34,286 nt of DNA, taken from assembly GCA_949289145.1 (NCBI GenBank), contig CASEML010000044.1:1-34286 (forward strand), in the 5' to 3' direction. The notes under the pieces were generated by a model, which searched no databases, was not told the origin of the DNA, and was given only the letters and a program-made list of their open reading frames with translations. Source of the stretch: an uncultured Eubacteriales bacterium (GTDB lineage: Bacteria > Bacillota > Clostridia > Lachnospirales > Lachnospiraceae). Made by a program: the position numbers and the translations under genes. Positions 1 to 34,286 of the stretch are shown piece after piece; position 1 is the stretch's first letter; each line of letters begins with the position of its first letter.

Positions 1-98
1 CAATAGAAAATGGTTTATTAAAGTACGCTTTTTTTGCAGAATGGTAGACTAAATCAGAACTTTTTCTTGAAATTAACCGTAAAAACAGTAAAAAGGAA

Positions 99-204
99 GC
101 TGTCGCTTCACGATTTTTCAATCGTTAATGCGACAGCCCCGTCCCGAGCCACCCGTTTTACGTGTGGGGGCGACTGTATCGGCAATAAAAATAAACGGGG
201 CTGT
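99..204. repeat. Overlapping inverted repeats (possible attenuator-like RNA)
   Basis: Two mutually exclusive stems are visible. GCTGTCGC (99-106) pairs with GCGACAGC (130-137), with an inner stem ACGATT/AATCGT (110-115/120-125). The right arm of this stem overlaps ACAGCCCCGT (133-142), which pairs perfectly with ACGGGGCTGT (195-204). Inside the second stem lies a small hairpin, 149-167. Read on the minus strand, the first stem ends in TTCCTTTTT, like an intrinsic terminator, and the second stem would compete with it. The rest of the first 363 bases holds no convincing gene. The element could be an attenuator for something left of the window, or an intergenic repeat or the end of a mobile element. 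Confidence 0.45.
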
Positions 205-343
205 AAAAAAAGTCCCTATTTGTGATACCAAAATTCAAATAACCTAGTTCTACTCAGTAGCTTATTGTGAGAATCGACAAATACGAAATGCTTATATTTA
301 GCTATCTTAATGACATTGCCCATGAATGGGGGCTAGGGGGTTG

Positions 344-366
344 AAGTGTCGAAGACACTTTTTTTA
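344..366 (+). terminator. Short terminator-like hairpin
   Basis: AAGTGTC and GACACTT (344-350 and 354-360) form a 7-bp stem with a GAA loop, followed directly by a T run. It points rightward and abuts the 3' end of the minus-strand gene. It would end a transcript entering from the left. The T run only follows on the plus strand, so it does not serve the minus-strand gene. The stem is AT-rich and therefore modest. Confidence 0.4.
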
Positions 367-930
367 TGCTTCTTTTCTTAACGCATTCAATGCTTCAATT
401 AAGTTTTTATCTGTAACTTCAAAATTAGGATCCAAGCGGCAAGGCTTGATGGTTACAACATTCTGCATAGAAATAGTTATGTATTCAACAATATCTTTCT
501 GAATATAGGTTTTGATACGTTTTGCGTCATCACCAACCACCAGTTCAATATCTTCACAGCATTTTCCAAGCTGAATAAAATCACCAAAGGCAGAAATTTC
601 AGTCTTTTCCAGTACATTCATGATAGGGTGGTCATAGCGGTTTCATAATTGCTGAACGAAATCCTTTAAGGTAGGAAGTTTAGAATTGGCAACAAATTGA
701 TTAGAATACTCCATAAATACATCATATGCTAATTCTTCACCGTATTGGCTTAAATAGAACATTTTAGAACAATCGTTGTACTTTAGCACATATAAGGTTG
801 GTAAGTAATAGACGTCATTTGGTAAGACGCAAAAACTTTCACCATTAATTAACTCAATTTTAACATATGCATACTCCATCTTACGATACTACTCCATTAA
901 GTTTACAAAATTGTGTGTTTTAGCTTCCAT
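364..930 (-). pseudogene. Hypothetical gene broken by two in-frame stops
   Basis: Three open pieces lie in one reading frame on the minus strand: 889-930 (13 codons, ATG at 930 behind a good AGGAGA ribosome binding site), 643-879 (78 aa) and 364-621 (85 aa). They are separated only by a TAG at 889-891 and a TGA at 643-645. Between the stop and the next ATG the frame stays open (4 and 7 sense codons). The second and third pieces have weak or no Shine-Dalgarno sequence of their own. The simplest reading is one ~188-residue cytoplasmic protein that has picked up two nonsense mutations. I do not recognise the family; there is no signal peptide or membrane segment. The alternative is two short, separately translated genes plus a 13-aa leader peptide. 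Confidence 0.55.
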
Positions 931-1092
931 AATATATCTTCTCCTACTGCTGATTTATTATTTACATTATTGTATATTTTTCGATAAAATTTACAATAGC
1001 TTTTCAAAAATCAAATTGTAGGTACAAATTTTGTTATATCTATAATTTTCTTGAAATAATTTAGTCAAAATGCACAAAGGTTGGATGACAGT

Positions 1093-1119
1093 TAAGAAAA
1101 ATCATTATAATGTCGAAAT
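1093..1119 (+). promoter_or_regulatory. Candidate sigma-D (flagellar) promoter
   Basis: TAAG, 15 bases, then GTCGAAAT: close to the flagellar sigma consensus TAAA-N15-GCCGATAT, about 50 bases before the DUF6240-like gene. The gene's position directly upstream of flagellin fits flagellar regulation. The rest of the gap 931-1166 is AT-rich with no gene visible. Confidence 0.4.
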
Positions 1120-1166
1120 AAAAAACAACATAGAAGTAGAAATCGTGAAGAAGGGCAGGCGAAAGT

Positions 1167-4100
1167 ATGAAATTAGATAATATTTTGGATATTGTGAAGA
1201 AAGCATCTCTTGCTGAATATAAAGCATCTAAAAGTAATAAAGTAAAATCTCAGGAAAAAATAAATAATGTGTCTTTTAAAAAGGATGCCAGCTTGTTTTC
1301 CGGTGTGGAGGATACCAGCATAGATAAAAAAAGCATATTAGAATCTTTTGAGGAACTGGCAAAATCTGACGTGGACACCCAAAGAGATTATATGGCAATT
1401 ATGTCTAATACTTTAAGCCGTGAAGATTTCAGACAATTTATGAAGAACGGTTATTCTTTCAGTGATACGGAAGTAGAGCATATTGTCACTGTAGTAGAAA
1501 AAATTAAGGTAAAGTTAGCTGAGGCGGGAATCAGTACTGCCTACACCAACGATGTTTCTCTGGAAGCTGTGGAAACTGTTACCGGAAGTAAAGCACAGGC
1601 GGTGCATATTGCAAAGGAATTAGAGAAAAATAATCTTCCGGCTACCGAGGAAAATATAAATGACATTGCAGAAACCATGAAACTGGCATCGGAAATCGAT
1701 GAACTGTCGGCAAATGCAGTAAAATACATGCTGGAAAATGACATGGAACCTACCGTGATTAATTTTTACCGGGCAGAGTACAGCAGCTCTGGTATGACAA
1801 GCCAGAGAGAACAGGCATATTACACAGATACCCTTCCGGGATACTATGTAAAGAAGTCTCAGGATTTTAACTGGCAGGCCATTGAAGGACAGATGGAGAA
1901 TATCATTACCCAGTCAGGGCTGCCGGTTACGAAAGAAACCATGGAAGGGGCAAAGTGGATGGTGGAAAATGGAATTCCACTGACCGAGAAAACTATCAGC
2001 AGTTATATAAAGCTTCAGGAAATTGATCTTCCGCCAAAAGCAGAAGAGTTGCTGCAAAATATTATTAATAGCATGAAAGAGGGAAAAAGACCCGCACAGG
2101 TGCTTTTGAGTGGAAGTGAAAATCATCTGGGGAAAGCGGTGGAAATTCAACAGAAATTAGACAGCGTTTCTGATGACGCTCTGAAAAATGTGGTGCTTGC
2201 AGGAAAAGATTTAACTATAGAAAATCTGGCGAGAGAACAAAAATCCATTGATAATAATGCAGATTCTACATTTATATATAAAAACGTGCAATCTGTAAAT
2301 GAAGAATCTTATGAATTGGTTTCTGCCAGAAGACAGCTGGAAGAATTGAGACTTATGATGAGTGTAGAAGCTTCTTTTCGAATGTTAAAGCAGGGGATAG
2401 AAGTAGAAACCACAGAACTTTCAAAATTGGTGGAGGATTTAAAGGCAGAAGAACAGCAATACCAAAAGGCATTGTTTGAAGCAAAAGGAATGACATACAC
2501 AGAAGAGGCCGGTAAACTATACCAAGAAACAGAAAGAAAGTTTGGCGAGCTTGCCAAGATGCCCATGGTGGCATTGGGAAGATTTACTGGAGAGGGAACC
2601 AATCCTACGGTAAGAGAGATTTATATGCATGGTCTGTTCGTGAAGGCATCTTTTGAAACAGCCCAAAGCAGCTATGAAACCATGATGACCACACCAAGAA
2701 GTGATATGGGAGATTCTATACAGAAAGCATTTCAAAATGTGGACGCTATTTTAAAAGATTTGTCTTTAGAAACCACAGAGGGAAACCGACGCGCTGTGAA
2801 AATCTTGGCATTTAACAAAATGGCCATTTCTAAGGATAATATAGCACAAGTAAAGCAGGCAGATACTTGTGTGAACCGTCTTATGCAGAATATGACTGGA
2901 GATGTTACGTTAGAATTAATAAGAAGAGGGAAAAATCCGCTGGATACGGATATATACACATTAAATACAGAAGCGGAAGAAATTAAATCACAGATGGGAG
3001 CTTCTACAGAAGAAAAGTACAGTGATTTTTTGTGGAAGTTAGAGAAAAACCAGGAAATAACAGCAGAGCAGAGAAATGCATATATTGGAATTTATCGATT
3101 GTTCCATCAAATTGAAAAATCGGAAGGTGCTGTAGTAGGAGCATTGTTAAATCAGGGGGCAGAAATCACACTGCGTAATCTGATCACAGGTGTAAAAAGT
3201 GCCGGAACCGCCAAAAACGGCGGTATTAAGGTTACGGTAGACGATAATTTTGGAGGAATTTCTCCGGGATATTCCAATGTTATTCCGATGGAAACGCAGA
3301 TTAACTCTGGATTTTCAGAAAACGGTTCACAACAATATTATAATAAAAGTCAAAAACAGCAGCAGTATTATACTAATTTGGTAAAAGAAGTACTGGAAAA
3401 CATGGAGCCGGAGAAACTGTCGCATATAAAAAACGCAGATAATTATAATATTTCATTAGAAAATTTTAGTGAACAGATGAAACATCTTCCGGTAAATGAA
3501 GAAGTTCAAAAGCAGTTTTATCAAGAGAAAATAAGTCAGTTAAAGGGTGCCCGTATGGTGGAAGGTCAGGTCATAAAAATGCTTCTTGATTATGAACAGC
3601 CGGTGACAGTCAATAATCTGGTGGCAGCAGATGGCTTGATGAATGAGCGCGGAAGATGGATTAAGCGTCTTATGATGGAAGCAGCAAAAGTGCCTAAGAA
3701 AAATAAGGAAAAAGAAATTTTGGACGCTGCAGAACGAGTGACGGATCGGTTGGTTTCAGAGGAAGCCGCACAGGCGGCTTACCAAGAGCTAGCAGGAGTA
3801 GAATCTGAACTGGTGGCATCTGCCATGGAAAAAGAAAATTTAAGTTATGTGGATATCCGTTCCTTAAAAATGCTTCATCAGGAAATTAAACTGACTGGTT
3901 TCTTAAGCCGTGAAGAAAATTATGAAATTCCGGTTCGGATCAACGAAGAAGTTACTTCTATTAATTTAAAAATTGTAAGAGGCAGCAACCAAAGCGGAAC
4001 CGTTGCCATTACAATGGAATGTGAAAAATACGGTAAAATAGCAGCTTCTTTCCGAATAAAAGCAGATCGTATTACGGGCCTCATGGTGTCAGATACAGAG

Positions 4101-4337
4101 GAAGGTTATACATTCCTTCGTTCTATGGACAAAAATATAAAGATTGGTATGGCAGGTGAGTCTTATCGAGTTACTAAGCTAAATTACGCCATGAGTGAAA
4201 ATGTAGATTTAAATCGGTTCAGTAAAACAAAGAAATCAGATAAAGAATCTAGGGTAAATGCCGTGGCTCTTTATCAATGTGCAAAAACATTTATCGGCCT
4301 GATTCGCAGTCAGGAACAAAACACAGAAGTTTCATAA
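1167..4337 (+). CDS. Large flagellin-linked protein, DUF6240-like, FliK-like C-terminus
   Basis: A 1056-residue, helix-rich, soluble-looking protein with no signal peptide or membrane segment. It contains loosely repeated segments of the type LPxTxEN (around residues 157, 252 and 270, with weaker ones later, such as near KDLTIENL and QPVTVNNL), the pattern I associate with DUF6240 proteins of Lachnospiraceae flagellar loci. From about residue 909 to 1005 the pattern IPVRINEE...LKIVRG...GTVAITMECEKYGKIAASF resembles the C-terminal domain of the hook-length protein FliK, where a beta-rich core meets the export gate. It lies just upstream of flagellin, behind a flagellar-type promoter. Role as a flagellar export or hook-length factor is inference; the family name is from memory and unverified. 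The stop codon sits in a hairpin (4330-4337/4347-4354). Confidence 0.6.
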   Translation: MKLDNILDIVKKASLAEYKASKSNKVKSQEKINNVSFKKDASLFSGVEDTSIDKKSILESFEELAKSDVDTQRDYMAIMSNTLSREDFRQFMKNGYSFSDTEVEHIVTVVEKIKVKLAEAGISTAYTNDVSLEAVETVTGSKAQAVHIAKELEKNNLPATEENINDIAETMKLASEIDELSANAVKYMLENDMEPTVINFYRAEYSSSGMTSQREQAYYTDTLPGYYVKKSQDFNWQAIEGQMENIITQSGLPVTKETMEGAKWMVENGIPLTEKTISSYIKLQEIDLPPKAEELLQNIINSMKEGKRPAQVLLSGSENHLGKAVEIQQKLDSVSDDALKNVVLAGKDLTIENLAREQKSIDNNADSTFIYKNVQSVNEESYELVSARRQLEELRLMMSVEASFRMLKQGIEVETTELSKLVEDLKAEEQQYQKALFEAKGMTYTEEAGKLYQETERKFGELAKMPMVALGRFTGEGTNPTVREIYMHGLFVKASFETAQSSYETMMTTPRSDMGDSIQKAFQNVDAILKDLSLETTEGNRRAVKILAFNKMAISKDNIAQVKQADTCVNRLMQNMTGDVTLELIRRGKNPLDTDIYTLNTEAEEIKSQMGASTEEKYSDFLWKLEKNQEITAEQRNAYIGIYRLFHQIEKSEGAVVGALLNQGAEITLRNLITGVKSAGTAKNGGIKVTVDDNFGGISPGYSNVIPMETQINSGFSENGSQQYYNKSQKQQQYYTNLVKEVLENMEPEKLSHIKNADNYNISLENFSEQMKHLPVNEEVQKQFYQEKISQLKGARMVEGQVIKMLLDYEQPVTVNNLVAADGLMNERGRWIKRLMMEAAKVPKKNKEKEILDAAERVTDRLVSEEAAQAAYQELAGVESELVASAMEKENLSYVDIRSLKMLHQEIKLTGFLSREENYEIPVRINEEVTSINLKIVRGSNQSGTVAITMECEKYGKIAASFRIKADRITGLMVSDTEEGYTFLRSMDKNIKIGMAGESYRVTKLNYAMSENVDLNRFSKTKKSDKESRVNAVALYQCAKTFIGLIRSQEQNTEVS

Positions 4338-4347
4338 ATTTACTTCT

Positions 4348-4374
4348 TATGAAAAAAGAACTAACAACCGATAC
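4348..4374 (+). promoter_or_regulatory. Candidate sigma-D promoter of flagellin gene
   Basis: ACCGATAC at 4367-4374 matches the core of the flagellar -10 element (GCCGATAT) about 48 bases before the flagellin start. A -35 TAAA at the right distance is poor (TATG at 4348-4351). The -10 match and position carry the call. Confidence 0.45.
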
Positions 4375-4421
4375 CTTTAATAGTATAAGGTAAGACATAA
4401 TATAATAATAGGAGGAATCAT

Positions 4422-5867
4422 ATGAAGATCAATTATAATATTGCGGCTGTACTGGCAAACAGCCGTTTAAAAACAACTGAAAAAGCTCTTTCAAATTCAG
4501 TGGCAAAGTTATCGTCAGGTTATAAAATTAATTCAGCAAAAGATAATCCGGCAGGATTTGCCATTGCACACAAAATGAGTACCCAGTTAAGGGGTTTAGA
4601 AAGGGCTTCTGACAATGCATTGGATGGGGTATCTGCTATTGAAACAGCAGAAGGTGCATTAAATGAAGTGCAGTCTATGATTCAAAGATTAAGAGAGCTG
4701 GCAGTTCAAAGTGCCAATGATACATATACCTTGGAGGACAGGGAAGCAATCCAGATTGAAGCAGAAAATCTACAGGCAGAAATTGAGAGGATTTCACAGG
4801 AAACCGAATTTAATAAAAAATCTTTGTTAGACGGAAGTTTTGACACAAGAGCTTACAGCAATACAGATGGTGTTAGTGCAAGTCTGATTTCAGATTCTGT
4901 ATCACCAGGGGATTATCAGTTTACTGTTACCGGTGTGGCAAGTAAGACAACTGTTCAGGCAGGGACAATAGATACAACAGCTTTTGGAGTTGCGGAAGAT
5001 GTTGCAACTAAAGGAAGTATTACAATTAATGGTGTTAATGTAGAGATTTCTACTTCCGATACTGTTCAGGATATGTATGCAAAAATAAGAGAAACGGCAG
5101 AAGTTGCAGGTGTGGAAGTGAGTATGTCTGGAAATTCTCTGACGTTTACTTCAGAGGAATATGGCTCAAAGTGGGATGTGGAAATTACGGCAACACCTAG
5201 TACAATTGCAACTGCATTAGGTTTAACTGCTGCCACAAAAACAATGGGAGAAGATGCATCCATTACCCTGGTACAGGATACAAACACAGCAAATACGCCA
5301 TCCCTATTCCAAAATACAGCATCCTGCAGTTGTGATGGTCAATACGTTAAGATTACAGATCGCGGCGGTTTTGAAATGACCATTAAAATAGATAATGAAA
5401 ACTACCAGGATATTGTAGGCAATGCTGCCGCATCGTTGGTAGGAACCACTGCTACCGTTGTGGTAAAAGATTTTGGATACATGTCATTGCAGATTGGAGC
5501 TAATGAAAACCAGACCATGGATGTACGTATTCCTAATATGTCCTTAGAAAATATGGGAATTGAAAAGTTGAATTATCTCACCTTTGAATCTGCATCCAGA
5601 GCTATCACACAAGTGGATAATGCGCTTTCCTTCGTATCTTCTGTGAGAGCTAAATTAGGTGCATACCAGAATCGTCTGGAATATACTATTTCAAGTCTTG
5701 ATGTGGCGGATGAAAGTCTCACTTCCGCATACAGCCGTATTATGGACGTGGATATGGCGGAGGAAATGACAAAATACACACAATACAATGTATTGCAGCA
5801 GGCAGGTGTTTCTGTGCTGGCACAGGCAAATGACCTTCCGCAGACTGTTTTACAGCTGTTACAGTAA
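4422..5867 (+). CDS. Flagellin
   Basis: A 481-aa filament subunit, exported by the flagellar type III apparatus. The conserved N-terminal D0/D1 region is residues 1-145 (start MKINYNIAAV; LSSGYKINSAKDNPAGFAIA at 31-50). The conserved C-terminal region is about 385-481, ending TVLQLLQ, with the LQIGAN motif at 356-361. QRLRELAVQ at 88-96 matches the D1 site that TLR5 recognises in other flagellins. The variable middle (146-385) contains a flagellin-IN-like stretch (about 198-260). It also has two cysteines, C302 and C304, in SCSCDG, unusual for a flagellin. A strong AGGAGGA ribosome binding site precedes the ATG. FliS follows directly. Such a protein is normally called FliC or Hag; I cannot say which paralogue this is. 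Confidence 0.95.
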   Translation: MKINYNIAAVLANSRLKTTEKALSNSVAKLSSGYKINSAKDNPAGFAIAHKMSTQLRGLERASDNALDGVSAIETAEGALNEVQSMIQRLRELAVQSANDTYTLEDREAIQIEAENLQAEIERISQETEFNKKSLLDGSFDTRAYSNTDGVSASLISDSVSPGDYQFTVTGVASKTTVQAGTIDTTAFGVAEDVATKGSITINGVNVEISTSDTVQDMYAKIRETAEVAGVEVSMSGNSLTFTSEEYGSKWDVEITATPSTIATALGLTAATKTMGEDASITLVQDTNTANTPSLFQNTASCSCDGQYVKITDRGGFEMTIKIDNENYQDIVGNAAASLVGTTATVVVKDFGYMSLQIGANENQTMDVRIPNMSLENMGIEKLNYLTFESASRAITQVDNALSFVSSVRAKLGAYQNRLEYTISSLDVADESLTSAYSRIMDVDMAEEMTKYTQYNVLQQAGVSVLAQANDLPQTVLQLLQ

Positions 5868-5884
5868 TGGTAAGAGAGAATATT

Positions 5885-6361
5885 ATGAATAAAGAAAAAA
5901 AACAGGAATTTACCGTAAGAATTACAAATGCCAATCGAAGTGAGCTGGTAGTTATTTTATATGATATGATATTGACCTATATAGAAGAGGGTAAGACTTT
6001 TCTGGAGAATGGAAAACAGGAAGAATTTCATGAGGAAATAAAGAAAGCTCAGGATTGTGTTAAGGAACTGATTTCGGCATTAGATAAGCAGTATGAAATA
6101 TCATCAGAGTTGGCAAAATTATATCTTTATGTAAACAGGACTTTTGCAAAAATCATGGTAAAACCAGAGGAAGAGTTGATTGCCTCAGCGGAGAATGTAA
6201 TCAAGGGATTGCGGGAAAGTTTCCAGCAGATAGCTGATCAGGATGAGTCACCGACGCTTATGGGAAATGCTCAGGAAATATATGCAGGGCTTACTTATGG
6301 AAAGAATAGTTTAAACGAGAATCTTTCAGATGAAGGCGGTTCCAGAGGATTTTTGGCATAA
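5885..6361 (+). CDS. fliS: Flagellar export chaperone FliS
   Basis: A 158-aa helical protein of the FliS family, which binds the C-terminal helices of newly made flagellin in the cytosol and keeps it export-ready. The family pattern is the N-terminal ANRSELVVILYDMILTYIEE (about residues 16-35) and the C-terminal YAGLTYGKNSLNE. The chosen ATG (5885) has AAGAGAG at a suitable distance. An ATG at 5867 that overlaps the flagellin stop would add six residues but has no ribosome binding site. It lies 17 bases after flagellin, so the two are surely co-transcribed, and a strong hairpin follows it. Confidence 0.85.
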   Translation: MNKEKKQEFTVRITNANRSELVVILYDMILTYIEEGKTFLENGKQEEFHEEIKKAQDCVKELISALDKQYEISSELAKLYLYVNRTFAKIMVKPEEELIASAENVIKGLRESFQQIADQDESPTLMGNAQEIYAGLTYGKNSLNENLSDEGGSRGFLA

Positions 6362-6378
6362 ATGAAATACTGAAAAAC

Positions 6379-6420
6379 AAAAGCATTTAGAAACCATTGT
6401 GTTTTTAAATGCTTTTATTT
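6379..6420. terminator. Bidirectional terminator after fliS
   Basis: AAAAGCATTTA (6379-6389) and TAAATGCTTTT (6406-6416) form a perfect 11-bp stem with T-rich flanks on both strands. It sits between the converging fliS and DUF2508 genes and can serve both. Confidence 0.75.
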
Positions 6421-6431
6421 TTAAATGCATT

Positions 6432-6653
6432 TCATTCTTCTTTTTCCATTTGGCGAACCAGTTCTAAGAGAAATTTGTACCTTTTTTGTACAGAGTTTAC
6501 CTCATAAATATAGCAGTCAATTAAGTCGGGATTGATTACATTTTCAAAATTGGAGTAGGCAGTGTCCAAAGCAGATTTGGTTAAGGCGATATCCCGTACG
6601 ATTTCCATATACTGCTTATTTTGCTTATTTTTTTCTTTGTTTTTCCAAAACAT
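6432..6653 (-). CDS. DUF2508 (YaaL-like) family protein
   Basis: A 73-aa, charged, helical cytoplasmic protein starting MFWKNKEKNKQNKQ. The pattern (basic N-terminus, LTKSALDTAYSNFENVINPD, then IDCYIYEVNSVQKRYKFLL) is that of the DUF2508/YaaL family, whose function is unknown. In Bacillus the order is recR-yaaL-bofA. Here a BofA-like gene is also the neighbour, but it is divergently oriented and recR is not in the window, so the old operon seems rearranged. The ribosome binding site is weak (AAGTGGTG). Confidence 0.75.
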   Translation of the reverse strand: MFWKNKEKNKQNKQYMEIVRDIALTKSALDTAYSNFENVINPDLIDCYIYEVNSVQKRYKFLLELVRQMEKEE

Positions 6654-6753
6654 TCATATCACCACTTTCTAAGACATATATTAAAGTATAAGCATGTATA
6701 TCCAATTTTATACAATTAAAATATGCAATCTGAGAAAATTTGTGGAGGTTTCA

Positions 6754-7026
6754 ATGGACAGAGAAACAGGTATGTTATTTTTGATATTTATTTGTGGTAT
6801 TGTTCTGGTAATTGTATTGTTTAAAAGCAAAGTAGAGTTTTTAATCAATATGGTTCTCCGCATGATGATGGGAACCATTGGAGTTTGTTTCGTAAACAGC
6901 ATTTTAGTGTCACAGGGAATAGAGTTGGGTATTGGAATCAATGTAGTTACATTGCTTACGTTGGGAACGCTGGGGTTACCCGGATTTCTGTTGTTGTATG
7001 GTATGGTATTTTATAAGTTTTTATAA
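6754..7026 (+). CDS. BofA-like pro-sigma-K processing inhibitor
   Basis: A 90-aa membrane protein with two or three hydrophobic segments: residues about 7-23, then a middle stretch ending in a C-terminal segment rich in GTLGLPGFLLLYG. That small C-terminal motif and the overall length match BofA. In Bacillus BofA sits in the outer forespore membrane and holds back SpoIVFB, which cleaves pro-sigma-K. The start chosen is the ATG at 6754 behind GGAGG; a longer frame from 6694 has no ribosome binding site. The presence suggests a sporulation programme, though BofA-family proteins also occur in species not seen to sporulate. Confidence 0.75.
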   Translation: MDRETGMLFLIFICGIVLVIVLFKSKVEFLINMVLRMMMGTIGVCFVNSILVSQGIELGIGINVVTLLTLGTLGLPGFLLLYGMVFYKFL

Positions 7027-7043
7027 GTTAGTTTTTGTCATTA

Positions 7044-7071
7044 TTGTACAGAGGTAAAAAAAATCTATAGT
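7044..7071 (+). promoter_or_regulatory. Candidate promoter of the Tad operon
   Basis: TTGTAC, 16 bases, then TATAGT (7066-7071): a plausible sigma-A promoter in the 228-base gap before the Tad operon, giving a leader of about 175 bases. Nothing else convincing is seen in the gap. It contains AAAGCCAC, which loosely recalls c-di-GMP riboswitches, but the fold is not there. Confidence 0.35.
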
Positions 7072-7254
7072 AAAATATAACAAAGCCACAACATGTTTCT
7101 GTGAAATAAATAGAAAAAGAAAAAAGCCATGGACAAATGAAAAATTCTGTAATATACTTTACTTACATTCCAAATAATATGATAAATCTAAATTATCTGT
7201 TTGAATCAAACAACAAAATTCCAAATGGGAAAATAAAAAGAAAGAAGTGATGCG

Positions 7255-7770
7255 TTGGAAATTGCAGTAAATATATTTTTTGGCAGTATTGCAGTGGTAA
7301 TAATATATTATGATGTAAAAGATCATAAAATTCCCAATGGGTTGCTGGCGGGTGGATTGGCAGCGGCATTTGTCATACGGTTTCTAGACTGTGGGATACA
7401 TGGATGTATCAGTGGTGCAGGCAGTATGCTTTTATTATTTGTACTGTTGTATCCTGTATATGGTCTTGGCATGATAGGGGCAGGAGATATAAAGTATTTG
7501 TGTATGTATTCTGCGTTGATTACTTGGAAACAGGCAATATACATGCTGTTTTACGCCTGTGTGCTGGGAGGCATTTGGTCTTTAGCACATATGTTGAGAA
7601 ATAAAAGTATGATCAAAAGATTCCAGTACTTGAAAGAGTTTATTAAGGACATGGTTCGTCAGAAAAGTGTAAAAAAGTATTATACCCCAGAACAAGGCTA
7701 TGCAGATACAATTGCTTTTGCATTGCCTATAGGTTTAAGTTATATATTGCATTTAGGAGGGATGTATTGA
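7255..7770 (+). CDS. tadV: Tad prepilin peptidase (A24 family, TadV/CpaA-like)
   Basis: A 171-aa polytopic membrane aspartyl protease that cuts the leader from Flp pilin and pseudopilins on the cytoplasmic side. The two catalytic aspartates are visible: D20 in YYDVKDHKIPN and D78 in the GxGD motif GAGD (75-78). The N-terminal methylase domain of PilD is absent, as usual for TadV. Start is TTG at 7255 behind GAAGTGA; the ATG at 7250 is in another frame and soon stops. It is the first gene of the pilus operon, and the next start codon follows its stop directly. Confidence 0.85.
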   Translation: MEIAVNIFFGSIAVVIIYYDVKDHKIPNGLLAGGLAAAFVIRFLDCGIHGCISGAGSMLLLFVLLYPVYGLGMIGAGDIKYLCMYSALITWKQAIYMLFYACVLGGIWSLAHMLRNKSMIKRFQYLKEFIKDMVRQKSVKKYYTPEQGYADTIAFALPIGLSYILHLGGMY

Positions 7771-8790
7771 TTGATACTTGTTATTCTAGACAGAGAAGAA
7801 GATTTTCTATATGGTATTACCACATACTTTCAGGAGAAACTTGAAAAAATGTTTGAAATTTATTCTTTTCATACAAAGGAAGCGCTCTTTGCATTTGGCA
7901 GGGAAAAAAAGAAAGAAATCGATATTTATCTTGGAAGTTGTTATTTAAACAGTGCAGAAAGAAAAGAACTGCAAATAAAACAGACCTTGTATTTTAGTCA
8001 GGGAGAACGAATAGAGGAGTCAGAAGGAGAGGTGATTTATAAATATCAGCCGGCAGAGTGTATTATGAAGGAGTTTTTGGAAATTTGTCACTTTTCCGGA
8101 GGAGTATCGGGCACAGACTTTCACAAAGATATAAAAATTTTAGGAGTGTATTCTCCCATAGGCAGATGCGGTAAGACTTCTCTTGCTCTGGTGATGGGAC
8201 AGCTATTGGCACAGAATAATAAGGTGGTGTATGTAAGTCTGGAGGAATTTTCAGGATTTGAGCGGATAATCGGAGTTTATGATGGAATGGATATTTCTGA
8301 TTTAATTTACTATATTAAACAGGAAAAAAAAGAACTTGGAATGTATATTAATGGAATGTTGCTGGAAGTGAACCGATTGAAAATTCTTCCGCCGGCAAAG
8401 ATGGCGCCGGATATTCAGGAGCTTGGAGAGGAAATAAACACACTACTGCAGGAAGTCGCAAAAAGTAATCGATACGATGTGATTTTGGTGGATTTTGGAA
8501 GACAAATAAAGAGTGTGCTGCCGGTGCTGCATGATTTGGAAAGGCTGTATATGCCAGTGCTAAAAGATGTAGCTTCTCAGGCAAAGCTGGAGGAGTTCTT
8601 CCGCTTCTTAAGGAATTCTGAGTATGAGAAAATGGAAAAGAAGATTAAACAGTGCAAGTTAAGCTTTACAGAACAAATGGAATGGGAAACAGTGGAAGAA
8701 TTATATTATGGAAGTTTTGGTGCACAGGCAGCAGAGCTGCTAAAGGAGGAGGGATTGTGGAATATCAAAACAGAATCAAAAGTGCCATAA
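7771..8790 (+). CDS. tadZ: TadZ/CpaE-like pilus localisation ATPase
   Basis: A 339-aa MinD/ParA-superfamily protein that in Tad systems places the secretion machine in the cell. The N-terminal ~110 residues look like a receiver-type domain without a clear phosphorylation site. A deviant P-loop, SPIGRCGKTS (128-137), begins the ATPase domain; the canonical signature Lys (KGGxGKT) appears missing, which is common in TadZ. RYDVILVDFG near residue 240 is the Walker B strand. The TTG start at 7771 has AGGAGGG at nine bases and directly follows the tadV stop (TGATTG). Its 3' end overlaps the tadA start by 34 bases. Confidence 0.8.
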   Translation: MILVILDREEDFLYGITTYFQEKLEKMFEIYSFHTKEALFAFGREKKKEIDIYLGSCYLNSAERKELQIKQTLYFSQGERIEESEGEVIYKYQPAECIMKEFLEICHFSGGVSGTDFHKDIKILGVYSPIGRCGKTSLALVMGQLLAQNNKVVYVSLEEFSGFERIIGVYDGMDISDLIYYIKQEKKELGMYINGMLLEVNRLKILPPAKMAPDIQELGEEINTLLQEVAKSNRYDVILVDFGRQIKSVLPVLHDLERLYMPVLKDVASQAKLEEFFRFLRNSEYEKMEKKIKQCKLSFTEQMEWETVEELYYGSFGAQAAELLKEEGLWNIKTESKVP

Positions 8791-9965
8791 TGGAAGAGAT
8801 GGATTTATCCAAAGAAATAGCAGACGAAGAAATCAGAAAACTCATTGATGCGCAGATTATACAGTATAGTAAGGAAAATTACATATCCATTGATGAGAGG
8901 TATCGGTTGGCCAGAGAACTTTTCTTTGATATCAGAAAGCTTGGCATTTTGCAGGAATTGATTGAGGATGATTCTATTACGGAAATTATGGTCAATGGTG
9001 TGGAACATATTTTTATAGAGCGAAATGGAAAAATTGAAAAATGGGATCAAAATTTTACTTCAAAAGAAAAACTTTCTGACGTAATTCAGCAGATTGTAGC
9101 AGAGTGTAACCGTGTGGTGAATGAATCATCACCTATCGTAGATGCCAGACTGGAAAATGGAGCTAGAGTAAATGTAATATTACCTCCCGTGGCATTGAAT
9201 GGTCCTATTTTAACCATTCGAAAATTTTCAGATAAGGCAATTACCATGGACAAGCTGGTGGAATGGAATTCCATAAGCAGAGAAATGGCTGAATTTTTAA
9301 GTAAATTAGTAAAGGCAAAATATAATATTTTTATCAGCGGTGGAACCGGTTCCGGAAAAACTACTTTTCTAAATGCATTAACTGCATATATTCCCACAGA
9401 TGAAAGAATTATTACAATTGAAGACAGTGCAGAACTTAAAGTACAGGGAATCCCCAATTTGGTCCGTCTAGAAACCAGAAATGCCAACGTGGAAGGCTGT
9501 GTGCCTATTACTATAAGGGATTTGATTAAGGCTTCTTTAAGACAAAGACCAGATCGAATCTGTATTGGTGAAGTTCGAGGTGCAGAATGTATTGATCTGC
9601 TTAGTGCTATGAATACAGGACATGATGGAAGTCTTAGCACAGGTCATGGAAATAGTGCAAGGGATATGATCAGCAGGTTAGAAACCATGGTATTGATGGG
9701 AATGGATATTCCTATGGCAGCTATTGAAAAGCAAATAGCATCGGCGATAGACATATTTGTGCATTTGGGAAGACTGCGGGATAAAAGCAGAAAGGTTTTG
9801 GAAATTACCGAGGTTTTAGGATATGAAAAAGGTGAGATAAAATTAAATTCCTTGTACAGATATGAGGAGAAAAAGGGCAGTGAAAATGGGGGAATGTATG
9901 GAACGTGGAGCAAAAAAGGAGAATTAAAAAATACAGAGAAACTAATAAACACAGGAGTTATGTAA
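8757..9965 (+). CDS. tadA: Tad secretion ATPase TadA/CpaF
   Basis: A 402-aa hexameric secretion ATPase of the VirB11/CpaF group that powers pilus assembly at the inner face of the membrane. Motifs: Walker A GGTGSGKT (195-202), Asp box IEDSAEL (221-227), Walker B RICIGEVRG (267-275), His box TGHDGSLSTGHGNS (287-300). The real start is GTG at 8757, preceded by AGGAGGAGGG. Upstream codons in the frame lie inside tadZ and have no family similarity. It overlaps tadZ and tadB, which suggests translational coupling. Confidence 0.92.
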   Translation: MEYQNRIKSAIMEEMDLSKEIADEEIRKLIDAQIIQYSKENYISIDERYRLARELFFDIRKLGILQELIEDDSITEIMVNGVEHIFIERNGKIEKWDQNFTSKEKLSDVIQQIVAECNRVVNESSPIVDARLENGARVNVILPPVALNGPILTIRKFSDKAITMDKLVEWNSISREMAEFLSKLVKAKYNIFISGGTGSGKTTFLNALTAYIPTDERIITIEDSAELKVQGIPNLVRLETRNANVEGCVPITIRDLIKASLRQRPDRICIGEVRGAECIDLLSAMNTGHDGSLSTGHGNSARDMISRLETMVLMGMDIPMAAIEKQIASAIDIFVHLGRLRDKSRKVLEITEVLGYEKGEIKLNSLYRYEEKKGSENGGMYGTWSKKGELKNTEKLINTGVM

Positions 9966-10708
9966 AAGGAATTAATTATAAGGTATATCGTTTTAAACCC
10001 ATGGAAATTGTGACGGTATGTTTCAAAGGAGTTTTGGTTTTAATGACGGTGAGTTATCTGTTTTATGATTCATGGGTAGCGGTGGTGTGTCTTAGTCCGT
10101 TTTTATTTCTATATTTTCATGAGGAGAGTAAAAGGCTTAGAAAGAAGCGGTTGGAACGTCTGCAGATGGAATTTAAGGAGGCCTTAATTCTGATTGGAGA
10201 ATGTATGGAGGCAGGCTACTCTATAGAGAATAGCTTTGTAGAAAGTTATTTTTCCATGAAAGAAAGATTTGGAGATTCCTCCGATATGGTGCAGGAATTA
10301 AACATAATCAGGCAGAGTTTAAAATTGAACATAAAGATAGAAGAAGTACTGGTGGATTTTGCGGAACGAAGCGGCAGCGAGGATATTGGAGATTTTGCAG
10401 TGGTATTTTCTCAAGCAAAGAGAGGTGGCGGCAACATAGCATCCATTATGAAAAGAACAATTATAATGGTAAAAGAAAAGATAGAAATTCAAAGGGAAAT
10501 ACAAATTATGTTGTCAGGGAAAAAATATGAACAGAAAATTATGAGTCTGGTTCCTATTGGTGTTATGGCATATATCAGTGTTACTTCTAAAGGATACTTT
10601 GACGTGTTATATCACAATACGGTAGGAATAATGATTATGAGTGTCTGTCTTTTGGTGTATGTACTTGCCCTGTGTTTTGCAGAGTATCTTACACGGATAG
10701 AGGTATAG
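9905..10708 (+). CDS. tadB: Tad platform protein TadB (T2SS F family)
   Basis: A 267-aa inner-membrane platform protein that, with TadC, couples the ATPase to pilin extraction. Two hydrophobic segments (about 35-53 and 55-71) precede a cytoplasmic T2SS-F domain with MEFKEALILIGECMEAGYS and the AFVVFSQAKRGGGN-like stretch near residue 165; two more membrane segments close the protein. The start is uncertain: GTG at 9905 overlaps tadA by 61 bases with only a purine-rich stretch before it. The conserved region begins near residue 25, so a later non-ATG start is possible. tadC follows after two bases. Confidence 0.82.
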   Translation: MEQKRRIKKYRETNKHRSYVKGINYKVYRFKPMEIVTVCFKGVLVLMTVSYLFYDSWVAVVCLSPFLFLYFHEESKRLRKKRLERLQMEFKEALILIGECMEAGYSIENSFVESYFSMKERFGDSSDMVQELNIIRQSLKLNIKIEEVLVDFAERSGSEDIGDFAVVFSQAKRGGGNIASIMKRTIIMVKEKIEIQREIQIMLSGKKYEQKIMSLVPIGVMAYISVTSKGYFDVLYHNTVGIMIMSVCLLVYVLALCFAEYLTRIEV

Positions 10709-10710
10709 GT

Positions 10711-12033
10711 ATGAAAAATCTAATATACAAAAGCAGGTTTTTTAGGAAACTCGTGGAAGTAAAGTTAAAGGCGGGTGTGCTGGAGAATGAAAAGGCTGTT
10801 AGAGAAGCGGCATATAAGGAGACATTGAAAATATTATGTTGTGTATTTGCAGTTGCCTTTTTACTAATTGTTTATGTAGGCACTTATGAGGAAAAGGAGG
10901 GAGTGATTCAACAGGGCAGTATTGCAAAAGATGACTGGGAAAGTGGATACGAATTGTACTATGAAGCAGAAGAGGGGGAGGTATATGGAAATACTCAGAT
11001 TACTGTACCTCAAAAAAATTATAATAAACAGGAAGCGGAGAAGTTATTTCAACAGGTAGAGGAACATTTGGAAACGGAGATATTGGGAAACAATCAGAGT
11101 CTGGAGCGTGTAAGCAGTGATCTAAATCTTGTGGACTATCTGGATGGGATACCGGTGGAAATTACATGGAGTACAGACAAAGAGGAGTATATTAATTCTT
11201 ATGGTCAAGTGTTTAATTTTTCAGTAGAGTCAGAAGGAGCAATAGTTATGGTTACTGCAATGTTGAGTTTGGGAGAATATGAAGAAGAATATAGTTTTCC
11301 TGTGTGTGTGGTATTACCCGATAAAAAAGACAGAAGTTGGTGGCAGAGGGCGGTAGAGCATAAACTGGAATCTCTGCTGGAGCAGACAAGTGAGGATAAT
11401 GAGATCCTTCTTCCCCAGCAGATTGCTGGAAGTAATATTATATTTTTGCAAAAACATGACAGACGGCCGTGGGAATATCTTTTGGCAATTCCTTTATTAG
11501 CAGTATTACTTTTTTATGGAGCATTGAAGGAAGAAGAAAAGCAGAAGGATAAGAAAGAGGAAGAATTATTGTGGGAGTATCCTAAAATTGTCAGCAGGCT
11601 CAGCCTTTACATTCAATCGGGAATGACCAGTAAGAACGCAGTTGGAAAGATAGTGCGTGATTATGAAAAGATAAGAAGCGCATCAGGGAAAAAGGAGGTA
11701 AGAAAATTTGGATATGAAGAATTGAAAGTAACGTATTATGAAATGCAGAGTGGTGTTAGTGAGCATATGGCCTATAAGAATTTAGGAGAAAGAACCGGGC
11801 TCGCTGAATATAAAAAATTTTCTGCAATATTGGTACAGCAGCTGGAAAAGGGATCTAGAAGTTTTTTGGATAACTTACAGCAGGAAACAAGGGAAGCATT
11901 TGAAAAGCGTAAGAGAAATGCAAAAGAAGCGGGAGAAAAGGCGGGAACAAAGCTGTTATTTCCTATGGGAATTTTATTGGTGATTACTTTAGTGGTAATT
12001 ATGACGCCTGCTTTTCTATCCTTTGCATTTTAA
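10711..12033 (+). CDS. tadC: TadC-like platform protein with large extracytoplasmic insert
   Basis: A 440-aa protein. The C-terminal half (about 285-440) is a T2SS-F domain with a final membrane segment (about 421-440). The N-terminal half is atypical: a membrane segment at 41-57, about 195 residues predicted outside the membrane, then a second membrane segment at 255-270. The outer part contains QITVP...VEITWSTDKEEYINSYGQVFNFSV, the pattern of an atrophied bacterial Ig-like domain (a W-S-T core followed by a G-x-V turn). Usual TadC proteins are ~300 aa without it. Start is ATG at 10711 with GAGGTATAGGT, two bases past tadB. The role of the insert (contact with pilus or wall) is inference. 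Confidence 0.78.
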   Translation: MKNLIYKSRFFRKLVEVKLKAGVLENEKAVREAAYKETLKILCCVFAVAFLLIVYVGTYEEKEGVIQQGSIAKDDWESGYELYYEAEEGEVYGNTQITVPQKNYNKQEAEKLFQQVEEHLETEILGNNQSLERVSSDLNLVDYLDGIPVEITWSTDKEEYINSYGQVFNFSVESEGAIVMVTAMLSLGEYEEEYSFPVCVVLPDKKDRSWWQRAVEHKLESLLEQTSEDNEILLPQQIAGSNIIFLQKHDRRPWEYLLAIPLLAVLLFYGALKEEEKQKDKKEEELLWEYPKIVSRLSLYIQSGMTSKNAVGKIVRDYEKIRSASGKKEVRKFGYEELKVTYYEMQSGVSEHMAYKNLGERTGLAEYKKFSAILVQQLEKGSRSFLDNLQQETREAFEKRKRNAKEAGEKAGTKLLFPMGILLVITLVVIMTPAFLSFAF

Positions 12034-12058
12034 GTTGAAGTGACAGGAGGTAATGGTT

Positions 12059-12232
12059 ATGAACGGTATCAGAAATTTTATCCAAGAAGAAGACGGCATT
12101 GGAGTAGTGGAGATTATTTTGATTTTGGTGGTTTTAATAGGGCTTGTGATTGTGTTTAAAGAACAATTAAGTTCACTGGTTACAAAGATTTTCAGCAATA
12201 TTACTACCAATAGCAACAAAGTACTGAAATGA
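12059..12232 (+). CDS. flp: Flp-type (type IVb) pilin
   Basis: A 57-aa gene, the likely main pilin. It begins MNGIRNFIQEEDGIGVVEII, followed by an unbroken hydrophobic helix (ILILVVLIGLVIVF) and a short polar tail (KEQLSSLVTKIFSNITTNSN). The EEDGIGVVEI motif is the prepilin cleavage site of Flp1-like pilins, with Glu at position +5 of the mature protein if cut after the Gly of EDG. AGGAGG eight bases before the ATG at 12059 is among the best ribosome binding sites in the operon, as expected for the structural subunit. An ATG six bases earlier is too close to the site. The next gene starts two bases after the stop. Confidence 0.85.
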   Translation: MNGIRNFIQEEDGIGVVEIILILVVLIGLVIVFKEQLSSLVTKIFSNITTNSNKVLK

Positions 12233-12233
12233 T

Positions 12234-13655
12234 ATGAAAGAGGATAAAAAAGAAAGAGGGAGCATTACAGTATTTTTAGCGTTGGTTTTACTGATTTTAA
12301 TTTCTATTGTCACTCAAGTTATGCAGGAGGCTATGTTTCAGGCAGATAGAATTAAGCTGGCTTCTGCCATGGATGTTTCTTTTAATGCAGTATTAGGGGA
12401 ATATTGCAAAGAACTGGTAGAAGAATATGGTTTGTTTTTTTTGGATGTTTCTGATGAAAGTGGTATGTTTGACAAGGAAAATGTAGCATCTCGCCTGGAT
12501 TATTATATGTATAAAAATATACAGGAACAAAGCGGGATGCTGCAGATGCAGCTGATTGATACGGAGATAAAAGAATTTATCCTTGCTACAGATTGTGATG
12601 GCGTTGCTTTTTTGAAAGAAGCGGTAAAAGCATACAAGGAGAAAATGGTAGCTAAGACCATAGAATCGGCAATGCAGCAATCTCAAAAATATCAAGAAGC
12701 AGAAAAATCTAGAAAAGCCATAGAAGAAAACCAGATACAGCCATCTGAATTGGAAATTCCTAAAGAAATTAAAGTGGACACAAAAGAAAAGGAGAAGGCA
12801 GAGAAAGTGGTAAATCCAGTGAAAGTAATCGAAGCTTTGAAGGCAAATGGGTTTCTTGGTATTGTGGCATGGGATTTACCTATTTCTTCCAAATCCATAG
12901 ATTTAGGTACAACATTGCAAAGACGCAAATTAAATCAGGGAAACTCTCAGAAAAAACAAACGGCTTCTGTTTCAGAAAAAATAGTATTTGATTTGTATTG
13001 TAAGGATCAGTTTTCCTATTTTGGAAATCAAAAAAGAGACGATATATCTAGCTGTATAAATTATGAAATAGAATACTTAATTTGTGGCAAAGCAGGAGAC
13101 AAAGAAAATCTCAAAGGAGTGTTGGAGAAGATTATTTGGATGCGGGAAGGAATTAATTTTGCATATCTTTTAACTGACAGTGAAAAAATGGCAGAGGCAG
13201 AAGCACTTGCTGCTGCGTTGGTGGGATATACAGGTATTGTTCCTCTAATCACGGCAATGAAGTTTGCGATTTTGGCAGTATGGGCATATGGAGAAAGTTT
13301 GTTGGAAGTAAGGATTTTGCTTACAGGAGGTAAAGTAGATTTTATAAAAAATAAGAATAATTGGAGATTGCAATTATCAGAGCTTTCTAATGTAGCAACA
13401 ATTATAAAGGGTAATGCAAAGGGGGATGAGCAGGGTCTTGCATATGAGGAATATCTTTGGATATTGTTAAGTGTGTCTCCAACAAAGGGTAAGTGCTATC
13501 GAAGTATGGATTTGATCGAGAAGAGAATACAGGGTATAACAAATATAATTTCATTTCGTATGGATAACTGTATGTCATATATGACAGGAGAAGCTTCGGT
13601 AGTCAGCAGGTGCGGTAGAATTATAACGGTTTCTAAAGAAATGGAATACTGGTAA
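12234..13655 (+). CDS. DUF5702 protein, Tad-associated surface component
   Basis: A 473-aa protein with one N-terminal membrane anchor (about residues 9-27, preceded by RGSITVFLALVLLI) and a large outer part. The GSITVFLALVL beginning resembles TadE/TadG pseudopilins, and long proteins of this type in Clostridia tad operons are grouped as DUF5702. A charged linker rich in Lys and Glu lies at about 150-195. A hydrophobic patch near residue 340 may be a second membrane segment. It could be a tip or minor pilin-like component by analogy with TadG; that is inference. It starts two bases after flp. Confidence 0.7.
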   Translation: MKEDKKERGSITVFLALVLLILISIVTQVMQEAMFQADRIKLASAMDVSFNAVLGEYCKELVEEYGLFFLDVSDESGMFDKENVASRLDYYMYKNIQEQSGMLQMQLIDTEIKEFILATDCDGVAFLKEAVKAYKEKMVAKTIESAMQQSQKYQEAEKSRKAIEENQIQPSELEIPKEIKVDTKEKEKAEKVVNPVKVIEALKANGFLGIVAWDLPISSKSIDLGTTLQRRKLNQGNSQKKQTASVSEKIVFDLYCKDQFSYFGNQKRDDISSCINYEIEYLICGKAGDKENLKGVLEKIIWMREGINFAYLLTDSEKMAEAEALAAALVGYTGIVPLITAMKFAILAVWAYGESLLEVRILLTGGKVDFIKNKNNWRLQLSELSNVATIIKGNAKGDEQGLAYEEYLWILLSVSPTKGKCYRSMDLIEKRIQGITNIISFRMDNCMSYMTGEASVVSRCGRIITVSKEMEYW

Positions 13656-13675
13656 AGAGTCAGGGTGTGTGTAAT

Positions 13676-14566
13676 ATGTTCTTTTCTTACAACAGGTTAT
13701 TACATGTATACAGAATAAAGAAACAAAACAAAGAAAATAATTATTATAATTTCAGATGCAGTATTTCTCTCAGAAGGATTAAGGGTAAGAAAAGGACATT
13801 TTACACATCCTCTGGCGGCTATACATATAAAAGAGCATCTCTTACAGTGGAAGCAGCTATGGTATTTCCTATTTTTATTTTTGCATTTTGGATTGTGCTG
13901 TATGGGTTTAAAATCACAGAGCTGCAGGCAAAAGTACAATACGCCCTAAATGTAGTGGCAGAGGAAATGGCAGCCTATTCGGATGTAAAAAGCAAAACAG
14001 CGGCTTCGGCACTTTTTATTTCTGGTTTAAAGAGCTGTGATGCAGATGTTTCCTTTGTATCTGGAACATGGACAGGATTCAGTTTGGGAAAATCAAATAT
14101 TCAGAAAAAAGATTCTGTGGTTTATCTGGAAGTGGCTTATAAAATAAAGCTGCCCCAGTTACTGGGAATAAAATTTACTGTTCCTTGTACGCAGAGTGTC
14201 TGGACCAGAGCGTTTCATGGAAGAAGCCTAAAGGAAAAAAGTGCAGGAAAAATTGTTTATATTACGACCGGACAGACTGTATATCATACAAATAGGCAGT
14301 GCAGCTACTTAAATTTATCTATTCAGAAGATTACGGAAGCAGATTTTAGTAAACAGAGGCACAGATACTTGAAACAATATAAAGCTTGCAGTACCTGTAA
14401 AAATATAGAGGGGTATGGATACATATATATTACAGAAAGTGGAACAAAGTACCATTATACTTTAGCCTGTAAAAATTTGAAACGCACTATACAAAGGGTT
14501 ATGTTAGAGGAGGTAAATGACAGGAGGCTTTGCAGCAGATGTAATAAAAATACACACAAAAATTGA
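13676..14566 (+). CDS. TadE-like pseudopilin with tandem Cys/His tail
   Basis: A 296-aa protein. A TadE-type motif RASLTVEAAMVFPIF lies at 53-67 with the membrane helix to about residue 80. The outer part ends in two copies of a metal-site-like unit: VYHTNRQC (H204, C209) with CSTC (C238, C241), and KYHYTLAC (H260, C265) with CSRC (C286, C289). Each unit is H-x4-C...C-x2-C, like the Ada-type or nuclease-linked Zn-binding tails of secreted Firmicutes proteins. Zinc binding or disulphides are inference. The start is uncertain: ATG at 13676 follows a weak GGGTG; GTG at 13667 is also possible. The N-terminal ~50 residues before the motif are longer than usual. Confidence 0.72.
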   Translation: MFFSYNRLLHVYRIKKQNKENNYYNFRCSISLRRIKGKKRTFYTSSGGYTYKRASLTVEAAMVFPIFIFAFWIVLYGFKITELQAKVQYALNVVAEEMAAYSDVKSKTAASALFISGLKSCDADVSFVSGTWTGFSLGKSNIQKKDSVVYLEVAYKIKLPQLLGIKFTVPCTQSVWTRAFHGRSLKEKSAGKIVYITTGQTVYHTNRQCSYLNLSIQKITEADFSKQRHRYLKQYKACSTCKNIEGYGYIYITESGTKYHYTLACKNLKRTIQRVMLEEVNDRRLCSRCNKNTHKN

Positions 14567-14581
14567 ATTGGTAGGATAGAG

Positions 14582-15013
14582 GTGGCAGACATAGGAGTAG
14601 GAAAAGTTATATTATGTATTATATTGTTTTTGGAAAGTTATATAGATATTAAAAAAAAGCGAGTATGGATATGGCCGATAGTAAGTACAGCGAGTGTGGG
14701 GATTTTTGGCAAAATAATAGAAAAAAATGTGTCTATAAAGGAGCTGATCATAAGTTTGGGGATTACTGCAATTTTTGCAGTAATCAGTAAAGTGAGCAAT
14801 GAAGCACTTGGAATGGGTGATGTGTGGATAATAGGAAGTATATTAATTGTAATGGGGGTGATGAAAGGAGTGGGAATACTTTTTTTATCTTTTTTGCTGG
14901 CGGCAGTATATGGCGGAATCTTATTGGTGGTAAAAAAGAAGGGAAAGAATATAACATTTCCCTTTGTACCATTTCTATTTCTAGGCACAATAGGAGGTGT
15001 ATGGATGGAATGA
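14582..15013 (+). CDS. Second prepilin peptidase (A24 family)
   Basis: A 143-aa membrane protein with the two A24 aspartates: D in SYIDIKKKRV (about residue 22) and the GxGD motif GMGD (about residue 78). Several hydrophobic segments fill the rest, and the C-terminus has the family's FPFVPFLFLG. It is the second such peptidase in the operon and differs strongly from the first (GAGD type, 7255-7770). It may be specialised for the TadE-like or DUF5702 substrates that flank it. Start is GTG at 14582. Its end overlaps the next gene by 13 bases. Confidence 0.8.
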   Translation: MADIGVGKVILCIILFLESYIDIKKKRVWIWPIVSTASVGIFGKIIEKNVSIKELIISLGITAIFAVISKVSNEALGMGDVWIIGSILIVMGVMKGVGILFLSFLLAAVYGGILLVVKKKGKNITFPFVPFLFLGTIGGVWME

Positions 15014-15462
15014 GTAATAGAGAGAATGGTTTGAAGCAAAATTATCGCATACCTAAGAATAAATTAAAAGGAAGTATCACGGTAGAGGCTTCTTTGCTGT
15101 GTCCTATTTTATTTATTATAATTATAATGCTTTTCTTTTTAATTATATTTTGTTACAACAAAATAACAGTATGGAAAAATACATATTATACAGGGATAAA
15201 ATTGGTGGAAGCGGAAAGAAAAGGAGCCATATATGATTTAGAAACGGAGTGGAACAGAATTTCCAAAGAAACTTTAGTTTTGCCGGAGAATATACAGGTT
15301 AGTAAGAAAAAAACGGCAGGCAGTATTACTATTACGGGTAAAATAGAATTTAACATTCCATTTTGGGGAAACGTAGATATTCAGGAAAAAAGCGTGATGC
15401 CCTTGCACAGCATGCGAGAAAATGTTGCAAGAAATAAGTTGTGGAAAAAAACAAGTGGCTGA
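15001..15462 (+). CDS. TadE-like pseudopilin
   Basis: A 153-aa minor pilin-like protein. A basic N-terminus is followed by KGSITVEASLLCPILF (23-38) and a strongly hydrophobic helix, the TadE signature. The outer part (about 55-153) is short and beta-rich. AGGAGG precedes two candidate starts: ATG 15001 (three bases away, rather close) and ATG 15010 (twelve bases away); the site falls between them, so the start is unsure by three codons. It overlaps the second prepilin peptidase, its likely processing enzyme. Confidence 0.75.
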   Translation: MDGMSNRENGLKQNYRIPKNKLKGSITVEASLLCPILFIIIIMLFFLIIFCYNKITVWKNTYYTGIKLVEAERKGAIYDLETEWNRISKETLVLPENIQVSKKKTAGSITITGKIEFNIPFWGNVDIQEKSVMPLHSMRENVARNKLWKKTSG

Positions 15463-15494
15463 CATAACAGTTAGTAAATACATGGGAGGAAAAA

Positions 15495-16604
15495 GTGGAA
15501 GGTTATTTTAAAAGAGAGAAGGATAAGAACTATCTGGTATTTGAAAATGCAATGGAGGAAGAAAGCTACAAATATAAAATGCTGCGGTATAATAGAATAT
15601 CCGTTTTATTAGATTGCAAGATTTATTGTATAGACAATATCACAAGAATACAGTATGATATTAGTTCTAAGCAATCATTGCAGAGAATATGTGAAAAAAA
15701 GCATTTAAATCAGAAACAGTTCCAAAAAATTTTGGGATCTATACGAAAATTAATACAGGAATTGGAGCGGTATTTTTTGCGGCTGGATGAAGTGTTTTTA
15801 AAACCAGAGCATATTTATACAGATATGGAAACGTTTCAGCTATATTTTTGTTATTATCCTCATAAAGAAATAACTCAGTCAGAGGAAGAATTTCACTCAT
15901 TGGCAGAATATCTGATTAATCATTTGGATTATGAAGATAAACAGGTAATTGAGCAGGGGTATGCATTGTATCGTTATACTCTTCAGGATAATTACGATAT
16001 TTTAAAAAGTATTCAAAAATCCATGGGAGAACAGAAGAAAGTGGAAGAATGTCCCAAAATGCAGGAACAGATCATACCAGAAGATTATGTAGAATCAGAG
16101 TATAAATATAGTGAGCAAAACAAGGATACAAAAGTGGAAGAGGGAGGATTTTTCATTCAATTTATGAATCGTTTTAAGCGGGAATTGAAATCAGTTGGGA
16201 ACTATGATGTAGAAAAAGAGAGATGGAATACAGAAAGTGTTGTTGAGATAGAAGATGCGGAAGAAGAACACTACGGTCATACCATGCTGATCAAAGAAGT
16301 TCAGGGGAAAGCAAAGCATTATCTTGTATGTTTGAGTGAAGGTGGATATCAGGACTTTACTATAGACAAATTCCCGTTTGTGGTTGGAAAAGGAAAAGAG
16401 TGGGCAGATGGAGTGATTCCACATAATCTGGTCAGTAGGATTCATGCCCAATTTGACGAAGAAGAAGGGGAAATATTTATTACTGACCTGAATTCTACCA
16501 ACGGAACTGTTGTAAATGATGAACTGTTGGAAGCAAATCAGACAATGCAGTTAAAAAGTGGGGATATAATTCATTTTTCCGATGTATATTATAGGTTTGT
16601 ATAG
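15495..16604 (+). CDS. DUF6382-FHA domain protein of the pilus operon
   Basis: A 369-aa soluble protein. The N-terminal ~175 residues match the kind of domain labelled DUF6382 in Clostridia (start YLVFENAMEEESYKYKML). A charged linker follows, and the last ~80 residues are a clear FHA domain: FPFVVGKGK, NLVSRIHAQF and DLNSTNGTVVND carry the phosphothreonine-binding Arg, Ser, Asn and the SRxH and STNG motifs. FHA domains bind Ser/Thr-phosphorylated partners, so the pilus may be tied to a kinase; none is in the window. Start is GTG at 15495 behind GGGAGGA. It is the last gene of the operon. Confidence 0.8.
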   Translation: MEGYFKREKDKNYLVFENAMEEESYKYKMLRYNRISVLLDCKIYCIDNITRIQYDISSKQSLQRICEKKHLNQKQFQKILGSIRKLIQELERYFLRLDEVFLKPEHIYTDMETFQLYFCYYPHKEITQSEEEFHSLAEYLINHLDYEDKQVIEQGYALYRYTLQDNYDILKSIQKSMGEQKKVEECPKMQEQIIPEDYVESEYKYSEQNKDTKVEEGGFFIQFMNRFKRELKSVGNYDVEKERWNTESVVEIEDAEEEHYGHTMLIKEVQGKAKHYLVCLSEGGYQDFTIDKFPFVVGKGKEWADGVIPHNLVSRIHAQFDEEEGEIFITDLNSTNGTVVNDELLEANQTMQLKSGDIIHFSDVYYRFV

Positions 16605-16605
16605 C

Positions 16606-16634
16606 TTGACACTGGAAAAAAGACGTGATAAGGT
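16606..16634 (+). promoter_or_regulatory. Candidate promoter for flavin reductase-HIT genes
   Basis: A perfect TTGACA (16606-16611), 17 bases, then TGATAAGGT, an extended -10 with a weak hexamer. It lies directly after the FHA gene stop and about 27 bases before the next start, so the following pair of genes can be expressed apart from the pilus operon. Confidence 0.45.
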
Positions 16635-16660
16635 TTAAAAGAAGAAAGAGGTATAAATAT

Positions 16661-17656
16661 ATGAAGATAAACATTTATTACGGCGGACGGGGTCTCATTG
16701 ATGATCCTACCTTATACGTTATTAATAAAATGCAGGAAGTCTTTGAAGAATTGAATGTTAAGGTAGAGCGAATTAATATTTACGAACAAAAAAATAATAT
16801 TGCAACTTTGCCGCAGACATTGAAAGAGGCAGATGGCATTATTTTGGCAACCACGGTGGAATGGTATGGCATTGGCGGTTATATGCAGCAGTTCTTGGAT
16901 GCCTGCTGGTTATACGGTGACAAGAATAAGATCAATGGTCTTTACATGCAGCCGGTAGTGATGTCTACTACATATGGAGAAAAAGAAGGAGTACTTACTC
17001 TTTCTAACGCATGGGAGATTCTGGGTGGAATTCCGGTAAGTGGTGTATATGGATATGTAGATGATTTGATTTCCTTTGAGATGAATGAAAAATTTTCAAA
17101 GCTTATCGAGAAAAAAGCAGAAAATACATACCGGGCTATTTCTCAGCATTTAGTGGAACTTCCGACCAGTAATCAGGCAGTGAAAAAGAGTGTTTTGCGT
17201 ACAAAGGGAATAGAGCTGACTCCTCAGGAAAGTGAACAGCTTTCTAGGTATGCGTCGGATGATGCTTATGTTAAAAAGCAGAAGGAAGATATTCAGGAGC
17301 TTACCAGTATCTTTAAGGATATGATGAGTAAGCAGGAGACACCAGATGGTACGGAATATATTCAAGAGTTGATGGAAGCATACACACCGGAAACAGAATT
17401 TCATGCAGTATATAAATTTGTAATATCGGATAAGAAGAAACCGCTGATTGTGGATATTGGAGAAGATGGTTTAGAGTGTTATTACGGCAATTTGGAAAAT
17501 GTGGATGTGGCAGCTAAGACAACACCGGAAGTTTTTGATAATATTATTCATGGAAGAATTACATTTCAGAGAGCATTTATGGCAGGTGATATGACAGCAA
17601 AGGGCAATTTTAAGTTGCTGCGAATGTTGGATGTCATATTTCCATTTGGTGAATAG
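16661..17656 (+). CDS. Flavodoxin-fold NAD(P)H-dependent oxidoreductase with SCP2-like domain
   Basis: A 331-aa two-domain protein. Residues 1 to about 180 have the FMN reductase/flavodoxin fold: MKINIYYGGRG, ADGIILATTVEWYGIGGYMQQFLD (an FMN-binding TxEWYG loop) and a conserved strand GLYMQPVVMSTTYG. Residues about 225-331 resemble the SCP2 sterol-carrier domain, with the closing pattern ...RITFQRAFMAGDMTAKGNFKLL. The substrate is unknown. Start is ATG 16661 behind AAGAAAGAGG. The HIT gene follows after 16 bases. Confidence 0.7.
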   Translation: MKINIYYGGRGLIDDPTLYVINKMQEVFEELNVKVERINIYEQKNNIATLPQTLKEADGIILATTVEWYGIGGYMQQFLDACWLYGDKNKINGLYMQPVVMSTTYGEKEGVLTLSNAWEILGGIPVSGVYGYVDDLISFEMNEKFSKLIEKKAENTYRAISQHLVELPTSNQAVKKSVLRTKGIELTPQESEQLSRYASDDAYVKKQKEDIQELTSIFKDMMSKQETPDGTEYIQELMEAYTPETEFHAVYKFVISDKKKPLIVDIGEDGLECYYGNLENVDVAAKTTPEVFDNIIHGRITFQRAFMAGDMTAKGNFKLLRMLDVIFPFGE

Positions 17657-17672
17657 ATTGGAGGCAGAAAAA

Positions 17673-18083
17673 ATGAAAGATAATAATTGTATTTTTTGTA
17701 AAATTGCAAATGGTGAAATTCCATCTTCTACATTATATGAAGATGAAAAAGTGCGGGTGATTCTTGATATATCACCGGCATCAAATGGGCATGCATTGAT
17801 TTTACCTAAGGAACATTATGCAAATATTTATGAGATAAGTGATGATATGGCTGCTCATGTGATGAAAACAGCAAAAAAAATGGCTAAAAAGATGCAGGAA
17901 GAATTAGGGGCAGAAGGATTGAATCTGGTACAGAACAATGGTGAATTGGCAGGTCAGACTGTATTTCATTATCATATGCATTTAATTCCAAGATATCAGG
18001 GAGATAAGGTTAATGTGAAATGGGAAACGGGAGAACTTTCTGAAAGTGTAAAAGAAGAACTGGTGAAGAAGCTTTCTCTTTAG
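17673..18083 (+). CDS. HIT family nucleotide hydrolase (HinT-like)
   Basis: A 136-aa purine nucleotide-binding hydrolase of the histidine triad family, usually active on AMP-lysine or AMP-amide type substrates. The HIT motif HYHMHLIPR is at 99-107. The N-terminal CIFCKIANGEIP contributes a CxxC pair. Length and motif are typical. ATG 17673 has TTGGAGGC at seven or eight bases; the in-frame upstream ATG at 17631 lies inside the preceding gene and lacks a binding site. Confidence 0.92.
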   Translation: MKDNNCIFCKIANGEIPSSTLYEDEKVRVILDISPASNGHALILPKEHYANIYEISDDMAAHVMKTAKKMAKKMQEELGAEGLNLVQNNGELAGQTVFHYHMHLIPRYQGDKVNVKWETGELSESVKEELVKKLSL

Positions 18084-18141
18084 TTAGTGACGTTGATGGA
18101 AATCAACTGATAATTTTAAAATAAGTGATAGTAAGCAACAG

Positions 18142-18178
18142 CCCCGCTCAGAAGTAAAATTCTAGGCGGGGTTATTAT
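18142..18178 (+). terminator. GC-rich hairpin after the HIT gene
   Basis: CCCCGC (18142-18147) and GCGGGG (18166-18171) form a stem with a possible inner GAA/TTC stem, followed by TTATTATG. The T tract is poor, so it is only a moderate terminator. It lies between converging genes; nothing else is seen in the 138-base gap. Confidence 0.5.
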
Positions 18179-18221
18179 GATTTATTTATAACAATAGAAA
18201 GGGTGAAGGGCAGGTTTACTA

Positions 18222-19286
18222 TTATCTGCTGTATTCTTTGATCAGATTTGTAATGGTAATAATAGCATCTGTTTGAGAACTCTTTTTCATAGCAGATACA
18301 TATTTTTCTTTATGTTCATAAACATCTTTTATGGCTGCAGATAGAGTTTCTTTTGTCAGCTGTTCCTCCTCGATCACTACGCTAAATCCCTGTTTCTCAA
18401 AAGACCGGGCATTTAATATCTGGTCACCACGGCTGGCAGCGGCAGACAGGGGAATTAAAATATTTGGTTTTCTAAGTGCTAAAAGTTCGCAGATAGCATT
18501 TGCACCGGCTCTGGAGATTACCACATCAGAAAGTGCAAAAATATCGGTCAGTTCCTTTTTTATATACTCAAATTGACGGTATCCCTGTTTATGGTTTAAA
18601 GAAGTATCTAGTTTTCCTTGTCCGCACAGATGAACAATCTGAAAATTTTTCAAAAGTAAATCCAGATTGCTGCGAATGGCGGCGTTAATGGCTGCGGAAC
18701 CGAGACTGCCTCCTATAATCATAATGACTGGTTTGCTATTGTCAAATCCTAAAAAGTTCCAGGCTTTTTCTTTGGAGCCTTCCATAAGTTCGCGGCGGAT
18801 TGGAGAACCAGTAAGAACGGATTTTCCGTCCGGAAGGTATTTCATAGTTTCCGGAAAATTACAGCACACCTTTGTAGCAGATGGAATTGCCAGTTTATTG
18901 GCCAGACCCGGTGTCATATCAGATTCGTGGATAATAGCAGGAATTGCCAGGCGTTTTGCTGCTATTACAACCGGAACTGTTACAAAGCCGCCTTTGGAAA
19001 AAATAATATCCGGTTTTAGTTTTTTTAATAATTTTTTTGCTTCGCCATACCCTTTTAACACTTTAAAAGGATCAGAAAAGTTTTTGAAATCAAAATATCT
19101 TCTTAATTTGCCGGAAGATATGCCATAGTAAGGAATACCTATTTCTTCAATTAATTTTTTTTCAATGCCGTCATAGGAACCAATATAATGGATCTCATAG
19201 CCTTCCTTTTGTAAGGTTGGAATTAAAGCTATATTTGGTGTCACGTGTCCGGCGGTACCACCACCTGTTAAAACAATTCGTTTCAT
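18222..19286 (-). CDS. murG: MurG, lipid II synthase (GlcNAc transferase)
   Basis: A 354-aa peripheral membrane glycosyltransferase that adds GlcNAc to undecaprenyl-PP-MurNAc-pentapeptide, making lipid II. Motifs: the first glycine-rich loop [14 protein letters not shown] (near residue 5), a second, [10 protein letters not shown] (near 195), and the UDP-GlcNAc site [13 protein letters not shown] followed by RGDQILNA. It carries [12 protein letters not shown] instead of the more common HEQNxxPGxxN, placing it in a variant MurG branch seen in Clostridia. The GGGAGG before its ATG overlaps the end of the upstream TSCPD gene. It stands outside a mur/dcw cluster. Confidence 0.93.
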
Positions 19287-19306
19287 AGTGAATATAAGCC
19301 TCCCGG

Positions 19307-19543
19307 TTACTGCATAGATTTTAATGCTTTTACTAACTGATCAGGACAGGAAGTAGGACGCATGCCGCAGCGGATGCCTTCTAGTTTTGAAATGGCATCA
19401 TCTACCCTCATTCCGGTAGCCAGAGCTGCGACACCCTGAGTATTTCCTGAACATCCTCCAATAAACTTTACATGGGTAATAATCCCGTTTTCTACTTCAA
19501 CCTCGATTGCCTGTGAGCAGACACCCTGTGTTTTATATATCAT
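19307..19543 (-). CDS. TSCPD domain protein (TIGR03905-like)
   Basis: A 78-aa small protein with conserved cysteines: [35 protein letters not shown]. The TSCPD box and glycine-rich GGCSGN pattern identify the short TSCPD family, thought to bind a metal or iron-sulphur-like group; its role is unknown. Two ATGs lie six bases apart. AGGAGG is seven bases before the second (19543) and too close to the first (19549), so I chose the second. murG follows after 20 bases, so the two likely form an operon. Confidence 0.82.
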
Positions 19544-19601
19544 TTTCATTCCTCCTAATTAGAAAATATGTGTGAAATTGTTGTATATATGTAGTCATTT
19601 T

Positions 19602-19610
19602 ATTATAGCA
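19602..19610 (-). promoter_or_regulatory. Extended -10 promoter of TSCPD-murG
   Basis: On the minus strand TGCTATAAT is an extended -10 with a perfect TATAAT, about 60 bases before the TSCPD start. No good -35 is seen at 16-18 bases, which an extended -10 can tolerate. The remaining ~200-base divergent gap shows nothing else clear. Confidence 0.45.
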
Positions 19611-19762
19611 GATTCTTTTTGCGTTTTCCACCAGAATCAGAATATGTAAAAAGGGGCAAAAACCTGCAGGAATATGCCGGAATTTGAAGAATGATTTTCG
19701 TTGAAATGCATGGCGCCTACCTTTATAATCATAAGCAAACAGAAAATATGAGGTGAATGGAA

Positions 19763-20458
19763 ATGACAATAAGTATGTATGAGTTTGTAAAACACGGATA
19801 CCTGATTAACTTAAGTTTAGTATTTGCCCTTTTTGCAATTTTAAGCAGGCTGATACTGGGAATTATTTATGATATTTTGCTGAAGGAAACAGAAAATATA
19901 GGTGTTTCTAAAGCTAAATTCAGCAGAAACTATAAGGCAAAGATAGAAAGCGGAATTCAGGTGGAGCATTTGGTGAATAACCCAGTAGTTTATGTGGAAA
20001 AGTATATCCGAAAACAAAAATTCTTGGGGATAAGTCTGAGAGGACTAACACAATTGTCGGTATGTTTCCTTCTTCTGTCAGTTACATTGAATGTTTTCAC
20101 CAGTGCAGTAGCAATCATAAAAGAGATGCAGACGGAGCTGATCCTGTGGAGTATAATGATAAACATTATTGCAGTACTGCTGTTCTTTTTTGCAGAAGCT
20201 TTGATTGATTCTAGTTATAAGTATGATGGCATTGTAATAAATATGCAGAATTATTTGGAAAATGATTTTATAAATCACCGTAACGCTCAGAGAGAAGCGG
20301 AAGAGGAACTGGAAATCAAGGAGAATGCCCAAAATGTAAAAAATATGGAACAGCGTATGGAGAAATTGGAAGAAAAACTTATGGCCACAGAGAATATTTC
20401 CATATCTTCCGATGAGGCCAAAATTATTCAGGATGTATTAAAAGAATTTTTAGCTTGA
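19763..20458 (+). CDS. Membrane protein of unknown function with C-terminal coiled coil
   Basis: A 231-aa protein I do not recognise. It has three likely membrane segments (about residues 15-38, 95-117 and 125-147) and a hydrophilic linker with charged residues between the first two. The C-terminal ~70 residues are rich in Glu/Lys and heptad-like (REAEEELEIKENAQNVKNME), so probably a cytoplasmic coiled coil. ATG 19763 has AGGTG seven bases upstream; ATG 19757 is too close to it. It stands alone between murG (opposite strand) and pgi. Confidence 0.65.
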   Translation: MTISMYEFVKHGYLINLSLVFALFAILSRLILGIIYDILLKETENIGVSKAKFSRNYKAKIESGIQVEHLVNNPVVYVEKYIRKQKFLGISLRGLTQLSVCFLLLSVTLNVFTSAVAIIKEMQTELILWSIMINIIAVLLFFFAEALIDSSYKYDGIVINMQNYLENDFINHRNAQREAEEELEIKENAQNVKNMEQRMEKLEEKLMATENISISSDEAKIIQDVLKEFLA

Positions 20459-20554
20459 TTATATGGTTTACTTTTGCTAAAATGACATTAAGTACGGCTA
20501 TTATTATGAAAATAGTAGCAAATTGGTTACATATATAAGAAGGAGTGTGCAGTA

Positions 20555-21901
20555 ATGTCTAAAGTAACATTTGATTACTCAAAAGCAACAGGATTTATTA
20601 ATGAAAAAGAAGTAGAAAATATGAAGAAACTGGCTCTTGATGCAAAAGAACAATTAGTTTCTAAAACAGGTGCAGGAAATGACTTTTTAGGATGGATTGA
20701 TCTTCCGGTAAATTATGATAAGGACGAGTTTGAAAGAATCAAAAAGGCAGCGGCTAAGATTCAGAATGATTCAGAAGTATTAGTGGTTATTGGTATTGGT
20801 GGTTCTTATCTGGGAGCAAGAGCTGCAATTGAATTTTTAAGACATAATTTCTATAATTCTGTATCCAAAGAAATAAGAAAAACACCGGAAATCTATTATG
20901 CAGGCAACAGCATCAGCAGCACATATTTAAAGCATTTATTAGATGTAGTGGGTGACAGAGACTTCTCTGTAAATATTATTTCTAAATCAGGAACAACAAC
21001 TGAGCCTGCAATCGCATTCCGTATATTCAAGAAAAAACTGGAAGAAAAATATGGAAAAGAAGAAGCCGCTAAGAGAATCTATGCTACTACGGATAAAGCA
21101 AAGGGAGCATTAAAGAACTTAGCCACAGAAGAAGGATACGAAACATTTGTGGTACCTGATGATGTGGGAGGACGTTTCTCTGTACTCACAGCTGTTGGTT
21201 TACTGCCGATTGCAGTAAGCGGTGCTGACATTACAAAATTAATGGAAGGTGCAGCTTCTGGAAGAAAGCGTGCACTGGAAGCAGATTTTGAAGAAAATGA
21301 TGCTTTAAAATACGCAGCAATTAGAAATATTTTATTGCGTAAAGGAAAAGCCATTGAAATTGTTGCCAATTATGAGCCAAGCCTTCATTATGTATCTGAA
21401 TGGTGGAAACAATTATACGGAGAATCAGAAGGAAAGGATCAAAAGGGTATTTTCCCGGCAGCAGTTGACTTAACAACAGACTTACACTCCATGGGACAGT
21501 TTATTCAGGATGGAGCAAGAATCATGTTTGAAACTGTCATGAATATTGAAACTTCTAAAGAAGAAGTTATTTTAGAAGAAGAACCGGTAGATTTAGACGG
21601 ATTAAATTATTTAGCAGGAAAGAGCGTGGATTTCATCAATAAGAGTGCTATGAACGGAACAATTTTAGCTCATACAGATGGAAATGTGCCAAACCTGTTA
21701 GTTCAGATTCCGGAACAGAACGAATTCTACTTAGGTGAATTATTCTATTTCTTTGAATTCGCGTGTGGTATCAGTGGATATCTTTTAGGAGTAAATCCAT
21801 TTGATCAACCTGGTGTGGAAAGCTACAAGAAAAATATGTTTGCTTTACTTGGTAAACCGGGATTTGAAAAAGAAAGAGAAGAGTTATTAAAAAGACTGTA
21901 A
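20555..21901 (+). CDS. pgi: Glucose-6-phosphate isomerase
   Basis: A 448-aa cytosolic enzyme interconverting glucose-6-phosphate and fructose-6-phosphate. Family blocks: [18 protein letters not shown] (near residue 78), [15 protein letters not shown] (near 143), [20 protein letters not shown] (near 197), and the C-terminal substrate-contact region near [14 protein letters not shown]. The length fits the short bacterial/clostridial Pgi type. AAGGAGTG precedes the ATG. A strong hairpin follows. Confidence 0.96.
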
Positions 21902-21910
21902 GTATAGAAA

Positions 21911-21950
21911 ACAGAGGCGGCGGTGTTAATCGCCGCCTCTGTTATGTATG
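21911..21950 (+). terminator. Strong hairpin after pgi
   Basis: ACAGAGGCGGCG (21911-21922) and CGCCGCCTCTGT (21931-21942) form a perfect 12-bp stem with an 8-base loop, followed by TATGTATG. The stem is very stable but there is no real T run, so it may act as a terminator or as an mRNA 3'-end stabiliser. It also lies only 22 bases from the next start. Confidence 0.65.
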
Positions 21951-21964
21951 AGAGGAATTAACAT

Positions 21965-23434
21965 ATGAAGATAGTAATGCTTGAAAGAGACAGCCTTGGC
22001 ACAGATGTGAGCATGGAAAAATGGAAAAGATTTGGAGATTTTATAGAGTATGCTACCTCCAATGAAAAAAACACACCGGAGCGTATAAGGGATGCAGAGA
22101 TTATTATTGTAAATAAGGTAAAGTTAAATGAGCAAACCTTGAAGGAAGCTAAGCAGGTGAAGCTGATATGCGTCACAGCCACAGGAACAGATAATGTAGA
22201 CAGAAAGTATGCTACCAGCCGTGGAATTGTAGTTACCAATGTAAGGGGATATTCCACAGATTCTGTTGCGCAGCATACCTTTGCATTGTTATTTTACATA
22301 TTGGAAAAATTGAATTATTATGATAAATATGTAAAGACAGGACAATATGGGGAAAGTAGAATGTTTTCCCACTTTGGAAGAACATTTACAGAACTTTCCG
22401 GTAAGACTTGGGGAATTATCGGGCTGGGTGCTATAGGAAAGAAAGTGGCAGACATAGCAGAAAGCTTTGGATGTAAAGTAATCTATTATTCCACATCCGG
22501 CAGAAATAATCACAAACATTATGAGCAGGTGGATTTTGACACGCTGCTTTCTAAGTCGGACGTTGTGAGTATTCATGCCCCTCTTGCAGAAAACACAGAG
22601 CATTTAATTGGTGCAGATGCCTTCCGGAAAATGAAAAATACAGCAATATTGATCAATGTGGCCAGAGGTGCTATTGTGGACGAACAGGCATTGGCAGATG
22701 CATTAAATAACAATGAAATTGCCGGAGCGGGGATAGATGTGGTCAGCAAAGAACCCTTAGAGGCAACTAGCCCATTATATAGTATAAAAGACAGTACAAA
22801 GTTGATTATTACTCCCCATATGGCATGGGCGTCTAAGGAAGCCAGAGAAAGACTGGTAGATGGTGTGGCAGAAAACATGGAAGCATATCTGTCCGGAAAA
22901 CCTGTAAATGTGGTTAACAGAGAACTGTTATTAAAAAATGTCATTCTAATTGGTATGCCGGGTGTAGGAAAAAGTACCATAGGAGTGATGCTTGCCAAAA
23001 AGCTTGGTTATGAATTTGTTGATTCTGATTTATTGATTCAGTCCAGAGAAAAAAGGCTGTTGAAAGAAATTATAGCAGAAGAGGGGCTGGACGGATTTTT
23101 GGAAATTGAAGCAGATGTAAATGCCGAAGTTGATATCGAAAATGTGGTGTTGGCAACCGGCGGAAGTGTAGTTTATAAAGAGAGAGCCATGAAACACCTG
23201 AAAGAGATCGGAACTATAGTTTATTTGAAGGTTTCCTACGAAGAATTGGAAAAACGCCTTGGGAATCTAAAAGAGCGAGGAGTTGCCCTGAAAGAAGGAC
23301 AGACTTTGAAGGATTTGTGTGACGAAAGGTGTCCCCTTTACGAAAAGTATGCGGACATAATTGTGGATGAAGAAAGTCTCGGGCTGGATGAAACATTGGA
23401 CAAAGTCCTTTACAAGATAAGAAAAACGAGTTAA
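21965..23434 (+). CDS. D-2-hydroxyacid dehydrogenase fused to shikimate-kinase-like domain
   Basis: A 489-aa fusion. Residues 1 to about 320 are an NAD-dependent D-2-hydroxyacid dehydrogenase of the glycerate/hydroxypyruvate type: GLGAIG loop (153-158) and catalytic R234 (VARGAIVDE), E263 (GIDVVSKEP) and H285 (TPHMAW). Residues about 325-489 are a shikimate-kinase-fold P-loop kinase: Walker A GMPGVGKS (330-337), VDSD (352-355), ATGGSV (397-402) and the lid KERG (436-439). The kinase lacks two usual features: the shikimate-binding Arg of FRxxE is Leu (FLEIE, 378-382), and the GGG motif reads GGS. It may therefore phosphorylate something else, perhaps linked to the dehydrogenase substrate. A single uninterrupted frame joins both parts. 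Confidence 0.85.
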   Translation: MKIVMLERDSLGTDVSMEKWKRFGDFIEYATSNEKNTPERIRDAEIIIVNKVKLNEQTLKEAKQVKLICVTATGTDNVDRKYATSRGIVVTNVRGYSTDSVAQHTFALLFYILEKLNYYDKYVKTGQYGESRMFSHFGRTFTELSGKTWGIIGLGAIGKKVADIAESFGCKVIYYSTSGRNNHKHYEQVDFDTLLSKSDVVSIHAPLAENTEHLIGADAFRKMKNTAILINVARGAIVDEQALADALNNNEIAGAGIDVVSKEPLEATSPLYSIKDSTKLIITPHMAWASKEARERLVDGVAENMEAYLSGKPVNVVNRELLLKNVILIGMPGVGKSTIGVMLAKKLGYEFVDSDLLIQSREKRLLKEIIAEEGLDGFLEIEADVNAEVDIENVVLATGGSVVYKERAMKHLKEIGTIVYLKVSYEELEKRLGNLKERGVALKEGQTLKDLCDERCPLYEKYADIIVDEESLGLDETLDKVLYKIRKTS

Positions 23435-23487
23435 AATAAATAGTTGCAAACCTTAAGAATAAGAAACAGCAATTAAGGAGATGTAAG

Positions 23488-25041
23488 ATGAAGAAATGGA
23501 CGAAGCATAAGAAGCAGGTATCGCTGTTTTTTGCAATGGGGGCAGTTGCTTCCGTTCTTGCAATATTTACCATACATCCTGTGTTCGGAAGTTTGGAACG
23601 TAATAATGAAAACTACTATACGCTTACATTGAATGATGTTGTGATTGGACAGGTATCGTCCTTGGACGGCATACAGGAAATGTTATTGGAAGAAAAGTCA
23701 AAAGTGGCATCAGAACAGGAAGGCCTGACGATTGTCAAGGCAGATTTTGAATATACAGCGGAACATAAGATATTTGCCAGCACCACATCGGAGAGAGAGC
23801 TAAAAAAGAATATGCGGGAAGTACTGCAAAAAGGTACAGTTACCTTTAATCAGAAAGCATATACTGTAAAAATTAATCAGTTTACTGTGACGCTGGCCTC
23901 GAAAGAGGATGTTGTGGAATTATTAAATGCGGCAAAAGAAAAGTACGACACTAACAATGAGTACCAAGTAGAGCTGGTGGCAGACAGTGCAAGGGAATTG
24001 AATGTAATGACTACAGAAATGGTGAAGGTGTCAAAGTCAGAAAGTGACAGTCCCAATGTTTCTTCTGCCATGATAAATGCAGGTATTTGTACGGTGACGG
24101 ATGAGTTGTCCTATGGGGAAACTAACATAGAGGATGTATATACAGAAGGACTTGTAGAGCTTTCTTTTGCGGATACGGTAGAAGTGATAGAGTCTTATGT
24201 GAAAGATGATGAAGTTACACCCTTAAGTGAGGCAATTGACCTTGTAACCAAAGACAAAGAAAAAAATAAAATTTATGAAGTTAAATCAGGAGATAGCCTG
24301 TCTGTTATTGCAGAAAATTATAATACTACGGTGGACAACCTAGTTGCTATCAATGAAAATATTGATAATGCAGATTCGGTGATTCGAGTGGGAGATGAAC
24401 TTACCGTAACGGTTCCGGAGCCGGAATTATCTGTTATCACGAAAGAAGAGAAGATGTATAATGAGGAATATCAGGCAGAGACTCAGTATATTGACAATGA
24501 TTCGTGGTATACAACAGAGCAGGTGGTAAGGCAGGAGGCAAGTACCGGTGAGCGGAATGTTATTGCTGTGGTAACCAGCAGAAACGGAGAGGAAACAGGG
24601 AGAGAGATTATTCATGAAGAAATTATAAAAGAATCTCAGCCTGCAATTATTGAGCGGGGAACTAAAACGCCTCCAACTTATATTAAGCCGATTTCTGGTG
24701 GAACCTTTACATCAGGTTTTAAAATGCGTTGGGGAAGGCAGCATAAAGGTGTGGACTGGGCATGTCCAATAGGTACTGCTGTGAAAGCATCTTCTGCAGG
24801 AACTGTTGTCAGTGCCGGATGGGTCAGTGGATATGGTTATTGTGTAACCATCAGTCATTCTGATGGACGCCAGACTCGATATGCACATCTTAGTAAAATA
24901 TTAGCGTCTGTGGGGCAAAGTGTATCACAGGGAGAAAAGATTGCGTTGAGCGGTAATACGGGTCGAAGTACTGGGCCACATGTACATTTTGAAATTATTA
25001 TTAATGGCACTCAGGTAGATCCAATGAAATATTTAGAATAA
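23488..25041 (+). CDS. LysM-G5-M23 cell-wall metallopeptidase
   Basis: A 517-aa surface protein that should cut peptidoglycan cross-bridges or stems. An N-terminal signal anchor (about 11-30) is followed by a ~230-residue unknown region, a LysM domain (261-309, KIYEVKSGDSLSVIAENYNT), a G5 domain (about 314-392) and an M23 peptidase domain (408-512). The zinc site is complete: H419 and D423 (HKGVD), H467 (YAHL) and H498/H500 (GPHVHFE). All catalytic residues are present, so it should be active. The start has AAGGAG nine bases upstream. Confidence 0.9.
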   Translation: MKKWTKHKKQVSLFFAMGAVASVLAIFTIHPVFGSLERNNENYYTLTLNDVVIGQVSSLDGIQEMLLEEKSKVASEQEGLTIVKADFEYTAEHKIFASTTSERELKKNMREVLQKGTVTFNQKAYTVKINQFTVTLASKEDVVELLNAAKEKYDTNNEYQVELVADSARELNVMTTEMVKVSKSESDSPNVSSAMINAGICTVTDELSYGETNIEDVYTEGLVELSFADTVEVIESYVKDDEVTPLSEAIDLVTKDKEKNKIYEVKSGDSLSVIAENYNTTVDNLVAINENIDNADSVIRVGDELTVTVPEPELSVITKEEKMYNEEYQAETQYIDNDSWYTTEQVVRQEASTGERNVIAVVTSRNGEETGREIIHEEIIKESQPAIIERGTKTPPTYIKPISGGTFTSGFKMRWGRQHKGVDWACPIGTAVKASSAGTVVSAGWVSGYGYCVTISHSDGRQTRYAHLSKILASVGQSVSQGEKIALSGNTGRSTGPHVHFEIIINGTQVDPMKYLE

Positions 25042-25043
25042 AC

Positions 25044-25083
25044 AATATGGCAGAAGATTGGGGAACTTCTGCCATATTTTTCG
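25044..25083 (+). terminator. Intrinsic terminator of the M23 gene
   Basis: AATATGGCAGAAG (25044-25056) and CTTCTGCCATATT (25066-25078) form a perfect 13-bp stem followed by a T-rich tail. It begins three bases after the stop. Confidence 0.85.
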
Positions 25084-25106
25084 TTGTTTTTTTCAAAAAT
25101 TACATG

Positions 25107-25134
25107 TTTACAAATGAACGGATTATGATATAAT
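25107..25134 (+). promoter_or_regulatory. Sigma-A promoter of murA
   Basis: TTTACA (25107-25112), 16 bases, then a perfect TATAAT (25129-25134). It gives a leader of about 125 bases before murA. This is the clearest housekeeping promoter in the window. Confidence 0.65.
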
Positions 25135-25267
25135 GAAATATGGCATATTTATGGGAATTCAATGAAAAGGAATATGTGAAAAATAGGAATAGTAGAAAAA
25201 AATTTATCATAAACATAAGATATAAGAAACTGATAGAAAATAATTATAAATAATATAGAGGTGTGTA

Positions 25268-26560
25268 ATGGAACAATACGTTATTAAAGGCGGCAATCCA
25301 TTAGTTGGAGAGGTAAAAATCGGCGGTGCTAAAAATGCAGCCCTTGCAATACTGGCAGCGGCAATTATGACAGATGAAACAGTATATATAGATAATCTTC
25401 CCGATGTGCGGGATATTAATGTGTTATTACAGGCCATTGAGGGAATTGGGGCAGTAGTAGAAAGAATTAACAGACATACAGTAAAAATCAATGGTTCTAT
25501 GATTCGGGATATAAACATTGAATACGAATATATAAAAAAAATACGAGCATCTTATTATTTGTTAGGTGCATTACTTGGAAAATATAAAAAGGCAGAAGTG
25601 GCACTGCCGGGAGGCTGTAATATTGGAAGCCGTCCTATTGACCAGCACATCAAAGGCTTTCGCGCATTGGGTGCTGAGGTAAAAATTGAACATGGTCTTA
25701 TTATTGCAGAAGCAGAAGAATTGACAGGAAATCATATTTATTTAGATGTGGTAACTGTAGGAGCTACCATTAATATTATGATGGTTGCGGCGTTAGCTAA
25801 GGGAAATACTATTATTGAAAATGCAGCCAAGGAACCACACGTTGTTGATGTAGCAAACTTTTTAAATAGTATGGGGGCTAATATCAAGGGCGCCGGTACT
25901 GACGTTATTCGAATTAAAGGTGTAGAAAAACTCCATAAGACGGAATATTCCATTATTCCAGATCAGATTGAGGCAGGAACTTTTATGTTTGCGGCAGCAG
26001 CAACAAAAGGAGATGTAACTGTAAAAAATGTTATTCCAAAGCATTTAGAAGCTACCACGGCAAAACTGTTGGAAATTGGATGTGAAGTGGAAGAATTTGA
26101 CGATGCGGTTAGAGTAGTAGCATCTAAACCATTACAGCACACACATGTGAAGACTTTGCCATATCCAGGTTACCCTACTGATATGCAGCCGCAGATTGCA
26201 GTTACATTGGGACTTTCTCAAGGTACTAGTATTGTAACTGAAAGCATTTTTGAAAATAGATTTAAGTATGTGGATGAACTGGCACGTATGGGCGGTGACA
26301 TTAAGGTAGAAGGGAACACTGCTATCATTAATGGTGTTCAAAAATATACTGGAGCCAGAGTTAGTGCACCGGATTTAAGAGCAGGTGCGGCACTGGTTAT
26401 TGCAGGTTTGGCGGCAGAAGGCATTACGGTAGTAGATGATATTGTATATATTCAAAGAGGGTATGAATGTTTTGAAGAAAAATTAAAAGCTTTAGGTGCC
26501 CAAATACAGAAAGTCAGCAATGAAAGTGAAATTCAAAAATTTACTTTGAAAGTTGGTTGA
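25268..26560 (+). CDS. murA: MurA, UDP-GlcNAc enolpyruvyl transferase
   Basis: A 430-aa cytosolic enzyme that performs the first committed step of peptidoglycan synthesis, transferring enolpyruvate to UDP-GlcNAc. IGGAKNAALAIL near residue 18 carries the conserved Lys-Asn; LPGGCNIGSRPIDQH carries the active-site Cys (C117), the fosfomycin target, so this copy lacks the Cys-to-Asp resistance change. RKYVDELARMG-like and APDLRAGAALVIAGL blocks are present. Length is typical. It is transcribed alone. Many Firmicutes carry two MurA copies; whether this is MurA or MurZ type is not clear. Confidence 0.95.
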   Translation: MEQYVIKGGNPLVGEVKIGGAKNAALAILAAAIMTDETVYIDNLPDVRDINVLLQAIEGIGAVVERINRHTVKINGSMIRDINIEYEYIKKIRASYYLLGALLGKYKKAEVALPGGCNIGSRPIDQHIKGFRALGAEVKIEHGLIIAEAEELTGNHIYLDVVTVGATINIMMVAALAKGNTIIENAAKEPHVVDVANFLNSMGANIKGAGTDVIRIKGVEKLHKTEYSIIPDQIEAGTFMFAAAATKGDVTVKNVIPKHLEATTAKLLEIGCEVEEFDDAVRVVASKPLQHTHVKTLPYPGYPTDMQPQIAVTLGLSQGTSIVTESIFENRFKYVDELARMGGDIKVEGNTAIINGVQKYTGARVSAPDLRAGAALVIAGLAAEGITVVDDIVYIQRGYECFEEKLKALGAQIQKVSNESEIQKFTLKVG

Positions 26561-26566
26561 AAAACA

Positions 26567-26598
26567 GGCGGTTGCTTTGTGCAATCGCCCGTTTTTTA
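26567..26598. terminator. Bidirectional terminator between murA and HD-GYP gene
   Basis: GGCGGTTGC (26567-26575) and GCAATCGCC (26581-26589) pair with one G-T. T6 follows on the plus strand, and T5 on the minus strand. It can stop both converging genes. Confidence 0.8.
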
Positions 26599-26606
26599 TA
26601 ATATAT

Positions 26607-27683
26607 TTAAATTACGGCTTTAATATACAAATCATTTGTTTTTGTCAGATCAATAAAATGTTTCCCCGATTTTACCATAGGTCTGGATAAGAACTGTTTA
26701 TTAATCATAATAACCTCTGCCTTTTGATCATTGCTTAACAGAACTGTATTATTGATAAAGGCATTAGAAACATGGTCTAAAAACGTAAGTATGTAACGAG
26801 TTTCAAATTTCTGCAGTCCTTCCAATTCAAATTGTTTGATCACATCAAATGGGCACATTGCATCCCGGTATGGGCGGGCACTGGTTAGGGAATCATATTC
26901 AGCAACAATTCCCACAATTTTTGCAAAATCTGTAATTTGCGAAGTCCGGTAGGCTTTCGGATAGCCTGTACCGTCACATCGTTCATGATGCATCAGTGCA
27001 GTCAGTTTAATTCTTTCGTCAATTTCTTGATTTTTTAAAATTTCATATCCATAAATGGTGTGTGCCTCCATCAGAGAGCGTTCTGATGGGGAGAGTATTC
27101 CGCTTTTTTTTATAATAGTATCGGATACTCGAATTTTTCCAATATCATGTAGAAGGCCTGAAAGAGTAAGAACACTTAAGTCCTCTTCGTTCAGATTAAG
27201 CCAGTGACCGAATACATGACAGATTAATGCTGTGTTTAGAGCATGAACAAAGGTAGAATCATCATATTCACGCATGCAGTGAAGCATATCGAATATATTT
27301 TTACTACCCGCACTTTCAATGACGGAGTTGACTCTGTTTAAAAATTCATTGGAACGAATTTTTTTATTTTTGTTTGCAATATCTAGAAATTCTGTTTTTA
27401 AAACATAAAGATTTTTAAAAAATTCTTCTTTGAATCTTTTAAATTCATAAGAATGTTTCAGGCGTTTAGAATATGATTCGTCTTCACCAGAAACAGAAAT
27501 TACCGGTTCCGAAGGAATGGAATCTTTGATTTTTACATTGCTGATAGCATAGAATCCCATTTTATTAATCATATAGTCCGTAAGTTCTGTGTCTTTAGGG
27601 AGTAAAAGTTTATTATCAAAAATATAAATGTCATCAGCTAAAATCATTCCTGCTTGTAACTGGGAAACAGATATAAGACTCAT
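26607..27683 (-). CDS. HD-GYP domain protein, probable c-di-GMP phosphodiesterase
   Basis: A 358-aa cytosolic protein. The N-terminal ~140 residues match the DUF3391-like start of such proteins (VSQLQAGMILADDIYI). The HD-GYP domain follows: H147 (FVHALNTAL), LLHDIGK (177-183), H208 (EAHTIYGYEIL) and HHERCDGTGYP (232-242). All metal ligands of the family are there, so it should cleave cyclic di-GMP. It may tune motility and pilus behaviour, but no diguanylate cyclase or effector is in the window. Start is ATG 27683 behind AGGAGG. Confidence 0.85.
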   Translation of the reverse strand: MSLISVSQLQAGMILADDIYIFDNKLLLPKDTELTDYMINKMGFYAISNVKIKDSIPSEPVISVSGEDESYSKRLKHSYEFKRFKEEFFKNLYVLKTEFLDIANKNKKIRSNEFLNRVNSVIESAGSKNIFDMLHCMREYDDSTFVHALNTALICHVFGHWLNLNEEDLSVLTLSGLLHDIGKIRVSDTIIKKSGILSPSERSLMEAHTIYGYEILKNQEIDERIKLTALMHHERCDGTGYPKAYRTSQITDFAKIVGIVAEYDSLTSARPYRDAMCPFDVIKQFELEGLQKFETRYILTFLDHVSNAFINNTVLLSNDQKAEVIMINKQFLSRPMVKSGKHFIDLTKTNDLYIKAVI

Positions 27684-27723
27684 ACACGACCTCCTATTTT
27701 AATATAATAATATACCTTGTTTT

Positions 27724-27729
27724 ATTATA
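27724..27729 (-). promoter_or_regulatory. -10 element of the HD-GYP gene
   Basis: A perfect TATAAT on the minus strand, about 40 bases before the start codon, within an AT-rich stretch. A clear -35 at 16-18 bases is missing (TTACTT at best). Confidence 0.35.
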
Positions 27730-27830
27730 TCATACAAAATATAAAAAGTAATTAAAAATAGGGAAATTGAAAGAAATTTTGTACCAACATCCGACAGGCT
27801 GAATAGAACAACAAAAAAATTCACAGAATT

Positions 27831-27858
27831 TTTAAAGACTTTTTAGTGAAAATATGAT
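27831..27858 (+). promoter_or_regulatory. Candidate promoter of the trigger-factor-like gene
   Basis: TTTAAA (27831-27836), 16 bases, then TATGAT (27853-27858). It lies about 42 bases before the lipoprotein gene start, in line with a short leader. Confidence 0.4.
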
Positions 27859-27900
27859 ACGCTATTAAAGTATTTATCGAAGAAGAAAAAGGAGGAACTT

Positions 27901-29055
27901 ATGAAGCGGAGATATAAAATAATCGCAGCATTAATGATGAGTGTTGTGGTATTGGGAGGCTGTGGAAACAGTAAAGATGCCGATCAGGAAACAACAGGAG
28001 TGGAAATTACGGCAGAAATGGCAGAAGAATATGTAACGCTTGGAGACTATGAAGGAATTGCCTTAACCAAATATATCAGTGAAATATCGCAGGATGATGT
28101 TGAGGCGAAAAAAGAAGAATTTATGGAAGATTACAGAGTCCAGACAGAAGTTACTAACCGCGCTATTCAAGAAGGAGATTTTGTCAGCCTAGAAATTACA
28201 GAAACAGAGGACGGTCAAACAGAGGACTATGGAACTGTGGAAATTACGGTAGGAGAAGAAGAATTTGATGCACAGATTGACGCAGGATTAGTAGGTCATA
28301 GCACAGGGGAGACTGTTACTGTGGAAAGCAGTTATTTATCAGATGAAGGGGAAGAAAAAGATATTACTTATACTGTAGTAATCAATAATATATACGAAGT
28401 TTCCTATCCCGAATATAACGATGCATTTGTGAAAGAGAATACAGAATATAATACCGTGGCAGAGTTAGAAGAAGTATTTAATGCAGAAGTGGAAGCAGAT
28501 AATGAAGAAATAAGTTTGGATGATTTAAGAGAATCTGCCATTGCAGCAGTGGTAGAATGTTCTGAGTTCAAAGAACTTCCACAGAGCCTGGTAGACAGTG
28601 CTTATGAACAAGTAAAAGAAATGTATCAAAGTTATGCTGACATGTTTGGAATGGAACTTTCTGATATGGCAACAGAAGAAGATTTGCAGGAAGCTGCTAA
28701 GTATAGTGTACAGGAGCAGATGGTAATTATAAGCATTATAAATAAGGAAAATATAGAAATTGACGAAGAAGGCTTTGAAGAATATAAAAAGCTGTGCATG
28801 GAATATATGGAAGTAGAAACAGAAGAAGAATTGTTAGAATATTATGAAGATGGCGAACTGGAAGATGAATATACGCGTCAGAAAGTTGCAGATGCCATTA
28901 TTGCCAAAGCACAGGTGACTGAGGAAGTAAGTGATGAAGAAGATGATTATTATGAAGAAGAGGAGGACGACAGCACAGAAGAGGAAGCAGAGGTAGATAC
29001 AGATGTTATTCTGGAGGATGAAGCGGAAACTGAAACCGAAACAGAAGAAAACTAA
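27901..29055 (+). CDS. Trigger-factor-like peptidyl-prolyl isomerase lipoprotein
   Basis: A 384-aa lipoprotein. MKRRYKIIAALMMSVVVLGG ends in the lipobox LGGC with the lipidated Cys at 21. A region about 85-175 resembles the FKBP-type PPIase domain of trigger factor (EGDFVSLEITE, GLVGHSTGETVTVES), and a helical region like the trigger factor C-terminus follows (residues about 180-335). The last ~50 residues are almost all Glu/Asp (DDYYEEEEDD). So it is an extracellular, membrane-anchored chaperone or isomerase like PrsA in role. Its acidic tail may bind calcium or the wall, which is inference. Confidence 0.85.
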   Translation: MKRRYKIIAALMMSVVVLGGCGNSKDADQETTGVEITAEMAEEYVTLGDYEGIALTKYISEISQDDVEAKKEEFMEDYRVQTEVTNRAIQEGDFVSLEITETEDGQTEDYGTVEITVGEEEFDAQIDAGLVGHSTGETVTVESSYLSDEGEEKDITYTVVINNIYEVSYPEYNDAFVKENTEYNTVAELEEVFNAEVEADNEEISLDDLRESAIAAVVECSEFKELPQSLVDSAYEQVKEMYQSYADMFGMELSDMATEEDLQEAAKYSVQEQMVIISIINKENIEIDEEGFEEYKKLCMEYMEVETEEELLEYYEDGELEDEYTRQKVADAIIAKAQVTEEVSDEEDDYYEEEEDDSTEEEAEVDTDVILEDEAETETETEEN

Positions 29056-29096
29056 TCGATAATATTTTACAATTTCTGCAAATACTGAAAAATCAC

Positions 29097-29125
29097 TTGA
29101 CTATTATAGCAAAAAGTAGTAGTCT
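29097..29125 (+). promoter_or_regulatory. Possible promoter of the metK leader
   Basis: TTGACT (29097-29102), 17 bases, then TAGTCT (29120-29125), which matches TATAAT at only half its positions. It would start transcription just before the riboswitch. Confidence 0.35.
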
Positions 29126-29153
29126 TAATATGCTAATTGAATATGACAATTTT

Positions 29154-29251
29154 CTCTTATTCAGAGTGGTGGAGATACAAAGGATCTGTGAAGCCACGGC
29201 AACCCCTTAGTGGAAGGTGCCAACCTGAGCGAGTAGTCGAACAATAAGAGG
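29154..29251 (+). ncRNA. SAM-I (S-box) riboswitch
   Basis: The conserved S-box pieces are in order: CTCTTAT (29154), AGAGTGGTGGAGA, GTGAAGCCACGGCAACC, AAGGTGCCAACCTG and closing ATAAGAG (29244-29250). CTCTTAT and ATAAGAG form the basal helix P1. Binding of S-adenosylmethionine to this aptamer normally stabilises P1 and allows the terminator to form, lowering expression. It sits before metK, the SAM synthetase gene, so the product represses its own synthesis. Confidence 0.95.
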
Positions 29252-29264
29252 ATTTGATGCTAGC

Positions 29265-29301
29265 AACCGAATCCTTGTAGTCAGTGGGGATTCGGTTTTT
29301 G
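29265..29301 (+). terminator. Riboswitch-controlled terminator before metK
   Basis: AACCGAATCC (29265-29274) and GGATTCGGTT (29288-29297) make a 10-bp stem followed by T residues. Its left arm can instead pair with AGGATT (29249-29254), next to the P1 right arm, to make the antiterminator. That alternative pairing is visible directly and fits the SAM-off switch. Confidence 0.88.
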
Positions 29302-29336
29302 TATGTAATAAAATTGGAGAATATAAGGAGGAACAA

Positions 29337-30518
29337 ATGGAAAAGTTATTATTTACTTCTGAATCAGTAACGGAAGGGCATCCGGATAAAATCTGCGATC
29401 AGATATCTGATGCAATTTTAGATGCGATGATAGAACAGGATCCCATGAGCCGTGTAGCCTGTGAAACTTTAACAAACACAGGATTTATCATGGTTATGGG
29501 AGAAATCACAACGAAAGCGAACGTGGATATACAGCAGATTGTAAGAGACACTATTTGTGAAATCGGATACAATGATTCTAAATTAGGGTTTGACGGTAAT
29601 ACTTGTGCAGTTATGGTATCGCTGGATAAACAGTCACCGGATATTGCTATGGGTGTGGACAAAGCTTTGGAAGCAAGAGAAGGTGAATTGAAGGACGATT
29701 TGGACACAGGAGCCGGGGACCAGGGTATGATGTTTGGTTTTGCTACCAATGAAACAGAAGAATATATGCCTTATCCAATTGCACTGGCACATAAGTTATC
29801 CAGAAAGTTGACAGAAGTGCGTAAGGATGGCACATTGAGTTATTTAAGGCCTGACGGGAAGACACAGGTAACTGTAGAATATGATGAAAAGGGTAAACCG
29901 ATCCATTTAAATGCCGTGGTTTTATCCACTCAGCATGATCCTGATGTGACTCAGGAACAGATTCACCAAGACATCAAGAAATATGTATTTGATCCGGTGC
30001 TTCCGGCAGAATTAGTGGATGAAGATACCAGCTTTTTTATCAACCCAACGGGACGTTTTGTTATTGGAGGACCCAACGGTGACAGTGGTTTGACTGGACG
30101 TAAGATTATTGTAGATACATACGGTGGATTTGCAAGACACGGCGGTGGTGCCTTTTCAGGAAAAGACTGTACTAAGGTAGACCGTTCAGCAGCTTACGCA
30201 GCTCGTTATGTGGCAAAAAATATTGTAGCAGCAGGTCTGGCTGACAGATGCGAAATCCAGTTATCCTATGCTATTGGTGTGGCACAGCCAATGTCCATTA
30301 TGGTGGATACCAGCGGAACCGGTAAGTTATCCAATGAAAAATTGGTAGAAATCGTCCGTGAAAATTTTGATTTACGTCCAGCAGGCATTATCAAGATGCT
30401 TGATCTTCGCCGCCCAATCTACAAACAGACAGCAGCATATGGACACTTTGGACGTAATGATTTAGATCTGCCTTGGGAAAAGCTTGATAAGGTGGATGAG
30501 TTAAAGAAATATTTATAA
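29337..30518 (+). CDS. metK: S-adenosylmethionine synthetase
   Basis: A 393-aa cytosolic enzyme making SAM from methionine and ATP. Signature blocks: [19 protein letters not shown] near residue 7, the ATP/Met loop [13 protein letters not shown] (near 121-133), and [20 protein letters not shown] (near 263-282) with the catalytic Lys residues. Full length. AAGGAGG precedes the ATG. It is controlled by the SAM-I riboswitch just upstream and seems to be monocistronic. Confidence 0.97.
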
Positions 30519-30539
30519 TGCAAAGTATCAATTAACTTG

Positions 30540-30579
30540 AAAGCTTTCCGGTGAGGGAGTTCTCTCCGAAGGGCTTTTG
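30540..30579 (+). terminator. Hairpin after metK
   Basis: AAAGC/GCTTT ends enclose an inner GGGAG/CTCTC-type stem (30554-30567), with T residues at the end. It is imperfect but sits 22 bases after the metK stop, the right place for a terminator. Confidence 0.5.
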
Positions 30580-30600
30580 TGATATGTAAGTAATAATATT

Positions 30601-30642
30601 ACTGTATCTAAGTGGATATATTTATTGATGCTTAGATACAGT
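30601..30642. repeat. Perfect 12-bp inverted repeat before the bacteriocin block
   Basis: ACTGTATCTAAG (30601-30612) and CTTAGATACAGT (30631-30642) are exact reverse complements, separated by 18 AT-rich bases. No T run follows. It lies 29 bases before the ABC transporter ATPase gene, at the point where the sequence turns more AT-rich. It may be an operator for a dimeric regulator or mark the island edge. Confidence 0.5.
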
Positions 30643-30671
30643 TTAAAGCGACAAAGGAAGAGTCAAGTGGC

Positions 30672-31406
30672 ATGGAAAATGTGGTAGAAGTTAAGTTTAT
30701 ATCAAAAGAATATAAAGAATTTTCATTGAAGAATATAACCTTTCATATAAGACAAGGCAATATAGTCGGATTGATAGGTCAAAATGGAAATGGCAAAACA
30801 ACGATAATCAGATGTTTGCTAAATTTGGTTCCGTTTAAGGGGAAAATTAATATATTCGGAATGGATAGTGTAAAATATGAAAGCCAAATAAAAGAGAGAA
30901 TTGGCTTTGTATTTTCAGAATGTCCATTTGATGAAAATTTGAATGCCTGTAATATTGGAATCATAATGAGAAGCATATATAAAAAATGGTCTGAAGAAAA
31001 GTATTCTGAATATCTTCAAAAATTCGCAATACCTAAGAAGCAAAAAATCAAAGAATACTCTAGAGGAATGCAAGTGAAATTGATGTTAGCTGTGGCATTA
31101 TCTCACGAGGCAGAGTTGTTAATATTAGATGAACCGACCAGTGGTTTAGATCCGATATTCAGAAGAGAAATTCTTGATGAATTAAAAAAATTTGTATCAA
31201 ATAAAAGAAATTCAGTATTATTTTCAACTCATATAACTAGTGATTTGGAGCAAATTGCGGATGACATTATCTTTGTATCAAAAGGAAACATTATATTTCA
31301 GGGAAGTATAGAAAAATTGCAGGAACAATATGGAAGAAATGACGAAAAATCCGTTGATTCTATTGATGATATTATGAATAAGATGCTGGACAGGGGATTG
31401 ACATGA
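30672..31406 (+). CDS. ABC transporter ATP-binding protein (BcrA/CcmA-like)
   Basis: A 244-aa ATPase: Walker A GQNGNGKT (36-43), signature YSRGMQ (129-134), Walker B LLILDEPTSGLD (149-160) and H-loop STH. The Q-loop position reads FVFSECPFDE, with no Gln, as in bacitracin-type exporters. It starts the accessory block, and its stop overlaps the next start by ATGA, so it is translationally coupled to the permease. Role: energy for an export or self-protection pump for a lipid-active peptide, by analogy with BcrA, NukF-type or lantibiotic immunity pumps. The substrate is not shown by the sequence. Confidence 0.85.
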   Translation: MENVVEVKFISKEYKEFSLKNITFHIRQGNIVGLIGQNGNGKTTIIRCLLNLVPFKGKINIFGMDSVKYESQIKERIGFVFSECPFDENLNACNIGIIMRSIYKKWSEEKYSEYLQKFAIPKKQKIKEYSRGMQVKLMLAVALSHEAELLILDEPTSGLDPIFRREILDELKKFVSNKRNSVLFSTHITSDLEQIADDIIFVSKGNIIFQGSIEKLQEQYGRNDEKSVDSIDDIMNKMLDRGLT

Positions 31407-32059
31407 AGGGATCCATAAAGTGTAGCTGGTATTATGGAAAGAAAATCATATTTTATAAAATGCTGTTTCAAGGATTAATAGTAGTGGTTGGGATAGCTTT
31501 GAATGTTGTTTTTAACAAAATCATTGATAATGAGATATGTGCCAAAATAAACGAAATGATCTATGTATTGATTTTGATGTTTAGTATAGATGTGTATATG
31601 CAGTTATATGATAAGCAGCAAAAAACAAAGGTTGATAAATATTTAGCGGCAACACCGTTGGGATTTAAAAAATACAATGATGGACTGCTACTTTTTGATG
31701 GTTTGTTTTTCATATATAGTTTTTGCATAGGTTTAGGGTATATGCTGTTAACAAGTATAATAGCTGTCGATAAAAGCAATACAATCACCTGGAAATATCT
31801 TGTAGACATTGTTTTTGCGTATGGGGCTGTAAAAATGTTACTTGTAATAACTATGAATATATTGCGGGATACTAAAAGTACTATTATAAGTTTGCTTATT
31901 TTTGCATTTATAATAAGCAATAATTTGTGGGATAGGGTTAATGTACAAGATTTGAAACTCAGTAGTATGAATATATATTATATAGTACTTATAATTTTGA
32001 TATTAGTATATATTTTTTTGAGAAGTATGTTTGAAAAATTGTGGAAAAGGAAAAGTTAA
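31403..32059 (+). CDS. ABC transporter permease (ABC-2 type)
   Basis: A 218-aa membrane protein with about six hydrophobic segments (such as MLFQGLIVVVGIALNVVF and YIVLIILILVYIFL). An intracellular stretch, YDKQQKTKVDKYLAATPLGFKKY, resembles the ATPase-contact loop of ABC-2 permeases (the ATPLGFKKY motif). It overlaps the ATPase gene by four bases. A second permease follows at once, so the pump is probably a heterodimer of the two. The family is weakly conserved, so detailed naming is not possible. Confidence 0.65.
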   Translation: MKGSIKCSWYYGKKIIFYKMLFQGLIVVVGIALNVVFNKIIDNEICAKINEMIYVLILMFSIDVYMQLYDKQQKTKVDKYLAATPLGFKKYNDGLLLFDGLFFIYSFCIGLGYMLLTSIIAVDKSNTITWKYLVDIVFAYGAVKMLLVITMNILRDTKSTIISLLIFAFIISNNLWDRVNVQDLKLSSMNIYYIVLIILILVYIFLRSMFEKLWKRKS

Positions 32060-32060
32060 A

Positions 32061-32732
32061 ATGAAAGGACTTATTTATCGTGACATACAAATAAATAAAA
32101 GAAATATAATTTTGGCTGTGTTAGTAACGCTACTTATATTTAAGACTCTGATGGATTCGGAGTTTTCAGGATATACGGAGCAAATATTTTTAATTAACAT
32201 ATATACCTTTGTAGGGGTGATTGTGATATATGCAATAGCAGAATATGTTTTTAAACCGGATGCAGTTACTAATTGGCAAATTTTTTTATATGCAACGCCA
32301 ATAACAAAGAAAATTATAGTAGGAGAAAAATATCTGTTTGATTATATATTTATTGGAATCGGAACGGTATTATCTACACTATTAATTATCATTTATTCTA
32401 TAAATAGTGGATCAGCAATGTCTTATAAGAACTTTTTTGGAATTGTTAGTGCAGTTAGTCTGATACTTACTAATAGTGCTATACATAAAATACTAGTAAG
32501 TTTGATGGGTGAAAAGTGTGCAAGTATTTTTTCAGTGATATTTATCGTGTGCGGTTTTGCTATATTAGCATTGATAAGTATATATAGTTATAATCAGCTA
32601 GGTGATAATATTGATTATATGAATACTTCTTTGACAACTACATTCATGTGTATATTATTTTTTCTCAGCATATGTGTGCATGCGATATCGTTTTTTATAT
32701 GTGTTAAAATATATAATCCATATTTAAAATGA
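32061..32732 (+). CDS. Second ABC-2 type permease
   Basis: A 223-aa membrane protein with six predicted segments. The start MKGLIYRDIQINKRNI and the loop FLYATPITKKIIVGEKYLF correspond to the same contact motif (ATP-I-T-K-K) as in the preceding permease. ATG 32061 lies one base after the previous stop; the in-frame ATG at 32031 would overlap the first permease and has no binding site. It pairs with the first permease and the ATPase as one exporter. Confidence 0.7.
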   Translation: MKGLIYRDIQINKRNIILAVLVTLLIFKTLMDSEFSGYTEQIFLINIYTFVGVIVIYAIAEYVFKPDAVTNWQIFLYATPITKKIIVGEKYLFDYIFIGIGTVLSTLLIIIYSINSGSAMSYKNFFGIVSAVSLILTNSAIHKILVSLMGEKCASIFSVIFIVCGFAILALISIYSYNQLGDNIDYMNTSLTTTFMCILFFLSICVHAISFFICVKIYNPYLK

Positions 32733-32751
32733 ATCCAGCGTGGAGGTAGAA

Positions 32752-32958
32752 ATGAAATTTTTAAGTGAAAAAGATATAAAAAGAAATTTTGTAAGTTGTA
32801 TTATGTTAGTAATGTGCCTATTCTTGGTTCCTTTTGCGAGTAATAATGGTGTTAAATGGATATTGAGTTTAGTATTAGTTTTCTTAACAATTAATTTAGT
32901 ATTGATTATTTTTAAGATATTCTGTAAATGGATAAAAAGTAAAGAGAATATTGTTTAG
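32752..32958 (+). CDS. Small two-helix membrane protein, possible immunity protein
   Basis: A 68-aa protein not recognised by family. Two hydrophobic helices (about 17-30 and 38-56) are flanked by basic ends (KDIKRN, KWIKSKEN). Such small, basic, two-helix proteins are common as bacteriocin immunity factors. It lies between the ABC transporter and the two precursor genes, which supports this but is only inference. ATG 32752 is behind GGAGG; a GTG start at 32740 would put the binding site inside the coding part. Confidence 0.5.
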   Translation: MKFLSEKDIKRNFVSCIMLVMCLFLVPFASNNGVKWILSLVLVFLTINLVLIIFKIFCKWIKSKENIV

Positions 32959-33081
32959 ATTGAAATTTGCGAAAACCAATCAGAGTCTAAAACACAAGCA
33001 TTTTTAAAAAGTACCTAGGATAAGCATATCACTTTTTGAAGGGGGCATAAACAAAAATACTTAATAAGGAGATTAAAAAAC

Positions 33082-33327
33082 ATGGAATTAGTATTAAATA
33101 ATAGATTTTGTGAAATGACACAAAACGAAGTAATGGAAATTGATGGAGGGGTTGACTGGTATAGTATTGGAATGGGTGTTTTTATGACTGCTGGTGGATT
33201 TATCGGTGGTGCAATAGGAAGTTGTGTAGGATCGGCAGGAACCATAGGTGGGGTTAAGGTAGGAACTGTAGCAGGAACAATAATTGGTAGCGCAATAGGT
33301 GGAGTTATTTATTCGATAGGAAAATAA
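33082..33327 (+). CDS. Double-glycine leader bacteriocin precursor 1
   Basis: An 81-aa precursor. Residues 1-23 form a leader that ends MEIDGG, the site where C39 peptidases cut. The mature 58-aa part begins VDWYSIGMGVFMTAGGF. It is hydrophobic and has two glycine zippers, G-x3-G-x3-G-x3-G at mature residues 15-27 and 38-50, typical of the GxxxG pairing helices of class IIb two-peptide bacteriocins. One Cys (mature residue 25). AAGGAG precedes the ATG. The neighbours are a second GG peptide and a C39 exporter. Sequence similarity to a named bacteriocin was not seen. Confidence 0.8.
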   Translation: MELVLNNRFCEMTQNEVMEIDGGVDWYSIGMGVFMTAGGFIGGAIGSCVGSAGTIGGVKVGTVAGTIIGSAIGGVIYSIGK

Positions 33328-33349
33328 TAAAAGTTAGGAGGAATACTAG

Positions 33350-33571
33350 TTGAAAAATTTTGAATCAATGACTGAAAAAGAAATTGAAGATGTTACTGGT
33401 GGACTAGTGGCTGGAGCACTAGCTGGAGCAATTTTAGGAGAAACAGTAGGACTTCTTGGTGCAACAGGATATGGTGTTGTAAAAGGAAATCTTTCAGGTG
33501 GTACATTGTATCGGGCTTATGTGACCGGAGCACTTTCGGGAGCTGCAATTGGAACTTATGCACCAGTATAA
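33350..33571 (+). CDS. Double-glycine leader bacteriocin precursor 2
   Basis: A 73-aa precursor, TTG start at 33350 with AGGAGG eight bases upstream. The leader is MKNFESMTEKEIEDVTGG, a classic double-glycine form (E at -8-like positions, then V-T-G-G). The mature 55-aa part, starting LVAGALAGAILGETVGLLG, has glycine zippers at mature residues 4-16 (G4-G8-G12-G16) and 42-50 (G42-G46-G50). It probably partners with precursor 1, 22 bases upstream, to form one two-peptide bacteriocin. The leader differs strongly from that of precursor 1, although the same C39 exporter is at hand. Confidence 0.8.
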   Translation: MKNFESMTEKEIEDVTGGLVAGALAGAILGETVGLLGATGYGVVKGNLSGGTLYRAYVTGALSGAAIGTYAPV

Positions 33572-33577
33572 GCTTTA

Positions 33578-33586
33578 TGATATAAT
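33578..33586 (+). promoter_or_regulatory. Extended -10 element before the interrupted gene
   Basis: TGATATAAT has the TGn extension and a perfect TATAAT, starting a few bases after the precursor 2 stop. It could supply the downstream genes. No clear -35 is seen. Confidence 0.35.
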
Positions 33587-33652
33587 ATATTTTAATTGAT
33601 ATTTTTGTTGAATATATAACATCTTGTCAAAATATATGAAAGGAATAAAATT

Positions 33653-34060
33653 ATGAATAAAAAATATTTTATACATTTCACATGAATTATTACATTAATC
33701 ATGTTTGTTTATGCCATTCTCTGCATCTTGGATAATACATCACTGAAAATGCCATTTTTCACATATATTGTGGCAATGATAATATATACTTTGCCGATGT
33801 CCTATATTAAAAGTAAAGAAGCAGAATTAATATGCATGGAGTTTCAAAAAGAAAGTGGAAAAGAGCAGAAACTTGAACAAATAATATTTGATAAGACAAA
33901 GAGAGAGTTGGTGGTTGAGAATAAGGGAGAAAAGATTTTTCAGAAAAAAAACAGATATTCGAAATGGTTAACTAATGAAGTTGTTATGAAAGTAGATTCC
34001 CAGAAAATATACATATTTGCACCGAGGGCGTATAAAAAATATTTTGTAAATACAAAATAA
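33653..34060 (+). pseudogene. Membrane protein gene with in-frame TGA, possible immunity gene
   Basis: An ATG at 33653 with AAGGAAT begins MNKKYFIHFT and is followed by TGA at 33683-33685. The same frame then stays open to 34060 (IITLIMFVYAILCIL... ). The natural codon was probably TGG (Trp). The joined product would be ~134 aa with two membrane helices near the N-terminus and a ~75-aa hydrophilic part (EQIIFDKTKRELVVENKGEK). Family not recognised. Its place between the precursors and the C39 exporter suits an immunity or accessory role. It may instead be translated from an internal start such as ATG 33701, giving 119 aa that lacks a ribosome binding site. Confidence 0.5.
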
Positions 34061-34094
34061 GCCATAGTAATGACAGCATCATAAGGAGAAAGAA

Positions 34095-34286
34095 ATGAAA
34101 TACTATTGCATAAAACAGCACGATATCACCGACTGCGGTGCTGCCTGCCTTGCAACCATTTCCAAACAAAACGGTTACAAAATAGGAATCACCAAAATTC
34201 GTGAAGTTGCAGGAACCGATAAGCAGGGAACTAACGCATATGGTATGATTAAGGCAGCGGAACAGTTAGGATTTAGTGCAAAGGGA
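34095..34286 (+). CDS. Peptidase-containing ABC exporter, C39 domain (partial)
   Basis: The first 64 codons of a gene cut by the window end. MKYYCIKQHDITDCGAACLA has the catalytic Cys of a C39 peptidase (DCGAACLA) and continues with GYKIGITKIREVAGTDKQG and AAEQLGF, the usual pattern for this domain. Such exporters (PCAT type) cleave double-glycine leaders and secrete the peptide. The strong AAGGAG site and its position right after the two GG peptides make it their likely processing exporter. The rest (catalytic His-Asp, membrane and ATPase domains) lies outside. Confidence 0.88.
   Translation, partial: MKYYCIKQHDITDCGAACLATISKQNGYKIGITKIREVAGTDKQGTNAYGMIKAAEQLGFSAKG

Follow-up and report, generated by a model that had tools for sequence, protein, structure and literature searches.

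A great many unmodified bacteriocins have been predicted from gut bacteria (passages of PMC12648078). Class IIb, i.e. two-peptide systems such as lactococcin G (PMC8538875), has adjacent double-glycine precursors with GxxxG-rich cores, a C39 exporter with an accessory protein, and a small membrane protein alongside; the lactobin A/cerein 7B subfamily is represented by the model TIGR03949. The plantaricin S peptides have lengths of 27 and 26 residues (passages of PMC6382864). For the Hungate1000 rumen collection, passages of PMC13289728 report 21 unmodified two-component clusters, and the examples named for them (section 10) are streptococcal and lactobacillar.

The window, i.e. the whole stretch of 34,286 nt that was analysed, is the entire contig C44 of genome G000, and the exporter gene at its end is therefore cut by an assembly edge. 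The source bacterium seems to be a member of the Lachnospiraceae. We predict with good confidence that the block downstream of metK encodes an unmodified two-peptide bacteriocin of the class IIb-like kind. Its genes very probably serve to produce and export two antibacterial peptides, pep1 and pep2, and to protect the producer from them, and we infer that the two act jointly. A precursor pair, a processing exporter and a bacteriocin role had been proposed in the first-pass annotation, and the results given below support all three. All genes with coordinates on C44 lie on the + strand.

The two adjacent short genes were found as expected, and both encode double-glycine precursors with glycine-zipper cores. 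pep1 (33082-33327; 81 aa, ATG start) has a leader of 23 aa and a core of 58 aa, and pep2 (33350-33571; 73 aa, TTG start) has a leader of 18 aa and a core of 55 aa. pep2 matched PF10439 (Bacteriocin_IIc) with 28.6 bits, above the Pfam cut-off of 27.1, and scored 15.9 bits with the class IIb subfamily model TIGR03949, below its cut-off of 21.5. The values for pep1 were under all curated cut-offs (MccV 20.1 versus 27; PF10439 15.1 versus 27.1), and no NCBIfam model, TIGR03949 included, matched it. The pep1 core contains nine GxxxG motifs, compared with a mean of 4.45 in shuffles (p 0.006), and the pep2 core seven, compared with 2.67 (p 0.002). With a looser count (any of G, A, S), the value for the pep2 core was 13 versus 10.3 and thus not above shuffles (p 0.12). 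None of the 52 (pep1) and 18 (pep2) matching stretches in viral contigs was confirmed. In plasmids, pep2 had no match, and five weak matches of pep1 (E 0.2-0.8) were rejected. Also rejected were the matches to sequences of solved structures, one for pep1 (E 0.036, a tape measure protein) and two for pep2 (E 0.23 and 0.88).

Both peptides were searched separately over 397 genomes of the family, and the best match outside the source genome was in each case G277, which belongs to another genus (2.1e-7 for pep1, 5.6e-6 for pep2). The two relatives are encoded by adjacent ORFs in the order of the source locus, with identities of 38-39% (pep1) and 34-44% (pep2), and the following ORF encodes a relative of orf3 (BLASTP 6e-14), the gene that also follows the pair in the source. 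Core-only alignments between the source and G277 gave z values of 9.2 and 8.1 against composition shuffles, and 0 of 1000 shuffles reached either of them; the three pep1-pep2 cross-pairs among the two genomes had values of 1.7-2.2. As the pair, the gene order and the next ORF have been kept, G277 lends independent support to the two-peptide claim. GxxxG motifs number eight in pep1 of G277 (p 0.0002) and five in its pep2, which is not above shuffles (3.1; p 0.15).

Clear relatives of both peptides are present in only one other genome, i.e. G277, and pep2 was not found in four other searched genomes of its genus. A relic of the locus in L080 keeps the source order of pep2 remnant, orf3 and exporter start. 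Two further pairs, in L138 and L077, are distant: for pep1, the z values were 3.4 (source-L138) and 3.8 (source-L077), for pep2, 2.4 (G277-L138) and 1.1 (G277-L077), and one cross-pair, source pep1 with pep2 of L077, attained 3.1. Weak pairs in L112, L090 and L087 were left out of the count of conserved pairs. Several matches were taken as chance, i.e. those of pep1 to a 504-aa frame in G036, those of pep2 to frames with internal stops in G378 and G143 and to a 231-aa frame in G398, and one to a transporter-like frame in G117.

This type of exporter is widespread, and most of its loci encode double-glycine precursors. We fetched 80 such loci, including L103 and L114, which overlap on one contig with the same precursor and were both counted. 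At least one precursor was identified in 64 loci by a strict rule, which missed pep1 of G277, pep1 of the L077 pair and pep2 of L138. The total was 125 precursors, 122 of them on the strand of the exporter; when applied to the reversed sequences, the same rule found two, on three shuffles 0-1, and in nine control stretches with a total of 115.7 kb none. Tandem precursors are common (28 pairs in 22 of 81 loci, the source locus being counted), and the tandem position alone therefore says little. An alternative is that pep1 and pep2 are separate class II bacteriocins, each a one-peptide system, with only the exporter in common. In line with this, 33 of the 80 loci contain at least two precursors, often of different kinds, the pep1 leader is unlike that of pep2 in both length and sequence, and pep1-type leaders are joined to different cores in L046, L047/L128 and L103/L114. 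However, both cores are conserved jointly with the order and the next gene in G277, and GxxxG motifs exceed the shuffles in both source cores, so that we consider two independent bacteriocins unlikely and prefer a two-peptide system.

The strongest candidate for immunity in such a system is orf3 (33653-34060), which accompanies the pair and encodes a putative membrane protein. The longer frame from ATG 33653 has an in-frame stop at 33683; the gene is open from 33686, and ATG 33701 gives 119 aa. This ORF between pep2 and the exporter (33701-34060) is absent from the first-pass annotation. An intact copy in L080 has 51-52% identity, and further relatives were found behind a different tandem pair (L100) and, without peptides, in G331. 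orf3 belongs to no known family. A model of the L080 relative has two long N-terminal helices, and a fold search based on the model of orf3 (mean pLDDT 75) returned 547 matches up to E 10 and none at E ≤0.001, so no fold is claimed. No match was found among plasmids or sequences of solved structures, and none of five stretches in viral contigs was confirmed. Rejected matches were another protein type by our reading (G116, G414, G200, G139) or lay inside an 800-aa frame (G179). A second immunity candidate is a basic membrane protein encoded at 32752-32958 (68 aa from ATG 32752; 72 aa from GTG 32740), without a family match above the curated Pfam and NCBIfam cut-offs. A 36.7% identical relative occurs in L046 (on a contig shared with L106), where double-glycine precursors and an exporter of this type are likewise present.

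Upstream of the 68-aa ORF, the three pump genes noted before were recovered. They encode an ABC ATPase (30672-31406; PF00005, 89.8 bits), a membrane permease-like subunit B (31403-32059; no Pfam match) and an ABC-2 type permease subunit C (32061-32732; PF13346, 60.2 bits). The best NCBIfam model for the ATPase was PmtA, with 248 bits and below the cut-off of 350. L069 contains a 60% identical ATPase next to the same kind of exporter, a 28% identical subunit B at the same position and a subunit C relative. For L067, BLAST showed similarity of the ATPase and permease C, but not of the ORF between them. The pump might be an unrelated efflux system beside the bacteriocin genes, which would be compatible with the two-peptide reading: no pump was seen near the pair in G277, and relatives of permeases C and B occur in only two and one, respectively, of the 80 exporter loci. 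As both L069 and L067 have their ABC genes between double-glycine precursors and the exporter, we regard an unrelated pump as possible, albeit the less probable case. The earlier suggestion that the pump confers immunity thus stays alive because a similar pump adjoins the same exporter type in two of 80 loci, but orf3 has become the stronger candidate.

A C39 exporter start follows the pair, as had been annotated (34095-34286; PF03412 Peptidase_C39, 57.6 bits). Its 64 aa are 89-97% identical to three complete exporters and include the motif DCGAAC, the Cys of which we take to be the catalytic residue; the positions of the catalytic Cys, His and Asp are likewise assumed. The gene very probably continues on contig C19 of the same genome, which contains the remaining exporter from residue ~174 (L023, 1-1707), followed by an HlyD-like protein (1704-3299), and the two pieces would form a single gene. 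The C19 part alone scored 580 bits with TIGR01193 (cut-off 523.85) and carries the exporter ATPase, on which the first-pass reading depended. The gap between C44 and C19 corresponds to about 330 bp (~110 residues) of unassembled sequence and spans the C39 His/Asp region.

The pair could instead serve as a signal or be a remnant without function in the source strain. The in-frame stop in orf3 and the decayed copies in G277, where the exporter is without residues 45-332, and in L080 are compatible with this. However, the reading frames of both precursors and of the pump genes are open, as are the exporter and HlyD parts that were assembled, and no regulator was recognised among the eight block proteins scanned. 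In addition, the cores, with their 55-58 residues and glycine zippers, do not resemble short peptide pheromones. A signal or remnant is therefore very improbable, and a bacteriocin role is preferred. No enzyme for a lanthipeptide or another modified peptide was recognised among the ORFs from metK to the end of C44 or in the part of C19 that precedes the next gene. A promoter scan gave 23 sites versus 23.7 in shuffles and was not used as evidence; a terminator was not found.

The left border of the block is metK (29337-30518; named by our reading), which is preceded by a SAM riboswitch (RF00162, 29154-29250). The block begins 153 bp past its end and has a GC content of 30.5%, compared with 36.9% for bases 1-30518. 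The reported AT-richness is thus true of the block, but not of the exporter, with values of 42.7% (C44) and 38.4% (C19). The metK copies of the congeners G001, G002 and G004 are 91-92% identical. In G001, 88 bp separate metK from the gene that follows on C19, i.e. the site is empty; in G004, the distance is 3.0 kb and the site holds a sensor/regulator pair; in G002, it holds a radical-SAM peptide and the same exporter type. pep2 had no match in the four other congeners searched. The empty site and the absence of pep2 fit the proposed gain by transfer or else a loss of the block, and a scan of eight block proteins revealed no mobile element. metK is within reach of this exporter type in at least two of the 80 loci, one being the G002 contig itself; this is a lower bound, because many loci are short. 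In L073, from an Acetatifactor relative, a regulated precursor locus follows murA-metK. The right neighbour of the site is a convergent gene, macB-like by our reading. We tentatively propose that bacteriocin modules recurrently occupy the metK to macB-like interval and are exchanged as a whole while the neighbours stay, though we consider this rather doubtful. An exporter and HlyD gene staying at the site while cargo is swapped has become less plausible, because the C19 part is nearer to L069 (84.3%) and L067 (82.0%) than to G002 at the same site (79.2%).

Taken together, pep1 and pep2 would be made as precursors and cut after Gly-Gly by the C39 domain of the exporter. The exporter and its HlyD-like partner, an architecture that is observed apart from the presumed contig join, would then secrete the cores of 58 and 55 residues. 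By analogy to class IIb, the two glycine-zipper helices may pack together in, and thereby permeabilise, the membranes of related Gram-positive bacteria. orf3 would protect the producer, and the ABC pump, perhaps with the 68-aa protein, may aid it by expelling the peptides or keeping them off.

In our judgement, most predicted unmodified gut bacteriocins lack an assigned partner peptide and immunity gene. Here, conserved gene order singles out a peptide pair together with a candidate immunity family, so that the peptides can be tested directly and self-protection can be approached beyond the lactic acid bacteria. No description of the pair or of the likely protection gene was found in the literature, which for the 21 Hungate1000 clusters means main-text passages. 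We regard the locus as a genuine member, not described before, of the unmodified bacteriocins of class IIb-like type, a kind that is itself known. Its cores are longer than the plantaricin S peptides, and its immunity candidate belongs to no known family. AS-48, circularin A and aureocin A53 also have an ABC transporter adjoining the bacteriocin, alongside small membrane immunity proteins, a likeness at the level of description; passages of PMC8538875 treat these bacteriocins as circular or leaderless, whereas the source peptides have double-glycine leaders. With the Hungate1000 clusters, the locus shares successive double-glycine precursors with AxxxA, GxxxG or SxxxS motifs (passages of PMC13289728), and with class IIb the paired precursors and their cores, the exporter with its accessory protein, and the adjoining small membrane protein.

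The window spans contig C44 from end to end, within a source genome assembly of 2.93 Mb in 170 contigs, and metK (29337-30518), which is preceded by a SAM riboswitch, forms the left border of a block with a GC content of 30.5%, compared with 36.9% upstream of it. The AT-richness and the gene layout described in the first-pass annotation, i.e. an ABC pump, a 68-aa basic protein, two precursors and the start of an exporter, were both recovered at 30672-34286. The three pump genes, an ABC ATPase (start 30672), a permease-like ORF (start 31403) and an ABC-2 permease, here permease C (start 32061), are followed by the 68-aa basic membrane protein (start 32752), the short precursors pep1 (start 33082) and pep2 (start 33350), the 119-aa orf3 (33701-34060) and, from 34095 up to the contig end, the N-terminal 64 residues of a C39 exporter. 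It is close to certain that this block is a bacteriocin locus, and the predicted joint action of the two peptides is likely.

A search with pep2 at E <= 0.01 retrieved only the source genome itself among 61 genomes. Among 397 genomes of the family, five matched pep1 at E <= 0.001 (the source genome, G277, G352, G036 and G012) and five matched pep2 at E <= 0.01 (the source genome, G277, G378, G143 and G398). G277, a genome of another genus, contains the best foreign match of both peptides; the two relatives adjoin there in the order of the window and are followed by an orf3-related ORF. A two-row pep2 profile retrieved G277 itself and one chance match across 295 relatives of G277. After removal of the leaders, the core alignments between the window and G277 were far above those of shuffled sequences (z 9.2 for pep1 and 8.1 for pep2), and cross-comparisons of pep1 with pep2 in both genomes gave z values of 1.7-2.2. 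Farther adjacent pairs were found at two fetched loci, L138 and L077, with z values against the window of 5.2 and 7.5, respectively, for pep2 and of 3.4 and 3.8 for pep1. The apparent kinship of these pairs is less sure, because the pep2 core of G277 reached 2.4 with L138 and only 1.1 with L077, and the cross-pair of window pep1 and L077 pep2 had a z value of 3.1.

A scan of the genome collection with the exporter start yielded 429 relatives, and the loci of the best 80 were surveyed for precursors with a strict leader pattern and a Shine-Dalgarno condition. At least one precursor was present in 64 of these 80 loci, with a total of 125, 122 of which are on the strand of the exporter. Applied to the reversed 1.25 Mb, the same rule yielded 2 instances; three shuffles gave 1, 0 and 0, and nine stretches (115.7 kb) without this exporter gave none. 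The exporter type thus marks a large set of bacteriocin loci, of which the window locus is one member. The precursor cores are very diverse, and the record titles point mostly to Lachnospiraceae and other Clostridia. Beside the same exporter type, L092 (7988-9814) has seven and L141 (8508-9866) five double-glycine precursors in tandem, and their cores are quite unlike one another.

The ABC genes had been proposed as a candidate immunity pump. The window ATPase shares 60% identity with an ATPase of a goat colon metagenome genome (L069). The genes there run consecutively, first a precursor whose leader resembles that of pep1, then the three ABC genes, the exporter and finally an HlyD-like gene. 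Locus L067 combines two precursors, three ABC-type genes and the exporter; its ATPase and permease C are 42% and 27% identical to those of the window, and the middle gene is not detectably alike. Relatives of permease C occur in 2 of the best 80 of the 429 exporter loci, so that the pump is a recurring yet minor companion of exporter loci; no pump was seen near the G277 pair.

The main immunity candidate is orf3. Neither the window protein nor its G277 relative matched a Pfam or NCBIfam model above cut-off, and five orf3 sequences, including that of the window, share an invariant W-L-T. Relatives lie downstream of the pair in the window, in G277 and in the relic locus L080 (RUG297), where the pep2 end survives as a remnant and is followed, in the order of the window, by an intact orf3 relative and an exporter start; in L100, a relative follows a different tandem pair ahead of the same exporter type. 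In the predicted structure of the L080 relative (mean pLDDT 75), two long helices at the N-terminus are combined with an alpha/beta domain, and the model had no match among solved folds at E <= 0.001. For two-peptide bacteriocins, the immunity proteins have been described as membrane-associated (PMC8538875), and the predicted helices would fit such a candidate. The longer window frame from ATG 33653 contains an in-frame stop and is open from 33686; this may be a genuine lesion, result from an error in the assembly or mean that translation starts later, and intact relatives exist elsewhere. The protection genes of the window locus are putatively assigned by gene order. A further relative, in G331 (L062, 6201-6638), lacks accompanying peptides and is possibly an orphan immunity gene; about 2 kb from it lie ORFs that were read as a sensor/regulator pair.

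Two TIGR01193 matches above cut-off were found in the source genome, a complete one on contig C2 and one at C19:4-1650, which starts at the contig end and spans model positions 160-707 (580 bits). Weaker ABC matches also start near contig ends, the best being C42:30-1169 (210 bits). Contig C19 continues with an HlyD-like gene and a convergent gene read as macB-like. Both metK and the macB-like gene are present in four of the five genomes of the genus searched, and neither was found in G003. The metK neighbourhoods, which the first-pass annotation had singled out for comparison, differ among the congeners: the two genes are 88 bp apart in G001, i.e. the site is empty; in G004, 3.0 kb with a 114-aa ORF and genes read as histidine kinase and response regulator separate them; and in G002, a different bacteriocin-like block follows metK and the macB-like gene is near the end of another contig. 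Together with the position of the C19 exporter part, these neighbourhoods make a join of the window contig to C19 very probable. The remainder of the exporter expected beyond the window, with its HlyD-like gene, is thus very probably on C19; in alignments with complete exporters this part begins at residue 174/175 and the window piece accounts for residues 1-64, which leaves about 110 residues (~330 bp) between them unassembled.

The G002 site (L038, 5939-9668) contains a precursor-like ORF of 53 aa with WGWVYW at its end, a radical SAM protein of 588 aa (best match PapB, 175 bits, below the cut-off of 340; C-terminus weakly matching Peptidase_C39, 20.3 bits versus a cut-off of 22) and, ahead of the exporter, an Rce1-like (CPBP) protein and a transposase-like ORF. 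In a record titled uncultured Acetatifactor (L073, 2369-13937), ORFs were read as murA, metK, sensor kinase, response regulator, two tandem precursors, exporter and HlyD, and the left neighbours match those of the window. The source genome itself has another C39 exporter on C2 (L024, 6966-9203). Several ORFs there have the leader MEMTYDGMLVMPSSYAVMDEEEM in common (IL replaces ML in one variant), and apparent exporter fragments lie between them. A further C39 exporter on C62 (L025, 5436-10124) has genes read as AgrC/AgrA-like beside it, and the opposite strand carries a 75-aa precursor-like ORF; this is possibly a quorum-regulated bacteriocin locus.

In the literature searched by title and abstract start, nothing pointed to the pep1/pep2 pair. 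Class II mining by IIBacFinder yielded 6,238 unique mature gut sequences according to a preview article (PMC12648078), and the pair may well be among class II sequences already predicted; 21 two-component clusters have been reported for rumen isolates (PMC13289728). The window locus is, as far as these titles and abstract starts show, an undescribed member within a known kind of bacteriocin, and a candidate immunity family accompanies this new member.
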